From Acinetobacter zhairuonensis (GTDB lineage Bacteria > Pseudomonadota > Gammaproteobacteria > Pseudomonadales > Moraxellaceae): a DNA stretch of 64,000 nucleotides. Below are positions 1-64,000 of this stretch, one piece after another. The position numbers and the translations under genes were made by a program. The notes under the pieces are model-generated. The model was not told where the DNA came from, ran no database searches, and was given only the letters and a program-made list of their open reading frames with translations. How positions within the stretch are numbered: position 1 is the stretch's first letter; each line of letters begins with the position of its first letter. The DNA is taken from assembly GCF_022601715.1 (NCBI RefSeq), contig NZ_JAKVIM010000020.1:1-64000 (forward strand), given 5' to 3'.

Positions 1-75
1 TCGGGCTTAAAGAAATTTTTTCATACCGCAACCACTTCCAAAAGTGAGATTGCGAAACGCTTACAAGCACATTAA
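1..75 (+). CDS. C-terminal end of an unidentified upstream gene (partial)
   Basis: The first 75 bases are open in frame 1 and end in TAA. They encode 24 residues that finish in a basic stretch, EIAKRLQAH. The gene starts outside the window and too little remains to name a family. It reads in the same direction as the sulfatase that follows 121 bases later. It could also be a chance open frame. Confidence 0.4.
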   Translation, partial: SGLKKFFHTATTSKSEIAKRLQAH

Positions 76-196
76 AAGAACCGTAATAACGTAGGGCAGA
101 ACGTCGCCCATAAATGATGAAGTATCAAATGGTTGAGTGGATACAACTGTTTGCAAGTGATTTTTTATCTGTTCCAAAAACTGTTAAGGAAAACAT

Positions 197-1747
197 ATGC
201 GTAAAAAAATTATTGCACGTTCCATCGCTCTGGCTGGTGGAGCTTTGCTTTCAACCGCCCTGATGGCAAAAGCACCGAATATCTTGGTGATTATGTCGGA
301 TGATGTGGGCATGACAAACGTCAGCGCGTATAGCCATGGGGTTATGGGGTATAACACGCCGAATATTGACCGTATTGCCAAAGAAGGCATTATGTTCACT
401 GATCATTATGCACAGCCAAGTTCTACCGCAGGTCGTGCATCGTTTATTACGGGTCAGTATCCAATTCGTTCAGGTTTGACCACGGTAGGGCGACCAGGTT
501 CGCCTTTAGGGATTAAACCAGAAACACCAACGCTGGCAGAAGTACTAAAACCTTTGGGTTATATGAGTGGTCAGTTTGGTAAAAACCACTTGGGTGACCG
601 TAACGAACATTTACCAACCGTGCATGGTTTTGATGAGTTCTTCGGTAATTTGTATCACCTCAATACTGAGGAGACTTTTGAGCAATTTGATTATCCAAAA
701 GATCCAGAATTCCGTCAAAAATTTGGTACTCGTGGCGTTCTACACTGTTATGCAAACACTACAGATGATGAAACGACTGATCCGCGTTTTGGTAAAATGG
801 GTAAGCAAAAATGTAAAGATACGGGTGAACTTTCGCGTAAACGCATGGAAACGGTGGATGATGAATTCATTGCAGCCAGCTTAGACTTTATGAAGCGCAG
901 TAAAAAAGCAGACAAGCCGTTTTTTGTATGGTTAAACCCAAGTCGTATGCATGTGTTCACACATTTGCGTGACTCACATCGTCATCTGGCGTCAAAAGCT
1001 ACTTCTGAAGAAGATTTGTACGGTAGCGGCATGATTGAGCATGACATGCAAGTTGGTCATGTGCTGGATGAAATGAAGAAGATGGGGGTGTTGGATAACA
1101 CCATTATTGTTTATACCACGGACAATGGTCCTGAACACAGTGCCAAAAACCATGGTGGAACCACGCCATTCCGTGGCGAGAAAATGACGACTTATGAAGG
1201 TGGCGTACGTGTTCCAATGATGATCCGTTGGCCTGGACACATTCCTGCGGGACAGGTGAAAACTGGGATTCAGGCGAATATGGATCTTTTCACGACTTTG
1301 GCAACTGTAGCGGGTAATCCAAATGTTGTGGAAGACATGAAAACCAATCGTAAACAATACATTGATGGTTTAAATAACCTTGATTACTGGACAGGTAAGT
1401 CGGCTGAAAGTAAGCGTAATAATTACCTGTATTACCATGAATCTACCCTGCGTGCTCTTCGAATCAACCAGTGGAAGATTCATTTAGAAACCAGTGAAGA
1501 CTATTACGGTGGCTATCAAAAGCAGAAGATTCCATTGATCTTCAACATTCGTCAGGATCCATATGAGTCATTTGATAGCACTACAGACCGTTCTGAAATT
1601 ACTCAGCAAAAATTATGGCTGGGTGAACCTGTAGAAGCATTACTAGGCGAGCATGTGAAGTCATTGATGGATTACCCGCCTGTACAAAAAGCCACCACGC
1701 TGGATTTCAGTAAATTGGTTGAAAATTTACTGTCACAAAAGAAATAA
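197..1747 (+). CDS. Exported arylsulfatase-family hydrolase with Ser at the nucleophile position
   Basis: This is a 516-residue sulfatase of the alkaline phosphatase superfamily, predicted to hydrolyse sulfate esters in the periplasm. Residues 1-25 look like a Sec signal peptide (basic MRKK start, hydrophobic core, ALMA just before the mature end). Metal-ligand motifs include MSDDVG near residue 33 and TTDNGPEH in the middle. The active-site signature reads S76-T-A-G-R80. Cys-type relatives have C-T-A-G-R, so the residue converted to formylglycine would be Ser, as in Klebsiella AtsA. Ser-type sulfatases need a radical-SAM maturase (anSME), and none is encoded nearby. The start has AAGGA eight bases upstream of ATG. 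A terminator follows. The substrate cannot be told from sequence. Confidence 0.88.
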   Translation: MRKKIIARSIALAGGALLSTALMAKAPNILVIMSDDVGMTNVSAYSHGVMGYNTPNIDRIAKEGIMFTDHYAQPSSTAGRASFITGQYPIRSGLTTVGRPGSPLGIKPETPTLAEVLKPLGYMSGQFGKNHLGDRNEHLPTVHGFDEFFGNLYHLNTEETFEQFDYPKDPEFRQKFGTRGVLHCYANTTDDETTDPRFGKMGKQKCKDTGELSRKRMETVDDEFIAASLDFMKRSKKADKPFFVWLNPSRMHVFTHLRDSHRHLASKATSEEDLYGSGMIEHDMQVGHVLDEMKKMGVLDNTIIVYTTDNGPEHSAKNHGGTTPFRGEKMTTYEGGVRVPMMIRWPGHIPAGQVKTGIQANMDLFTTLATVAGNPNVVEDMKTNRKQYIDGLNNLDYWTGKSAESKRNNYLYYHESTLRALRINQWKIHLETSEDYYGGYQKQKIPLIFNIRQDPYESFDSTTDRSEITQQKLWLGEPVEALLGEHVKSLMDYPPVQKATTLDFSKLVENLLSQKK

Positions 1748-1768
1748 AATTCATCGAATATGAAGTAA

Positions 1769-1797
1769 GCAGTCCGGTTCGCTGGGCTGTTTTTTTA
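1769..1797 (+). terminator. Intrinsic terminator after the sulfatase gene
   Basis: GCAGTCC pairs with GGGCTGT across a short loop, with one G-T wobble, and a run of seven T follows. It lies 22 bases after the sulfatase stop codon. Confidence 0.7.
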
Positions 1798-1925
1798 TTG
1801 ATGTTAAATGATTTTTTGCAATCAAATTGATTTAATGAACGGGGGGATATGCGTTTTTTGATTGAGTGCGAGCGTTAAATTGGTTAAGGTAAATGATAGA
1901 AAAGAATAAAGAAAAGGAGATGAAT

Positions 1926-2570
1926 ATGTTAGTACTCGAAGAAGTATTTAAAAATAAAAAAGCAGAACATTCCGATGCCTTTAATTTAAGACTCCATCGT
2001 GGGATTAGTTGGTTTAAAAAAGCGATGCTATTGGATGAAGATCTCGATTTAAAATTTATCAGTTTATGGATTGCCTTTAATGCCATTTATGCACGTGAAG
2101 GTGCTGTGCTGCAACCACAGCAGGGGGTTAAGCAGTTTTTAGGCTCGCTAAGCCAGTTGGATCGGGAACATAAAATTGACTATGTGCTGGGACATAAATG
2201 TAAGCAAACCATTCAGGTTGTTTTAGATAATCCTTATATTTATCAGGGTTTTTGGGATTATCACAATCATAAAATCAGTCAGGCATCGTGGAAAACCGAG
2301 TTTGAAGCCGAGCAACGTGTGGTACATCAGGCATTGCAGGGCAGAAAAATTACAGAGATTTTGTCCTTTTTATTCGCTCGTTTAAACACCTTGCGTAATC
2401 AGATTTTGCAAGGTGGGGTGACTTATAACAGTGTCGTGAACCGTCGTTTTATAGTAGATGGTTGCAGTATTTTATCGACCCTGATTCCAATTTTTATGTA
2501 TATTTTGCTGGAAAATGCCGAACAGTTGGATACGGACAAACCATTCTATCCTGTCATGCAAGTCTCATGA
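1926..2570 (+). CDS. HEPN-like protein of unknown function
   Basis: This is a 214-residue soluble, helix-rich protein that I cannot assign to a named family with certainty. The N-terminal pattern (a helix with ISWFKKA, then FISLWIAFNAIY) and a later RNQILQGG block resemble Apea-like HEPN domains. Those usually carry an RN-x3/4-H catalytic motif. Here the expected His is Gln (residues 157-164 in this numbering), so ribonuclease activity is doubtful. I chose ATG 1926 because AAGGAG at 1914-1919 is spaced six bases before it. An in-frame ATG at 1893 would add 11 Lys/Glu-rich residues. The gene stands alone between two transcription-stop structures, and no toxin or antitoxin partner is adjacent. 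Confidence 0.6.
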   Translation: MLVLEEVFKNKKAEHSDAFNLRLHRGISWFKKAMLLDEDLDLKFISLWIAFNAIYAREGAVLQPQQGVKQFLGSLSQLDREHKIDYVLGHKCKQTIQVVLDNPYIYQGFWDYHNHKISQASWKTEFEAEQRVVHQALQGRKITEILSFLFARLNTLRNQILQGGVTYNSVVNRRFIVDGCSILSTLIPIFMYILLENAEQLDTDKPFYPVMQVS

Positions 2571-2586
2571 TTTATTTTAGATTTTT

Positions 2587-2615
2587 GCCCTACAGCTAAA
2601 TTCAGGCTGTAGGGC
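2587..2615. repeat. Perfect 10-bp inverted repeat between convergent genes
   Basis: GCCCTACAGC at 2587-2596 is repeated inverted at 2606-2615 with a nine-base loop. It sits between the convergent HEPN-like and MFS genes. There is no T tract after the stem in either direction, so it is not a canonical intrinsic terminator. It may protect 3' ends or work with Rho. Confidence 0.7.
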
Positions 2616-2636
2616 AGGTTGAACAATGGTACGCGA

Positions 2637-3839
2637 CTAGATTGGCTTATGCGGACTCAGCGGTTTGTTGTAGCTGAGTAAATCAATCAATGCAAAAATG
2701 GCAGCGCCAACCACCAATAAGATCCCCACCAGACAGCTCATGCTCCATCCACCATGATGCCAAGCATACACACCCAATGCGGAACCGCAGGCACCGCCAA
2801 TAAAATACATGGTCATATAAATCGAGTTAATACGCGATTTTGCATCAGGACGAATACGGAAAATAATGTTCTGATTACTGCTATGTACTACGGCTAAGCC
2901 CAAGTTAATCAGACCGTAGCCAATAATATAATTCAATAGATGCTGCCCACCTAAATACAGGAAGTACCAGCTGATTGCCATGATGGCACAGCCTGTCCAA
3001 GTGAGTACCGTGGTATAGCCTTGATCTGCCAATTTCCCCACATATTGTGTAGACAGTGCGCCGAATACACCAATCAGCGGGATTACCCCGACCAGTACAT
3101 CAGGCAGTTGATAGGTTTCCGAAGTCAGTAACAGGGCAATGGTGGAGAATAAAATACTCATGGCAGCAAAGGCAAAACCACCAATCAAAGCACGCAAGAC
3201 AAGGCGACGTTCATCCTTAAGTAAAAGTCCCATGGACTGAAACACTTGCGGATAGCTCATCTTGAATGACATCACATAAGGCAAGCGGGATTGAAGTAAA
3301 AAAGCCAGAATTAAAATCGAAATGCCGCTTAAGATATAAATCAGTTTCCAATGGAATAAATTAGAGAGTAAACCCGCCAAACTGGTTGAAAGCAGCAAAC
3401 CGACCAATAAGCCACTCATTAAAAAGCCAATCACTTCACCTGTTTTCTCGGGTTTAACCGCCATGGTTGCCAAAGGGATGAGCACCTGAGCTGCCACGGA
3501 AAACAGTCCAACAATACTGGTACCAAGCCAAAGCATGGGTAAATTGACCGCAAAGGCGCAGATAAACAAACCAATTGCCGCCAGAAACATCAGCAACGGA
3601 ATAAATTTGGTTTTATTCACCATATCGCCAATCGGAACAATGAGCAGTAAGCCCAGTGCATAAGACACTTGGGCAAAGGTCACGGTTAAGGCAACTTGAG
3701 ATTCAGGGACATCAAAATACTGTTGAATCGAATGGATCAAAGGCTGGCAGTAGTAGTTGGCACCAGCACATAGACCGCAAGCCACAGCCATAAGCCACAG
3801 CAAAGGTTTGTCTTGGCTAATATCACGAGGAGAATTCAT
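2637..3839 (-). CDS. MFS drug/metabolite exporter, SoxR-linked
   Basis: This is a 400-residue inner-membrane protein with about 12 hydrophobic segments and MFS-type loops, such as GDMVNKTKF between TM2 and TM3. The N-terminal NYYCQPLIHSI signature is shared with a large group of putative proton-driven exporters. The substrate is unknown. The start ATG has AAGGAA on its upstream side. It lies 21 bases downstream of the RidA-like gene on the same strand, so the two probably form an operon driven by the SoxR-type promoter at 4315-4345. That context suggests efflux of redox-active compounds, which is inference. Confidence 0.82.
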   Translation of the reverse strand: MNSPRDISQDKPLLWLMAVACGLCAGANYYCQPLIHSIQQYFDVPESQVALTVTFAQVSYALGLLLIVPIGDMVNKTKFIPLLMFLAAIGLFICAFAVNLPMLWLGTSIVGLFSVAAQVLIPLATMAVKPEKTGEVIGFLMSGLLVGLLLSTSLAGLLSNLFHWKLIYILSGISILILAFLLQSRLPYVMSFKMSYPQVFQSMGLLLKDERRLVLRALIGGFAFAAMSILFSTIALLLTSETYQLPDVLVGVIPLIGVFGALSTQYVGKLADQGYTTVLTWTGCAIMAISWYFLYLGGQHLLNYIIGYGLINLGLAVVHSSNQNIIFRIRPDAKSRINSIYMTMYFIGGACGSALGVYAWHHGGWSMSCLVGILLVVGAAIFALIDLLSYNKPLSPHKPI

Positions 3840-3860
3840 AACGTTCCTTGGCTTGTTCGG

Positions 3861-4283
3861 TTAATTGCAATAAGCGGTTGCTTCAATTTCTATTAGCATC
3901 CCTGATAAGGCAAGACACGGAACAGGAATCAGTGTGCAGGCAGGAAAGTCATGTTGTTTCCAGCGCTTTTGTATTTCCTGAATTAAAAACTGATGTTTCT
4001 TGGGGCTATGATCAACCACCAGAATTCTTAAAACTGCAATATCTAAAACAGAAGCGTGCGCATATTGAAGAGCATGGTTAAGGTTTTCAAATGCTTGATG
4101 CGTTTGCTCTGCGAAATCTTTAGATAAATGTCCTCGTTGGTTTTCACCACCTTGTCCTGAAATATGAAGTATACGTGAAAAGTGCCGAACTTCAGCCATG
4201 TGACTATAGGCAAAAGGACGTGGATTATACAGTGTGTTTGGGTTTATCAATTGAAATGCAGATGCTGCGTTCGCCTGTTGCAT
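3861..4283 (-). CDS. RidA/YjgF/YER057c-family protein lacking the deaminase Arg
   Basis: This 140-residue Rid-family protein has the usual HISGQGG block, a helix with QTHQAFENLNHAL, and a C-terminal strand ending LIEIEATAYCN. Classical RidA hydrolyses reactive enamines/imines using an Arg in a V-A-R-L stretch near the C terminus. Here the corresponding stretch reads P-V-P-C-L, so that Arg is missing and imine deaminase activity is not expected. I chose ATG 4283, preceded by AGGAC at good spacing. A longer TTG start at 4322 lies upstream of the -10 element of its own promoter and is unlikely. It is the first gene of a two-gene operon with an MFS exporter. Confidence 0.78.
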   Translation of the reverse strand: MQQANAASAFQLINPNTLYNPRPFAYSHMAEVRHFSRILHISGQGGENQRGHLSKDFAEQTHQAFENLNHALQYAHASVLDIAVLRILVVDHSPKKHQFLIQEIQKRWKQHDFPACTLIPVPCLALSGMLIEIEATAYCN

Positions 4284-4314
4284 AAAAAGTCCTGTTTGCT
4301 CTTGAATTTTTGCT

Positions 4315-4345
4315 AGTATCAAAGCTCAAGTTAACTTGAGGTCAA
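4315..4345 (-). promoter_or_regulatory. SoxR box within a 19-bp-spacer promoter for the RidA-like/MFS operon
   Basis: Read on the minus strand, TTGACC (4345-4340) and GATACT (4320-4315) are separated by 19 bp. This is the overlong spacer typical of promoters activated by MerR-family DNA distortion. The spacer holds the perfect palindrome CTCAAGTTAACTTGAG (4325-4340). It differs by one base from the 18-bp E. coli soxS operator when flanks are included. soxR starts ten bases away on the other strand, so the site probably also mediates autoregulation. Confidence 0.85.
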
Positions 4346-4350
4346 GACCT

Positions 4351-4875
4351 GTGTCAGATATTTCGCAACCTGCTTCAATTACGCAAGCATGGTTAAGTAT
4401 TGGAGATTTAGCAAAGCGCAGCGATGTCAGTGTCGCTACTTTACGTTTTTATGAAGAAAAAGAATTGATTTGGAGTACCCGAACCTCAGGTAATCAGCGT
4501 CGTTATCAACGTTCCATGTTAAGACGGGTTGCAATTATCAAGGCCGCACAGCAGGTGGGGATTTCATTGCAACAGGTTAAAGAGGCCTTTGCTGCTTTAC
4601 CTAAACAAGGTAATGCGACCAAACAAGATTGGCAACAGATGTCCAAAAACTGGCAAGCACAGTTAGATCAGCAGATTGTGCGTCTATTACAGCTACGCCA
4701 ACAACTGGATTGGTGCATTGGTTGCGGGTGTTTGTCCCTAGAGCAATGCCCTTTGCGTAATCCAAATGATGTCTTTGCTGAAACTTCGGCAGGCGCACAT
4801 TTTCAGCAGTTACTCATGCAAATTGATCCAGAGCATTGCGAGTTGTCGCTACGCAGCAATGACGAAACCACTTAA
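4351..4875 (+). CDS. soxR: Redox-sensitive transcriptional activator SoxR
   Basis: This 174-residue MerR-family regulator has an N-terminal winged helix-turn-helix (IGDLAKRSDVSVATLRFYEEK), a dimerisation helix, and a C-terminal C-x2-C-x-C-x5-C cluster (Cys122, 125, 127 and 133). That cluster binds the SoxR [2Fe-2S] centre, and the following CPLRNPND matches SoxR closely. Oxidation of the cluster by redox-cycling compounds activates transcription. I chose GTG 4351, with GAGG nine bases upstream. A TTG at 4336 lies inside the operator. No soxS is present, so SoxR probably acts directly on the divergent RidA-like/MFS operon, as in non-enteric bacteria. Confidence 0.93.
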   Translation: MSDISQPASITQAWLSIGDLAKRSDVSVATLRFYEEKELIWSTRTSGNQRRYQRSMLRRVAIIKAAQQVGISLQQVKEAFAALPKQGNATKQDWQQMSKNWQAQLDQQIVRLLQLRQQLDWCIGCGCLSLEQCPLRNPNDVFAETSAGAHFQQLLMQIDPEHCELSLRSNDETT

Positions 4876-4911
4876 TTTACACAGATAGAATGTCATGTAG
4901 TGAGCTAATGT

Positions 4912-5838
4912 TTATTTGGCTAATTTCTTTTTGGATAAGGTAATCATCATCACCCCGACGATATTGAGTACACAGCCGACCCATTGCCAGAAATTCAGAT
5001 GTTCATTTAAAAATGCCACCGCCAATAAAATGGTCAGTATGGGACCAATCGAGGCAATCATAGCGGACTGAGCGGCACCCAAGCGTTCAATACTTTGCAT
5101 TAACAATACTGTAGGCACGACCGTTACAAAGAAGCCTAAAGCTAAACCATACCAAAGTACGGCATGTGGCAGTTGTTGAATTAACAACATCGGATGTGGC
5201 GTGACCCAGAAAAATTGCACCAGTGTACCGATACAGGCAGTACTTAACGCCAAACCTGTAAAATTCCATGAACCAAACTTTTGAATTAGTGGTGGTGTAA
5301 GTAATAGATACGCGGCGAAGGCTATCGCACTGGCAAACACAAAGCTGGCACCCAGCCAAAAATGTTCTTGTACAGGTGCATTTTGTTGTTCTTGCAGCAT
5401 GACTAACACCGTTCCGCCATAACTGAGCAGGATTGCAATCACACTTTTAAACGACAGTTTCTGACGATACAGAGCGCACGATGCCAAGACGGTTAAGGTC
5501 GGGTAGAGAAATAAAATGATGCGTTCCAAAGAAGCACTAATATACATCAAGCCCAGAAAGTCGAGCCAACTGGCAAAGTAATAGCCCATTAAGCCTGCGG
5601 TAATCAGTAGTCCCCAATCTTTGGCTTTTAAACCTTTACTTTTTTCCCGATTCAACCAGCAAATCAGTAAAAAGAAGGGTAAGGCACATGCCATGCGAAT
5701 TGCCATCAGCAGTGTGGCATCCACCACAGGAGATAGAGCATAGGCTTGTTTAATGAAAATGGCTTTGCTGCTAAACAAAAAGGCAGCACCAATGGCGAAT
5801 AAACTGCCGAGTTGTGCGCGAGATAAAGTGAAATTCAT
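4912..5838 (-). CDS. EamA-family (DMT) permease
   Basis: This 308-residue membrane protein has ten hydrophobic helices arranged as two EamA repeats, as in the drug/metabolite transporter superfamily. The first half starts with LGSLFAIGAAFLFSSKAIFIK. The second repeat holds LGASFVFASAIAFAAYLLL and ends IGPILTILLAVAFLNEHLNFWQWVG. It probably exports or imports a small metabolite, but the substrate cannot be read from sequence. It is convergent with soxR, 36 bases apart, and faces the long intergenic region upstream of pntAA. No strong ribosome-binding site is visible before the ATG. Confidence 0.82.
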   Translation of the reverse strand: MNFTLSRAQLGSLFAIGAAFLFSSKAIFIKQAYALSPVVDATLLMAIRMACALPFFLLICWLNREKSKGLKAKDWGLLITAGLMGYYFASWLDFLGLMYISASLERIILFLYPTLTVLASCALYRQKLSFKSVIAILLSYGGTVLVMLQEQQNAPVQEHFWLGASFVFASAIAFAAYLLLTPPLIQKFGSWNFTGLALSTACIGTLVQFFWVTPHPMLLIQQLPHAVLWYGLALGFFVTVVPTVLLMQSIERLGAAQSAMIASIGPILTILLAVAFLNEHLNFWQWVGCVLNIVGVMMITLSKKKLAK

Positions 5839-6772
5839 GCAAATAAGACTGTGTTGGCATTAGCAAGCTAGGGTTGATGCTCAGTATAGGTGGTCGGGGG
5901 GGAAGTTAAAAATGCAAAAAAATGATAGATTTGCATACTATTTGGAATAATAAAATTAACAATATATAGAATTAAATTATTAAATCGATCAATTAAATTC
6001 ATCTAATTTTTTGATAATTATAATTTTTTTATTTTGGAATTTGAATGGATTGTGGTCTGTCGTATTTGATTTTAAGCGTAAAGATGTCATTCAAGTCACG
6101 TGAACGATTAGTGACCTAAAATAGTGCAAAATATGACAGGTGAAACATATTGCATCATCTGGCTAAATGATTTGAAAATTTTTTTTAATTAAATTTCCTG
6201 CTTTATAAGTTTTTTGTGGGATTTCATCGGTGTGTCTTTAAATCCTCTTAAGCTAAGAATCAAACTCGGATTTTTGCGCATACAGGTGTTGATTTAAAAA
6301 AACTGAAAATGGAGCAAAGCTCAGTCAATCCAATTTCGGCAGAGGGCTTTATAAAAGGTCATATTAGTTAATTTTGCGCATAAAAAAGCAAGAATTGCTT
6401 AAATTGTGTAGAACAGGGATGAATCTGAAGAATGATGCTCAAAGGTTGAATTTTGTCGAAAATACCAGTAGCTCAAATCACCAATACAGGGTTGAGCCTC
6501 AAATCGGGCATTTCTGCAGCTCAAAATGATAAAAATAGCCGAACTGTATGCTTATGCAGCAGATCTAGGTGTTAGGCAAAACTGATGGATGATATATCGT
6601 ATGATTATATTTATGAATCATCAGTTCAAAATATGGGTATTTATTAAATAAATATTGGGTGGTAATTTAAAACAGTTCAATTAGAATCCAAAAATTCAAC
6701 AAGAACACATCCTGGGGGAACATCGTTTTTGACGGTGTTTGCTAGATAGAAAAATTAGCTTGAGGAACGCTC
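5839..6772. other. Long AT-rich intergenic region upstream of pntAA
   Basis: These 934 bases between divergent genes contain no convincing coding frame and no tRNA-like element. The left half (5920-6040) is very AT-rich, with runs such as TTTTTTTATTTT. The block TTTTGCGCATA occurs twice, near 6273 and 6373. A GAGGA ribosome-binding site for pntAA lies at 6762-6766. I see no confident promoter. The region may hold a long leader or a small RNA. Confidence 0.5.
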
Positions 6773-7900
6773 ATGCAAATCGGAATCCCAACCGAAACTG
6801 TCGTCGGTGAAAATCGTATAGCCGCTACGCCAGAGACAGTTAAGAAGTTGATCAACGCGGGTCATACGGTGGTCATTCAACGTGGTGCTGGTGTTAAGGC
6901 TGCTTATATTGACAGTGCTTATGAACAAGTCGGTGCCAAAATTACAGACGATGCCTATACCGGTAGTCAGCTGATTTTGAAGGTCCGTGCCCCAAAGGGT
7001 GAGGAAATTCAAAAAATGGCAGCAAACACCACCGTGGTGGCAATGTTTGATCCATACCGTAACACCGAACTCGATCAATTTGCATCACAACAAGTGTCTG
7101 CATTTGCATTGGAGCTGTTACCACGTACTTTATCTCGTGCACAAAACATGGACGTGTTGTCTTCTCAAGCCAACCTTGCAGGCTATAAATCTGTACTTTT
7201 GGCAGCAGCAGAATATCAACGCATGTTCCCAATGTTAATGACTGCAGCGGGCACAGTAAAACCTGCGCGTGTCGTGATCATGGGTGTGGGTGTAGCAGGT
7301 CTTCAAGCGATTGCGACAGCAAAACGTTTAGGTGCAGTGGTTGAAGCCACAGATTTACGTCCAACTGCGAAAGACCAAGTGGAATCTTTGGGTGGTAAGT
7401 GGTTAGACGTCCCAATGTCTGAAGAAGAGCAACAACGTGCAGCAGATGCCGCGAAAAATGGTTATGGATGGATGCCAGGTGAGCAGTACATCAAAGACCA
7501 AGCGGCGATTGTTGATAAAGCAGTATCGAATGCAGACATCGTGATTACCACGGCATTGTTACCCGGTCGTGATGCGCCGCGTTTAATCAAGGCAGAAACA
7601 GTTGCCAAGATGAAACCAGGTTCAGTGATTCTGGACATGGCGGTAGAAACTGGCGGTAACGTTGAAGGTTCACAATGTGGCACAACCGTTGTGACTGAAA
7701 ATGGTGTGAAGATTTTGGGTGTTCCAAATATTCCATCTACCGTGTCTACCGAAGCATCTGCACTGTATGCACGTAACGTTTTTAATTTTGTCGAAACTTT
7801 ATTTGATAAGGACAAAAACTTTGTCTTGAATCAAGAAGACGAAATTCAAAAAGCCCTATTGGTCACTCATGGCGGTCAAGTACTGCTGAAGCGTGGTTAA
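6773..7900 (+). CDS. pntAA: Proton-translocating NAD(P) transhydrogenase subunit alpha, part 1
   Basis: This 375-residue soluble dI domain of transhydrogenase binds NAD(H) and passes hydride to NADP(H) on PntB, coupled to proton entry. The family start MQIGIPTET is intact. [14 protein letters not shown] (GVGVAG at 171-176) is the dinucleotide-binding fold and VVEATDLRP follows. E. coli PntA is a single 510-residue chain. Here the membrane part is a separate gene, pntAB, 11 bases downstream. This split arrangement is known from Rhodospirillum and several gammaproteobacteria. GAGGA lies upstream of the ATG. It is the first gene of a three-gene operon that supplies NADPH. Confidence 0.95.
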
Positions 7901-7911
7901 GGAGATTTCTC

Positions 7912-8235
7912 ATGGTTGAAACGATTACTATTTTCGTCCTTGCCATCTTCGTAGGTTATTACGTGGTATGGGGCGTAACGCCAGCATTACATACGCCATT
8001 AATGGCAGTTACCAATGCATTGTCATCCATCATTGTTGTGGGTGCAATGCTGCAAACTGTCGGTATGCCTGCGATTGGTGTTGAAGCGAATGTTGCATTC
8101 CAAAGTGTCAATGTGGTGAGCGTATTAGGCGCTGTGGCTGTGTTCTTGGCGAGTATTAACATTTTCGGTGGCTTCGCGGTAACTGCGCGTATGCTTGAAA
8201 TGTTCAAGCCAAAGCAAAAGAAAAAAGAGGGCTAA
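7912..8235 (+). CDS. pntAB: NAD(P) transhydrogenase subunit alpha, part 2 (membrane domain)
   Basis: This 107-residue membrane protein has three to four hydrophobic helices and equals the C-terminal membrane segment of enteric Pnt[24 protein letters not shown] is the characteristic second-helix region. With PntB it forms the proton channel (dII). AAGGAG precedes the ATG, and the stop codon is three bases before the pntB ATG, consistent with tight translational coupling. Confidence 0.94.
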
Positions 8236-8238
8236 TTG

Positions 8239-9693
8239 ATGGAATTTATTCGAGACTATGCGGATTGGTTCTACCTGATTGGTGCCGTCCTTTTTATCCT
8301 CACTTTACGTGGTTTGTCTGGTCCTAAAACAGCAATTCAAGGTAACCGTTACGGTATGATCGCAATGGCGATTGCTGTAGTCACTACCTTCTTTGTGGCT
8401 GAGCATCCAGTGGTTTGGATGATTGGTGGTGCAATGGTGTTGGGTGCGGTAGTAGGTATCGCGCGTGCCAAAACTGTTCCAATGACGCAAATGCCTGAAA
8501 CTGTTGCTCTAATGCACTCATTGGTCGGTTTGGCTGCGGTATTGATTGCGATTGCGGCAATTCTGCACAACAACCAATTGACTGTATTGTTTGAACAAAA
8601 TGAAGCGGCGTTAACTGCTGCGGGTGTTCAGCATGCGCACATGAGTTCAGTGCATTTATTTGAATTGTTCGTGGGTTGTTTCGTCGGTGCCATCACCTTT
8701 ACTGCATCTGTATTTGCTTATGGTAAATTGGCTGCGAAAAAATGGGCAAAAACCATTTCGGGTGCATGGGTTAAACCTGTTCAAGCGACCATCTTTATTG
8801 CAATGTTGGCGTGCGGTTTCTACTTCTTCACCACAGGCAACATGACTGCGTTCTGGGCGATGACTGCATTTGCACTCGCATTTGGTTGGGTGTGGATTGC
8901 GCCAGTGGGCGGTGGTGATATGCCAGTTGTGGTATCGCTTCTTAACTCATTCTCTGGTTGGGCTGCGGCAGGTATTGGTTTCACACTTGAAAACAATATG
9001 TTAATCGTGGCGGGTTCACTGGTGGGTTCTTCTGGTGCGATTCTGTCTTACATCATGTGTAAGGCGATGAACCGTTCAATCATCAACGTCTTGTTTGGTG
9101 GTGCGATGGGTGGTGCAGCAGTGGCAGCAGCAGATAAAGGTGAGCAAGTTCAACGTAACCACCGTTCTGGTTCAGCAGATGACGCAGGTTTCTTAATGTC
9201 AAATGCAGACAGCGTTGTGATTGTACCGGGTTATGGTATGGCGCAAGGTCGTGCACAGAATGCAGTAAAAGAGTTGTGTGAAATCTTGAAAGAGCAGGGC
9301 GTAAAAGTTCGCTTCGCGATTCACCCAGTGGCAGGTCGTATGCCAGGTCACATGAACGTATTACTTGCAGAAGCTGATGTTGCTTATGAAGACATCTTGG
9401 AAATGGATGAGATTAACTCTGACTTCCCTGCAACAGACGTCGTGCTGGTGATTGGTGCGAATGACGTAGTAAACCCAGCAGCGAAAGATGATCCAACATC
9501 ACCGATTTATGGTATGCCGATTCTTGAAGCGCATAAAGCACGTACCATTATGGTGATCAAACGCTCTATGGCAACAGGATATGCGGGCTTGGATAATGAC
9601 TTGTTCTACAATGAAAAAACCATGATGGTCTTCGGTGATGCCAAGAAAGTTGTGGAAGATATGACTAAAGCAATTAATGGTGGCGGTCACTAA
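8239..9693 (+). CDS. pntB: NAD(P) transhydrogenase subunit beta
   Basis: This 484-residue protein carries about nine N-terminal membrane helices (dII) followed by a soluble NADP(H)-binding dIII domain from about residue 300. The dIII motifs VVIVPGYGMA, HPVAGRMPGHMNVLLAEA and VLVIGANDVVNPAA are all intact. It takes hydride from NADH on PntAA and makes NADPH at the expense of the proton gradient. I start at ATG 8239, not at the adjacent in-frame TTG 8236, because AGAGGG is spaced correctly for the ATG. A strong terminator follows. Confidence 0.95.
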   Translation: MEFIRDYADWFYLIGAVLFILTLRGLSGPKTAIQGNRYGMIAMAIAVVTTFFVAEHPVVWMIGGAMVLGAVVGIARAKTVPMTQMPETVALMHSLVGLAAVLIAIAAILHNNQLTVLFEQNEAALTAAGVQHAHMSSVHLFELFVGCFVGAITFTASVFAYGKLAAKKWAKTISGAWVKPVQATIFIAMLACGFYFFTTGNMTAFWAMTAFALAFGWVWIAPVGGGDMPVVVSLLNSFSGWAAAGIGFTLENNMLIVAGSLVGSSGAILSYIMCKAMNRSIINVLFGGAMGGAAVAAADKGEQVQRNHRSGSADDAGFLMSNADSVVIVPGYGMAQGRAQNAVKELCEILKEQGVKVRFAIHPVAGRMPGHMNVLLAEADVAYEDILEMDEINSDFPATDVVLVIGANDVVNPAAKDDPTSPIYGMPILEAHKARTIMVIKRSMATGYAGLDNDLFYNEKTMMVFGDAKKVVEDMTKAINGGGH

Positions 9694-9710
9694 GATTGGA
9701 CGAGTCTTAA

Positions 9711-9737
9711 GAAACCATCCTTCGGGATGGTTTTTTT
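9711..9737 (+). terminator. Intrinsic terminator of the pnt operon
   Basis: AACCATCC pairs with GGATGGTT around a TTCG-containing loop and is followed by T7. The stem is nearly the same as that of the terminator at 10441-10466. Confidence 0.9.
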
Positions 9738-10006
9738 ATTGGGAGCAATTTCATCATTTCATGCGCTTAGGGGGTGTATGATTTTGAATCATTATAACTC
9801 GATGTAAATATAAGCAAAAAGCAATCAAAAATATAATCAAAACATCAGCGAAATAAAGACAAAAAGCAGTCAAAATAATTATGTTAAATGCTTTAAAGAG
9901 GCATATTGTTTGTTTGGTAAATAAGAGTAATTAAATCTATGGGGGACTCGGTGCGCTCCTACATCTATGGAATAAAGGTGTGCCAATGAGCTTGAAGAGG
10001 TGACGT
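9738..10006. other. AT-rich gap before the DUF3303-like gene
   Basis: No gene is visible here. Two imperfect copies of AAAAAGCARTCAAAA lie near 9816 and 9863 within an A-rich stretch. A ribosome-binding site for the next gene (GAGGTG) is at its right end. I cannot assign a promoter. Confidence 0.4.
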
Positions 10007-10285
10007 ATGTTATTTATTTTCAAGTGGAGTAGTCGTCCAGAAAATCGTAATGCAGCAATTGAACGTTTTCTGAAGACAGGAGGTAAACCGCCTGCTGGTG
10101 TAAATATGCTAGGAAGATGGTTTGTTGTGGCACAGCAATCTGGTTTTGCGGTTGCTGAAGCAGATGATGCAGGGTTGTTACAACAGTGGGCGATGGAATG
10201 GAATGATCTTCTCTCCATGGAGGTATTGCCCGCTTTAACCGATGAGCAAGCTGGTCCACTTATGGCGGCGGCTCTAGGAAAGTAA
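10007..10285 (+). CDS. DUF3303-like small protein
   Basis: This 92-residue soluble protein starts MLFIFKWSSRPENRNAAIERF, then has GGKPPAGVNMLGRW and SGFAVAEADD. This is the ferredoxin-like pattern I associate with DUF3303, a family with no known function. GAGGTG is well spaced before the ATG. It is a single-gene unit bounded on both sides by intrinsic terminators with almost identical stems. Its A/B-barrel-like layout could suit binding of a small ligand, but no function can be claimed. Confidence 0.7.
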   Translation: MLFIFKWSSRPENRNAAIERFLKTGGKPPAGVNMLGRWFVVAQQSGFAVAEADDAGLLQQWAMEWNDLLSMEVLPALTDEQAGPLMAAALGK

Positions 10286-10440
10286 AGGGCGTATTAGTAG
10301 TTTGCCTTCCACTGTTTGTTTAATATTGATTTTAGATGAGTTTTGGAATGTTTAGCGTAATTGATGCTGATGTTTGAGAAGTACTTGAAGGCATCATCAG
10401 CGCCATCCTGTTGTATCTTATTATGACTTAACGAACTTTA

Positions 10441-10466
10441 AAAACCATCCTGTAGGATGGTTTTTT
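10441..10466 (+). terminator. Intrinsic terminator downstream of the DUF3303-like gene
   Basis: AAACCATCC pairs with GGATGGTTT around a TGTA loop and is followed by T6. It lies 156 bases after the gene, so the transcript would carry a long 3' tail. Confidence 0.85.
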
Positions 10467-10545
10467 ATGTCTGAAATTTAATTGGGGGTATACAGGGGAT
10501 TAAAAAGAGCAGATTCATACATTACATACTGAATATGTGTTTTGA

Positions 10546-10562
10546 TTGGCATTGATTTTGCA
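10546..10562 (+). promoter_or_regulatory. Sigma-54 (RpoN) type promoter of amtB
   Basis: TTGGCATTGATTTTGCA matches the RpoN consensus TGGCAC-N5-TTGCA. The invariant GG (10548-10549) and GC (10560-10561) are exactly ten bases apart. Transcription would start near 10573, about 20 bases before the amtB ATG. I find no clear NtrC-type palindrome upstream. Confidence 0.75.
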
Positions 10563-10592
10563 TTTTGTGAACAGATCTTTGGGGGATTGTTC

Positions 10593-11933
10593 ATGAAAAA
10601 AATAAACTATATCTACTTCATATTGTTATGGGTTTTATCTACAACAAGTTTTGCTGTAGACCCTGCAACAGCACAAGCACAAAACATTCAAGAAATTCGC
10701 ATTTCGCTCGACAGTGTCTGGGTGGTCATGGGAGGGATTTTGGTCTTTTTTATGCAGGCGGGTTTTGCCTTGGTCGAAAGTGGTTCGGTGCGGGGTAAAA
10801 ACACGGTCAATGTGTTGATGAAAAACTATATGGATGCATGCTTAGGGGGCTTAGTCTTTTGGTTAATTGGCTTTGGTTTGATGTTTGGAATCAATACCAC
10901 AGGTTGGTTTGGTGCAAGTCACTTTGCTCCTAATGCTTTGGATGACTGGCATTGGAACTTGGTGTTCTTTCAAATGATGTTTGCGGCAACAGCAACCACC
11001 ATTGCCAGTGGTGCGATGGCGGAGCGGATTCACTTTGTGGCTTATGTGGTCAGTGCGGCTGTGGTTAGTGGCTTAATTTATCCGGTCTTTGGTAGTTGGG
11101 CATGGGGAAGTCTGTTTGAGGGTGAGGGCTGGTTAAAGTCACTGGGCTTCATTGATTTCGCAGGTTCAACCGTGGTGCATTCGATTGGCGGCTGGGTGGC
11201 TTTGGCAGGTATTGTGGTGCTAGGTCCACGTTTGGGGCGCTTTGGGCGAAATGGTCAATCACATTATTTGGCGGGTCATAACGTACCTTTGGTGGCGCTG
11301 GGTGGTTTTATTCTATGGTTGGCTTGGTTTGGTTTTAATGCCGCGTCTACCGTGAATGCGACAGTCAGTATTGGTCGTATTGCATTGAATACGCACTTGG
11401 CGGCATGTGCGGCAGCTGTTGCTTATATGATGTTTGCTTTAATGCGTGGTAAGGCTATTTTAATCAGAACCACGATTAATGCTTCTTTGGGGGGCTTGGT
11501 CGCAATTACTGCGGGTTGTGCCACCATGTCGCCGTTATATGCGGTGGTGACAGGTTTAGCTGCTGGATTAGTCGTCAGTGTAATGCCTGTTTTGATTGAA
11601 AAATTAAAACTCGATGACGTGGTCGATGCAGTCACGGTGCATGGTTTTTGTGGGGCATGGGGTACATTGGCGGCTGGGCTGTTTTATGAAGCAAGTCCAT
11701 TTAACTCTCAAATTATTTCCATTCAGATTTTAGGCATCATTGCTGGTTTTGTCTGGGGTTTTGGTGTGGCATTTGTGGTGTTCAAAGTATTGGAAAAAGT
11801 TTTGGGTGGATTGCGTGTCAGTAAACAACATGAACAGCGTGGACTGGACTATACCGAACATGCCGAGTTGTCATATCCAGAGTTTCAACGAGATGTGACT
11901 TTTGAAACTGATGGTATGGCCAAACGTCACTAA
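10593..11933 (+). CDS. amtB: Ammonium transporter AmtB
   Basis: This 446-residue Amt/Rh-family channel moves ammonium across the inner membrane. Residues 1-21 look like a cleaved signal peptide (ending TTSFA), followed by 11 membrane helices. The twin pore histidines are present: His196 in STVVHSIGG and His350 in VTVHGFCGAWG. I start at ATG 10593, with GGGGGA upstream. An in-frame TTG at 10542 lies within the promoter. The sigma-54-type promoter suggests induction under nitrogen limitation. The usual partner glnK is not adjacent. Instead an unknown 202-residue gene follows 13 bases later. Confidence 0.93.
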   Translation: MKKINYIYFILLWVLSTTSFAVDPATAQAQNIQEIRISLDSVWVVMGGILVFFMQAGFALVESGSVRGKNTVNVLMKNYMDACLGGLVFWLIGFGLMFGINTTGWFGASHFAPNALDDWHWNLVFFQMMFAATATTIASGAMAERIHFVAYVVSAAVVSGLIYPVFGSWAWGSLFEGEGWLKSLGFIDFAGSTVVHSIGGWVALAGIVVLGPRLGRFGRNGQSHYLAGHNVPLVALGGFILWLAWFGFNAASTVNATVSIGRIALNTHLAACAAAVAYMMFALMRGKAILIRTTINASLGGLVAITAGCATMSPLYAVVTGLAAGLVVSVMPVLIEKLKLDDVVDAVTVHGFCGAWGTLAAGLFYEASPFNSQIISIQILGIIAGFVWGFGVAFVVFKVLEKVLGGLRVSKQHEQRGLDYTEHAELSYPEFQRDVTFETDGMAKRH

Positions 11934-11946
11934 GGAGTTCATAAGT

Positions 11947-12555
11947 ATGCCGAATGAATTATTGACGATAGGACAAAAACGCACTGCGATTGAGCGGGGA
12001 TTAAGCCAATATTTAACAGGAATTGCGCTGGAGCGCGTCCTGAGTTATTGGGAGCAAGAATATGGTGATAAGCCTTCTTTTGTGCTGAATCGTTTTTTAA
12101 GCGAAGTCTGTAATACCGAAGAGTTGCGTTTTTATCGTAAAGATATGCTGCGTCAGGTGTTGTTTGAAATCTCTGAGGTGGAAAAACAAGTTTTACTGCA
12201 AATCAAACCGCAAGCCAAAGAAGAAGCTTCGGTTTCGGCTCAATTAATCGATGCCTTTATGCAGTTCGTTTTGTTTGTGGTGAAAGGTGTTCCGCAGTCG
12301 GACTATCCCGATTTTGATCAGGATGTAAAAGCACGCTTAGCTGATTTGGGTTATGTCATAGCTTCACCTGTTGCCATTCATGAAGATGATTTTGTAGCAT
12401 GTTTGCCTGTAACTAGTTATGCCAAAGTGCTCACCACAATTTATGAAGTGTATTGCGAGTTCTATGGACCGAGTAAAGCTGATTTTATTTTTGCGCGAGC
12501 AAAAGAACAGATTAAGCAGCAATTTATGGATGTCGATCTGCATCAATTGATCTAG
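11947..12555 (+). CDS. Unknown protein co-directional with amtB
   Basis: This 202-residue soluble protein is mainly helical, with no signal peptide or membrane span. I do not recognise the family. It has an N-terminal helical region (IERGLSQYLTGIALERVLSYW), a central FYRKDMLRQVLFEI helix, and a C-terminal part with TIYEVYCEFYGPSKADFIF. I chose ATG 11947 because AAGGAG at 11932-11937 is spaced nine bases before it. Its Shine-Dalgarno overlaps the amtB stop codon, so it should be translated with amtB. The position suggests a role tied to ammonium uptake or nitrogen status, which is inference only. Confidence 0.7.
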   Translation: MPNELLTIGQKRTAIERGLSQYLTGIALERVLSYWEQEYGDKPSFVLNRFLSEVCNTEELRFYRKDMLRQVLFEISEVEKQVLLQIKPQAKEEASVSAQLIDAFMQFVLFVVKGVPQSDYPDFDQDVKARLADLGYVIASPVAIHEDDFVACLPVTSYAKVLTTIYEVYCEFYGPSKADFIFARAKEQIKQQFMDVDLHQLI

Positions 12556-12633
12556 CGGACATACATATACAGAGGGGTAAGGTGCTTCAAGAGAGGAGTG
12601 CTTTATCTATCTGCTCAGTAGAAGATAGAAAAT

Positions 12634-12671
12634 AAAAAAGCCAGTTCGTCTTAGTACGAACTGGCTTTTTT
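12634..12671. terminator. Bidirectional terminator between the amtB operon and rsfS
   Basis: AAAAAAGCCAGTTCGT pairs perfectly with ACGAACTGGCTTTTTT around a short loop. The A and T tracts allow termination from both sides, as expected between convergent genes. Confidence 0.92.
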
Positions 12672-12691
12672 AGACCGAATCGGTCATTTTC

Positions 12692-13093
12692 TTATGCTAC
12701 AGATTCTGGAGCTGTACGCCATAAACTTTCGAGATCGTAAAATTTACGCGCAGTCGGTAACATGACGTGAACCACAACGAGTCCAAGGTCAATCAAGATC
12801 CATTCTGCATCACGTTCACCTTCCACACCAATAGGGCGGAAGCCTGCTTTACGCGCTTCTTCAGCGACATTGTCAGCAAGTGCTTTGACGTGACGAGTTG
12901 ATGTACCGCTAGCAATCACAATCGCATCTGCGACATTGCTGATGCTGCTCACATCAAGTTCAATAATATCTTTTGCTTTTACATCTAATAGAGCTTCATG
13001 TACAACTTTTAAGCAAGCTTGTACGTCTTGAGCTTGAGAATTCATTGCGAGATCGAGAGAATTAGAAGCGCTGGGCGATGGTTCTAAATTCAT
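12692..13093 (-). CDS. rsfS: Ribosomal silencing factor RsfS
   Basis: This 133-residue DUF143/Iojap-family protein binds uL14 on the 50S subunit and blocks joining to 30S when nutrients run out. Family motifs are present: IIELDVSSISNVADAIVIASGTSTRHVKA in two adjacent blocks and GERDAEWILIDLGLVVVHVM near the end. The N-terminal 25 residues are extra relative to E. coli. A second ATG lies at 13045, but neither has a strong ribosome-binding site. In many gammaproteobacteria rsfS sits with nadD. Here it follows the hydroxypyruvate isomerase gene. Confidence 0.92.
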   Translation of the reverse strand: MNLEPSPSASNSLDLAMNSQAQDVQACLKVVHEALLDVKAKDIIELDVSSISNVADAIVIASGTSTRHVKALADNVAEEARKAGFRPIGVEGERDAEWILIDLGLVVVHVMLPTARKFYDLESLWRTAPESVA

Positions 13094-13168
13094 AAAGGGT
13101 CATAATTCCTGACAATAACTCATGTTCTAATATAGCGGTTTTATCACCAAATTTCAATTGTCTGTTTT

Positions 13169-13963
13169 TTAACTTTGTGGATGTTCAGCAAAGTACTTGT
13201 TTTTCCATGCAAATGAGTGATTTGAATGGGCTTGCGGGCGATATTCTGCGGCTATAAAACCTGCGTAATCACTATGGCTTAACCAGTCGAAAATTTCTTT
13301 AAAGTTAATTTGTGCAGTATCTGGTTCATGTCGCCCAGGACAATCAGCAAACTGGATGTGTCCAATCTCAAGAATATTTTCTTTCAATTCTTCCAAGACA
13401 TCTTCGCCCATCATCGCCATGTGATAACAGTCATATTGCATTTTAAGGGCGGGGTGTTGCACAGCTTCCAGAATTTCTTGCGCTTGGGCGATATTCTGAA
13501 TTAAGAAGCGTGGCATGTCAGTGCCATTAATGATTTCAAATACGGGTTGAATATGGTGTTCTGCCAGCATAAAGCAGGCAAGTTTTAAGTTTTTAGCTAA
13601 GGTGTTTAGACACGGGAGTAGGTCACAATCCAACGGTTGCTTGCCTGCTAAAATATTCACATTGGGGACTTTTAACGCCACAGCATATTGGATTGCCAAT
13701 TCAAGCGCTTGGTGAAATTCAATTTCTTTGCCCGGAATACCTGCCAAACCATTTCCGCCTTGCATCAAATCTCCCGCAGGGACATTAATTAAGCACAGGC
13801 TTAAATCATGTTGGGTCAGTTGCTTTTGAATATCTGCAATGCTGAGTTCATAGGGGAATTGAATTTCAACATGTTTGAAGCCATGAGCATAGGCAAGTGC
13901 AAAACGTTCAATGAGTGGCACTTCAGTAAAGATCATGGAAAGATTCACTGCGAGTTTAGTCAT
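13169..13963 (-). CDS. hyi: Hydroxypyruvate isomerase family protein
   Basis: This 264-residue TIM-barrel enzyme (AP-endonuclease-2-like sugar isomerase fold) is predicted to interconvert hydroxypyruvate and tartronate semialdehyde. Metal and substrate residues sit in PVFEIING, QYDCYHM, IGHIQFADCPGRHEPDT and AAEYRP, in the order seen in Hyi/OtnI proteins. AGGAG precedes the ATG. It lies 24 bases after the tartronate semialdehyde reductase gene, so the two likely act in the same glyoxylate/glycerate route. No glyoxylate carboligase gene is in this window. OtnI-type 2-oxo-tetronate isomerase is an alternative. Confidence 0.82.
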   Translation of the reverse strand: MTKLAVNLSMIFTEVPLIERFALAYAHGFKHVEIQFPYELSIADIQKQLTQHDLSLCLINVPAGDLMQGGNGLAGIPGKEIEFHQALELAIQYAVALKVPNVNILAGKQPLDCDLLPCLNTLAKNLKLACFMLAEHHIQPVFEIINGTDMPRFLIQNIAQAQEILEAVQHPALKMQYDCYHMAMMGEDVLEELKENILEIGHIQFADCPGRHEPDTAQINFKEIFDWLSHSDYAGFIAAEYRPQAHSNHSFAWKNKYFAEHPQS

Positions 13964-13987
13964 GAGTGTGCTCCTGCATTTGCATTA

Positions 13988-14857
13988 TTATTCTGCTTCA
14001 ACCTGTTGAATTACTGTGGCTAAGTCTGATTCAGCATAGCCTTTATTCTGATGTGTCTGCAATTGCGATAATGCTTTTTTTGCTACGGGGATATCTAATT
14101 GGAATTTTTCAGCCAATTGCACCGCATTATTTAAATCTTTTGATAAAGTCTGCACCTTCCATTGTACAGGTTCAAACTGATGATTGGCCATTCTTGGTGT
14201 TAAAATTTGAAACGGCTTTGAATCGGCAAAACCACCTGCAAGTGCAGGTGCAAGCAAGGTGGTGTTCACACCTGCTTGGCGTGCCAAGGCAACAGCTTCT
14301 GCAATTAAGGTGCTGTTGGCAGCAACAATCAATTGATTACAAATTTTGGTGGCTTGCCCTGTGCCTGTTTCACCCATACGGGTGACACGTTGAGACAGCA
14401 CATTATAGATAAGACTGAGATTTTGAATCATTTCAGCATCTCCGCCAGCAAAAATCACCAAAGTCCCTTGTTCTGCACCCGCTGTACCGCCAGAGACAGG
14501 GGAGTCAATCCAATGCACACCATCTTGTTGTGCAAGTACTGCTAAGGCTTTGGTTTTATCTACAGATAAGCTAGAGAAATCCACAATGACTTGATTTGCT
14601 GTCCAGAATGGTCGAATTTGCTCAATGACCTGTTCAGCAGCGTGATCATCTGAAAGGCAGGTCAGGATGACAGGATAGTCTGCAATCTTGTCCAATTCTA
14701 AGGCTGTGGCACCTAAATCAATCAGTACATCACATGCAGCAGCGGTTCTGTTCCATACAGCCACTTCAAATCCAGCCTGAATCAATCGGGTTGCCATACG
14801 GCTGCCCATGAGTCCCATGCCTAGAAATGCAATTTTCGTATTACGATCAAAACTCAT
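13988..14857 (-). CDS. Tartronate semialdehyde reductase / 3-hydroxyisobutyrate dehydrogenase family
   Basis: This 289-residue beta-hydroxyacid dehydrogenase begins with the Rossmann motif IAFLGMGLMGSRMA. It has the substrate motif DSPVSGGTAGAEQGTL and the catalytic-Lys region GTGQATKICNQL. It reduces a semialdehyde with NAD(P)H. Pairing with a hydroxypyruvate isomerase gene 24 bases downstream favours tartronate semialdehyde as substrate (GarR/GlxR role), while 3-hydroxyisobutyrate dehydrogenase remains possible. AGAGAG is upstream of the ATG. It probably shares a transcript with the crotonase gene 36 bases upstream. Confidence 0.82.
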   Translation of the reverse strand: MSFDRNTKIAFLGMGLMGSRMATRLIQAGFEVAVWNRTAAACDVLIDLGATALELDKIADYPVILTCLSDDHAAEQVIEQIRPFWTANQVIVDFSSLSVDKTKALAVLAQQDGVHWIDSPVSGGTAGAEQGTLVIFAGGDAEMIQNLSLIYNVLSQRVTRMGETGTGQATKICNQLIVAANSTLIAEAVALARQAGVNTTLLAPALAGGFADSKPFQILTPRMANHQFEPVQWKVQTLSKDLNNAVQLAEKFQLDIPVAKKALSQLQTHQNKGYAESDLATVIQQVEAE

Positions 14858-14893
14858 TGGAATCTCTCTATAGCTTATTCTTGTTGCGCAAAA

Positions 14894-15682
14894 TTATTGG
14901 AACTGGCGCGGCACAAATTGAACCTCGGGTTGTTTGTCTTTTTTGCGTGCCAATTGACTGTTTTTACCTAATAAAAGTTTCAATTGCCAGATTTTTTCTA
15001 AACGTAAAGATTTACGCGGTTGATGTTCCATCGCATCCAGCACCTGTTTGGCTGCGGCGAGGGCATCTGGAGAACGTTGCAGCATTTCCTCTGCAAGGGC
15101 TTGGGCTTGTTGAAGTGGCGACTCAGACAAATGCGTCACTAAGCCAATCTGTTTGGCATAATTGGCGTCGAAAATACGGGCAGTCAGGGTGAGTTCTTTG
15201 GCTAAATCCAGCCCAATCACGCCTTTCAGTGAACGGCTTAAACCCATATCAGGTACTAATCCCCAACGACTTTCCATAATTGACATTTGGGTATCTGGGT
15301 GGGCAATTCGGATATCTGCTGCCAACGCCAATTGCATGCCCGCACCAAAACAAAAACCTTCTAAAGCCGCAATCACAGGAACAGGCAGTTCTTGCCAAAT
15401 TAAAAACGCTTTTTGGAAGAGACTTTGTCCTGGTTTAACCAATTCCCACGCCGCATAGGCTCTGTTTTTAGGGTTGTTCAAGTCGGCAAGATCAATCCCT
15501 GCACTAAATACATGGGCTTCACCAGTTAAAATCACGCAGCGAATGCTGCGATCTTTTTTCAGTTGCTTTGCGACTTTGACCAGTTCATTCAGTAAAGCAA
15601 AGCTCATGGCATTGCGTTTTTCTGGACGGTTTAAACTGACTGTTGCGATTCCATTCTGTTTTTCTACACGTAATAAAGCCAT
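14894..15682 (-). CDS. Crotonase family, probable dienoyl-CoA isomerase or enoyl-CoA hydratase
   Basis: This 262-residue enoyl-CoA hydratase/isomerase family protein has the CoA-binding RPEKRNAMS and oxyanion-hole blocks HVFSAGIDL and GFCFGAGMQLA. The Glu of classic hydratases after G-A-G is replaced by Gln. A Glu and an Asp eight residues apart occur in MESRWGLVPDMG, the spacing of the Glu/Asp pair in delta(3,5)-delta(2,4)-dienoyl-CoA isomerase (ECH1). That suggests isomerase activity. I start at ATG 15682 (MALLRVEKQNG). A longer frame from 15742 adds an unlikely Cys/His-rich tail. It would serve fatty acid beta-oxidation. Confidence 0.8.
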   Translation of the reverse strand: MALLRVEKQNGIATVSLNRPEKRNAMSFALLNELVKVAKQLKKDRSIRCVILTGEAHVFSAGIDLADLNNPKNRAYAAWELVKPGQSLFQKAFLIWQELPVPVIAALEGFCFGAGMQLALAADIRIAHPDTQMSIMESRWGLVPDMGLSRSLKGVIGLDLAKELTLTARIFDANYAKQIGLVTHLSESPLQQAQALAEEMLQRSPDALAAAKQVLDAMEHQPRKSLRLEKIWQLKLLLGKNSQLARKKDKQPEVQFVPRQFQ

Positions 15683-15773
15683 GTTGGATACTCTAATTTT
15701 GCTTTGCTTCGGAGCATAGCATGTGCATGGATGCCCATGCATGACAGCTCAGTCACATCTTTTTTTTCTGAAA

Positions 15774-18584
15774 TTATTGCATTTGTTTGTTCAAAATGGA
15801 CTGTGCTGCCTGCTTCACCTGTTGCATGATCAGTTTAAGATCATCAAAGCGTTGCAGCGCTTCTTGAATAAACTGCTCATCAGCGCGACGCTTTTCTTTA
15901 CGCAAGGTTGAGATGAACTGTTCAAATGATCCTGAAGATTCTTGTAGACTCGGCACACCCACATAGCGGGTTGCACCATAGAGACGATGCAGTACATGTT
16001 CCAGTTGTGGAAAGTCTTCCAGTTCAATCAGTTGTTGCATTTCATCCAGCTCAGTCTGAAAACTGTCGACCAGCATTTTCAGTAGATCAATTGCCAAGTC
16101 TTCTTTGTTGGCTGCCAGTTGTAGGCTGTGCTGCCAATTCAGAATGTGCGGATCCAGTGCCTCAATCACAATATTCTTTTCAACGATGGCAGCTTTATCG
16201 AAACTTTTGCTGGTCCAGTGGGTCAGGATCTGAATGATTTGTTCAATCTGGATGGGTTTGGTGACGTAATCATCCATCCCGACTTTTAATAATTTTTGCT
16301 TTTCATCAGCCAAGGCATGTGCAGTTAGGGCAATGATGGGTAAATGCATATCTTCTTCTAAAGTAGACTCCAACGCACGAATGGCACGCGTGGTATCAAT
16401 CCCTGACATGACAGGCATTTGAATATCCATGAAGACCAAATCAAACGGTTTTTGTTTTTGTTCTAGGCGAGCCTGAAGAATATCAATGGCTTCCTGACCA
16501 CTTTGTGCTTTGGTGGTGGTCACATTCAGTTCACTGAGAAGCGCTTCAAGCACAATTAGGTTCGGTAAGTGGTCATCGACCGCCAGAATATGTAAACCCT
16601 GACCATCAAAGTTTTCATGGTGTTCCGATTGGAATACCGCTTGATTACTTAACAGTTGAATCAGGGCGCTACGACTTAAAGGTTGATACAATGGTCGCGC
16701 ACGATATTCATTCAGCATATTCGGGTCGAGTGCCATTTGGTAACCATATACAGCCAGACTGCCTGTATAGCGACTGCGAATTTCCTTCAGCATGGCTTCA
16801 GTGTCACCACTATGATCCACAATCAGCCAGGTATTCTCTTGTTGCGACTGAATTTGATTCAGACGGCTAAATAAATCCAGAATTGACGCTGCTTCAATAT
16901 GTCCAACTTGATAGTTCTCAAGATAATGACGCAGCACATGTGCAGCCGCTGGATGTGCCAAATAAGACACCACTTTCATATGCTCGAATTGCGGATGCAC
17001 AATTTCGTATTCGTCATCTACTGCAAACATGGCGGTAAACCAGAAGGTTGAACCTTTCTCAGTTGGCGCACGCTCTTGGTTATCTTCAAAACCAATTTGA
17101 CCTTGCATTAAATGCACCAGCTGTTTCGAAATTGCCAAGCCGAGACCAGTTCCGCCAAATTGACGCGTCACCGAAGCATCGCCTTGAGAGAAGGATTCGA
17201 ACAGACGTTTGCGGTCTGTGCCGCTTAAGCCAATACCACTGTCTTGTACACTAAAATGCAGCAAACATTGTCCAATATCATCATGTTTCATGCGGACCCG
17301 CACGATGATTTCACCATCAGGGGTAAATTTAATCGCATTGGAAATCAGGTTGGTCAGAATCTGTTTAAAGCGTAGCGTGTCGCCAATCACTTGCTTCGGA
17401 ACATCATCGCCATAGTAGAACGCCATATCGATATGCTTTTGCGCCGCCAATGGCGAGAGCATATCCATCACATCAAAAATCGCTTCTTCCAGATCAAATG
17501 GCGCGGTTTCTAGTTCCAACTTACCTGCATCAATTTTGGAGAAATCCAGAACATCATTGATCAGTGCTAATAGATGTGCCGAAGATTTACGAATGGTCTG
17601 TAAATATAGATTTTGCTCGTTACTTAAATTGCCCTGACGCAACAGCAAATGAATAAAGCCATCGATACTGTTAAGCGGGGTTCTGAGTTCATGGCTGATG
17701 TTGGCTAAGAAAACTGATTTGGCTTGGTTGGCAGAAATCGCTTGGTCACGTGCTTGACGATAGGTAATGTTCTGAACTTCAAGAGTATCAAGGGTGCGTC
17801 TTAAGTCATCCTCGGTTTGTTCGGTATGTTCTTTTAATTCTAAAAAACTGAAATGAAGACGTTTCACCACATTGGCTATGTCACGCTGTAGCAGGCGTAA
17901 CTCACCAGTACTGTTAATGATCATGTGTTGATCAAGGGTATCAGCATTCAGGCGTTGTAATTGCATGCGAATTTCGTACATCGGGGCAATCCAGCGACGC
18001 GAATAGAAATTCAAACACAGCAATAGTAGTAACAGGGTTAATAATCCTGTTGCGATCAACACAATCAGAACGCGGTAACGTGCAATCTGTAAGGGCTGAT
18101 TGTCCAGCTCAATCAGCAGCCAGCCTTTATGATTCGGAGAATCATTAATCTGCATGCCATACACATGGTTGCCATTGGATTTGAGCGGACCAAAAAAGTT
18201 TTTATCTGTAGGATATTGGGGCCATTGCGCTTGTGCATCACCGCCAACATGGATCCGTTCTGCACCTGTATGGTCAATAATCGTTGCGTGATTTAACAAC
18301 TTTTCATTAAACATATACTGCATGGCATTTTGTGCTTGGTCGTAGTGCCACGGGTAACGATTCAATAAATCCAGCGCAGATTCTGCGGTACTTTGATAGC
18401 GGGTCAAAATCGCAATTGCCATTTGGCGCTGCTGCGCTTTGGCTGCATTTGAGGTTTCGGTCAAGACCAATGCCGCACCTACACATGCCAAAATCATAAT
18501 TGGCACAAAAATCATGGCAATCAATTGCCCATAGGCATGATTTAAGTGTAAGCGTTTAAATAACTTTTTATTGATATTCGGCAT
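15774..18584 (-). CDS. gacS: Hybrid sensor histidine kinase of the GacS/BarA type
   Basis: This 936-residue tripartite kinase has TM1 at about 21-42, a periplasmic sensor region to about 170, TM2 at 171-192, a HAMP linker, and a HisKA domain with His298 in NISHELRTP. A HATPase domain follows (NLISNAIKF, DSGIGL, GGTGLGL), then a degenerate receiver-like stretch, a true receiver with Asp720 in VFMDIQMPVMSG, and a C-terminal HPt domain with His866. This is the GacS/BarA layout, which in gammaproteobacteria controls small RNAs of the CsrA system through GacA/UvrY. The response regulator gene is not nearby. It is divergent from cysM. Confidence 0.92.
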   Translation of the reverse strand: MPNINKKLFKRLHLNHAYGQLIAMIFVPIMILACVGAALVLTETSNAAKAQQRQMAIAILTRYQSTAESALDLLNRYPWHYDQAQNAMQYMFNEKLLNHATIIDHTGAERIHVGGDAQAQWPQYPTDKNFFGPLKSNGNHVYGMQINDSPNHKGWLLIELDNQPLQIARYRVLIVLIATGLLTLLLLLLCLNFYSRRWIAPMYEIRMQLQRLNADTLDQHMIINSTGELRLLQRDIANVVKRLHFSFLELKEHTEQTEDDLRRTLDTLEVQNITYRQARDQAISANQAKSVFLANISHELRTPLNSIDGFIHLLLRQGNLSNEQNLYLQTIRKSSAHLLALINDVLDFSKIDAGKLELETAPFDLEEAIFDVMDMLSPLAAQKHIDMAFYYGDDVPKQVIGDTLRFKQILTNLISNAIKFTPDGEIIVRVRMKHDDIGQCLLHFSVQDSGIGLSGTDRKRLFESFSQGDASVTRQFGGTGLGLAISKQLVHLMQGQIGFEDNQERAPTEKGSTFWFTAMFAVDDEYEIVHPQFEHMKVVSYLAHPAAAHVLRHYLENYQVGHIEAASILDLFSRLNQIQSQQENTWLIVDHSGDTEAMLKEIRSRYTGSLAVYGYQMALDPNMLNEYRARPLYQPLSRSALIQLLSNQAVFQSEHHENFDGQGLHILAVDDHLPNLIVLEALLSELNVTTTKAQSGQEAIDILQARLEQKQKPFDLVFMDIQMPVMSGIDTTRAIRALESTLEEDMHLPIIALTAHALADEKQKLLKVGMDDYVTKPIQIEQIIQILTHWTSKSFDKAAIVEKNIVIEALDPHILNWQHSLQLAANKEDLAIDLLKMLVDSFQTELDEMQQLIELEDFPQLEHVLHRLYGATRYVGVPSLQESSGSFEQFISTLRKEKRRADEQFIQEALQRFDDLKLIMQQVKQAAQSILNKQMQ

Positions 18585-18737
18585 GGCAAACGTAGTAAAT
18601 TTCCTATGCTCAGCATATTAGCATGCTTTATTTGAAACTGACTGTGCTTTAAGCACTTTCATGAAAAACCCTGCGAAATGGGTGCAGGGACATGCATTTT
18701 TTCATACAATACCCGCACCTCGATCAAGGTGCACACC

Positions 18738-19667
18738 ATGAGTAACACAACCCCCGATTTTCAAGCAGATGAATTTTTGTTGGACCACTATGTAGGAAAA
18801 ACTCCTCTGGTGCGTTTACAGCGTCTGGCAAGTCACACGCAAGCAACAGTATTGGCAAAATTAGAAGGCAACAACCCAGCGGGTTCAGTCAAAGACCGCC
18901 CAGCCTATAACATGATTATGCAAGCAGAAAAGCGTGGGAAAATTCGACCAGGGGATACCTTGATTGAGGCAACCAGTGGTAATACCGGTATTGCCTTGGC
19001 GATGGTGGCTGCCATGCGCGGTTATCATATGAAGCTGATTATGCCGAATAATATGAGCCAAGAGCGTAAAGATGCCATGCGTGCCTATGGGGCAGAGTTG
19101 ATTGAAGTCACTCAGCAACAAGGGATGGAAGGCGCACGTGATTTGGCATTGCAGATGCAAGCCGAAGGCAAAGGTTTGGTGTTAAACCAGTTTGGAAATC
19201 CAGACAATGTCGAAGCACATTACTTGACCACGGGTCCAGAAATCTGGCAACAAACAGGGGGTAAGATTACTCACTTTGTTAGCGCGATGGGCACCACAGG
19301 CACCATTATGGGCGTGTCAAAATATTTAAAAGAACAAAATCCAGATATTCAAATTGTCGGTTTGCAGCCTGAAGATGGCTCAAGTATTGCGGGTATTCGT
19401 CGTTGGCCTCAAGAATACTTGCCGACGATTTTTGATCGTAGTCGTGTTGACCGTGTTATGGATATTCCGCAAATTGAAGCGGAAAAAACCATGCGCAAAC
19501 TGGCGCAAAAAGAAGGCATCAGTGCGGGAACGTCATCGGGTGGTGCTGTGTGGGCGTCGTTGCGTATTGCTGAAGAAAATCCAGATGCAGTGATTGTTTG
19601 CATTATCTGTGACCGTGGTGACCGTTATTTATCTACGGGACTATTCTCGGTACAAGATCCTGAATAA
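18738..19667 (+). CDS. cysM: Cysteine synthase B
   Basis: This 309-residue PLP enzyme makes cysteine from O-acetylserine and sulfide or thiosulfate. The PLP lysine is in NPAGSVKDRPA, the phosphate-binding loop is in EATSGNTGIALA and MGTTGTIMG, and the C terminus ISAGTSSGGAVW...CDRGDRYLSTGLF is CysM-like. The RRWPQEYLP stretch also separates CysM from CysK. I start at ATG 18738, with AAGGTG upstream. An in-frame codon at 18678 would add 20 unconserved residues. It is divergent from gacS across about 150 bases and followed 26 bases later by an exonuclease gene. Confidence 0.93.
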   Translation: MSNTTPDFQADEFLLDHYVGKTPLVRLQRLASHTQATVLAKLEGNNPAGSVKDRPAYNMIMQAEKRGKIRPGDTLIEATSGNTGIALAMVAAMRGYHMKLIMPNNMSQERKDAMRAYGAELIEVTQQQGMEGARDLALQMQAEGKGLVLNQFGNPDNVEAHYLTTGPEIWQQTGGKITHFVSAMGTTGTIMGVSKYLKEQNPDIQIVGLQPEDGSSIAGIRRWPQEYLPTIFDRSRVDRVMDIPQIEAEKTMRKLAQKEGISAGTSSGGAVWASLRIAEENPDAVIVCIICDRGDRYLSTGLFSVQDPE

Positions 19668-19693
19668 TTATAAATTGATCATAGAGAGTTTAG

Positions 19694-20512
19694 ATGCGCT
19701 TACCTGTTCTAGTTTTTGATATTGAAACCATGACTGACTTAAAGTCAGGGGCGCATCTATATGGTCTGGATTTGCCAGAGCCAGATTTGCAGCAAGCACT
19801 GACCAAGTTGCGTCGCCAAGAATCTGGCATGGACTTTCAACGCATCCCCTTACATGAAATTGCTTGTATTTCTGGTTTATGGGTGGATGAATTAGGTGCA
19901 ATGAAGCTGTTTTCATTCAGTCGAGAACAGTATTCAGAAGCCGAAATATTAAAGAAATTTCTCTCCATTTTTGATAAAAAGCATCCGACCTTGGTCAGTT
20001 GGAATGGTTCGCAGTTTGATTTGCCTGTGATTCTATTCCGCGCCATGTATCATGGATTATCGGCATCGAGTCTGTTCGATCAAGGTGAGATTGATCAGCA
20101 GAAGAAGTATAATAACTACCAGAACCGTTACCATCATCGCCATGTCGATTTAATGGATGTGATGGCGATGTTTAATATTCGTCATTTTCAAAAACTCGAT
20201 GATGTTGCTCATCTCTTCGGCTTACCTGGTAAGCGTGGTGATGGTGCTTATCATGTGCCTGAATATGTTCGGTTACAACAATGGCAGGATTTAACTGGCT
20301 ATTGTGAAGGCGATGTATTAAATACATGGCTAATCTATTTACGCTGGTTGTTATTGAAAGGTCAATTACAACAGCAAGAGCACCAAGCTTGGATTCAAGC
20401 CAGTATTCAATTATTGCAATCTCATCCACAACATGCTGATTTTCTGAATATATGGCGTAAAACGTCACAACAGACTGAATTTACAGCATCCGATTTTCAC
20501 CATTTTAACTAG
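19694..20512 (+). CDS. Predicted 3'-5' exonuclease (PolB-exonuclease-like, DEDDy)
   Basis: This 272-residue protein matches the stand-alone exonuclease domain related to DNA polymerase B. ExoI motif FDIETMTD is near the N terminus, ExoII is in SWNGSQFDLPV, and ExoIII is in YCEGDVLNTWLIY, giving the D-E-D-D plus Tyr metal site. It is expected to degrade DNA or RNA from the 3' end. The cellular role is not established. It starts 26 bases after cysM and ends six bases before rlmD, so it is likely cotranscribed with rlmD. Confidence 0.88.
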   Translation: MRLPVLVFDIETMTDLKSGAHLYGLDLPEPDLQQALTKLRRQESGMDFQRIPLHEIACISGLWVDELGAMKLFSFSREQYSEAEILKKFLSIFDKKHPTLVSWNGSQFDLPVILFRAMYHGLSASSLFDQGEIDQQKKYNNYQNRYHHRHVDLMDVMAMFNIRHFQKLDDVAHLFGLPGKRGDGAYHVPEYVRLQQWQDLTGYCEGDVLNTWLIYLRWLLLKGQLQQQEHQAWIQASIQLLQSHPQHADFLNIWRKTSQQTEFTASDFHHFN

Positions 20513-20518
20513 GTTTTC

Positions 20519-21910
20519 ATGAAGCATCGTCAGCAAACTCGTCCAAGTCAGCAACCGATTTATACTTTTCAGGTTGAGACCCTTTCCCATGAAGGACGTG
20601 GAATTGCCCACTATGGTACGGATGCCGCACACCCTGTTGAAAAGCACGGCAAGAAAGTCTTTATTGCTCAGGCATTACCAGGGGAAACTGTTCGCGCTAA
20701 AATTACCCATAGTAATAAACGCTTAGAAGAAGCCGATTGTCTCGAAGTTTTGGGGACTCCATCTGCGTTAAGAGTAAAGCCTGCCTGTCCACATTTTGAT
20801 GCTTGTGGCGGTTGTAGTTTGCAACATATTGAAAAAGACGAGCAGATTCGTTTTAAACAAGATGTGTTGAAATCACATTTACAGCATTTTGCAGGTCTGC
20901 AACCTGAAGAATGGCTGGCACCGATTCGTTCTTTGCGAGAAGACTACCGCCGTAAAGCCCGGATTGGGGTGCGTTATTTCCCGCAGCGTGATCAACTGAT
21001 TGTGGGATTTCGTGAAAAGCAAAGTAATAAACTGACGTCGATTGACCGTTGTCTGGTACTGGATCAGGCTTTTGGTTCGATTACCCGTTTAAAGCAGTTA
21101 CTCCAAAGTCTAACAGCCAAAGCCGCGATTGGGCATATAGAATTGGCGATGGGGGATCAGGATATTGCCTTACTGATTCGTCATACAGAAAAATTATCGG
21201 ACCATGATGTCAACCAATTAAAACAGTTTACGTTACAGAAACAATGGCAATTGTATTTGCAGCCCGCGGGTCCAGACAGCTTACAACGTGTGGATCAGGC
21301 ACAGGCAGAAATGCGTTTACATTATGCTTTAACCGACTTTGATGTGAATTTTAGCTTTAGTCCATTGGATTTTACTCAGGTGAACTCCACTGTAAATCCG
21401 CAAATGGTTAAGCTGGCATGTGAATTGCTTCAGTTGCAACACGGTGATCGCGTTTTGGATCTTTTTTGTGGACTTGGAAACTTCTCTTTACCGCTTGCGC
21501 GTTGTGTCGGACCGACAGGACAGGTGATTGCAGTTGAGGGAAGTGATGAAATGGTTCAACGTGGGCAAGACAATGCGCAACGCAATGCCATGACCAATGT
21601 TGAGTTCTTTTCACAAGATTTAACAAAAGATTTTTCGCATCATTCTTGGGCAAAACAGGGATTTGATGCATTATTGATAGACCCTCCGCGCTCTGGTGCG
21701 GAAGAGGTCATGCATTATGTTCCTAAATTTAATGCAAAAAAAATCGTTTACGTATCATGTAATCCAGCAACATTGGCAAGGGATGCGGGTGTTTTGGCAC
21801 AACATGGCTATCGATTAAAAAAGGCGGGTGTGATGGATATGTTTACGCATACTGAGCATGTCGAATCAATTGCCTTATTTGAGCAAGAAAAAGAGATAAA
21901 CGATTTATAA
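20519..21910 (+). CDS. rlmD: 23S rRNA (uracil-1939-C5)-methyltransferase
   Basis: This 463-residue TrmA-family enzyme has an N-terminal TRAM domain. Next comes an iron-sulfur cluster motif, [10 protein letters not shown], with a further Cys in IDRCLVLD. The SAM-binding fold has [15 protein letters not shown], and the catalytic region has DPPRSGAEE and [13 protein letters not shown], where Cys is the nucleophile. It methylates U1939 of 23S rRNA. The gene follows the exonuclease gene closely and precedes relA by 29 bases, the same rlmD-relA neighbourhood found in other gammaproteobacteria. Confidence 0.95.
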
Positions 21911-21939
21911 TATGAATGATCATTTTGTAGGAGAAGGGT

Positions 21940-24246
21940 ATGGTCACAGTACGTGAGCAATTGCCTGGACGACTCAATGAGTTGTCTGAGGAAGCGACTG
22001 TAGAGCATGCCGAACAAGCTCAGCTGGATCTAGCCGAATGGTTAGATCGAGTACGCAGCATTTTAGATGGGGCAGCGCTCAAACAACTCGAAGAAGTTGC
22101 CAAAGCGACGCTGCAAACAACATTAGAATCTACCACCAATCATCGATCGAATACCTTTTATACAGGTATTGAAATGGCTGATATTTTGGCGCATTTACAT
22201 GTCGATGAAGATACCCTTTCTGCTGCAATGTTGTACCGCAGTGTTCGTGAAGGACTCATGAGCATTGATTTTGTACGGGAACATTTTGGCGAACAAGTCT
22301 TTAGCTTGGTTAAAGGTACCCTGTCCATGGGTAAGCTTTCCGAGTTAATCGAACAAAATAAGCGTTTAGAAGATCATTTTAATAATGATCAGCGTGAACA
22401 TTTGACTGGCATCTATAAGATGTTGATTTCAGTCACTGAAGATGTTCGTGTTGTACTGATTAAATTGGCGGAACGTACTTATGCTCTACGTGAATTGGCA
22501 AATTCATCACGTGAGCGCCAAGAGCGTGTGGCACGAGAAATTCTCACCATCTACTCACCGTTGGCACACCGCTTGGGGATTGCACAATTAAAGTGGGAAC
22601 TGGAAGATTTAGCCTTCCGTTATTTGGCGCCAGAACGTTATAAAGAAATTGCTTCATTACTGAATGAGAAGCGCTTAGAGCGTGAACACTATATTCAGTT
22701 TGTGATTGATAAACTCAAGAATGAATTGGCTGAGCATGGTATTGAAGCCGAAATCAATGGTCGGGTGAAACACATCTATTCGATTTATCGCAAGATGAAA
22801 AGTAAGAACCTGAGCTTTGATCAGCTGTATGACATTCGTGCAGTGCGCGTATTGGTGAAATCAGTTCCAGAATGTTACCACTCACTGGGTATTGTGCATC
22901 AAATTTGGCGACATATCCCGCATCAGTTTGATGACTATATTACGAATCCGAAAGCCAACGGTTATCGCTCTTTGCATACCGCTGTAATTGCGGAAAACAA
23001 ATCTCTGGAAGTGCAAATTCGTACTCGTGATATGCACGAAGAAGCAGAGCTCGGGGTGTGTTCGCACTTTAATTATAAAGAAGGTGCGAAAACTACCGAC
23101 CATTCTTTCAATCATCGTTTGCATTCATTACGTTCTGTATTGGAACATTACCAAGAGCGAAATGATGCCAGCGCACATAAAGAAGATGAAGATTCTGAAA
23201 ACTTTGAACAGATTCAAGAGTTTGAGGATTTTGAGAAAATCTATGTGTTTAGCCGTGATGGGGATATCAAAGAATTGCCACGTGGTTCGACTGTGCTGGA
23301 TTTTGCTTATCATGTGCATACTGAGGTCGGTAACAAGTGCTATGCGGCACGTGTGAACCAGCGCTATGTACCGCTGACTTATACCTTGAAAACGGGTGAG
23401 CAAGTAGAGATTTTAACCAAGAAAGACCGTGAGCCAAACCGTGACTGGTTGGTGAACTCTTTGGGTTATATCAAAACTGCACGTGCGCGTGACAAGTTGC
23501 GCCACTGGTTCCGTCAGCAAGATCGTAGTAAGAATCTGGAAATCGGTCGCGATATTCTGAACAAAGAACTTTCGCGTCTGGCGATCCATCCTAAAAGTAT
23601 CGATTTAAGCGACTACTGCAATCACTTCAATGTGAAAACAGGTGATGACATTCTGATTAACTTGGTGAGCGGGGATATTAGCCTGCACGCCTTGATGAAT
23701 CAGGTCAATCGTCATATGCATTTGGATCAGGATGAGCCTGAGCTGGTGCTCAAGCCTGCCTTGAATCCACGTGCCAGTCATACTTTATCGGCACATGGCA
23801 TTCTGATTGATGGTTTGGATAATGTAGAACTGCACGTTGCACAATGTTGTCAGCCTGTACATGGTGAATCGATTGGCGGTTATATCACCCTGAATCGTGG
23901 GGTCAGCATCCATAAAGTGGCATGCCCAGACTATGTGCGTATGATCAGTCAGGAACCTGAGCGTGCTGTGGAAGCGGATTGGGAAATGCAGCCGACCCGC
24001 GGTCAAAGCGTGCAAATTGTGGTGGAAGCCTATGACCGCCGTGGTTTGCTCAAAGATCTAACCCAAGTGATCTTCTCAGATCAGATCAATATCCGTCAGG
24101 TGAATACCATTTCTGAAGCGGATGGTATTGCCAATATGAAGCTGTTGATTGAAGTTAAAGGCTTGGCGCAGTTGTCACGTTTATTGGCGCGCTTAGAGCA
24201 GCAACCTGGTATTATTAGTGCACGTCGTTTAATTCAAGGGAATTAA
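21940..24246 (+). CDS. relA: (p)ppGpp synthetase RelA
   Basis: This 768-residue stringent-response enzyme makes (p)ppGpp on starved ribosomes. The N-terminal hydrolase-like domain lacks the HD metal residues: where SpoT has LHD-VED the sequence reads MLYRSVREG. That marks it as the synthetase-only RelA. The synthetase core has YDIRAVRVLV, NPKANGYRSLHTAV and EVQIRTRDMHEEAELG. A TGS domain (VFSRDGDIKELP) follows, then a zinc-finger-like region with AQCCQPV and a C-terminal ACT domain. AGGAG precedes the ATG and a strong terminator follows. Confidence 0.96.
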   Translation: MVTVREQLPGRLNELSEEATVEHAEQAQLDLAEWLDRVRSILDGAALKQLEEVAKATLQTTLESTTNHRSNTFYTGIEMADILAHLHVDEDTLSAAMLYRSVREGLMSIDFVREHFGEQVFSLVKGTLSMGKLSELIEQNKRLEDHFNNDQREHLTGIYKMLISVTEDVRVVLIKLAERTYALRELANSSRERQERVAREILTIYSPLAHRLGIAQLKWELEDLAFRYLAPERYKEIASLLNEKRLEREHYIQFVIDKLKNELAEHGIEAEINGRVKHIYSIYRKMKSKNLSFDQLYDIRAVRVLVKSVPECYHSLGIVHQIWRHIPHQFDDYITNPKANGYRSLHTAVIAENKSLEVQIRTRDMHEEAELGVCSHFNYKEGAKTTDHSFNHRLHSLRSVLEHYQERNDASAHKEDEDSENFEQIQEFEDFEKIYVFSRDGDIKELPRGSTVLDFAYHVHTEVGNKCYAARVNQRYVPLTYTLKTGEQVEILTKKDREPNRDWLVNSLGYIKTARARDKLRHWFRQQDRSKNLEIGRDILNKELSRLAIHPKSIDLSDYCNHFNVKTGDDILINLVSGDISLHALMNQVNRHMHLDQDEPELVLKPALNPRASHTLSAHGILIDGLDNVELHVAQCCQPVHGESIGGYITLNRGVSIHKVACPDYVRMISQEPERAVEADWEMQPTRGQSVQIVVEAYDRRGLLKDLTQVIFSDQINIRQVNTISEADGIANMKLLIEVKGLAQLSRLLARLEQQPGIISARRLIQGN

Positions 24247-24254
24247 GCGCCTTC

Positions 24255-24281
24255 AAAAGCCTGCCGAGAGCAGGCTTTTTT
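24255..24281 (+). terminator. Intrinsic terminator after relA
   Basis: AAAAGCCTGC pairs with GCAGGCTTTT around a CGAGA loop and ends in T6. It lies only nine bases after the relA stop. Confidence 0.92.
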
Positions 24282-24323
24282 ATAGCTGGGTTTAAACAAT
24301 ATTAAATAGAGAGCAAGTGAGAG

Positions 24324-25079
24324 ATGGAACAACTCTTGGCGGTGATGCGTGAATTACGTGAAAAATGTCCATGGGATCAAAAGCAAACGCCAAATAGTTT
24401 AACGCCTTATGCGATTGAAGAAGCCTATGAGGTTGAAGCGGCTGTACGTTCAGGTGATATGCAGCATATCAAGGAAGAGTTGGGTGATTTGTTGTTGCAA
24501 GTGGTGTTTCAGTCACAAATGTACAGCGAGCAGGGAGCATTTAATTTTCAGGATGTGGTACATGGGATTACCGAAAAACTGATTCGTCGGCATCCACACG
24601 TGTTTCAGTCTGAACAATTTAATCAACTTACGGCAGAAGAAGTGTCATCCCTGTGGAAGCAAATCAAGCAACAAGAAAAACAGGGCAAGCCGCAAGCACG
24701 TTTGGATCAGATTAAGCATGGTCCAGCCTTGCAACAAGCGGAACACATTCAAAAAAATGCAGCGCAGATTGGTTTTGACTTTCCAACTGTTGCAGATGCC
24801 TATGCCAAATTGGAAGAAGAATTGGGCGAATTACAACAAGCCATGCAACAACAAAATTTCTATGAAATACAGGCAGAATTTGGCGACTGTTTGTTTTCTT
24901 TAATCAATGTTGGACGTAAACTAGGCGTTAATAATGAGATCGCGCTGTTAGGCACGATCGATAAATTTAGAACACGCTTTGCTTACATTGAAGATCAGGC
25001 ACACCTGCAAAATAAAACCTTAGCGCAGATGTCTTTGGCTGAAATGGACCACTTGTGGGAGCAGGCGAAAAACTTATGA
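24324..25079 (+). CDS. mazG: Nucleoside triphosphate pyrophosphohydrolase MazG
   Basis: This 251-residue all-alpha NTP pyrophosphatase cleaves (d)NTPs to monophosphates. In E. coli it also limits (p)ppGpp build-up. It has two MazG repeats: the first has CPWDQKQTPNSL and EEAYEVEAAV with EELGDLLLQVVF, and the second has KLEEELGELQQA and EFGDCLFSLINVGR. The EExxE and ExxD metal-binding patterns are intact in both. It is directly downstream of relA, a common pairing, but separated by a terminator, so it has its own promoter or depends on read-through. Confidence 0.95.
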   Translation: MEQLLAVMRELREKCPWDQKQTPNSLTPYAIEEAYEVEAAVRSGDMQHIKEELGDLLLQVVFQSQMYSEQGAFNFQDVVHGITEKLIRRHPHVFQSEQFNQLTAEEVSSLWKQIKQQEKQGKPQARLDQIKHGPALQQAEHIQKNAAQIGFDFPTVADAYAKLEEELGELQQAMQQQNFYEIQAEFGDCLFSLINVGRKLGVNNEIALLGTIDKFRTRFAYIEDQAHLQNKTLAQMSLAEMDHLWEQAKNL

Positions 25080-25103
25080 CTTGATAATAAATATAGGCAT
25101 TTT

Positions 25104-25508
25104 ATGCAGCGAAATTTTAATCGGCATCGTATTGTACGAGTCGTCACGCTTTTTATCTTGATGGTTTTGGGATTGGATCATGCAATCGCACAAAACTTTG
25201 ATCAGCAATATCTGAATTGGAAAGCACAACAACAGGCACAAGATGCTCGGCTAGGAAACTCTAGCTCCGATGCAAATTATTATCTGTCCAAACCGAGTCT
25301 TACTCCTGTATCGGGCAACAAAATCCGCTTAAACAGTGCAAGCGCTGAGCAATTGCAACAGTTATCTGGGATTGGTGAGAAAAAAGCTGAAGCGATATTG
25401 CAGTATCGGCAACAACATGGAAAATTCAAAACCATCGAAGAGCTACAGAATATCAAAGGGATAGGGCCTAAATTATTACAGAAAAATAAGGATCGATTAG
25501 CCCTCTAA
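25104..25508 (+). CDS. ComEA-like exported helix-hairpin-helix protein
   Basis: This 134-residue protein has a signal peptide (cleavage near HAIAQ, residue 30), a linker, and a C-terminal double helix-hairpin-helix DNA-binding domain from about residue 75. Its motifs are IRLNSASAEQLQQLSGIGEKKAEAI and IEELQNIKGIGPKLL, in two blocks. ComEA proteins bind incoming DNA in the periplasm during natural transformation, which fits a naturally competent Acinetobacter. It follows mazG by 24 bases on the same strand. Confidence 0.88.
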   Translation: MQRNFNRHRIVRVVTLFILMVLGLDHAIAQNFDQQYLNWKAQQQAQDARLGNSSSDANYYLSKPSLTPVSGNKIRLNSASAEQLQQLSGIGEKKAEAILQYRQQHGKFKTIEELQNIKGIGPKLLQKNKDRLAL

Positions 25509-25641
25509 ACTTGGGTTTTGGAGGATTGATATGCAATATTCATGATTGTGTTGAGATAATCAAATTGCCCTTTGATTGTGTTAGAGATATGATTAGCACC
25601 ATCTTAGATATTTTACGTTCAGGCGTAGGAGACAGCGTCTT

Positions 25642-27093
25642 TTGCAAACTTTGCGCGCGTCAAAATGTGGTTTATCCACCGCTCAATTACCCTCTACTAT
25701 TCTTGATGTGATTGATGCCTTAACCAAGGCAGGCTACGAAGCATATATCGTAGGGGGCGGGGTTCGCGACTTAATGTTAGGCCTTAATCCAAAAGATTAT
25801 GATGCCGTAACCAATGCTACACCTTCACAAATTAAAGAAGTGTTTGGTCGTCGTTGCCGTATTATTGGTCGTCGTTTCGAGTTGGCTCATGTCTATTCTG
25901 GGCGCGAACTGATTGAAGTCGCGACATTCCGTGCACCACCAAAAAAAGCAGTGACTTCCGCCGCTGGGATGATCCTGCGTGATAATAACTGGGGTACGAT
26001 CGAGCAAGATTTTGCCCGTCGAGACTTCTCGATCAATGCACTGTACTACCAACCACGTAAAGGGATTGTGCTCGACTTCTGTCATGCGGTCGAAGACATT
26101 CAAAGTCGCACCTTACGTTTACTGGGCGATCCTCAATTACGTTTTGAGGAAGATCCAGTGCGCATGCTGCGTGCATTGCGCTTTTCAGCCAAATTAAAAT
26201 TCAGTATTGATCCAAAAATTCTCGAAATTTTTACCCCTGAACGGACGCAGTTATTGCGTGATGTTTCACCGCACCGTCTTTATGATGAGTCACAAAAACT
26301 ATTTACGATGGGACACTTATATCAAGTGTTACCAATGTTGATTGATTTTGGGATTTGGCGTCAGTTATTTGCAGAGATTCGTCCTGAAATTACGCCATTT
26401 ATTGAGCGTGCCGCAAAAAACACCGATCAACGGATTCAAATCGGTAAAACCATTAACCCTGCATTTTTCTATGCAGTGTTGTTATGGAAACCCTTCTTAG
26501 AGCGTTGTGATTTTTATCTGCAAAAAGGTGTAGTACCCGCAGAAGCACGTGCTCAAGCGGGACTAGATGTGTTGAAACGTCAAGCAACGCGTACGGTCAT
26601 TCCTCGTTTTGCGGAAACCTTTATTCGGGAAGTCTGGGAAATGCAAACCCGCTTATTAAACCCGAAACCACAACAAATTGAGGCATTGTCTAATCATGCG
26701 CGTTTCCGTGCTGGTTTTGACTTCCTGTTGCTGCGTGAAAAAGCAGGTGATAACACCACACAATCCATGGGTAGTTGGTGGGATGCTTATCAGCTGATGT
26801 CGACTGACGAAAAAGAGCGTGCGATTGGTCAATATAATCGACAGCGCGCGAAAATTCGTCGTAAAGCAGCGACACATGAGGATGTGCCAGAGGTAAAAAC
26901 TGGTGTGGAAATTGAGCCTTTGGTTCAAGAGCAGGAAAGCCGAAGTCGTCGTAGTCGAAAAGCCAAAGCGCCTGAAAGCAATTCACAGAATGTCACTCAG
27001 GGTGCATCTGAATTAGGTCACGATCATCCAATTCTCAAAAGAAAGCGTGTGCAGCGTGATTTAAGCCAAGTTGTTTTTGGACCGACACAATGA
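25642..27093 (+). CDS. pcnB: Poly(A) polymerase I, non-ATG start
   Basis: This 483-residue class II nucleotidyltransferase adds poly(A) tails to RNA 3' ends for decay. The head domain has YIVGGGVRDLMLG and PKDYDAVTNATP with the catalytic acidic pair, then RRDFSINALYY and RFEEDPVRMLRALRF. A basic RRSRKAKAP tail and KRKRVQRD follow. No in-frame ATG exists near the expected start. The best start is TTG 25642, nine bases after AGGAGA. E. coli pcnB also uses a rare non-AUG codon (AUU) that keeps the enzyme scarce. It overlaps folK by four bases (ATGA). Confidence 0.9.
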   Translation: MQTLRASKCGLSTAQLPSTILDVIDALTKAGYEAYIVGGGVRDLMLGLNPKDYDAVTNATPSQIKEVFGRRCRIIGRRFELAHVYSGRELIEVATFRAPPKKAVTSAAGMILRDNNWGTIEQDFARRDFSINALYYQPRKGIVLDFCHAVEDIQSRTLRLLGDPQLRFEEDPVRMLRALRFSAKLKFSIDPKILEIFTPERTQLLRDVSPHRLYDESQKLFTMGHLYQVLPMLIDFGIWRQLFAEIRPEITPFIERAAKNTDQRIQIGKTINPAFFYAVLLWKPFLERCDFYLQKGVVPAEARAQAGLDVLKRQATRTVIPRFAETFIREVWEMQTRLLNPKPQQIEALSNHARFRAGFDFLLLREKAGDNTTQSMGSWWDAYQLMSTDEKERAIGQYNRQRAKIRRKAATHEDVPEVKTGVEIEPLVQEQESRSRRSRKAKAPESNSQNVTQGASELGHDHPILKRKRVQRDLSQVVFGPTQ

Positions 27094-27578
27094 TGATTGT
27101 TAGCTATATCGGCTTGGGCAGTAATTTGGGTGATTCACGCCAAATCTTGACTGAAGCCATTCAAAAATTAGCAAGCTTAGGCTCAGTTCAAACCTCCAAA
27201 CTGTATCAAAGCCCACCAATGGGTCCTCAAGATCAGCCGCATTATTTGAATGCGGTCGCTCGTTTAGAAACAGAGTTATCTGCATTAGATTTGCTGGATC
27301 AATTACAGCAATTTGAGCAGGAAGCTGGGCGTGTGCGTCTGCGCCGTTGGGGGGAACGGACTTTGGATCTGGATGTGTTGCTCTATGGCAATCAACAGAT
27401 TCAAAATGAACGTTTAACCGTGCCTCATGTTGGCATTTTAGAGCGCGATTTTGTGGTTATTCCCTTATTGGATTTAGACCCAAACTTACATATACAGGGA
27501 CACCGATTAGATAATCTGGCGTTATTACAGCATACAACTTTAACTGAAGTTGCTGATCAATGCTGGGCCAATATTTAA
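27090..27578 (+). CDS. folK: 6-hydroxymethyl-7,8-dihydropterin pyrophosphokinase
   Basis: This 162-residue HPPK transfers pyrophosphate from ATP to hydroxymethyl-dihydropterin in folate synthesis. SYIGLGSNLGDSRQ at the start, the RLRRWGERTLDLDVLLYG block with its paired Asp metal ligands, and PHVGILERDFVVIPL are all conserved. Its ATG overlaps the pcnB stop in ATGA, giving translational coupling. The pcnB-folK-panB-panC order is common in gammaproteobacteria. Confidence 0.95.
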   Translation: MMIVSYIGLGSNLGDSRQILTEAIQKLASLGSVQTSKLYQSPPMGPQDQPHYLNAVARLETELSALDLLDQLQQFEQEAGRVRLRRWGERTLDLDVLLYGNQQIQNERLTVPHVGILERDFVVIPLLDLDPNLHIQGHRLDNLALLQHTTLTEVADQCWANI

Positions 27579-27621
27579 TCACTAAAGGTATGTTCTAGGA
27601 ACTTCTAAAGAGGAACATCTC

Positions 27622-28431
27622 ATGATTAGTCTGAGTGACTTAAGACAATTTAAACAAGATGGACGTAAGTTTTCATGCTTAACTTGCTACGATGCGAGCA
27701 TGGCAAAAGCCATGGAACTTGCTGAAGTTGATACGATTTTAATTGGTGACTCTTTAGGAATGGCGATACAAGGTCGTGATTCAACTTTACCTGTAACTGT
27801 TGAAGACATGGCGTATCACACGGCAGCCGTTCGCCGTGGTAATCAACATGCGTTGATTATGACCGATTTACCATTTATGTCTTATGCAACACTTAATGAT
27901 GCCTTAGTGAGTGCCAAAACTGTGATGCAAGCAGGCGCGCAGATGGTCAAAATTGAAGGCGGTGCATGGTTAAGTGAAACCGTTGAGGTATTAACACGTA
28001 ATGGTATTCCAGTCTGTGTGCATTTGGGTTTAACTCCTCAGTCAGTACATGTTTTGGGTGGCTATAAACTACAAGCACGTTCACGTGAAGCAGCAGATAA
28101 ATTGCTTGCAGATTGTCAGGCAGTCGTTGATGCAGGTGCGGCAGTATTATTGCTTGAGTGTGTGCCAGCACAATTGGGTCAAGAAGTTACAGCGTGTTTC
28201 CCGCATATTCCTGTGATTGGGATTGGTGCCGGGGTGGAAACCGATGGACAAGTCTTGGTGGTGCAAGATATGCTCGGTTTGACTTTCGGACGTGTAGCGA
28301 AATTCGTACGCAATTTTATGAAAGAACAAGCTGGGGAAACTGCAATTTTAGATGCATTTAAAGCCTATCATGCAGCGGTGCTTGATCAATCCTTTCCAGC
28401 CAAAGAACATACTTTTCAAGTAGAGCTGTAA
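27622..28431 (+). CDS. panB: 3-methyl-2-oxobutanoate hydroxymethyltransferase
   Basis: This 269-residue TIM-barrel enzyme transfers a hydroxymethyl group from methylene-THF to ketoisovalerate, the first step to pantothenate. Motifs include [30 protein letters not shown] with metal-binding Asp, VKIEGG, and the catalytic [11 protein letters not shown], then IGIGAG. The length equals the E. coli enzyme. AGAGGAAC precedes the ATG. The panC start follows the stop after one base. Confidence 0.96.
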
Positions 28432-28432
28432 T

Positions 28433-29281
28433 ATGAAGACTGAAACAACAATACAAGGCTTAGCGGCATCATTACAACCAGCTCGTACTGCGCGAAAAAT
28501 TATCGGCTTTGTGCCGACCATGGGGAATTTACACCAAGGTCATTTGAACCTTGTGCGTGAAGCACGCAAACTTTGTGATGTAGTGGTGGTGAGTATCTTT
28601 GTTAATCCAATCCAGTTTGGACCGAATGAAGACTTTGATAATTATCCACGTACTTTGGATCAAGACAGTCAGCTTTTGGCAGATGTGGGTTGTGATATTA
28701 TTTTTGCCCCATCGGTCGAGCAAATGTACGGCAAACTGCCTCGTTTAACCAATATTAGCGTCTCAAATATCACCGATGATTTGTGCGGTAAACAGCGTCC
28801 AGGTCATTTTGATGGCGTTGCAGTGGTGGTAACAAAGTTATTTAATATCGTTCAGCCGAATTATGCTTTCTTTGGTCAGAAAGACTTTCAGCAGTTGGCA
28901 GTCATTCGCCAGTTGGTACGTGACTTGAACATTCCACTGGAAGTGATTGGTGTGCCAATTGCTCGTGCTGAAGATGGCTTGGCTTTAAGTTCGCGTAATG
29001 GCTATTTGAGCGAAGAGCAACGCAAAACGGCACCTGTTATTTTTCAAAGTTTGAAAAAAGCTGAAGCAGAGTTACAGCAAGGCACTGATTTAACAGAAGT
29101 GTTAGAGAATATTAAAACCACATTGACAACCGCGGGTCTGGTTGTGGACTATGTGGAAGCACGTACACCAAACTTGCAAGCAATTGATCAGTTCAATCAG
29201 GATCTTGTTTTGTTTGTGGCAGCAAAATTGGGCACAACCCGACTCATCGATAATTTGCAGGTTAAGCATACTGCAGCATAA
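28433..29281 (+). CDS. panC: Pantothenate synthetase
   Basis: This 282-residue ATP-dependent ligase joins pantoate and beta-alanine. It has the nucleotidyl-transferase motifs [17 protein letters not shown] (HIGH-type) and the KMSKS-like region near [10 protein letters not shown], plus [19 protein letters not shown] and [12 protein letters not shown] for substrate binding. One base separates it from panB, so the two are translationally coupled. Its end is 22 bases before rapZ. Confidence 0.96.
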
Positions 29282-29303
29282 AACATCAAGGAATAGCTTT
29301 GCC

Positions 29304-30155
29304 ATGAAGCGCATTTTGATTGTGACGGGACAATCTGGTTCAGGTAAGTCATCTGCATTGCAGGTACTGGAAGATTTAGGTTATTACTGCATTGATAATT
29401 TGCCTTTAGCATTGCTGCCCGAGATTGTCGAGAAGCTGGATCATGAAAATAATCTAGAGCAGCTCGCACTTGGCGTTGATGTCCGTAGTACCCGTGCAGA
29501 TTTACAAGAGTTCGATCATGTTTTTGAACTGTTGTTAAGGCACGGGGTGGTCGACATTATTTATCTGACCACACGTGATCAGGAGCTGATTGCACGTTTT
29601 AGTGCTTCCAGACGTCCGCATCCGTTATCCAATCGTTTTAAAAGTTTGAATGAATGTATACAGGAAGAAAAAACATTATTACTTCCGATACAATTGCGTT
29701 CTACAGTACATATTGATACAACTGATAAAAGTGTGCATGATTTGAAGCATACTTTATTGTCTAAACTTGGACAGTCCGATAACTTAATTGTGATTTTGCA
29801 GTCATTTGGCTACAAGCACGGTATTCCTTTAGATGCCGACTACGTCTTTGATGTGCGTCATTTACCGAATCCGCATTGGGATTTAGAGTTGCGGGAATAT
29901 TCTGGTTTAGATGTACCAGTACAAAATTTTTTAGAACAAAGCCCACAGACCAATGAAATGTTTAAAGACATTTATCATTTTTTGGACAAGTGGTTACCTG
30001 CATTTGCGGAAGGGCATCGTCACTACATCACGATCTCTATCGGCTGTACAGGTGGACAGCATCGTTCTGTTTATATTGTGGATAGACTGAAAAAAGCCCT
30101 TGAGGAAAATTGGTCTATTCAGGTCCTACATCGAGAAATGAAGCATTGGTCATGA
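29304..30155 (+). CDS. rapZ: RNase adapter protein RapZ
   Basis: This 283-residue protein has an N-terminal P-loop, GQSGSGKS at residues 9-16, a Walker-B-like LALGVDVRS, and a C-terminal domain with [16 protein letters not shown]. In E. coli it binds glucosamine-6-phosphate and presents the small RNA GlmZ to RNase E. I start at ATG 29304, with AAGGAA upstream. The open frame extends back into panC but that part is not conserved. It overlaps ptsO by four bases, a standard RapZ-NPr pairing, although ptsN and hpf are not beside it here. Confidence 0.94.
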
Positions 30156-30421
30156 TTGACACAACTGTTGACGTAATTAATAAACTAGGGTTACATGCGC
30201 GTGCATCTGGCAAACTCATTGAAGTAACCACCAAATTCAAATCATCTATCCAAATTGGAAAAGGTGATAAACTGGTCGATGCGAAAAACATTATGTCTTT
30301 ACTGATGCTAGGCGCAGGTAAAGGCACCACTTTACGTTTAGTGATTGATGGGACAGATGAGGAAAAAGCACTGTCCGAAGTTCAAGCACTATTTGCAGCA
30401 AAATTTTACGAGGCAGATTAA
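30152..30421 (+). CDS. ptsO: Phosphocarrier protein NPr of the nitrogen PTS
   Basis: This 89-residue HPr-family protein has the phosphorylatable His15 in [11 protein letters not shown]. At the regulatory Ser46 position it has Asn ([11 protein letters not shown]), so HPr-kinase control is not expected. It relays phosphate from PtsP to PtsN, linking nitrogen and carbon signals to potassium and envelope control. I use ATG 30152, which overlaps the rapZ stop as ATGA. darP begins two bases after its stop. Confidence 0.92.
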
Positions 30422-30423
30422 CC

Positions 30424-30957
30424 GTGGCACGTCGACCGAACCGTTTTACTGACGAAGACTTCGAAATTTTAGAAGGACGTGCAAGTAAAACCGAACAAAA
30501 GAAAGCAGTTCAGCGTATGGCTGCTTTAGGTGAACAGTTGGCGCAACTGAGTCCAAAACAAATTCAGCAACTTCCTGTGGATGAGCGTCTAATTGATGCC
30601 ATTTTGGATGCGCAAACGATTACCTCGCATGAAGCGCGTCGTCGCCAATTTCAACGTGTGGGTAAGTTATTACGTAACGAAGATGAGACTGTGATCTTGT
30701 CGTATTTAACCCCGCAGCAAGGTGCAAAGAAAACTGCTCAGCTGCAGCGTTGGGTGGATCGGATTATTAAAGAAGGTGATCCGATCATCAATGAGTTCTG
30801 TAAAGTCCATAATGCGGCAGAGCGTCACACTCTACGTCAGCATGCTTTGCGTATTCACCGTGATATGGCAAAAGAGATAACTGAAGCAGAATTGGCTGAA
30901 TCAAAGCTCAAACTCTTCAACTATGTGCAGCAGGTTGCTTTGCTCTCTGATAACTAA
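30424..30957 (+). CDS. darP: DarP (YjgA, DUF615), 50S assembly factor
   Basis: This 177-residue highly charged helical protein starts at GTG 30424 with MARRPNRFTDEDFEI. It contains the family blocks SKTEQKKAVQRM, LPVDERLIDAILDAQTI, RRRQFQRVGKLLR, and a C-terminal LRQHALRIHRDMAKE. DarP associates with late 50S ribosomal intermediates. It is the last gene of the rapZ-ptsO-darP cluster and is closed by a terminator 11 bases later. Confidence 0.93.
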   Translation: MARRPNRFTDEDFEILEGRASKTEQKKAVQRMAALGEQLAQLSPKQIQQLPVDERLIDAILDAQTITSHEARRRQFQRVGKLLRNEDETVILSYLTPQQGAKKTAQLQRWVDRIIKEGDPIINEFCKVHNAAERHTLRQHALRIHRDMAKEITEAELAESKLKLFNYVQQVALLSDN

Positions 30958-30968
30958 TCGAGTTGAAC

Positions 30969-30998
30969 AAAAAAGCACTTCATTTGAAGTGCTTTTTT
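30969..30998. terminator. Bidirectional terminator after darP
   Basis: AAAAAAGCACTTC pairs with GAAGTGCTTTTTT around ATTT. It lies between darP and the oppositely oriented acyl-CoA synthetase gene and can serve both. Confidence 0.92.
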
Positions 30999-31046
30999 AT
31001 TGCTATTGGAGTCATCTTTTAGACGTCACTGCTTTTAAAGATGAAT

Positions 31047-32690
31047 TTAACTAAACTCACCAATAGCACGTTCTTTAGCCCAGTCCCGCAACACGAATTT
31101 CTGTAGTTTGCCTGTCGAGGTCTTTGGAATTTCAGTGATCACAATATCTTTCGGTACTTTAAAACGTGCCAAATGTTCTTGGCAGAAGCTGATGATTTCT
31201 TCAGGGGTCACAGATTTTCCTTCTTTCAGCTCAATAAAGGCACATGGGACTTCTTGCCAACGTGGATCAGGTTTGGCCACTACAGCAGCCGTCAGAATGG
31301 CTGGATGTCGATACAGCACTTCTTCAACTTCTAAGGATGAAATATTTTCACCACCTGAAATAATCACATCTTTGGAGCGGTCGGTAATTTTGGCATAGCC
31401 ATCAGGTTGGCAAACTGCCAAATCACCTGTATGGAACCATCCGCCTTTAAAGGCTTCTGCCGTGGCTTCAGGATTTTTCAGATAACCTTTCATGACAATG
31501 TTACCGCGGAACATGATCTCACCCATGGTGATGCCATCTTTGGGTACAGGTTCTAAAGTTTCTGGATCAAGCACTTTCATGCCGTCTTGAAGTGGATAAG
31601 GCACACCTTGGCGCGAATGCAGTTGAGCTTGTTCTTGAATGCTTAATTCACTCCAGCCCGCTTGCGATGCACAGAGAGCAGATGGACCATAAGTTTCGGT
31701 AAGACCATAGACATGAGTGACATTTATGCCGATATTGCGCATGCCTTCAATAATGGCAGCAGGTGGCGCAGCACCCGCCACCATGACTTCGACACGATGT
31801 TCGAGCTTGATTTGCTGTTGTTCTGGTGTGTTAATCAGCATTGATAATACGATTGGAGCACCACAGAAATAATCCACTTGGTGTTCAGCAATCAGTTTAA
31901 AGATGAGTTCTGGATCAACCTTACGTAAGCAAATATTGGTACCACCATTGGCCGCCATGGTCCAAGCAAAACACCAGCCATTGCAATGGAATAGAGGGAG
32001 AGTCCATAAATATGTGGCACGAGGGGTCATGCCACAGGCGATAATGTTGCTGGCAGCATTGATGTATGCCCCGCGATGGTGATAAACCACCCCTTTAGGG
32101 TTACCCGTGGTACCAGAGGTGTAGTTTAAACTAATGGCGTCCCACTCATCGTTTGGTAACTGCCATTCAAATTCAGCATCACCGTCGGCAAGCCAGTCCT
32201 CATATTCAATTTGCCCGATTGGGGTGGAGAAGCATTGTTCATATTCCTCATCATCCACATCAATCACATAAATTGAATGCGAAACCAAACTCAACGCTTC
32301 TTTGGCGAGCGCTGCGAATTCAGGATCGACCAAGAGGACTTTAGTTTCGGCATGCTCCAGCATGAAGGCAATGGTTTTAGCATCTAAGCGGGTATTTAAA
32401 GTATTGAGTACCGCACCAATCATTGGCACAGCAAAGTGGGCTTCAATCATGGCAGGAATATTGGGTAACAGTACAGACACCGTATCGTTTTTACCAATGC
32501 CTAAATTTTGCAACTGATGTGCAAACTGACGGCAACGGTTGTAGGTTTCTCGCCAGCTGATATGTCGCTTGCCATGAACAATCGCATCTTGATGCGGATA
32601 AATATAAGCCGCGCGTTCTAAGTAACGCAGCGGAGAAAGCGCTACAAAATTCGCGGGGGTGCGCGGTAGTTCATCATAGGCAGCAACCAT
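31047..32690 (-). CDS. AMP-binding acyl-CoA synthetase
   Basis: This 547-residue ANL-superfamily ligase activates a carboxylic acid through an acyl-adenylate and joins it to CoA. It has the P-loop YTSGTTGNPKGVVYHH, the A5-like YGLTETYGPS, GWFHTGDLA, and the catalytic lysine in PKTSTGKLQKF near the C terminus. The overall sequence resembles the medium/short-chain group that includes 3-methylmercaptopropionyl-CoA ligase (DmdB). The true substrate is open. GGAG lies seven bases before the ATG. It stands alone and is convergent with darP. Confidence 0.88.
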   Translation of the reverse strand: MVAAYDELPRTPANFVALSPLRYLERAAYIYPHQDAIVHGKRHISWRETYNRCRQFAHQLQNLGIGKNDTVSVLLPNIPAMIEAHFAVPMIGAVLNTLNTRLDAKTIAFMLEHAETKVLLVDPEFAALAKEALSLVSHSIYVIDVDDEEYEQCFSTPIGQIEYEDWLADGDAEFEWQLPNDEWDAISLNYTSGTTGNPKGVVYHHRGAYINAASNIIACGMTPRATYLWTLPLFHCNGWCFAWTMAANGGTNICLRKVDPELIFKLIAEHQVDYFCGAPIVLSMLINTPEQQQIKLEHRVEVMVAGAAPPAAIIEGMRNIGINVTHVYGLTETYGPSALCASQAGWSELSIQEQAQLHSRQGVPYPLQDGMKVLDPETLEPVPKDGITMGEIMFRGNIVMKGYLKNPEATAEAFKGGWFHTGDLAVCQPDGYAKITDRSKDVIISGGENISSLEVEEVLYRHPAILTAAVVAKPDPRWQEVPCAFIELKEGKSVTPEEIISFCQEHLARFKVPKDIVITEIPKTSTGKLQKFVLRDWAKERAIGEFS

Positions 32691-33140
32691 GTAACAACTC
32701 CATGTATATTTATTATCATCGATGTTTTAAAGATAAGCCTTTCAGAATCGAAGTGCATTTATGCTTTAGTCGAGTGAATGTTTATTTATAAGATAATGAA
32801 TTTTATGTAGAAATAATTTAATGTTTTAATTTAATGAATCTAAATTCATAAATATGATTAAATTCAATAATATATAAAAAGGAAGAATGTGTGTTCGTTT
32901 TTTAATCTTTTTTTGTAAGTGAAGTCAATCTATAGTAGCTAAAAATAAATATGAACGACAACAACGCTAAAATGATTCTAAAGGGTTCAAATGCATAAAA
33001 AATGACTATTTTCTGGTTGGGACAAGATTTATAGGGCGAAAAGGTTTTATCCAACCCTGAACACGTGTAAAATTCTTAGCAGTTTTTTATACACCGTTTT
33101 TATCTTTTGAGGTTCTGCCTCGATCATAATCTCGCGGTGA
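32691..33140. other. AT-rich region between the acyl-CoA synthetase gene and thrS
   Basis: No gene is visible. The left two-thirds is very AT-rich. A possible weak thrS promoter has TTTTAT and TAAAAT (33068-33073) 17 bp apart, which would give a leader of roughly 100 bases. Confidence in that promoter is low. The leader hairpin is listed separately. Confidence 0.4.
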
Positions 33141-33141
33141 C

Positions 33142-33162
33142 ATGCTCCATGGTACGGGGCAT
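33142..33162 (+). promoter_or_regulatory. thrS leader hairpin mimicking the tRNA-Thr anticodon arm
   Basis: ATGCTCC (33142-33148) pairs with GGGGCAT (33156-33162), with one T-G pair, to form a 7-bp stem with the seven-base loop AUGGUAC. Aligned as an anticodon loop, this has U at position 33, GGU at 34-36 (a Thr anticodon) and A at 37. It ends eight bases before the AAGGA ribosome-binding site of thrS. In E. coli, ThrRS represses its own mRNA by binding such a tRNA-Thr mimic just upstream of the start. Confidence 0.7.
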
Positions 33163-33182
33163 CACTCCTTAAGGATTTTTTT

Positions 33183-35105
33183 ATGCCAATTATCACTTTG
33201 CCAAATGGCGATCAAAAACAGTTTGATCAAGCCGTATCTGTGATGGACGTTGCTTTAAGCATTGGTCCTGGTCTTGCAAAAAATACAGTCGCAGGTCGTG
33301 TGAATGACCGTTTGGTGGATGCATCGGATTTAATTACCGAAGATGCAACACTGCAAATTATTACGCCTAAAGATGATGAAGGTGTTGAAATCATTCGTCA
33401 CTCTTGTGCGCACTTGGTGGGTCACGCAGTTAAGCAGCTTTTCCCTGAAGCAAAGATGGTGATTGGTCCTGTCATTGAAGAAGGTTTCTACTATGATATC
33501 TGGATGCCACGTCCATTTACATTAGATGATATGGCAGCCATCGAAGAGCGTATGAAAAAGCTCATCGACCAAGACTATGATGTCATTAAAAAAATGACTC
33601 CGCGTGACGAAGTGATTGCAGAATTCACAGCGCGTGGTGAAGAATATAAGTTACGCTTGATCGCAGACATGCCTGAAGAAACACAAATGGGCTTGTACTA
33701 CCATCAAGATTATTTGGATATGTGCCGTGGTCCACACGTACCCAACACCAAATTCTTAAAATCATTCAAGCTGACTAAAATTTCTGGCGCTTACTGGCGC
33801 GGTGATGCGAAGAATGAACAGCTACAACGTATTTATGGTACAGCGTGGGCGGACAAGAAACAGCTTGCTGCTTATGTGAAACGTATTGAAGAAGCTGAAA
33901 AGCGTGACCACCGTAAAATTGGTAAAGCCTTAGACTTGTTCCATATGCAAGAAGAAGCACCTGGTATGGTGTTCTGGCATCCAAATGGCTGGACTATTTA
34001 CCAAGTCCTTGAGCAATACATGCGTAAAGTTCAGCAGGACAATGGTTATCTTGAGATTAAAACTCCGCAGATCGTAGACTTTACGCTGTGGGAAAAGTCT
34101 GGTCATGCGGCAAACTATGCAGACAACATGTTCACGACTCATTCTGAAAGTCGTAACTATGCAGTAAAACCAATGAACTGCCCATGTCACGTGCAAGTGT
34201 TTAACCAAGGCTTGAAATCTTACCGCGATTTGCCTATTCGTTTAGCAGAGTTTGGTTCATGTCACCGTAACGAACCATCGGGTTCATTACACGGTATTAT
34301 GCGTGTTCGTGGCTTTACGCAAGATGATGCTCATATTTTCTGTACCAAAGAGCAGATTGGACCAGAAGTTGCTGACTTTATTAAGTTAACGCTTGATGTG
34401 TATAAAGACTTCGGCTTTGAAGAAGTTCAAATGAAATTATCGACTCGCCCAGAAAAGCGTGTCGGTGATGATGCACTTTGGGATATGGCAGAAAAATCTT
34501 TAGCTGATGCTTTAGATGCTGCGGGTCTGGCTTGGGAATTGCAACCGGGCGAAGGTGCGTTCTATGGCCCGAAAATTGAATTCTCGCTAAAAGACTGCTT
34601 AGGTCGCGTATGGCAATGTGGTACAATTCAGTGTGACTTCAACTTACCAGAACGTTTAGATGCTTCGTATGTCACTGAAGACAATGATCGTGATCAGCCT
34701 GTGATGTTGCATCGTGCAATTCTTGGCAGTTTCGAACGTTTTATTGGTATACTTATTGAACACTATGCGGGCTTTATGCCACCATGGTTAGCGCCAGTTC
34801 AAGCATGTGTCATGAATATTACCGATTCTCAAGCTGAAGCTTGTGAGTCTGTCGTTGCTAAACTTAAAGAAAGCGGTATTCGCGCGATTTCTGACTTGAG
34901 AAATGAGAAAATCGGCTTTAAGATTCGTGAACGTACATTAGAGCGTATTCCATACTTATTGGTTCTTGGTGACCGTGAAGTAGAGGAAGGTACCGTAAAC
35001 GTGCGTACCCGCTCTGGAAAAAATTTGGGTACTATGTCAATCGACGCTTTCGTTGACCTAGTAAAAGCAGCCGTTGCCGAACGCGGCCGGTACATTGTGG
35101 AGTAA
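33183..35105 (+). CDS. thrS: Threonyl-tRNA synthetase
   Basis: This 640-residue class II synthetase matches the E. coli length. It has an N-terminal TGS domain, then the editing domain with the [11 protein letters not shown] zinc-like motif, and the catalytic core with [25 protein letters not shown] (motif 2) and [21 protein letters not shown] (motif 3). An anticodon-binding domain closes the protein. It charges tRNA-Thr and clears mischarged Ser-tRNA. infC begins five bases after its stop. An upstream hairpin suggests autogenous translational control. Confidence 0.97.
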
Positions 35106-35110
35106 CAGCG

Positions 35111-35662
35111 ATTAAACAGCCTGACCGTAATCAACAGGGCGGTAACAAATCAAACCGTCCTGCTTTGAATGATGAAATTCGTGCGAAAGAAGTTCGTCTT
35201 GTAGACGAAAATGGTGAGCAAAAAGGTATTGTGAGCTTGGCAGATGCATTGCGCGCTGCTGAAAGTGTTGAGCTTGATCTTGTAGAGATCGTGGCAAACG
35301 CTGAACCACCTGTTTGTAAAATCATGGACTTCAATAAGCATTTGTTTGATCTGAAGCAAAAGCAGAAAGAAGCGAAGAAAAAACAACATCAAGTGCAGGT
35401 TAAAGAAATCAAGCTCCGCCCTGCAACGGATGTTGGTGATTACAACGTAAAATTACGTGCAATTATCAAGTTCCTTGAAGAAGGTAACAAGGTAAAAATC
35501 ACATTACGCTTCCGTGGTCGTGAAATGGCTCACCAGCAGTTAGGTTTAGCTCAATTGCAAAAAATTGAAGCCGACGTAGCTGAGTTTGGTGTTGTTGAGC
35601 AAGCACCAAAAATGGAAGGTCGTCAAATGGGTATGTTGCTTGGACCGAAAAAGAAAAAGTAA
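35111..35662 (+). CDS. infC: Translation initiation factor IF-3 with AUU start codon
   Basis: This 183-residue IF-3 aligns in full only if translation starts at ATT 35111, with GTGGAG about eight bases upstream. The N-terminal stretch [17 protein letters not shown] then leads into [19 protein letters not shown], as in E. coli (the first codon is decoded as Met). Other motifs are [13 protein letters not shown], then [19 protein letters not shown] and the C-terminal [16 protein letters not shown] starts let IF-3 discriminate against its own mRNA and so autoregulate. It lies five bases after thrS and is ended by a terminator instead of continuing to rpmI. Confidence 0.95.
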
Positions 35663-35673
35663 GACTCCGTTTG

Positions 35674-35705
35674 AAAAAAGCACTGCATTAGCAGTGCTTT
35701 TTTTT
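35674..35705 (+). terminator. Intrinsic terminator after infC
   Basis: AAAAAAGCACTGC pairs with GCAGTGCTTTTTT around ATTA, and eight T follow the stem. It separates thrS-infC from the genes downstream. Confidence 0.93.
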
Positions 35706-35856
35706 ACAAAAAAGAAAGAGAATTTGATGTTGTTTAATTCAGGTTTTTGACGATATAGCTAGAGATGAAATTCATCATTTGAGACTGCTGTAGCAAGAAA
35801 AAGCATGTTATAACTACAGCTTCATTAAACCAAGCAAAGAAAAAGATAGGGTAAAA

Positions 35857-36474
35857 ATGATTGATTTATATTATTGGGGAACACCCAATGGGCATAAAAT
35901 TACCATCGCTTTAGAAGAAATGGGCTTGGAGTATCAAATTTTTCCCATCAATATTTCAGAAAATGATCAGTTTCAGCCTGATTTTTTAAGGATTTCTCCG
36001 AATAATAAAATTCCTGCCATTGTGGATCAGGATGGACCCAAAGGTGAATCAATTTCAGTATTTGAGTCTGGTGCGATTTTGCAATATTTAGGGCGTAAAA
36101 CAGGGTTGTATTATCCAGCGGATGAACAGCAACGGGTAGAAGTTGAACAATGGCTAATGTGGCAAAAAGGTGGATTTGGACCAATGTTGGGGCAAAATCA
36201 TCATTTTAGCCGTTTTGCACCAGAACATATTCCTTACGCCGCTGCACGTTATGTGAATGAAACCAAACGCCTATATGGGGTTTTGGATAAACAGTTGATT
36301 GGTCAGAACTATGTTGCGGGCGAGTATTCAATTGCAGATATGGCAATTTTACCTTGGATTCTGCGACATGAATGGCAGCAGATTCAATTGGAAGATTATC
36401 CTAATGTACAAGAGTATTATGAACGATTAACTGCGCGTCCAGCCGTGCAAAGAGCATTAGCGATTAAGGTTTAA
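35857..36474 (+). CDS. YfcG-like glutathione S-transferase / disulfide-bond reductase
   Basis: This 205-residue GST-fold protein opens with MIDLYYWGTPNGHKITIALEE and has ISPNNKIPAIVDQDGP, FESGAILQYLGRKTGL and GPMLGQNHHF, closely matching E. coli YfcG and YghU. These Nu-class proteins use a Thr-Pro-Asn motif in place of a catalytic Cys or Ser and reduce disulfides with glutathione. It probably acts in thiol redox balance in the cytoplasm. It is an independent gene in the accessory stretch between infC and rpmI. Confidence 0.9.
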   Translation: MIDLYYWGTPNGHKITIALEEMGLEYQIFPINISENDQFQPDFLRISPNNKIPAIVDQDGPKGESISVFESGAILQYLGRKTGLYYPADEQQRVEVEQWLMWQKGGFGPMLGQNHHFSRFAPEHIPYAAARYVNETKRLYGVLDKQLIGQNYVAGEYSIADMAILPWILRHEWQQIQLEDYPNVQEYYERLTARPAVQRALAIKV

Positions 36475-36836
36475 TATCAAGTGTGGAGTGTTGTGAGCTA
36501 TAACCCTCCACAAGAAAGTATATTTGCAGGCTTTGAATCTTTTAATAAAAATACAGAATTGATAATAATAATTTTTTGAGTTCCAAAGCAGTAATTGCGT
36601 CTTAGGTATAATTTATTCAAACATTAACAGCTTGGTTTTTGATGTATTTTTTAAAGGTTTAAGGAATATTTCATTGCTTCTTGAGATTTATTTTATTCAT
36701 CAGTTATTTGAGTCTTTTTTGTATCTGAGCTATTGAGCAGATGATCTGTTCTTAGACGGATACCTGCATTATGTTAATATCTGCAACTTACCCAGCATTT
36801 TTTGTGATTTTCAAATTTGAAAATCAGTAGGTTGTG
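36475..36836. other. AT-rich gap with a palindrome before the small membrane protein
   Basis: No gene is visible. GTGGAG near 36483 can pair with CTCCAC about 17 bases later, a weak hairpin after the GST gene without a T tract. Most of the region is AT-rich, and no promoter is certain. The palindrome at its right end is listed separately. Confidence 0.4.
36806..36825. repeat. 20-bp perfect palindrome just upstream of a start codon
   Basis: GATTTTCAAA is followed directly by its reverse complement TTTGAAAATC. The palindrome ends one base before the AGTAGG ribosome-binding site of the gene at 36837. It could be a protein-binding operator or an RNA hairpin that affects translation. Confidence 0.65.
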
Positions 36837-37127
36837 ATGAAAGCATTTTTTTTAAATTTAACCCGAATCATTGAAGCGAATCCTAAAATTTATATCAGTA
36901 TTATTGTGGGGATCGCGGGGTGTTGTATGTTATTTGTCGCAGAAGCCGTACATGTCCAAAAAATTGTGGAATTACTGAATACTAAGGATCAAGCTATATT
37001 ACGCGCAGCGATTGAGCCGATTTCAGATAAATACACAGTGGCGCGTAGCGTGTTATTGATATTCACCTTTATTTGGTCGGGCTATGAATATTTGTCGACA
37101 AAGAAAAAACTAGGTTTATCTTCATAA
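36837..37127 (+). CDS. Small two-helix membrane protein, function unknown
   Basis: This 96-residue protein has hydrophobic segments at about 17-38 (ISIIVGIAGCCMLFVAEAV) and about 68-85 (VLLIFTFIWSGYEYL), with a charged loop between them. I do not recognise a named family. ATG 36837 fits the AGTAGG ribosome-binding site better than GTG 36834. It ends four bases before the YqaA-like gene, so the two are probably cotranscribed and coupled. Confidence 0.65.
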   Translation: MKAFFLNLTRIIEANPKIYISIIVGIAGCCMLFVAEAVHVQKIVELLNTKDQAILRAAIEPISDKYTVARSVLLIFTFIWSGYEYLSTKKKLGLSS

Positions 37128-37131
37128 TTTT

Positions 37132-37560
37132 ATGTGGACTTTAGGGCTTTTATTTCTCTCTGCATTTGGAGCTGCGACCTTATTGCCCTTACAGTCCGAA
37201 GCAGTATTGCTGGGTTTATTGGCAGAGGGAAGTCATTCTGTTGTTGTACTGATTGCAGTGGCAAGTCTAGGGAATATTCTAGGTTCTTGTGTAAATTGGT
37301 ATTTGGGCTTCAAGATTGAGCATTATAAGCACAAGAAGTGGTTTCCCGTATCTGAACAAAAAATGCTGCAAGCACAAGGCATTTATCAAAAATACGGCTT
37401 TTGGTCGTTGTTGTTGAGTTGGGTGCCGCTTATCGGAGATCCGATTACCTTAATTGCAGGCTTATTAAAAGAAAACTTTATCCGCTTTTTGTTGATGGTG
37501 ATCCTGGCGAAAACTGGACGTTATGTGGTGCTGTATTTTATTTTTATCGGTTGGTTTTAG
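37132..37560 (+). CDS. YqaA-like VTT (DedA-related) membrane protein
   Basis: This 142-residue membrane protein has four or five helices. It has the YqaA/DedA landmarks: LLPLQSEAVLLGLL early (with the conserved acidic residue), ASLGNILGSCVNWYLG, and the amphipathic LLLSWVPLIGDPITLIAGLL loop, followed by a Lys-Thr-Gly-Arg helix. The length equals E. coli YqaA. DedA relatives help recycle lipid carriers or keep envelope homeostasis. The exact role of YqaA is not known. No separate ribosome-binding site is visible, consistent with coupling to the gene four bases upstream. Confidence 0.82.
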   Translation: MWTLGLLFLSAFGAATLLPLQSEAVLLGLLAEGSHSVVVLIAVASLGNILGSCVNWYLGFKIEHYKHKKWFPVSEQKMLQAQGIYQKYGFWSLLLSWVPLIGDPITLIAGLLKENFIRFLLMVILAKTGRYVVLYFIFIGWF

Positions 37561-37614
37561 GTTTTTTGTAGCTGCACTAATTAAGCTTAATGAAAAATCT
37601 ATCGAAGTAATCAA

Positions 37615-37638
37615 GAGGGAGGAATAGTTCCCTCCCTC
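37615..37638. repeat. Perfect 8-bp inverted repeat between convergent genes
   Basis: GAGGGAGG is repeated inverted as CCTCCCTC with an eight-base loop. It lies between the YqaA-like gene and the TonB-domain gene, which converge. No T tract follows on either side. Confidence 0.65.
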
Positions 37639-37644
37639 AATCGC

Positions 37645-38382
37645 TTAAGAACATTGGTTCAGTTTGAACTGAATTTCATCTTTGAAGCTGGACTTTTTAT
37701 AAAGCCACAAGGTGGAAGCGCTACGTTTAACAGTCACTTGGCTGTTACTTACGGCTTGGATTATATTTTGGTCGAGTGCATAAAGACCAGAACCTTGGTT
37801 GATTTTGACTTTTTTTACATCACCGTGTTTATCGACTTTAAAGCTAAACTTGATATTGCGGTCATGTTGATTCAAATCATCACGGCTGAGTTCAAGTTGG
37901 GGTTGCTTCATGTATGAGAATTTCACTTTTTGCTGCTGTTGTTGTGCCAGCCAGTTTTTAGAATTAAAGCCGTAGTTGCATTCCGCCTGTTCTTGTTCCA
38001 AATTTAAACTAAAGGTTTGATAGCCAATAATTGGTAGCGTGGTATCTTCCACTGTATAAGGTTGTACACGCGCCTTGCGTACCGCTTGAATCAGAACCTC
38101 ATCTAGGTTTTTTAATCCTGTACTTTCCTGCACACTGGCTTGTGTAATTTTTCCAGTCTCATCTGCATAAATACGTAAGATGGCCGCGCGATTCTGTCCC
38201 TTCAAATCCTCATTGTTATATTGAGGTTGAGGAAGCGTGGTCCATTGAATACGTGTCGTTAAATGGGCAGGTAAAGCCGTACTTTTTTGTACCGTCAATT
38301 GTGAGGTGCTGGCTTTTTCTGCGCTATAGCTATGTACAAATGGGAAGCTCAGAATCAAGGAAAAACAAAGCAATTGTTTCAT
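37645..38382 (-). CDS. Exported protein with two TonB-C-like domains
   Basis: This 245-residue protein has an N-terminal signal peptide (about 20 residues, ending SYSAEKA). Two copies of a TonB C-terminal-like fold follow: about residues 45-130 (AILRIYADETGKITQASVQESTG then LDEVLIQAVRKARVQPY) and about 155-240 (IKFSFKVDKHGDVKKVKINQGSG then LDQNIIQAVSNSQV). It has no Pro-rich spacer or uncleaved membrane anchor, so it is not a classic energy transducer. Two cysteines (in AECNYGF and near the C terminus, NQCS) could form a disulfide. Its function is unknown. It may bind envelope proteins or peptidoglycan. Confidence 0.7.
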   Translation of the reverse strand: MKQLLCFSLILSFPFVHSYSAEKASTSQLTVQKSTALPAHLTTRIQWTTLPQPQYNNEDLKGQNRAAILRIYADETGKITQASVQESTGLKNLDEVLIQAVRKARVQPYTVEDTTLPIIGYQTFSLNLEQEQAECNYGFNSKNWLAQQQQQKVKFSYMKQPQLELSRDDLNQHDRNIKFSFKVDKHGDVKKVKINQGSGLYALDQNIIQAVSNSQVTVKRSASTLWLYKKSSFKDEIQFKLNQCS

Positions 38383-38501
38383 AAGGTCAAATAGGACATT
38401 CGTTCAAGAATGCTCATGCATAATGGTGGCTGAATTGTTGCTCAGTATTTCCTGATTTAGAAATACTGGCAAGTCTAAATTCATGTTTTATTGATCTTTT
38501 C

Positions 38502-39737
38502 CTAGGGTGATATCAACCCCAAATAAATCTGAAGTTTTAACCAGCTTAGCCCGACCGCCAGTAGGGTCATACATCCACCAAACACAGTCGCCATAATCGT
38601 GCCCATATATTTGGCTGCCAGACCAGATTCAAATGCTCCAAGTTCATTGCTAGAGGAAACAAACATGCCGTTTAGCGCAGCAACACGCCCGCGCATATTT
38701 TCTGGTGGATAAATTTGCAAAATAGTTTGTCGTACCACAACTGAAATACTGTCACATGCGCCTGTCATGGCTAAAGCAAACAAGGAAAACCATAGATGGT
38801 TGGAAAAGGCAAAGACGAGAGTGAAAACACCAAAGCCAGCAACAGCAAGCAACATATTACGCCACGCATGATGAGTAGGTGGAAATCTAGTCAATCCAAT
38901 CATGGTGATGAGTGCTCCGATAGAAGGTGCTGCACCTAAATAACCCAGACCTTCTGGACCTATTTTGAGAATGTCTTCTGCAAAAATAGGCAGTAAGACA
39001 ATTACACCGCCAAATAGTACGGAAATGAGGTCTAGTGAAATTGCCCATAACACAATTTTTGTGTTCCAAATAAAGTGAAAGCCATTACCAAGGCTTGCCC
39101 ATAGGTTTTCGGTTTCAATGCTGGGAAAATTGCGTCTTTGTAATAAGTTAATCAGAACAAAACAAATGCTGAGTAATACGGCAACACTAAGTAGGCTGGT
39201 TTCACGGCCCAAATACGCAAACATGAAGCACCCAACATTGGACCTAAGATAACACCACTTTGCCAGCCAATAGTGGTCCAAGTGGCACCATTGGCATAAA
39301 GCTGACGTGGAATTAAAAAGGTTTTAAAGATGTTGCTGAAGGATTATAAACCCTCGAATGGTGCCTAATGCAAAAATAACGGCATAGATGCCCCAAGATA
39401 AAGACTGAATACCAATCAGCCCTAAGCCAAAGGCATGAAATAACCCTCATAAAACTAGCGGGAGGGGGGCTGCAAAGAACAAGCAGATTCTCATGATATT
39501 TTGTTTGTTAAACCGATCGGCGAAATATCCACCCCATGGGGAAAGTGCGATAAAGGATATGGCTTCAGCAAGTCCAATCAATCCTAAGGTAAGCGGATCT
39601 TTGGTAATTTTATATAGAGAATACGCCACAATAATTTCTTGCATCAGAATCGCGAGGGTGAGGCAGAATTGGTTTAAAGTCACAATCGAAAAATCGCGAT
39701 ATCTTAATGCGGCAAAAGCATCGGTGGTTGGCTTCAT
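38502..39737 (-). pseudogene. Decayed MFS transporter (EntS-like, MFS_3)
   Basis: The remnant spans 1,236 bases, the normal length for a roughly 410-residue MFS carrier. Residues from MKPTTDAFAALRYRDF to about 95 are intact (39737-39450), then an in-frame TGA occurs at 39449-39447. Homologous sequence continues in the same frame (GLFHAFGLGLIGIQ) to about 39350, shifts frame near 39345 (SATSLKPF), again near 39320 (IPRQLYANGATW), and again near 39235, after which FAYLGRETS runs on to the natural end at 38502. One stop plus about three frameshifts means it cannot make the transporter unless the assembly is faulty. Intact relatives export siderophores or drugs. Confidence 0.85.
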
Positions 39738-39973
39738 AATCTTTTTGTTTTATCGTTCTATGATTATTAGAGTGGCTATAAGTTATCCCCATACTGAATA
39801 ACAGTCATATTTGTGCTGAAAAAACACTCAACTTTCTGCGTGGATTTATTCCCTAAATAATATGGTTTTTGCTTTTGTTTTGTACAAAGATGATTTAGAA
39901 TAGCGCCTTCCTTACCTGCAGGTCGTTTTTGCAATGGTGCAGACGTGCCGAACAGGTGTTTAAAGAGGTTGTT

Positions 39974-40168
39974 ATGGCTAAGTTAAAAACTCGCCGTGGT
40001 GCAGCTAAACGTTTCAAAGCGACTGCAAACGGTTTCAAGCGTAAACAAGCGTTCAAACGCCACATTTTGACCAAAAAATCTGCTAAGCGTATTCGTCAGT
40101 TACGCGGCTGTGTAATGGTTCACGTAAGTGACGTTGCTTCAGTTCGCCGTATGTGCCCATACATCTAA
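39974..40168 (+). CDS. rpmI: 50S ribosomal protein L35 (bL35)
   Basis: This 64-residue basic protein starts [23 protein letters not shown] in two joined blocks typical of L35, and contains [17 protein letters not shown] start at ATG 39974, with AGAGG upstream. A longer in-frame start at 39929 is not conserved. It is 11 bases before rplT. The usual upstream neighbour infC is 4.3 kb away, so the pair must have its own promoter. Confidence 0.97.
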
Positions 40169-40179
40169 GGAGATTATAA

Positions 40180-40539
40180 ATGGCTCGTGTAAAACGTGGT
40201 GTACAGGCTCATCGCCGTCATAAAAAAATTCTTGCTCGTGCTAAAGGTTACTACGGTGCTCGTTCACGCGTTTATCGCGTAGCGTTCCAAGCAGTAATCA
40301 AAGCAGGTCAATACGCTTATCGTGACCGTCGTCAGAAGAAACGTCAATTCCGTGCTCTATGGATTGCGCGTATCAATGCTGGTGCTCGTCTAAACGGTTT
40401 GTCTTACAGCCGTATGATCGATGGCTTGAAAAAAGCTCAAGTGATCATCGACCGTCGCGTACTTGCTGACATCGCTATGCATGACGCAGTTGCATTTGCT
40501 GCTTTAGCTGAAAAAGCTAAAGGCGCATTAGCTGCTTAA
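40180..40539 (+). CDS. rplT: 50S ribosomal protein L20 (bL20)
   Basis: This 119-residue L20 has the full family sequence from [16 protein letters not shown] and [15 protein letters not shown] to [22 protein letters not shown]. In other bacteria L20 binds the rpmI leader and represses the operon. AAGGAG precedes the ATG. A terminator closes the rpmI-rplT unit. Confidence 0.98.
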
Positions 40540-40556
40540 TCATCTTCGGATGATTG

Positions 40557-40583
40557 AAAAGACCGCTTTATGCGGTCTTTTTT
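40557..40583 (+). terminator. Intrinsic terminator after rplT
   Basis: AAAAGACCGC pairs with GCGGTCTTTT around TTTAT, followed by T6. Confidence 0.92.
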
Positions 40584-40702
40584 ATTGCCTTGTGTTTTTC
40601 GATACACAAGATGGCATTGGGTTTGAATTACATAATTTATCTTTAAATTAGATCAGCTTGGATGCCTAATGGAATGAAGTCATCATAAAAAGGAATGGGG
40701 CG

Positions 40703-40915
40703 ATGCTTGCGGATATTATTGGTGTGAATCAGGCACGGATTACAGTCAAACTAGAAATGATTCCAAGAATTGGTGAGTCTGTCAAAATCATGTATGGACC
40801 TGATGCACAATTGGAAGGAGAGGTGGTCGCGGTACAACATTATATTAATCAGCATGCTGATGAGCATAAAGTACGCATTGAAATACGTCCCTTTAATTTG
40901 TTGATTACATCGTGA
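40703..40915 (+). CDS. Small protein of unknown function
   Basis: This 70-residue soluble protein is predicted mostly beta strand (ARITVKLEMIP, SVKIMYG, EGEVVAVQHYI, HKVRIEIRPFNL), possibly a small barrel. I recognise no family. AAAGGAATGGGG is a good ribosome-binding region before the ATG. It lies alone after the rplT terminator and converges on the gene at 41026. Confidence 0.6.
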   Translation: MLADIIGVNQARITVKLEMIPRIGESVKIMYGPDAQLEGEVVAVQHYINQHADEHKVRIEIRPFNLLITS

Positions 40916-40943
40916 TTGAATTTGGCGCAGAGATGTTGTTCAG

Positions 40944-40970
40944 GACTCTGGAAAAATAAATTCCAGAGTC
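40944..40970. repeat. Perfect 9-bp inverted repeat between convergent genes
   Basis: GACTCTGGA (40944-40952) is repeated inverted as TCCAGAGTC (40962-40970). It lies between the 70-residue and 339-residue genes. No T tract follows on either strand. Confidence 0.65.
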
Positions 40971-41025
40971 AAATCATTTGTCTATTTATTCTTGATGAAG
41001 AACGCGACCTCATGAGGCTTTGTTT

Positions 41026-42045
41026 TTATAAGCCGAAATAGTAAGCCACAATACAAATCACCACGGTAATTAGAATGAGTTTGAAAACTGCAGAAGAACC
41101 AATTTTATGGTGTTGATGTGGTGCGGATGTTGCTGTGGCAACTGGGGCACCTTCTAAGGGGTTATTGACTGCAACTGAAGTGAGTTGGGCTGTTTGGTAG
41201 TGGTTGGTCACTTTGACAATAAATTTTGCCTGAAGATCTTCGAGTTTTTGCGAAAAGTGGCGTAGGTTGAGTTGCTCATCGGCACTGAGTAGAGAACCAT
41301 CTTCGTGTTGAGGATGTTGTAATTTGTTTTGAATATATTTTTCTAAGGCTTCAATGCGATACAGTGACTTGTGTGCAAAATCCGCTGGGTAATCTGTAGG
41401 CAATAAGGCTAGTTTTTGCGAATCTAAGTCGCTGCCATTTTCGGTAATAGTTTTGGCTACATAACCATAATAGGGTAAGTTCGATGGTGTTGGTTCGACA
41501 AAACCGAGAGCATAGGGACTATTGAATAGTTCGGCTTGGGTATAACTTTGAATGTCATCCCAATTTGGGCGTTGTAAGTCTGCTTCAATACGTTTGGCAA
41601 GTTTAGACGTGAGTTCAAAACGCCAAAAGGTTTCATGACGTAAGGGATTTTGTTGTGAAACTGGAGCTTCAAAATCATTATCTGCGTTATACCATTCTGG
41701 CAATTCTTTACCTAAAATCCAAGCCGTTTTCTTGCTACCTTCATGGCTGACAATGAAATGCGCAAAAGGAAGCAGCTCAACATTGGCATTTGGGTTTTGT
41801 TCATCATTTAACAGACTTGAGCTGTGTAAACTCAAGCGTTTTGTGCCTTGCTTTTTTAGTCCTTCGAGCCAGACTTGGAAATGTTGAGCCAGTAAATGTT
41901 GTGAGAGCAGGTCTCGAAATGCAAATAGCTGCTGATCAAAAATCGGATGTTGTTTCCAACGATTAAAACTCAGCTCTTTAGTGAGGAATTCATTGCCATA
42001 AGTGACTAAAGTGAGCTGTTGTTTCCAGATTTGATCTAGGGCCAT
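41026..42045 (-). CDS. Predicted tail-anchored protein, function unknown
   Basis: This 339-residue protein is soluble for most of its length and ends in one hydrophobic segment at about 318-339 (VFKLILITVVICIVAYYFGL) with almost nothing after it. That suggests a C-terminal membrane anchor with the body in the cytoplasm. The body is rich in charged and aromatic residues. A possible coiled region (KLEDLQAKFIVKVTNHYQ) precedes a Pro/Ala/Thr-rich linker and the anchor. I recognise no family. It is a single gene, divergent from pheS. Confidence 0.65.
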   Translation of the reverse strand: MALDQIWKQQLTLVTYGNEFLTKELSFNRWKQHPIFDQQLFAFRDLLSQHLLAQHFQVWLEGLKKQGTKRLSLHSSSLLNDEQNPNANVELLPFAHFIVSHEGSKKTAWILGKELPEWYNADNDFEAPVSQQNPLRHETFWRFELTSKLAKRIEADLQRPNWDDIQSYTQAELFNSPYALGFVEPTPSNLPYYGYVAKTITENGSDLDSQKLALLPTDYPADFAHKSLYRIEALEKYIQNKLQHPQHEDGSLLSADEQLNLRHFSQKLEDLQAKFIVKVTNHYQTAQLTSVAVNNPLEGAPVATATSAPHQHHKIGSSAVFKLILITVVICIVAYYFGL

Positions 42046-42179
42046 AGATAATGATCTCTTTGTAATTGGGTTTATCTTATCCTTTTTCTAATTTCGGATG
42101 TTAATCAAATTTTCCTTAATTGGAAACTCATCAATCTTGTTAAAAACTGATAGAATATCGGGTTTTATCTTATTATTAA

Positions 42180-43181
<1,002 letters not shown>

Positions 43182-43301
43182 GACAAATTTTTGACCTCTT
43201 CCTGATTATTTGAGTGTGATCATTTTGAATGAATTGAGAAACACTCACGATGATGAGGGTGCAGAGGAATTGAAGTATTAGATTTATAGGTTTTTACAGA
43301 A

Positions 43302-45683
43302 ATGAAAATTAGCGAAAATTGGTTACGCACATGGGTCAACCCAGCCATTGATAGCGAAACGTTATCTGATCAACTGACCATGCTGGGTCTGGAGGTTGAT
43401 GATTTATCTCCAGCAGCAAAACCATTTACAGGCGTAGTGGTCGGTGAAGTACTTAGCGTAGAGCAACATCCAGATGCAGACCGTTTACGTGTGACTACCG
43501 TGAACATTGGTTCAGGTGATCCATTACAAATCGTATGTGGTGCACCGAATGTCCGTGTCGGCATGAAAGCTCCTGTAGCGACGATTGGTGCGGTGTTACC
43601 GGGTGATTTTAAAATCAAGAAAGGTAAGCTGCGTGGTATTGAATCGCAAGGCATGCTATGTGGCGCTTCAGAAATTGACCTCGAAGATAAAATTGATGGT
43701 CTTTTAGAATTAGCTGCAGATGCACCTGTAGGTGTCAATATTCGTGAATATTTAGATTTAGATGATCATGTGATTGATATTAGCATCACCCCAAACCGTG
43801 GTGACTGTTTTAGTATTCGTGGTATAGCACGTGAAATTGCAGTGATTAACCAAATGACTGCGGTTGCGCCAGAGGTTAAAGAAGTGGCTGCGACAATTAC
43901 TGATGAGAAAAAAGTCATTGTCAGCACTGAAGGTTGCCCGCGCTATTTAGGTCGTGTGATCAAAAATGTAAATACCAAAGCACCAACGCCAGAATGGATG
44001 GAGCGTGCACTTGCGCGTTCGGGTATTCGTCAACACAGTATTTTGGTGGATATTACCAACTATGTGCTGATGGAGTTGGGTCAACCATTACATGCTTTTG
44101 ATGCTGGTAAAGTTCAAGGTGCGGTACATGTGCGTCAAGCAACGGCTGCTGAAAAGCTGCTGCTGCTTAATGAGCAAGAAGTCGAACTGAATGAAAAAGT
44201 GATGATTATTGCTGATGATGAAAAAGCATTGGCGATTGCGGGCATCATGGGGGGATTATCTTCTTCTGTAACCGATGAAACCACTGAAATTTTCTTAGAA
44301 TCTGCATTCTTTGCACCATTACATATTGCAGGACGTGCTCGTAGCTTTGGTTTGCATACCGATGCTTCTCAGCGCTATGAGCGTGGTGTGGATTTTGAAT
44401 TACCAATGATTGCGATGCACCGTGCATCACAATTGATTGCTGAACTCGCTGGTGGTGAATTTGGTCCGATTACTGTTGCTGAGCAAGCAGATGTATTGCC
44501 AAAACGTGAAGCGATTGAGCTTGAACAAGCACAAGTCGATCAGTTGTTGGGATACCGTGTAGAAGGCGAGTTTATTGCTGATGCATTAACGTGTTTAGGC
44601 TGTGAGGTTGCGATTAAAGCAGAAGGTCAGTGGTCTGTAGTTCCTCCGTCGCATCGTTATGATATGGCGATCTATCAAGATCTCATTGAGGAAGTTGCGC
44701 GTATTCATGGCTATGACAATATTCAAATCAGTCTACCAGTCATTGATGCACAGCTTGCGAAGTATCAAGATCAATTTGAACTGGCGCAATTGCGTCAGAC
44801 CTTGGTGACATTGGGGTATCAAGAAGCGATTAGTTTTAGCTTTGCAGATTTGAAACTTGAAAAGCAACTCAATCCTGCAGTCAATCCATTGGCGTTGGCA
44901 AATCCAATTTCAAGCGATTTGGCTGTGATGCGTTCGACTTTGCTTTCAAGTTTGATTCCTTGCGTTCAATATAATATTAACCGTCAACAAAGTCGTGTGC
45001 GTTTCTTTGAGTTGGGGTTGCGTTTTGATTATCAGGATGCGAGTAACATCCATGATTTAAAACAGATTCCAACTTTAGCCATGGTTGCGGTGGGTGCAAA
45101 ACAAGCAGAGTCTTGGCATGGTAAGCCACAAGCGATGGATTTCTTTGATTTCAAAGGTGAAGTAGAAGAGGTTTTAGCGGCAGGGCGTGTGCAGGTTGAA
45201 TATGTACGTTCTGAGCGTGTATGGTTACATCCAGGTCAGTCAGCAGAGATTATGGTTGATGGTCAGTCGATTGGTTATTTAGGTCGTTTACATCCATCTT
45301 TAGAGGCAGAATTGGATTTAGGTACGACTTGGGTGGCAGAACTTGATCAAAAAGCAGTTTTGCAAACTTATGTATCTAATTTTACAGAATTATCACGTTT
45401 TCCATCGGTTAGACGTGATATTGCGCTTTTAATTAGTGATAAGATTAATATTGGTGAAATTCAGCAACTTATCACTAATACGGGTGGGGAGCTGTTAAAC
45501 TCGAATTGGCTCTTCGATGTGTACACTGGACAAGGGGTTGAAGCAGGTAAACGCTCATTAGCATTTGCTTTGTTATGGCAACATCCGTCGCGTACCTTGG
45601 AAGATGCTGAAATCAAATCGGGTATGGATACAATCATAGAAGTGTTGCAGAACACTTATCAGGCGACATTGAGGGCTTCATGA
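43302..45683 (+). CDS. pheT: Phenylalanyl-tRNA synthetase beta subunit
   Basis: This 793-residue subunit has the family order: N-terminal [14 protein letters not shown], an EMAP/OB-type tRNA-binding domain ([21 protein letters not shown]), B3/B4 editing domains (HAFDAGKV), B5, the inactive synthetase-like core, and a C-terminal ferredoxin-fold anticodon-binding domain ([21 protein letters not shown]). It follows pheS after 120 bases and overlaps ihfA by four bases. Confidence 0.96.
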
Positions 45684-45976
45684 CAGCATTAACTAAAGCA
45701 GAAATGGCTGATCATTTAAGTGAGCTCACGAGTTTAAACCGTCGTGAAGCAAAACAAATGGTCGAATTATTCTTCGATGAAATTAGCCAAGCGCTCATTT
45801 CTGGGGAACAGGTTAAACTTTCGGGTTTCGGGAACTTTGAGTTGCGTGATAAGCGTCAACGACCAGGTCGAAACCCTAAAACGGGTGAGGAAATTCCGAT
45901 TTCGGCTCGTCGTGTTGTAACATTCCGTGCAGGTCAGAAGTTTAGACAGCGCGTTGGGAAAGAGCAGATCGATTGA
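45680..45976 (+). CDS. ihfA: Integration host factor subunit alpha
   Basis: This 98-residue HU/IHF-family DNA-bending protein has the beta-arm region [19 protein letters not shown], with Pro in the intercalating position, and GFGNFELR. It pairs with IhfB, encoded elsewhere. Its ATG overlaps the pheT stop (ATGA), preserving the pheST-ihfA order of enterics. Its stop codon lies inside the stem of its own terminator. Confidence 0.96.
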
Positions 45977-45987
45977 TCTGCTTTTTT
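45964..45987 (+). terminator. Intrinsic terminator overlapping the ihfA stop codon
   Basis: GCAGATC pairs with GATCTGC around GATT and is followed by T7. The TGA stop of ihfA (45974-45976) is within the hairpin. Confidence 0.9.
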
Positions 45988-46035
45988 TATAATTGTTTAG
46001 AGCAGTTTTAAATTTTAATTTTGTTTTTTAATTAA

Positions 46036-46087
46036 ATTTAGTCGTAAAAAAAAGAGAGCAAATGCTCTCTTTTTTTTACGACTAAAT
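46036..46087. terminator. Long perfect inverted repeat, bidirectional terminator of the lipoprotein gene
   Basis: A 24-bp perfect inverted repeat (arms 46036-46059 and 46064-46087, loop AAAT) includes AAAAAAAAGAGAGC and GCTCTCTTTTTTTT, so it ends transcripts from both sides. Its right arm overlaps a second inverted repeat (46082-46091 with 46097-46106, CTAAATAATC). The two hairpins share bases and cannot both form. Confidence 0.85.
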
Positions 46088-46098
46088 AATCGTAATGA

Positions 46099-46341
46099 TT
46101 ATTTAGCAGCAGAAGCAGCAGAAGCAGCAGCAGAAGCAGCAACGTCAGCAGCAGAAGCAGCAACGTCAGCAGCAGAAGCAGCTTCAACAGCAGCGGCGTC
46201 AGCAGCAGAAGCGGCAACATTAGCTTCAGATGCAGCAGAAGCAGCAGCTTCAGTTGCAGGAGCTTCTTCTTTTTTAGCACAGCCAACGAAAGCTAAAGTA
46301 GTAGCAACTGCAGCAGCAATAGCGATTTTTTTGAATAACAT
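46099..46341 (-). CDS. Alanine-rich lipoprotein with repeats
   Basis: This 80-residue protein begins with a lipoprotein signal sequence ending L-A-F-V-G-Cys21, so it is likely lipid-anchored. The mature part is over half Ala with periodic Ala-Ala-Ser-Ala-Ala and Ala-Asp-Val-Ala units, suggesting a long helix or trimeric coil like Lpp. The DNA holds near-tandem 21-base repeats based on GCAGCAGAAGCAGCAACGTCA. I cannot assign a partner. A long 5' region and a strong terminator suggest heavy expression. On the other frame the repeat gives a spurious Leu-rich reading. Confidence 0.8.
   Translation of the reverse strand: MLFKKIAIAAAVATTLAFVGCAKKEEAPATEAAASAASEANVAASAADAAAVEAASAADVAASAADVAASAAASAASAAK
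46100..46240. repeat. GCA/GCT-rich near-tandem repeats inside the lipoprotein gene
   Basis: Units built on GCAGCAGAAGCAGCAACGTC recur with small changes through most of the mature coding region, encoding Ala-Ser-Ala-Ala-Asp-Val-Ala blocks. Such repeats can change copy number by slippage, altering the length of the helix. Confidence 0.75.
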
Positions 46342-46704
46342 GGCATCACTCTCTAAAATATGAGATTAAAAAAAACCAAGGTCAGCTGTTATGTGCTTTT
46401 ATTCTTCCTAAATTTGTTAGGTAGTAACAACGCAGGAGCAGCTTAACTGGTCTGCGAATATGCTATCACTGCCCATTTTGAATTACTACTGGTCTGTGTG
46501 AAAAAAACCAAAAAATAAGCAAATATTTGCTATTTTTTAACAGAAAATAACAATTAAGAGTGCGCTTTATATTGGATAAATACTTTTTAAGCTTTTAAAA
46601 ATAAAGCAGTTTTTCTAAGCAATATTTTGATAATCAAATATTTGAAAATATGCTTACACAAGATCAAATGAATTGTGTTTTTATGTTAAAAAAGTCAACC
46701 AAAT
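46342..46704. other. Non-coding region upstream of the lipoprotein gene
   Basis: About 360 bases without a gene. ACTGGTCTG occurs twice, at 46446-46454 and 46488-46496, 42 bp apart and in the same orientation, which puts both on the same DNA face. The rest is AT-rich. No promoter is clear on the minus strand. Confidence 0.45.
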
Positions 46705-46734
46705 AAAAAAGTCGCCAGCATGGGCGACTTTTTT
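46705..46734. terminator. Intrinsic terminator of rho
   Basis: AAAAAAGTCGCC pairs with GGCGACTTTTTT around AGCATG. It terminates rho on the minus strand and could block read-through in the other direction. Confidence 0.92.
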
Positions 46735-46749
46735 AATTTTTAATGTAAA

Positions 46750-48018
46750 TTAATTACTTGCTTTACGCTTCATCTGATCAAAGAATTCATCATTGGTTTT
46801 GGTTTCTTTCATGCGATCTAATAAGAATTCCATTGCTGCCAATTCATCTTGGGTGTGAAGGAGTTTACGTAGAATCCAAACCTTACGTAAATTGTCTTCA
46901 GACATTAAACGTTCTTCACGACGTGTACCAGACTTTTTAATGTTCATGGCAGGGAAGACGCGTTTTTCAGCAATACGACGATCCAAGGTAATTTCTTGGT
47001 TACCAGTACCTTTGAATTCTTCGTAGATGACTTCATCCATTTTGCTGCCAGTTTCAATTAAGGCAGTCGAGATAATAGTGAGTGAACCACCTTCTTCAAT
47101 GTTACGTGCAGCACCGAAGAAACGCTTAGGACGCTCGAGCGCATGCGCATCTACACCACCTGTTAATACTTTGCCTGATGAAGGTACGACGGTGTTGTAA
47201 GCACGCGCTAAACGGGTAATTGAGTCTAGTAGAATAACGACGTCTTTCTTGTGCTCAACCAGACGTTTTGCTTTTTCAATCACCATTTCAGCCACTTGAA
47301 CGTGTCGGGCTGGTGACTCATCAAAAGTAGATGCAATCACTTCACCACGAACTGTACGTTCCATTTCAGTCACTTCTTCTGGGCGTTCGTCAATCAGAAG
47401 AACGATCAGGAAGCATTCTGGGTTGTTACGTACAATCGACTGAGCGATGTTCTGTAGCAACATGGTTTTACCCGCTTTGGGAGGAGCAACAATAATTGAA
47501 CGTTGACCTTTACCAATCGGTGCGACCAAGTCGACCACACGTGCAGTTAAATCCTCAGTCGTACCATTACCTAATTCCATCACCAGTTGTTCGGTTGGGA
47601 ATAAAGGCGTTAAGTTTTCGAATAAAATCTTGTTGCGTGAGTTTTCTGGCGTATCGTAGTTAATCTGATTAACTTTCAGTAGGGCGAAATAACGTTCACC
47701 TTCTTTAGGTGGGCGAATCGTTCCTGTGATGGTGTCACCTGTACGCAAGTTAAAACGACGAATTTGTGAAGGACTCACATAAATGTCATCTGGACCTGCA
47801 AGATATGAACCTGCAGCAGAGCGTAAGAAACCAAAACCATCTGACAGAATTTCGAGAACGCCGTCACCAAAGATCTCTTCACCATTCATCGCATGACGCT
47901 TTAAGATGGCAAAGATAATATCTTGCTTGCGGTTACGCGCCATTCCTTCTAGGCCCATAAACTCTGCAATTTTGATGAGTTCGCCAATTGGTTTTTTCTT
48001 GAGTTCGGTTAAATTCAT
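46750..48018 (-). CDS. rho: Transcription termination factor Rho
   Basis: This 422-residue hexameric RNA helicase has the N-terminal helix bundle and cold-shock-like primary RNA site ([29 protein letters not shown]). It also has Walker A APPKAGKT, Walker [17 protein letters not shown], the Q-loop [25 protein letters not shown], and the R-loop [11 protein letters not shown] in the ring core. It matches E. coli Rho in length. It is driven by a consensus promoter with a leader of about 225 bases, consistent with autogenous attenuation as known in E. coli. Confidence 0.98.
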
Positions 48019-48250
48019 AGGTGGTCAGATAGAATAAATCATTCTAGAAACAGGTTGGAAGGAGAGCAACATTCGGTCGCATACAGCAATAAAATGACGG
48101 CATCGTATTGATAAAATAACAATGCGGAGGTCTGGTAAATTGTTGCGAAGAGAAAAAGTATGTAACAATTTCTGTTGCCGAGCGGCGATCTTATGTGTTG
48201 TGTCTTGTAAGAAAATGATGGACTTGAAATCCTTTCTTTCTTGAACATGC
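48019..48250 (-). promoter_or_regulatory. Long 5' leader of rho
   Basis: The stretch from the predicted transcription start near 48244 to the rho ATG is about 225 bases, rich in C and T with little obvious secondary structure. This is the composition expected of a Rho loading region. E. coli rho has a comparably long leader in which Rho stops its own transcript. I see no convincing leader peptide. Confidence 0.5.
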
Positions 48251-48279
48251 AATATAAGAGAGATTGTTGAGTTTGTCAA
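48251..48279 (-). promoter_or_regulatory. Consensus sigma-70 promoter of rho
   Basis: On the minus strand TTGACA (48279-48274) and TATATT (48256-48251) are separated by exactly 17 bp. The -35 hexamer is perfect and the -10 differs at one position from consensus. Confidence 0.85.
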
Positions 48280-48289
48280 TTTATAGACG

Positions 48290-48320
48290 AAAAAAATGCG
48301 CTATAGGACATAACGCATTT
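48290..48320 (-). terminator. Intrinsic terminator of trxA
   Basis: Read on the minus strand, AAATGCG pairs with CGCATTT across a 13-base loop, followed by T7. It lies between trxA and the rho promoter, so trxA and rho are separate units. Confidence 0.75.
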
Positions 48321-48341
48321 GGTCTAATTGCAATGTGCGAA

Positions 48342-48668
48342 TTAGATGTGGTCTTCAATGAATGCAGTCAATTTAGACTTTGGTGCAGCGCCCACTTGTT
48401 GTGCTACAACTTCACCATTTTTGAACATGAGTAATGCTGGAATGTTACGAATGTTGTAGTTTACCGCTGTTGCTTCACATGAAGTCACATCGACTTTAAC
48501 AATTTTAACTTTACCTTCGTATTCGTTTGCAAGCACTTCTAATACAGGCGCAATTGCTTTACAAGGTGCACACCAGCCTGCCCAGAAATCAACAAGAACG
48601 GGAGTGTCTGAATTTAAAACATCTGCTTCAAAGTTTGCATCTGTCGTATTGATGATATTGCCTGACAT
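48342..48668 (-). CDS. trxA: Thioredoxin with CAPC active site
   Basis: This 108-residue thioredoxin has the active site W-C33-A-P-C36-K, where most have CGPC. It also has DFWAGW, VDVTSCEATAVNYNIRNIPALLMF with the cis-Pro loop, and GAAPKSKL. It reduces cytoplasmic disulfides. I start at ATG 48668, with GGAG nine bases upstream. An extension to 48695 is not conserved. An extra Cys lies in VTSCEA. The trxA-rho order is common in gammaproteobacteria, here with a terminator between. Confidence 0.94.
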   Translation of the reverse strand: MSGNIINTTDANFEADVLNSDTPVLVDFWAGWCAPCKAIAPVLEVLANEYEGKVKIVKVDVTSCEATAVNYNIRNIPALLMFKNGEVVAQQVGAAPKSKLTAFIEDHI

Positions 48669-48933
48669 GGAATATGCTCCAAAAATTATATTCAAAGATA
48701 GCTAATGGCTCTAAGTATTACATAGCCATCTTTAACAATGTAGTACTAGATGTAAATTTTCAGCCTTTCCAACGATTTTGTCTAATTGATGCTCACGATG
48801 ATGCTAATCGTGTAACGCAATTGTCATATATGGTGAAAATAAAAAAGTACATACTATTAACAGCATAAATGGCTTTTAAATTGCATGTATGTGCATTACT
48901 CTAGGCTCAATTCTGTACAGGTTTATTTGAAGA

Positions 48934-50454
48934 ATGTCTGATTTTTTGATTGATGAAGAATTACTTGCTGCCATCGATATGGGATCGAACAGCTTTCACC
49001 TTGCGATTGCGCGTGTAGACCATGGTGAAGTTAAAAAAGTTGCATCAATGTCAGAAAAAGTTCAGTTGGCAGCTGGACTTGATGAAAATAAAAATTTAAC
49101 AGAAGCTGCCCAACAACGTGGTTTGGCATGTTTAGCGCGTTTTGTCGGGCGTTTAAGTTCAGTTCAGCCTAATCGTTTAAGAATTGTGGCGACCAACGCT
49201 TTACGCCAAGCCAAAAATGGACATGAATTTATTCAAAAAGCCGCAGAAATACTGCCAAAACCGATTGAAATTATTGCTGGGCGTGAAGAAGCGCGTCTAA
49301 TTTATTTGGGTGTTTCTCACACCATGGCCAACAGTGGTCGTCGTTTGGTGGTTGATATTGGTGGTGGTTCAACTGAACTGATTATTGGTGAAGAGTTTGA
49401 ACCGATTCATACTGAATCATTACAGATGGGCTGTGTGGCATTCACCAAATGTTATTTCCAAGATGGCGAGATTAATCAAAAAAGCTTTGATAAAGCAGTA
49501 GTTGCTGCACGTAAAGAACTCTCTGCGATTGCGAATACTTATAAAGAAGCAGGTTGGGATACAGTAGTAGGTTCGAGTGGCACGATTAAAGCCTGTCGCC
49601 AAATTGCGGTCAATATGGGTTGGAGTAATGAACAGGAAAACCTGACCCGCGAAGGGCTGGAAAAACTCAAAGACAAATTGCTCAAATTCAAACATATCTC
49701 AGAAATGGATTTTGAGGGTTTAAAAGAAGACCGTCGAGCAGTTTTGCCAGCTGGAATCGCTATTCTGTGTGCAGTATTTGAATTATTAGACATCGAAGCG
49801 CTGGTGTATTCAGATGGTGCGTTACGTGAAGGGGTGATGTATGACTTGCTTGGACGTTTCCAGCATGAAGATATTCGTGACCGTAGTGTGCAAGCCTTAA
49901 TGGGGCGTTATGGTGCAGATCCAAAACAAGCGGAACGTGTGGTCAAAACAGCACAGCATTTATTTGATGGTGTGGCTGAATCACTCAATTTAACCAGTGA
50001 TGACAGTGACTTACTGCGTCGTTCCGCCTATTTGCATGAAATAGGTTTGGCTATTAGTCATGGAGGGTATCACCGTCATGGCGCATATTTATTGCAACAT
50101 TCAGATATTGCGGGCTTCTCACAAATTGACCAAAATCATATTTCACATCTAGTTGCACATCATCGTCGTAAGTTGCGCAGTGATGCCAAAATTGATGTGA
50201 TGAAGGTCGGTGGTAGCAAACTTGTACACTTATGTCTATTGCTTCGATTAGCAGTTTTACTAAATCATAGTCGAAGCGATGCGATGCTTCCTGCCATTGA
50301 ATTAAGCATTGGCAATGCGCAACAATGGCAACTCTGTGTTTCTGGCGATGCCAAACAATGGCCTTTGCTTGTAGCTGATTTGCATGATGAACAACTGCAA
50401 TTCAAGCATTGGGATATTGAATTGAATATTCAGTCGGAACAATTTATCGATTAA
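48934..50454 (+). CDS. ppx: Exopolyphosphatase (Ppx/GppA family)
   Basis: This 506-residue enzyme has the ASKHA-fold phosphate loops AAIDMGSNSFHLAIARV and VVDIGGGSTELIIG, plus VGSSGTIKA and the C-terminal HD-like domain (YLHEIGLAISHGGYHRHGAYLL). The length matches E. coli Ppx. It removes terminal phosphates from polyphosphate, and may also act on pppGpp. It is divergent from trxA and is followed 35 bases later by accA. Confidence 0.93.
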   Translation: MSDFLIDEELLAAIDMGSNSFHLAIARVDHGEVKKVASMSEKVQLAAGLDENKNLTEAAQQRGLACLARFVGRLSSVQPNRLRIVATNALRQAKNGHEFIQKAAEILPKPIEIIAGREEARLIYLGVSHTMANSGRRLVVDIGGGSTELIIGEEFEPIHTESLQMGCVAFTKCYFQDGEINQKSFDKAVVAARKELSAIANTYKEAGWDTVVGSSGTIKACRQIAVNMGWSNEQENLTREGLEKLKDKLLKFKHISEMDFEGLKEDRRAVLPAGIAILCAVFELLDIEALVYSDGALREGVMYDLLGRFQHEDIRDRSVQALMGRYGADPKQAERVVKTAQHLFDGVAESLNLTSDDSDLLRRSAYLHEIGLAISHGGYHRHGAYLLQHSDIAGFSQIDQNHISHLVAHHRRKLRSDAKIDVMKVGGSKLVHLCLLLRLAVLLNHSRSDAMLPAIELSIGNAQQWQLCVSGDAKQWPLLVADLHDEQLQFKHWDIELNIQSEQFID

Positions 50455-50489
50455 CACTGATTGGTTAATTTAGGGATAATAGTCGACCT

Positions 50490-51314
50490 ATGAAAAATAA
50501 AGCTGCTCAATCTAAAGCATGGACAACAGTCCAAATTGCACGTCATCCAGATCGCCCGCAATTTTTGGACTATGTTGGTGAAATCTTCACTGAATTCGAT
50601 GCTTTACATGGGGATCGTTTGTTTGGTGATGATGGTGCGATGGTCGGTGGCTTAGCGCGTTTTGACGGCAAACCTGTAATGGTTGTTGGTCAACACCGTG
50701 GTCGTAGCACTCGCGAAAAATTAAAGCATAACTTCGGGATGTGTAACCCTGAAGGCTATCGTAAATCACAACGTTTGCTTGATATGGCTGAGCGTTTTAA
50801 TTTACCTGTTTTCACTTTTATTGATACTATGGGCGCGTACCCAGGTGTTGGTGCTGAAGAGCGTGGTCAAGCAGAAGCAATTGCCACCAGCCTTGCACAA
50901 CTTTCAAACTTGAAAGTCCCTGTTATTGCAACAGTGTTGGGTGAAGGGGGTTCAGGCGGTGCTTTAGGTATTGGTGTTGCTGACCGTGTGATTATGTTAT
51001 CACACAGTATTTATTCAGTAATTTCACCTGAAGGCTGTGCGTCTATTTTGTGGAAAACGGCAGAAAAAGCAGAACAAGCCAGTGAAGCATTGGCGTTAAC
51101 TGCGGACCGTTTACAACAGATTGGGATTGTTGAATACGTTGTTGACGAAGGTCAAGGTGCGCATTTAAACCCTGAACAAGTCATGGAAAACTTAAAGGTC
51201 GTACTCAAACAAGCATTGGATGAGTTACAACCAATGGATGCCCAAGAACGATGCGAAGCACGTTACCAACGTTTAATGAAGTTTGGCAGCGACAATTTAG
51301 GTCTAACGTCTTAA
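50490..51314 (+). CDS. accA: Acetyl-CoA carboxylase carboxyltransferase subunit alpha, short form
   Basis: This 274-residue AccA carries the crotonase-like core: [32 protein letters not shown] across two blocks, [22 protein letters not shown], and [14 protein letters not shown]. coli AccA has 319 residues, and the N-terminal helical extension of roughly 45 residues is absent here. The upstream region is too short to encode it. With AccD it transfers carboxyl from biotin to acetyl-CoA in fatty acid synthesis. The 3' end overlaps tilS by 64 bases. Confidence 0.94.
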
Positions 51315-52606
51315 CACAGGCACAGTCCTTTACAGAACAGCGTTCTTATCTCATAGGATGTAGCGGTGGCGTGGATTCCATGCTGTTGCTACATCTTATG
51401 TCATTTTTATTCCCACAAAAAGTTCGTGCAATTTATGTCGATCACCAGCTACAAAGCATGAGTTCGGCTTGGGGCGACTTTGTTTCAAACACCTGTCAGC
51501 AATTGCAGGTGCCGTGTAGCGTGGTTCCTGTCCACGTTGCGGAAGGTAATTTGGAAAATCAAGCACGCAATGCTCGATATCAAGCCTTTGCAGAACATTT
51601 GCAACATAATGAAGTTCTGGTTTTAGCGCATCATCAGCAAGATCAGGCTGAAACCTTGATGTTAAGACTGCTTTCTGGAGCGGGTGTGCAAGGTTTATCT
51701 GCCATGTCTGTGGTGGATGTACGTGAGAAAACGACCCTTTGGCGCCCGATGCTTGAGTTATCGCGTGAGCAGATTTGCCAATGGGCCACCCAGTTGAATG
51801 TGCAAAATATTGAGGATCCAACTAATGCCGATCCAGATTATGATCGTGCTTGGTGTCGTCAAATTTTATGGCCTGTTTTACAACAGCGCTTCCCGAAAAT
51901 GCAGCAAGCACTGACTCGTACTAGTGTTTTAATGCAAGATGCGGATGAAATTTTAGCTGAAGTTTTAGCATCTGATCTTGATCAATGTGGAAATCGATCT
52001 TTCCTTAATATTGAATCGTTAAAGGCACTGTCCATCGCCAGACAACGTCAATTACTCTCTCACTGGATGCAAGGTGAGGCAACCTATCGTCCCAATTTTG
52101 CGATGGTGCAGCGCCTGATCGCAGAGGTGATTGAAGCAAAGCAGGATGCGCAAGCGGCTTTGCATTGGCATGGCTTTTATTTTGTCCGTTATCAACAGCA
52201 GATTTTCCGTTTGGATGCAGGGATCTATCTGGCAGAACAGCAGAATCCTGTTCCATCACGACAAACGCTCTCTTTAGTGTTGGATCAATGTTGCTCGTTG
52301 GCTTCAGGAAACTATTGCATTGAAATGCAAAATCAAGGGTTATCTCAGGTACTTTTGGGGCAAACATTGACGTTGTCGGCACGTGTTGGTGGCGAAAAAA
52401 TCCATCTACATGGTCGAGTTGGGAGTTGGCCGTTAAAAAAAGCACTGCAACAAGCACAAATTTTTCCGTGGTTGCGTCATACAATTCAAATATTAAGCAT
52501 AGATAATGTTATGCTAGGGGTTTTTACACCCAAAGGTTTTTGGTTGGCTGAATCTGAATATCTAGTTGCAGATGGATGGCAGCCGAAATTAGTTTCAGGG
52601 CAATAG
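51251..52606 (+). CDS. tilS: tRNA(Ile)-lysidine synthetase
   Basis: This 451-residue N-type ATP pyrophosphatase converts C34 of tRNA-Ile2(CAU) to lysidine. The PP-loop SGGVDS is at residues 38-43. [40 protein letters not shown] and [16 protein letters not shown] in separate blocks, and C-terminal TilS domains, follow. ATG 51251 gives a normal N terminus, and the next in-frame ATG is inside the PP-loop region, so the 64-base overlap with accA looks real. The start has only a weak ribosome-binding site, so coupling to accA is likely. Confidence 0.93.
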
Positions 52607-52630
52607 AATACTCAATAACGAGCGTAAATC

Positions 52631-53461
52631 ATGAGTGCAGTTTTAAATTGTAATATTACTTTTATTGGTGGCGGCAATATGGCGCAAGCCTTAATTGGCG
52701 GATTAATTGCACGAGGCATGCCGACTACTCGTATTACAGTTGCTGATCCTTTTGAAAATGTACGTCAACTTTTACAAGAAAAAGATGTGCATGTCACAGA
52801 TGATAATATTGCTGCGATTGAGAAAGCAGATATTGTTGTTTTGGCGGTTAAACCTCAGGTACTTGCAAATGTATTGAAGCAATTGCATGGTTTACTGGAT
52901 GGCAAGCTGGTGATTTCAATTGTTGCAGGTGCAGAAATTGCAACCATGGCAACGTTATCGGGTACTGATCGTATTGTCCGAGTGATGCCAAATACGCCAG
53001 CTTTAGTACAAACGGGTGCGCATGGTTTATATGCGACTGATGTTGTTGATGCAAAAGACCGTGAGTTGGCTAGCCAAGTTTTGGCTGCAACAGGTTTAAC
53101 CATCTGGGTGAATTCTGAAGCGCAAATTGATGCTGTGACGGCAGTTTCTGGCTCTGGTCCTGCTTACTTTTTCTATATGATGGAAAGTATGATTCGTGCA
53201 GGTAAGAACTTAGGTTTAGATGAAAAAGTTGCAACAGCTTTGACCTTGCAAACAGCTTTAGGTGCTGCACAAATGGCCATAACCAGTGCAAGTTCGCCAT
53301 CAGAGTTACGTAAAAATGTCACTTCACCCAATGGTACGACGCAGGCTGCCTTAGAAGTCTTTGATCGTGCGCAAATCTCACAAAATATTCAGTCTGCTTT
53401 GGCTGCTGCGAAAAAGCGTAGCCAAGAGTTGGCACAAGAATTAAGTGAAAGCAGCAAATAA
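52631..53461 (+). CDS. proC: Pyrroline-5-carboxylate reductase
   Basis: This 276-residue enzyme carries out the last step of proline synthesis with NAD(P)H. It has the Rossmann motif ITFIGGGNMAQALIGGLI, VVLAVKPQVL, VRVMPNTPALVQTGAHG, and the C-terminal signature AVSGSGPAYFFYMMES with TSPNGTTQAALEVF. It lies 24 bases after tilS and 26 before the YggT gene. proC-yggT is a common pair. Confidence 0.95.
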   Translation: MSAVLNCNITFIGGGNMAQALIGGLIARGMPTTRITVADPFENVRQLLQEKDVHVTDDNIAAIEKADIVVLAVKPQVLANVLKQLHGLLDGKLVISIVAGAEIATMATLSGTDRIVRVMPNTPALVQTGAHGLYATDVVDAKDRELASQVLAATGLTIWVNSEAQIDAVTAVSGSGPAYFFYMMESMIRAGKNLGLDEKVATALTLQTALGAAQMAITSASSPSELRKNVTSPNGTTQAALEVFDRAQISQNIQSALAAAKKRSQELAQELSESSK

Positions 53462-53487
53462 TTGATTTTAATTAGGAATAATTTAAT

Positions 53488-54057
53488 ATGGGTGCAAACT
53501 CTGCGCTAATTTTTGGCATTATTATTAACGTAGCGATTTTGCTCGTATTCTTCCGCTTTTTAATGCAGTTGGCCGCGGTTAATCCCTACAATCCTGTGGT
53601 GATGTCGACAGTCAAAGCCACCAAGATTGTAGATATTTTTGGTCGTATTTTCCCGACACTGGGCAAGGGACGTGTGAACTCCGCAGCCTTGGCTTTAGTA
53701 GTGGTGCTTTATTTACTCAAAATATTTGGCATCATGTATTTATCAGGAGCGATGCCGAATAGTCCGATTCACTTGGTGATTTTGACTTTTGTCACCATGA
53801 TTCAGGATTTAATTCGTTTCTGTCGTTACTTGATTTTTGCCACTATTATTCTCAGTTGGGTGGTGATGTTTACACAGTCACGTTCACCTTATATTGAAGT
53901 AATTCAAGAGTTGGCTGAGCCTTTATTGGCGCCATTCCGTCGTTTGTTGCCGAATATGGGCATGATTGATTTGTCTCCAATTATTGCATTCTTGGCGTTA
54001 TATATTGCTGAAATCATTATGAATGAAGTCGCAATCGCCTTGTTGACTGGTTTATAA
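53488..54057 (+). CDS. YggT-family integral membrane protein
   Basis: This 189-residue inner-membrane protein is built from two YggT repeats of about 90 residues, each with two hydrophobic helices and an NPYNPVV or RSPYIEVIQELAEPLLAPFRRLLPN segment. Family members are linked to osmotic-stress resistance or cell-division machinery in various bacteria. The mechanism is unknown. AGGAA precedes the ATG. It forms the end of the accA-tilS-proC group, closed by a terminator. Confidence 0.86.
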   Translation: MGANSALIFGIIINVAILLVFFRFLMQLAAVNPYNPVVMSTVKATKIVDIFGRIFPTLGKGRVNSAALALVVVLYLLKIFGIMYLSGAMPNSPIHLVILTFVTMIQDLIRFCRYLIFATIILSWVVMFTQSRSPYIEVIQELAEPLLAPFRRLLPNMGMIDLSPIIAFLALYIAEIIMNEVAIALLTGL

Positions 54058-54072
54058 GATTTTCACCGTATT

Positions 54073-54102
54073 AAAAAAGGACTCTAAATAGAGTCCTTTT
54101 TT
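54073..54102. terminator. Bidirectional terminator between the YggT gene and polA
   Basis: AAAAAAGGACTCT pairs with AGAGTCCTTTTTT around AAAT, between convergent genes. Confidence 0.93.
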
Positions 54103-54125
54103 ATGATTCTGAAATTTACCACAGC

Positions 54126-56888
54126 TTAGTGTGCTTCATCCCAGTTTTTGCCTTTGCCGACTTCAACCAGCAGAGGAACTGAAATTTCCAATACGGATTG
54201 CATCACTTCAGCCAGTTGAGGTGCTAATTCATCTGCAATTTCGGCATCCACTTCAAAGACTAATTCATCGTGTACTTGTAACAGCATTTTGGCTTGATCT
54301 TTCGGCAGCATCTTATCGACTTCAATCATTGCCATTTTAATAATGTCCGCGGCACTACCTTGCAGTGGTGCATTAATGGCAGCACGTTCTGCCGCTTTAC
54401 GGATCATCATGTTGCGTGCATCAATTTCTGGCGTGTACAAACGACGACCCAAAATAGTTTCCACAAACCCTTGCTCCAATGCGACTTGGCGAGTACGTTG
54501 CATATACTCATAAATGCCAGGGTAACGATGGAAATACTGTTTGATATAGTTTTGCGACTCTTCACGGGTAAAGCCCAACTGACGAATCAACCCAAATTCT
54601 GACATGCCATAGAGTAGACCAAAGTTAACTGCTTTGGCTTGACGACGTTGATCGTGAGTTACTTGATCCAAAGGAATATTCAAAACTTCTGAAGCAGTAC
54701 GACGATGCACATCCTGACCATGACGGAAGGCATCAAGAAGGGCATCATCCTGAGAGAAGTGCGCCATTAAACGCAGTTCAATTTGCGAGTAATCGGCTGC
54801 GAGTAGTACTCGACCTTCAGGTGCAATAAAGGCTTTACGGATTTGACGTCCAATTTCTTCACGCACGGGAATGTTTTGCAGGTTTGGATCGGTCGAAGAT
54901 AAACGTCCTGTCGCAGTTAAGGCTTGATGATAACTGGTATGTACGCGATGGGTATCGTTGTTGGCTTGCTTCAATAAACCGTCAGTATAGGTACTTTTCA
55001 GTTTGGACAAACCACGATAATCCAGAATCAGGGCACTAATCGGATGATCCAGTTTTTCTAGAATACTTTCGCTGGTGCTGTATTGTCCCGTTGAGGTTTT
55101 CTTGCCGCCTTTTAAGCCCAGTTTTTCAAACAGGATTTCACCCACCTGTTTTGGTGAGCTGACATTAAATGGCTGACCCGCCAATTCGGTGATCTGATTT
55201 TCCAAATCCTGCATGGTCTTGGAAAAATCTTCACCTAATTGATCTAGGAATTGGAGATCTAGCTGGATACCATTTTCTTCCATCAGGGTGAGAACACGCG
55301 CTACAGGCACTTCAATATTATGCAAAATATTGATCAGTTCAGGATGTACTTTAAGCTTTTTATCCAGTACTTCATATAAGCGGAAGGTTACATGGGCATC
55401 TTCGGCTGCATAGTGTGCCGCTGTTTCAATCTCGATTTGATTGAAGGTCTTTTGTTTCGCCCCTTTACCTGCAACTTCTTCATAAGTGGTAGTCAGATGG
55501 CTTAAGTAAAGACGTGCTACATCATCCATGCCGTGACGGGTCGCGACAGAGTTTAAGACATAGGATGCCAGCATGGTGTCGAAATACCAACCTTGCAGTT
55601 CAATCCCATGATTAGCAAAAATATGCGCATCATATTTCAGGTGATGACCAATTTTCTTGATTTCAGGATTTTCTAAAATCGGTTTGATTTGTGCTAAAAC
55701 GCTATTACGGTCTAATTGCGCAGGTGCACCTTCATAATCATGTGCGAGCGGGACGTAGTAAGCATCTTCAGCATCAAACGCAATCGAGAAGCCGACCATT
55801 TCTGCAATACGATAATCCAGACTGGTAGTTTCGGTATCAATCGCAAACTTACTGGTAGTCTGCATGCGTTGTAACAGTGTTTCCCAAACCTCGGCAGATA
55901 ACACTGTATGGTAGCTGGCTTGACCAAGTTGATCATCGACACTGGTTACAGTGGCTTGATCTTCAGTTTCAATCGGTGCCGGCGCTGAAGCAGGCTGAAT
56001 GATTTCGCTGCTTTGTTTATAGCTTTTATTGTTTGGGTTGTTCGGATGATCAAGCGATTGTAACTGGTTACGGAATTCCAGCTCGGTATATAAACGGCGT
56101 AATTCATTCACATTCGGGTCTTGAATGGCTAAATCTTCGTAGCAAATCCCCATTTCTAAATCACAGACAATACTGGCAAGCTGATGGTCTATTGCGATGC
56201 CTTCAACATTGTCTTTAATATTTTGACCGACTTTACCTTTAATCTGGTCGACATTTTCTAAAATCCCGCCAATCGAGCCGTATTCAGTCAGTAACTTTGC
56301 CGCAGTTTTGGCACCCACACCTGGGACACCCATAATGCCATCGGAGGCATCGCCCATTAAAGTGAGATAGTCAATAATTTGGTTTGGCCAGACCCCAAAC
56401 TTTTCAAAGACACCATTAATATCCATGGGCTTTTCTTTGAAGCTGTCTTCAAGCGTGACTTTTTCAGTCACCAACTGCGCCATGTCTTTATCGCCCGTCG
56501 AGATCAGAACTTGCTGACCTTTAGCTTCTGCACGTTTTGCCAGTGTACCGATAATATCATCGGCTTCTGCACCTGGTAGCATATGCACGGGAATACCTAA
56601 AGCACGAATCAGAGCATGTAAGTAAGGAATTTGTTGTGCCAATTCATCTGGCATGCTTGGGCGGTCACCCTTATAAATTGGTGAAAGTTCATGACGGAAG
56701 GTTGGCTCTGGTGTGTCAAAAATCACCGCCATATGCGTGGGTTGTGTGCGACGCATCAACTTCTGGATGGCAGAAATTGCGCCACGTACAGCATTGGTAT
56801 GCAACCCCGTAGAAGTTGTCAGAGGTGGGACCGCGTGAAAGGCGCGAAATAAGAAATATGACCCATCGACCAATACAAATGGTGGCAT
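54126..56888 (-). CDS. polA: DNA polymerase I
   Basis: This 920-residue enzyme has all three domains. The 5'-3' exonuclease (FLAP) domain is at 1 to about 300 (VDGSYFLFRAFHA, GDKDMAQLV, MGDASDGIMGVPGVG). The proofreading exonuclease keeps its acidic residues (FAIDTETTSLDYR, KYDAHIFANHGI, YAAEDAHVT). The family A polymerase has motif A AADYSQIELRLMAH, motif B RRQAKAVNFGLLYG and motif C LLQVHDELVFEV. It acts in Okazaki-fragment processing and repair. AGGA precedes the ATG. Confidence 0.98.
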   Translation of the reverse strand: MPPFVLVDGSYFLFRAFHAVPPLTTSTGLHTNAVRGAISAIQKLMRRTQPTHMAVIFDTPEPTFRHELSPIYKGDRPSMPDELAQQIPYLHALIRALGIPVHMLPGAEADDIIGTLAKRAEAKGQQVLISTGDKDMAQLVTEKVTLEDSFKEKPMDINGVFEKFGVWPNQIIDYLTLMGDASDGIMGVPGVGAKTAAKLLTEYGSIGGILENVDQIKGKVGQNIKDNVEGIAIDHQLASIVCDLEMGICYEDLAIQDPNVNELRRLYTELEFRNQLQSLDHPNNPNNKSYKQSSEIIQPASAPAPIETEDQATVTSVDDQLGQASYHTVLSAEVWETLLQRMQTTSKFAIDTETTSLDYRIAEMVGFSIAFDAEDAYYVPLAHDYEGAPAQLDRNSVLAQIKPILENPEIKKIGHHLKYDAHIFANHGIELQGWYFDTMLASYVLNSVATRHGMDDVARLYLSHLTTTYEEVAGKGAKQKTFNQIEIETAAHYAAEDAHVTFRLYEVLDKKLKVHPELINILHNIEVPVARVLTLMEENGIQLDLQFLDQLGEDFSKTMQDLENQITELAGQPFNVSSPKQVGEILFEKLGLKGGKKTSTGQYSTSESILEKLDHPISALILDYRGLSKLKSTYTDGLLKQANNDTHRVHTSYHQALTATGRLSSTDPNLQNIPVREEIGRQIRKAFIAPEGRVLLAADYSQIELRLMAHFSQDDALLDAFRHGQDVHRRTASEVLNIPLDQVTHDQRRQAKAVNFGLLYGMSEFGLIRQLGFTREESQNYIKQYFHRYPGIYEYMQRTRQVALEQGFVETILGRRLYTPEIDARNMMIRKAAERAAINAPLQGSAADIIKMAMIEVDKMLPKDQAKMLLQVHDELVFEVDAEIADELAPQLAEVMQSVLEISVPLLVEVGKGKNWDEAH

Positions 56889-57090
56889 GCTGCAAATCCT
56901 GATTATGAATTAGGGCTTATCTTACGTGAAAAAGGCAAATCTGTCTTATTCCGAATGTCACTCAGCACCGCAGCAGCTTTGGAAGGTGAGCTTCAAGTCT
57001 ATAAAATTGCAGTATTTTGTATGTGAAATGATCTGCTTGAAGCCTGATCAAGTAAGATAAATGAATTGAAGTTGAGTAACTCATTGACTC

Positions 57091-59931
57091 ATGTATAAAA
57101 AAGATAAGCAGGGAATGCTCCTACTCTTAATCGCCATAAGCATCTTGTTGGTCGTTGCGATTGGTATGCAATGGCAATCTACAGTGTTCGCTGCAGCGAT
57201 CGGATTGACCATCGTAATAGTGCAGTCGATTTCGAATATTCATCAGCGTTTAGTGCAATTAGAACAAGCGACATCCAATACTTTGATTCAATCCACAGGA
57301 ATTGGGGTGCAGAAGCTTCTGATTTATAGTGCAGCTGCGGTGGCATTATGGGCTTATGCCAATATGTGGCTGTGGGTCTTGGGTGGGGCTGTGCTGGTTT
57401 TACTGTTCTGCTTCATTCAATTGATGAGTACATTTCAGAACCGCTTGGCTCAGTTGGAGCAGATGCAGCAAGTGTCATCTAAACCACCGATACAAGCTTC
57501 CATGCCGATAGTTGCACAACAGCCTATTACATCCGCGGTGCCAATTCAGGGGCAATTGACGCAAACCCAGCAACAAGATGCAACGGTACAGCAACCGCAG
57601 CAAAGTTCAGATATTCAAAATACAGCACCTTCCCCGCAGCATCCGTCATGGTGGCAACCTGCACTGGATTGGATGAAGCATGGTAATCCGATTTTACGTG
57701 TCGCGGTTGCGCTGTTGATGGTGGGTATTGTGCTGTTGTTGCGTTTTGCCAGTGAGCATTGGCAATTAAGTTTGGCGGTCAAACTTGGCTTTATTGCGGC
57801 TGCTGGAGGTATAACCACAGTCGCGGGTTATCTGTTACAACGGAAAAATGCATTGTTTGCGATTGCGTTGCAAGGTTTAGGTTTGGCCGTCATCTTCCTC
57901 ACGCTGATTTTTGCGCACCATTTTGCGGTTATACAAAGTCTAATGACTGCCAGCATTCTATTTGTAATCTTACTCGGGCTTACCGTTGTATTAAGCCTGA
58001 AACAACAAGCCCTGTATTTGGCAATTCTCGCCTTGAGTATGGCTTATCTGGCACCGTTATTAATCCCGCACAATCATCCTGATGTGGTGTTTTTATTTAG
58101 CTATTATTTTGTGATTAATTTGGCTGTGGTTGCCGTCAATTATTTGCAGCCATGGAAAATACTGCATCAAATCGCCTTTTTCGCCACCATGTTTATTGGG
58201 GGAGCAGTCATTGGACTGTATGCAGAAAATTCTCAGCTCAAAACTCTGGATGTGATTCTTTGGTTACAGATCGCCTTATTTATTTGGCTGAGCATTCGTT
58301 ATAGCCAGTTGATGTTGGCGGAGCAAAAGCTACAACATGAGCCCGAGCCAAGCTCGAACTCACAAAAAAAACTGCAACCCATTCTAGATGTCGGTTTAAT
58401 TTTCAGTGTTCCAGTGCTTGGGTTCTCATTACATGCCTTCCTCATGCATGACTCAACCGTTGCACTGACATGGGGAGCGGCAGCCTTAGCGGTGACGTAT
58501 GGGCTTTTGAATTTTTGGATCAAACGCCAGCATCCACAGTTGTCTATTTTGGCTAAAAGCTTTTTTATTCTGGCAGTGGTATTTACAGCCTTAATCTTTC
58601 CGCTGGCAAAAGGTGCACATTGGACCTCCACAGGATGGGTAATTCAAGGGACTGCGTTAATTGTCTGGGGCATTACTGAGCGTTATCGTTTGAGTCGTTA
58701 TATCGGGGTGGCATTGGTGCTGCTGAGTACCATCGCCCTCATGTATCAAATCTGGTCGAACGATGATTTTCCTGTGTTAGCGATCAGTATTTATGCTACT
58801 GCACAGTTTATTTCAGCCTTTTATTTGCTGCATTATCAGGATGTGGAAAAGTATTTCAGCGCACGTATGCTCAGTGGAATTTTCCTGATTTCGGGTATGT
58901 ATGCTGGAGCAATTGCGGGTGTAGAGTTGATGGACTGGCAGCAATCTGCATACAGTTGTTCAATCGCAATTGCGACCATGTTGCTGGCTGGATTTAGTTT
59001 AGTGGTCTGGATGAAGTTGAAGCTGGAATGGCAAAATTTGCAACTTACGTTGTTGGCTGGCTTATTGGTGCTGCTTTATGGAGTGACGTTGCTTGAAGAA
59101 ATTTTTACAAGTCAGCAATGGTCGAGTCAAACCGTACAGCTCAGTTTTACTGTGAGTGCGGTGCTGTTAAGTCTGATGTTGATTTTTATGCAGCGCATTT
59201 CTACTCGAATTGCAAATGAATTATGGGCAGCACTGTTGTGTTTAGCTCTTGCTGCTATAGGTCTGGCTGTCTTCCCGCAGATGCCAATTTGGGCACTGGG
59301 TGTGGTTCCAGTCTTTTATGCGCTGTATGCGTTCTTGACCCACAAACATGATTTTTTACATCAAACCGCTATGTGGTGTTTCGGGTTGCTGTGGTTAGTA
59401 GTGTTGAATCTCGATCCATATTCGGCAACTCATTATTATCTAGCACCGCTGTTGAATTTAACCGATTTACTGTCTTTACTGGTATTTAGTGGGCTGTTGT
59501 GGATCATCTACCAACATGATTTTGCCGAGCAATCCTCTGTAGAGTGGGGCTTGAAAATTAGTACGATTCTGATTGGTCTGTTGGTATTCAGCAGTATCGT
59601 GGTGCGTGGCATGCATCATTATTTGCATACGCCATTATGGGGGAGTGCGATCTGGCGCGACGGTTCGGTACAACTGAGTTTGACTTTACTATGGGTGATT
59701 CTTGCTTTTGTATTGATGACATTTTCCAGCCAAAGACATATCCGTCAAATCTGGTTTGTAGGCGCTGCTTTACTGGGGATTGTAGTTACAAAGTTATTGT
59801 TATTAGATCTTTCGCAAAGTGGCACTTTAACTCGGGTGATTTCCTTTATCGGGTCGGGTGCGGTGATGTTGGTGATTGCCTATATCGCGCCTTTACCACC
59901 AACATTGTTGGAACAAAAAAAAGAGCGATAA
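57091..59931 (+). CDS. Large polytopic membrane protein, DUF2339 family
   Basis: This 946-residue protein consists almost wholly of hydrophobic helices (roughly 25 or more). The exception is a Gln/Pro-rich stretch at about 125-185 that separates two N-terminal helical pairs from the main body. The KLGFIAAAGGITTVAGYLLQRKN and GWVIQGTALIVWG stretches are typical of DUF2339 proteins, whose function is unknown. The start at ATG 57091 lacks a clear ribosome-binding site. It converges with the mscS-like gene two bases beyond its stop, so no terminator can fit between. Confidence 0.78.
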   Translation: MYKKDKQGMLLLLIAISILLVVAIGMQWQSTVFAAAIGLTIVIVQSISNIHQRLVQLEQATSNTLIQSTGIGVQKLLIYSAAAVALWAYANMWLWVLGGAVLVLLFCFIQLMSTFQNRLAQLEQMQQVSSKPPIQASMPIVAQQPITSAVPIQGQLTQTQQQDATVQQPQQSSDIQNTAPSPQHPSWWQPALDWMKHGNPILRVAVALLMVGIVLLLRFASEHWQLSLAVKLGFIAAAGGITTVAGYLLQRKNALFAIALQGLGLAVIFLTLIFAHHFAVIQSLMTASILFVILLGLTVVLSLKQQALYLAILALSMAYLAPLLIPHNHPDVVFLFSYYFVINLAVVAVNYLQPWKILHQIAFFATMFIGGAVIGLYAENSQLKTLDVILWLQIALFIWLSIRYSQLMLAEQKLQHEPEPSSNSQKKLQPILDVGLIFSVPVLGFSLHAFLMHDSTVALTWGAAALAVTYGLLNFWIKRQHPQLSILAKSFFILAVVFTALIFPLAKGAHWTSTGWVIQGTALIVWGITERYRLSRYIGVALVLLSTIALMYQIWSNDDFPVLAISIYATAQFISAFYLLHYQDVEKYFSARMLSGIFLISGMYAGAIAGVELMDWQQSAYSCSIAIATMLLAGFSLVVWMKLKLEWQNLQLTLLAGLLVLLYGVTLLEEIFTSQQWSSQTVQLSFTVSAVLLSLMLIFMQRISTRIANELWAALLCLALAAIGLAVFPQMPIWALGVVPVFYALYAFLTHKHDFLHQTAMWCFGLLWLVVLNLDPYSATHYYLAPLLNLTDLLSLLVFSGLLWIIYQHDFAEQSSVEWGLKISTILIGLLVFSSIVVRGMHHYLHTPLWGSAIWRDGSVQLSLTLLWVILAFVLMTFSSQRHIRQIWFVGAALLGIVVTKLLLLDLSQSGTLTRVISFIGSGAVMLVIAYIAPLPPTLLEQKKER

Positions 59932-59933
59932 TT

Positions 59934-60851
59934 CTATCGCTCTTTGTGCTCTCGTTTCAGTTCCTTCTCATAGGCGTATTGATCAATCTCATCTCGGTGT
60001 TTCGGGCGAGGGCGGTCAATAATGCCCATTTTAGGCACAGGAATTTCAATATGATTTTCCAAAAATCCATTACGCACACGTTCTTGTAATTCATCGCGGG
60101 CTTTTAGGAAAATTTCCTGCCGACACCAAACGGCAAACAGAATTTCAATGGTGGATTCACGAAAGGCTGTGACGGTCACTTCGGGTTTTGGATCATCTAA
60201 AGCCAGTGGATAGCGCGCTGCAACATCCAGCAGGACTTCTCGGACTTTAATGATGTCTTCCTGAAAATTAATCGCCAGCGTAATTGGAATACGTCGTATT
60301 GGAAATTTAGACAAATTCAGTACAGGGGCGCGAATCAATTGTTCGTTCGGTAAACGTACATAAATATTATCTAACGTCAGGAGCTTAACCGAAAGTAAAT
60401 CAATCGAAATGACTTCTCCCTCAATGGTATGTCCACGAATCAAGGTGATTTGAATGGTATCGCCCACTTCAAAGGAACCTTCACCAATCAAGAATAAGCC
60501 GCTGATTAAGTTGCTGGCAGAAGTTTGTGAAGCAAAACCGAGCGCGACAGTGAAAATCCCTGCAGCCCCAATAAAGACACTGAGCTTAAACCCAGCTTCT
60601 TTCAGGCTCGCCATAATAAACAGCACAAAAATAAAATAAAAAATTCCGCGCCGCCAAACCATACTTTGATGGGCATTAAACTTCTGTCCAACGGTGCGAA
60701 TAAAGGTGTTGGAAATCAGGCGCGCTAAGATAAAACCAATCAAACACAGTACCAACGCGACTAAAATCTCACTGATACGTTCTAGGTTAATGTTGGTAAA
60801 AATTTCCTTTAAGCTGACTGCAACATCTTTAGGAATATTGGTATCTGGCAT
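59934..60851 (-). CDS. MscS-family mechanosensitive channel
   Basis: This 305-residue small-conductance channel has three N-terminal helices. TM3 has GAAGIFTVALGFASQTSASNLISG, a close match to the pore-lining helix of MscS. Next come FEVGDTIQITLIRGHTIEGEVISIDLLSVKLLTLDNIYVRLPNEQL in short blocks and a C-terminal alpha/beta domain. It ends with a charged tail (RPRPKHRDEIDQYAYEKELK). It releases solutes on hypo-osmotic shock. AGGA precedes the ATG. The gene nine bases upstream on the same strand is probably cotranscribed. Confidence 0.92.
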   Translation of the reverse strand: MPDTNIPKDVAVSLKEIFTNINLERISEILVALVLCLIGFILARLISNTFIRTVGQKFNAHQSMVWRRGIFYFIFVLFIMASLKEAGFKLSVFIGAAGIFTVALGFASQTSASNLISGLFLIGEGSFEVGDTIQITLIRGHTIEGEVISIDLLSVKLLTLDNIYVRLPNEQLIRAPVLNLSKFPIRRIPITLAINFQEDIIKVREVLLDVAARYPLALDDPKPEVTVTAFRESTIEILFAVWCRQEIFLKARDELQERVRNGFLENHIEIPVPKMGIIDRPRPKHRDEIDQYAYEKELKREHKER

Positions 60852-60860
60852 ATCACGATC

Positions 60861-61685
60861 CTAAAAAAATGAGTCAAACATATTGAATAATGCGCCACCT
60901 GGAGAGCGTGGTGCATGCACATAACTGACTTCACCCGCTAAAGGTGGTGTGCGATTTTCAATTTTAATCCGTGGTGGGCGATCCCAATCTTCATGGATGA
61001 CTTTGATTTGTGAAGTCCAGAGGCGATTGGTACTTTCACTATAAAATAGGGGTAAAGCGGCTACAGGCACATTCATTCGATCAAAACGCAGTTGATGACC
61101 ACTGGTATTGTGGAATTCAATGGGTGTGACTGCACGGAATGGACTCGGTTTAAGTAAATTCAACTCGGTGCGCCCATCCACTGCTGTCGCATAACACATT
61201 TCACCCGTGCGGTGGTCAGGACCGAACCAGGTGTCTTTGGGTTGCATCATGGGAAGATCAAATAAAGGCTCACGCTGGCTTTCCACAAAACCGGCAATCC
61301 ATAAAGGTGTACTAATGTATAAAGTTCCGCGCTGTCCTGCTGGAATATAAATTGGATTGACAGGTTTAATCACCACAGATCGGTCTGCCAAACGAGGCAT
61401 TAAGTGAAAGGTTTCGTGAGTCTTACGGAACATATAGCGTTCGACTTTAATCGGCTGTGGAAAAGCAAATTCAGGATCATCAATCATTTTCCACTGACGT
61501 TCAGAGTCTTTCTGAAATTGTGGACGATGATATTCCAGTCGCCATTCGTTGATGCTACGCGCCAGACGAAACAATAAAGAGCCGAACTGCCATGTTCTTG
61601 CTTGGTTTAATTCGAATTTTTGTTCGCCCCACCATTTGAGCGATGGATGATCGGCTTGAATATGCTCTAAATCAGATGATGCCAA
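60861..61685 (-). CDS. Unknown soluble protein linked to mscS (possibly DUF432)
   Basis: This 274-residue cytoplasmic protein is mainly beta strand (VERYMFRKTHETFHLMP, GQRGTLYISTPLW, TPIEFHNTSGHQLRFDRMNVPV). It may belong to DUF432, a family I recall beside mechanosensitive channels, but I am not certain. Translation appears to begin at TTG 61685, with AGAGGATA about ten bases upstream. The next Met is beyond residue 60. The nine-base gap to the channel gene argues that the two work together or are coregulated. Confidence 0.65.
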   Translation of the reverse strand: MASSDLEHIQADHPSLKWWGEQKFELNQARTWQFGSLLFRLARSINEWRLEYHRPQFQKDSERQWKMIDDPEFAFPQPIKVERYMFRKTHETFHLMPRLADRSVVIKPVNPIYIPAGQRGTLYISTPLWIAGFVESQREPLFDLPMMQPKDTWFGPDHRTGEMCYATAVDGRTELNLLKPSPFRAVTPIEFHNTSGHQLRFDRMNVPVAALPLFYSESTNRLWTSQIKVIHEDWDRPPRIKIENRTPPLAGEVSYVHAPRSPGGALFNMFDSFF

Positions 61686-61786
61686 AATAAAAATATCCTC
61701 TGGTCAGTTCAGTCAAAAACAGACTTCACGCTGTCATACGCTTAGAGTACACTCAAAAGCCTCTTTTTCATCATTATAATTTTGTG

Positions 61787-63277
61787 ATGCAAATACATAA
61801 ACAAATACAAATACCTTATAGCTTTGCCAAACGACATGGCGTTTTACTTCGATATGATGGGGACCAAGTTTTTATTGTGCGCCGTGAAAATACGGCATGG
61901 ATTGCATTGCAAGAAGCACGCCGTTTACTGACTGCACCTGCACACAATGAAGTGTTAGATGATCAACGCTTCAATGCACTCTTAAGTTCAAGTTATGCAG
62001 GGGATACTGGGGAATCTCAGCAAGTGGCTGCGGGGCTGGAAGATCATCCAGATTTACTCAGTTTAGCCGATCAAGTCCCTGAAGCTGAAGATTTGATGGA
62101 TCAAGAAGATGATGCACCGATTGTTCGCTTGATTAATGCCTTGCTTTCAGAAGCCATTCGCGTCAGTGCTTCGGATATTCATATTGAAGCCTTTGAAAAG
62201 AAACTGTCGGTACGTTTACGGGTCGATGGTCAACTGCGTGAAATTGTACAGCCACGCCGTGAACTGGCACCGCTTTTGGTATCGCGGATTAAGGTTATGG
62301 CAAAGTTGGATATTGCGGAAAAGCGTGTTCCGCAAGATGGTCGTATTTCATTGCGTCTTGCAGGGCGTGAGGTCGATGTACGTGTTTCGACTTTACCCTC
62401 TTCACATGGTGAGCGTGTAGTGATGCGTTTGCTGGATAAACAGGCGGGACGTTTGAATATGACCCATTTAGGGTTATTACAACCTGACTATGAGCGTTTA
62501 ACACAGTTGGTGCATCGCCCGCATGGGATTATTTTGGTGACAGGTCCAACAGGATCGGGGAAAACCACTACCTTATACGCTGCTTTATCAGACTTGAATG
62601 ACAATACTCGTAATATTTTGACCGCTGAAGATCCGATTGAATATCAATTGGAGGGGATTGGTCAGACCCAAGTGAATACTAAGGTGGATATGACCTTTGC
62701 ACGGGCGTTAAAGGCCATGTTACGTCAAGATCCTGATGTGGTCATGGTTGGGGAAATCCGTGATTTAGAAACGGCTGAAATTGCGGTACAGGCATCCTTA
62801 ACAGGTCACTTGGTATTGTCGACGCTACATACCAATACCGCCATTGGTGCTGTCACTCGATTAAAAGATATGGGTATTGAACCTTTCTTGCTTTCAAGCT
62901 CATTAATTGGCGTGATTGCACAGCGTTTGGTACGTACTCTATGTCCGCATTGCACCACTTGGCATGAGGCAGATTCGTTTGAACAGCAGATCTTTAAGTC
63001 GATTGAGTCTTCAATTGAAGGTTTGAAATTGCCTGAACCACAAGGGTGTGAGAAATGTTCACATGTTGGTTTTAGTGGACGAACGGCAATTTATGAAATT
63101 GTGCCTGTGGATGAAACAATGCGCCGTTTAATTCATGGCAATGCGGCAGAGTTTGAGCTGGAAAGTTATGCTCGTCAGCACTCAGGCTCTATCCGTGATG
63201 ATGGTTTGCGAAAAGTACTGACAGGTAAAACAACGTTGGAAGAAGTATTACGTGTGACCAATCAGACTGAGGAATAA
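61787..63277 (+). CDS. gspE: Type II secretion ATPase GspE
   Basis: This 496-residue PilT/GspE-family hexameric ATPase has an N-terminal GspE domain, ASDIHIEAFEKKL, Walker A GPTGSGKT (about 253-260), the Asp box AEDPIEYQLEG, Walker B DVVMVGEIRD, the His box LTGHLVLSTLHTN, and the CPHC...CEKC zinc-binding tetracysteine. It powers pseudopilus assembly in T2SS. The length and zinc site fit GspE better than PilB. No other gsp genes are nearby, as is usual in Acinetobacter, where T2SS genes are scattered. GTG 61784 is an alternative start. Confidence 0.9.
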   Translation: MQIHKQIQIPYSFAKRHGVLLRYDGDQVFIVRRENTAWIALQEARRLLTAPAHNEVLDDQRFNALLSSSYAGDTGESQQVAAGLEDHPDLLSLADQVPEAEDLMDQEDDAPIVRLINALLSEAIRVSASDIHIEAFEKKLSVRLRVDGQLREIVQPRRELAPLLVSRIKVMAKLDIAEKRVPQDGRISLRLAGREVDVRVSTLPSSHGERVVMRLLDKQAGRLNMTHLGLLQPDYERLTQLVHRPHGIILVTGPTGSGKTTTLYAALSDLNDNTRNILTAEDPIEYQLEGIGQTQVNTKVDMTFARALKAMLRQDPDVVMVGEIRDLETAEIAVQASLTGHLVLSTLHTNTAIGAVTRLKDMGIEPFLLSSSLIGVIAQRLVRTLCPHCTTWHEADSFEQQIFKSIESSIEGLKLPEPQGCEKCSHVGFSGRTAIYEIVPVDETMRRLIHGNAAEFELESYARQHSGSIRDDGLRKVLTGKTTLEEVLRVTNQTEE

Positions 63278-63292
63278 CGGCGGTCATTTAAA

Positions 63293-63319
63293 TAAAAAAG
63301 CGCCACTCGGGCGCTTTTT
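63293..63319. terminator. Bidirectional terminator between gspE and ohr
   Basis: AAAAAAGCGCC pairs with GGCGCTTTTTT around ACTCG, between convergent genes. Confidence 0.92.
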
Positions 63320-63338
63320 TATTATTAGCTGAACGCAA

Positions 63339-63767
63339 TTATGCAGTAATAATATTGAAGTTCACATCAATATTGCCACGTGTTGCATTTGAATAAGGGC
63401 AAACAATGTGGGCTGCAGCTACAAGTTTTTCAGCTTCATCGGCATCCATGGCAGGAAGATGCACATTTAAAGTCACTTCAATGCCAAAACCTGTTGGAAT
63501 TGGACCAATGCCAACTTCACCCTCAATAAATGCATCTGCTGGAATCTTGTATTGATCACGGCTCGCTACAAATTTCATTGCACCTAAGAAACAAGCCGAG
63601 TAGCCTGCTGCAAAGAGTTGTTCTGGATTGGTACCACCACCCATACCACCCATTTCTTTAGGTAGTGCCAGTTTGACATCCAGAATGGCATCATCAGAAA
63701 TTGCACGGCCATCACGACCACCTGTTGCTTTAGCTTTAGCGCGGTATACCACTTGTTCTAGAGACAT
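63339..63767 (-). CDS. ohr: Organic hydroperoxide resistance protein Ohr
   Basis: This 142-residue OsmC/Ohr-family thiol peroxidase has the reactive Cys59 in AAGYSACFLGAM and the resolving Cys123 in HIVCPYSNATRG. GGTNPEQLFAAG is the third signature. It reduces organic hydroperoxides using lipoylated proteins. I start at ATG 63767, with AGGTG upstream. GTG 63776 would add three residues. The regulator gene ohrR is not seen in the window. Confidence 0.94.
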   Translation of the reverse strand: MSLEQVVYRAKAKATGGRDGRAISDDAILDVKLALPKEMGGMGGGTNPEQLFAAGYSACFLGAMKFVASRDQYKIPADAFIEGEVGIGPIPTGFGIEVTLNVHLPAMDADEAEKLVAAAHIVCPYSNATRGNIDVNFNIITA

Positions 63768-63800
63768 CTTATTCACCTATTTTATATCGAATGCAAATAT

Positions 63801-63828
63801 ATCGTACACGATTTAAATTGTAGTTCAA
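63801..63828 (-). promoter_or_regulatory. Probable ohr promoter with overlapping operator
   Basis: On the minus strand TTGAAC (63828-63823) and TACGAT (63806-63801) are 16 bp apart. The -10 hexamer overlaps ATCGTACACGAT (63801-63812), an inverted repeat of two 5-bp arms. Such a site suits an OhrR/MarR-type repressor. The sequence is not the classic Bacillus OhrR box, so this is tentative. Confidence 0.45.
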
Positions 63829-63919
63829 GTAATAAACAAAGATTTTACATATAGACACAAGATGCTTCATAGCACAATGGTGTTTTGGAAAGATCAGGAT
63901 ATCGTGGGGGGAGAGTTTG

Positions 63920-64000
63920 ATGCGATCACAGTTGAAATCATTGCGAGTGCATCATGAGGATCAGCTTAAACTGAAGTCATCAAGTGTGCTGAAAAGAATA
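63920..64000 (+). CDS. Possible start of an unidentified gene (partial)
   Basis: ATG 63920 follows the purine-rich GGGGGGAGAG and stays open to the window end, giving 27 basic residues beginning MRSQLKSLRVHHEDQLKL. No family can be named. The upstream frame cannot be checked further in this window. It is divergent from ohr. Confidence 0.35.
   Translation, partial: MRSQLKSLRVHHEDQLKLKSSSVLKRI

Follow-up and report, generated by a model that had tools for sequence, protein, structure and literature searches.

A Rid-MFS operon predicted to be under SoxR control in Acinetobacter

Results

Organization of the locus

The window is the 64,000-nucleotide stretch of Acinetobacter zhairuonensis DNA that was analyzed. 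It encodes a Rid-family protein and an MFS transporter on the minus strand and soxR on the plus strand (Table 1), which bears out the preliminary description of soxR as divergent from the other two genes. The same description had placed a palindrome one base off the E. coli operator in a 19-bp promoter spacer, and both the palindrome and the TTGACC/GATACT hexamers were found, with the -10 at the expected minus-strand position. An CCTCAAGTTAACTTGAGG-like palindrome inside an over-long -35/-10 spacer is the mark of a SoxR-activated promoter. The EamA-family gene beyond soxR recurs close to the unit in many related loci, including some that have lost soxR.

Table 1. Features of the Rid-MFS/soxR locus and other genes noted in the window.
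Feature	Position	Strand	Details
Sulfatase-family gene	197..1747	+	PF00884
MFS transporter gene	2637..3839	-	PF07690, 98.7 bits; 21 bp after the Rid gene
Rid-family gene	3861..4283	-	PF01042, 64.5 bits (gathering 27.3); Cys116 at the RidA Arg105 position
Predicted extended -10 for soxR	4311..4319	+	TGCTAGTAT, TGNTAGTAT; overlaps the Rid -10 on the opposite strand
-10 GATACT of the Rid-MFS promoter, 19-bp spacer	4315..4320	-	exact in 92/99 loci (L120 excluded)
SoxR box (palindrome)	4324..4341	.	GCTCAAGTTAACTTGAGG, 1 mismatch to E. coli consensus CCTCAAGTTAACTTGAGG
-35 TTGACC of the Rid-MFS promoter	4340..4345	-	exact in 98/99 loci (L120 excluded)
soxR	4336..4875	+	TIGR01950, 199.1 bits (cut-off 116.9)
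EamA-family transporter gene	4912..5838	-

The SoxR protein scores above the TIGR01950 cut-off and contains the CX2CXCX5C motif, which every one of the 65 linked SoxR rows examined (67 in total) retains. Rows with at most 100 residues to the first stop (L157, L164, L173, L176, L188, and L207) were excluded from the SoxR tree and, whether linked or unlinked, from the motif count. The soxR frame is interrupted by a stop inside the matched region in L157 (G040), L164 (G115), L176 (G006), and L188 (G086), reflecting either decay or sequencing error; L157 and L164 belong to the 67 loci counted as having an adjacent soxR. The listed TTG start of the window soxR falls inside the box, and a likelier start is the GTG at 4351, with GAGG at 4338-4341 (by eye).

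The transporter had been described as a drug pump. Its PF07690 match supports the family, and family membership suggests drug export; the best NCBIfam subfamily model, TIGR00710, scores 46.1 bits against a cut-off of 200.9, and no NCBIfam cut-off was reached. A search of the PDB at 1e-3 gave no match to the MFS sequence. Five relatives besides the transporter itself were found in the order (38-39% identity; 6/194 genomes), and no box within 3 mismatches was detected in the stretch searched around them.

The Rid protein lacks the RidA arginine

The Rid protein belongs to the Rid superfamily by its PF01042 score, above gathering, and by the Rid fold of its structural model (pLDDT 92.9). The best structural match is 5v4f (TM 0.87/0.91), YyfB of Y. 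pestis, which is 40% identical in the Foldseek alignment. Cys116 aligns opposite the Arg of human p14.5 (1oni), so the protein lacks the deaminase arginine, as first described. The catalytic Arg of the RidA subfamily (Arg105, E. coli numbering) is missing, which rules out a RidA deaminase, and TIGR00004 scores 30.1 bits against a cut-off of 106.25. The earlier label of RidA-like is therefore loose: it is right for the superfamily and wrong for RidA itself. Cys occupies this position in 98/98 Acinetobacter Rid rows that cover it; the 15 outgroup rows have Cys (10), Ser (3), or Asn (2). By eye, Arg is present in the genome's five remaining PF01042 proteins. Groups Rid4 to Rid7 are reported to be without the Arg and apparently do not hydrolyze imines (Niehaus et al., PMC4433059). 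Rid5/Rid6 (PMC4433059; Y3550) resemble the present protein in missing the catalytic Arg and keeping the Glu. The Arg position is described as variable in Rid5/Rid6 (PMC4433059), whereas in the Acinetobacter rows the Cys is fixed.

The SoxR box and the predicted overlapping promoters

The chance expectation for a SoxR box at 3 or fewer mismatches is 0.02 per 64 kb. Box and promoter hexamers together carry 3 mismatches; in 20 Markov-shuffled windows, the best site per window carries 8-11. Within its own genome, the box alone matches the 16-mer core with 0-1 mismatch; the reversed-pattern control also gives one match at 1 or fewer mismatches, which counts against the specificity of the box. The 16 weaker core sites (one at 2 mismatches, the others at 3) look like background, as the reversed control gives 18, and two 3-mismatch sites both fall within ORFs (497 and 518 aa). 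With a single strong site genome-wide, Rid-MFS and soxR look to be the only direct SoxR targets by box pattern, and weaker targets are possible.

The predicted soxR -10 and the Rid -10 overlap on opposite strands, a feature of mfsA-type divergons recognized here from sequence. The TGN element of the extended -10 is present in 64/67 loci with an adjacent soxR compared to 1/32 without, while the Rid -10 GATACT is found in 61/67 and 31/32, respectively. This distribution of the TGN fits a soxR promoter that starts inside the box. The box covers the predicted soxR transcription start, placed from the -10 position, an arrangement that fits self-repression by SoxR. A shared -10 was considered as a new architecture and rejected: it is already described, along with self-repression, for mfsA-soxR of S. 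maltophilia (PMC4411124). That locus also has a divergent soxR and MFS gene, with a box that lies in the spacer of the target promoter and covers the start of soxR. It differs in that MfsA is a 14-TM pump and no Rid gene is mentioned in the available portion of that report (PMC4411124), whereas Rid is present here.

Conservation across Acinetobacter

Searches of 175 Acinetobacter genomes found Rid (E 1e-15 or better) in 100 and SoxR (E 1e-30 or better) in 99. Both proteins occur in 95 genomes, Rid only in 5, SoxR only in 4, and neither in 71, counts that are uncorrected for shared ancestry. Two of the four SoxR-only genomes (G018, L172; G078, L173) keep soxR and the MFS gene with a partial Rid match between them. 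The MFS gene follows Rid on the same strand in 100/100 Rid loci, and 67 of these loci have an adjacent, divergent soxR. The core box has no mismatch in 35 Rid loci, 1 in 30, 2 in 33, and 4 and 8 in one locus each. A recognizable promoter (TTGACC-N19-GATACT or near) with a box is present in 99/100. The exception, L120 (G065), lacks a box, has also lost soxR, and carries a Rid gene with an in-frame stop; it was left out of the promoter comparison, which hence covers 99 loci. Because the species share ancestry, the P values for the promoter and co-occurrence comparisons overstate the independent evidence. A core box within 1 mismatch occurs in 75/175 genomes compared to 20 for the reversed control (manual count of the listing).

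Among named Rid proteins, the closest to that of the window is from A. kanungonis, whose best-matching segment is 95% identical. One genome titled A. baumannii (G059; L045/L017) has a Rid that groups with A. guillouiae and is 79-80% identical to the window Rid, and its name may be wrong; it has a box with 2 mismatches and no SoxR above the cut-off.

Loss of the neighboring soxR

In 33 Rid loci soxR is not adjacent; 32 of these still have the box along with the -35 and -10. SoxR is encoded elsewhere in 29 of these 33 genomes; the other four (G059, G065, G097, and G150) have none at E 1e-30, and a TIGR01950 search of them gave nothing above the cut-off. Two SoxR proteins in one genome at E 1e-30 were found in 0/175 genomes. 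The unlinked soxR loci were read in 26 of the 29 genomes (G014, G021, and G141 were left out). Their SoxR proteins (24 rows) form one clade with support 100/99. This clade branches with Acidovorax SoxR and with SoxR from other families of the class (90/82), separately from the adjacent type. The node of the adjacent type is weak (96/43), and the tool flags long branches at the joins between SoxR clades.

On a quick FastTree of Rid plus MFS, the 33 loci without an adjacent soxR occupy five places. The first two are larger groups, of 17 loci (0.67) and 12 loci (0.71), which are separated by nodes of 0.98 and 0.99; the others are the pair L016/L017 (0.96), L136 (which joins at 0.89), and L120. 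The box is retained in the first four places, where an unlinked SoxR is present in 16/17, 11/12, 1/2, and 1/1 genomes. All 17 loci of the first group, presumed to be the A. baumannii/oleivorans group, have the box sequence CCTCAACTTAAGTTGAGG, which no other of the 33 loci has; both halves have changed and the palindrome is preserved.

The genes beside the unlinked soxR fall into recurring sets. DoxX and HlyD genes are found in 10-11/26 loci (tblastn with the L177 and L180 proteins). An RND permease follows them in the three loci read further (L262-L264; G025, G031, and G112), where soxR is divergent, and an outer-membrane factor gene comes after the permease in L262 only. The box between soxR and DoxX at these pump loci has 2-3 mismatches. 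We take this DoxX-HlyD-RND gene order to match mexGHI-opmD. An I78/DUF333 gene lies beside soxR in 14/26 loci, and these gave no match to the pump proteins within the 2.8-4.5 kb searched.

Rid loci outside Acinetobacter

Acidovorax facilis has the order soxR-box-Rid-MFS with an identical -35, spacer length, and -10. An MFS match was absent from two of three Acidovorax loci within the 8 kb searched, and in all three TAGTAT is preceded by GGT or GGC, not TGN. Among 38 Rid loci, SoxR lies beside Rid only in Acinetobacter and the three Acidovorax loci. In another family (f14; 33 Rid matches in 32/297 genomes), 0/30 loci had a box at 3 or fewer mismatches or an Acidovorax SoxR or MFS match within flanks of about 1.5 kb. 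Thus, the activity of Rid is not tied to SoxR generally, and SoxR control was probably added onto a pre-existing kind of Rid. In Acidovorax, the cassette reflects either another addition of this kind or a transfer.

ORF neighborhoods outside Acinetobacter were read at nine loci plus L047 and L202, and the remainder were searched by tblastn for SoxR, MFS, and EamA. The neighbors of Rid relatives were considered as a hint to function and gave no consistent pathway (CMD plus sigma-70 family; TPP enzyme; HMGL plus CoA transferase; DUF2252; LysR). Related Rid proteins of Avrilella and Paenimyroides (L055 and L056) have Asn at the Arg position and are flanked by carboxymuconolactone decarboxylase-family and sigma-70 family genes (Pfam on L055 only).

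Discussion

The anatomy, conservation, and co-occurrence of the Rid-MFS/SoxR unit are established by the data above. We assign a probability of roughly 0.8 to the interpretation that this is a SoxR-controlled divergent unit in which oxidized SoxR turns on a Rid-MFS operon orthologous to sinE as a defense against redox-active compounds. Promoter anatomy and conservation give strong support to the direct SoxR control first proposed, which stands as a prediction from them. SoxR made from the plus strand would bind the box and cover the predicted start of its own extended -10 promoter, leading to self-repression. The same box sits in the over-long 19-bp spacer of the predicted Rid-MFS promoter. 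Redox-active compounds would oxidize the SoxR [2Fe-2S] cluster, and the spacer would be distorted so that RNA polymerase transcribes Rid and MFS. Spacer distortion by oxidized SoxR is known SoxR/MerR biology. The MFS protein may export the compound or its product, and the arginine-less Rid would work inside the cell.

The closest comparison is sinE of Acinetobacter oleivorans DR1, reportedly described by Kim, Park, Imlay, and Park in 2017 (J Biol Chem 292:121) as a direct SoxR target and an 'endoribonuclease'. The sinE gene is said to be present in only a few gamma- and betaproteobacteria, a narrow range that fits the Acinetobacter and Acidovorax Rid loci found here. Like sinE in that description, Rid-MFS is a putative direct SoxR target in Acinetobacter. 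The operon is probably orthologous to the sinE locus, which would make direct SoxR control a known kind of regulation. The two differ in layout: soxR lies beside Rid in the window and not in the 17 CCTCAACTTAAGTTGAGG loci presumed to be the A. baumannii/oleivorans group. The A. oleivorans DR1 soxR (AOLE_12135) is reported to rise 2.5- to 4.0-fold under four antibiotics (PMC4201530). In P. aeruginosa, SoxR targets mexGHI-opmD (PMC8859910). As is proposed for Rid-MFS, these are export genes under SoxR without soxS. They encode an RND pump, not an MFS protein, and a similar DoxX-HlyD-RND operon lies beside the unlinked SoxR in some Acinetobacter.

The preliminary description called the Rid component unexplained, which is probably not wholly so given the sinE report and the endoribonuclease label of PF01042 in Pfam. 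These two points favor the strongest rival, in which Rid is the RNase SinE: it would be induced by redox-active compounds, cut rRNA, and slow translation to give tolerance, with the MFS protein as a separate export arm. The YabJ protein of S. aureus is reported to gain RNase activity after chlorination (PMC6435465). However, a family label is not evidence of RNase activity, and native YabJ is reported to be without nuclease activity (PMC6435465). The Cys103 that matters in YabJ is the counterpart of E. coli Cys107, not of Cys116 in the present Rid, which sits at Arg105. Purified Y3550 of Y. pestis, a Rid without the Arg, and Y3551 are reported to have no RNase activity (PMC7221256, where the data are not shown). 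RNA cleavage, as reported for SinE, is our second guess, at odds of roughly one in three. Our first guess, at somewhat less than even odds, is that Rid binds or converts a reactive small molecule; a chaperone function ranks third and is improbable.

A second rival holds that the box serves only soxR autoregulation and that Rid-MFS is constitutive from the same DNA. The box does also cover the predicted soxR start site, but in loci without a neighboring soxR the box, -35, and -10 persist (32/33) and the soxR-facing TGN does not (1/32), and this explanation is very unlikely. A chance palindrome has only the single reversed-pattern match in its favor and a negligible probability, ruled out by the 0.02 expected per window, the shuffles, the whole-genome scan, and the conservation of the box together with its promoter.

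There is a further proposal, which we judge about evenly poised between right and wrong. One conserved operator would have passed between two anciently separate SoxR lineages: the adjacent SoxR was lost and the box kept in about four places, and SoxR of the other clade would serve Rid-MFS in trans. In this proposal Rid may be a distinct Cys-type protein acting on products of redox-active compounds. The second SoxR either arrived once, with differential loss, or arrived several times. This rewiring is the part that looks new; no earlier report of such a regulator swap was found in literature checked at the level of listings. Rid-MFS is a likely example of one regulator replacing another at a conserved operator, and it offers a natural test of what arginine-less Rid proteins do. 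In much of the genus, which has hospital species among its members, a sensor of redox drugs would control both an exporter and an arginine-less Rid.
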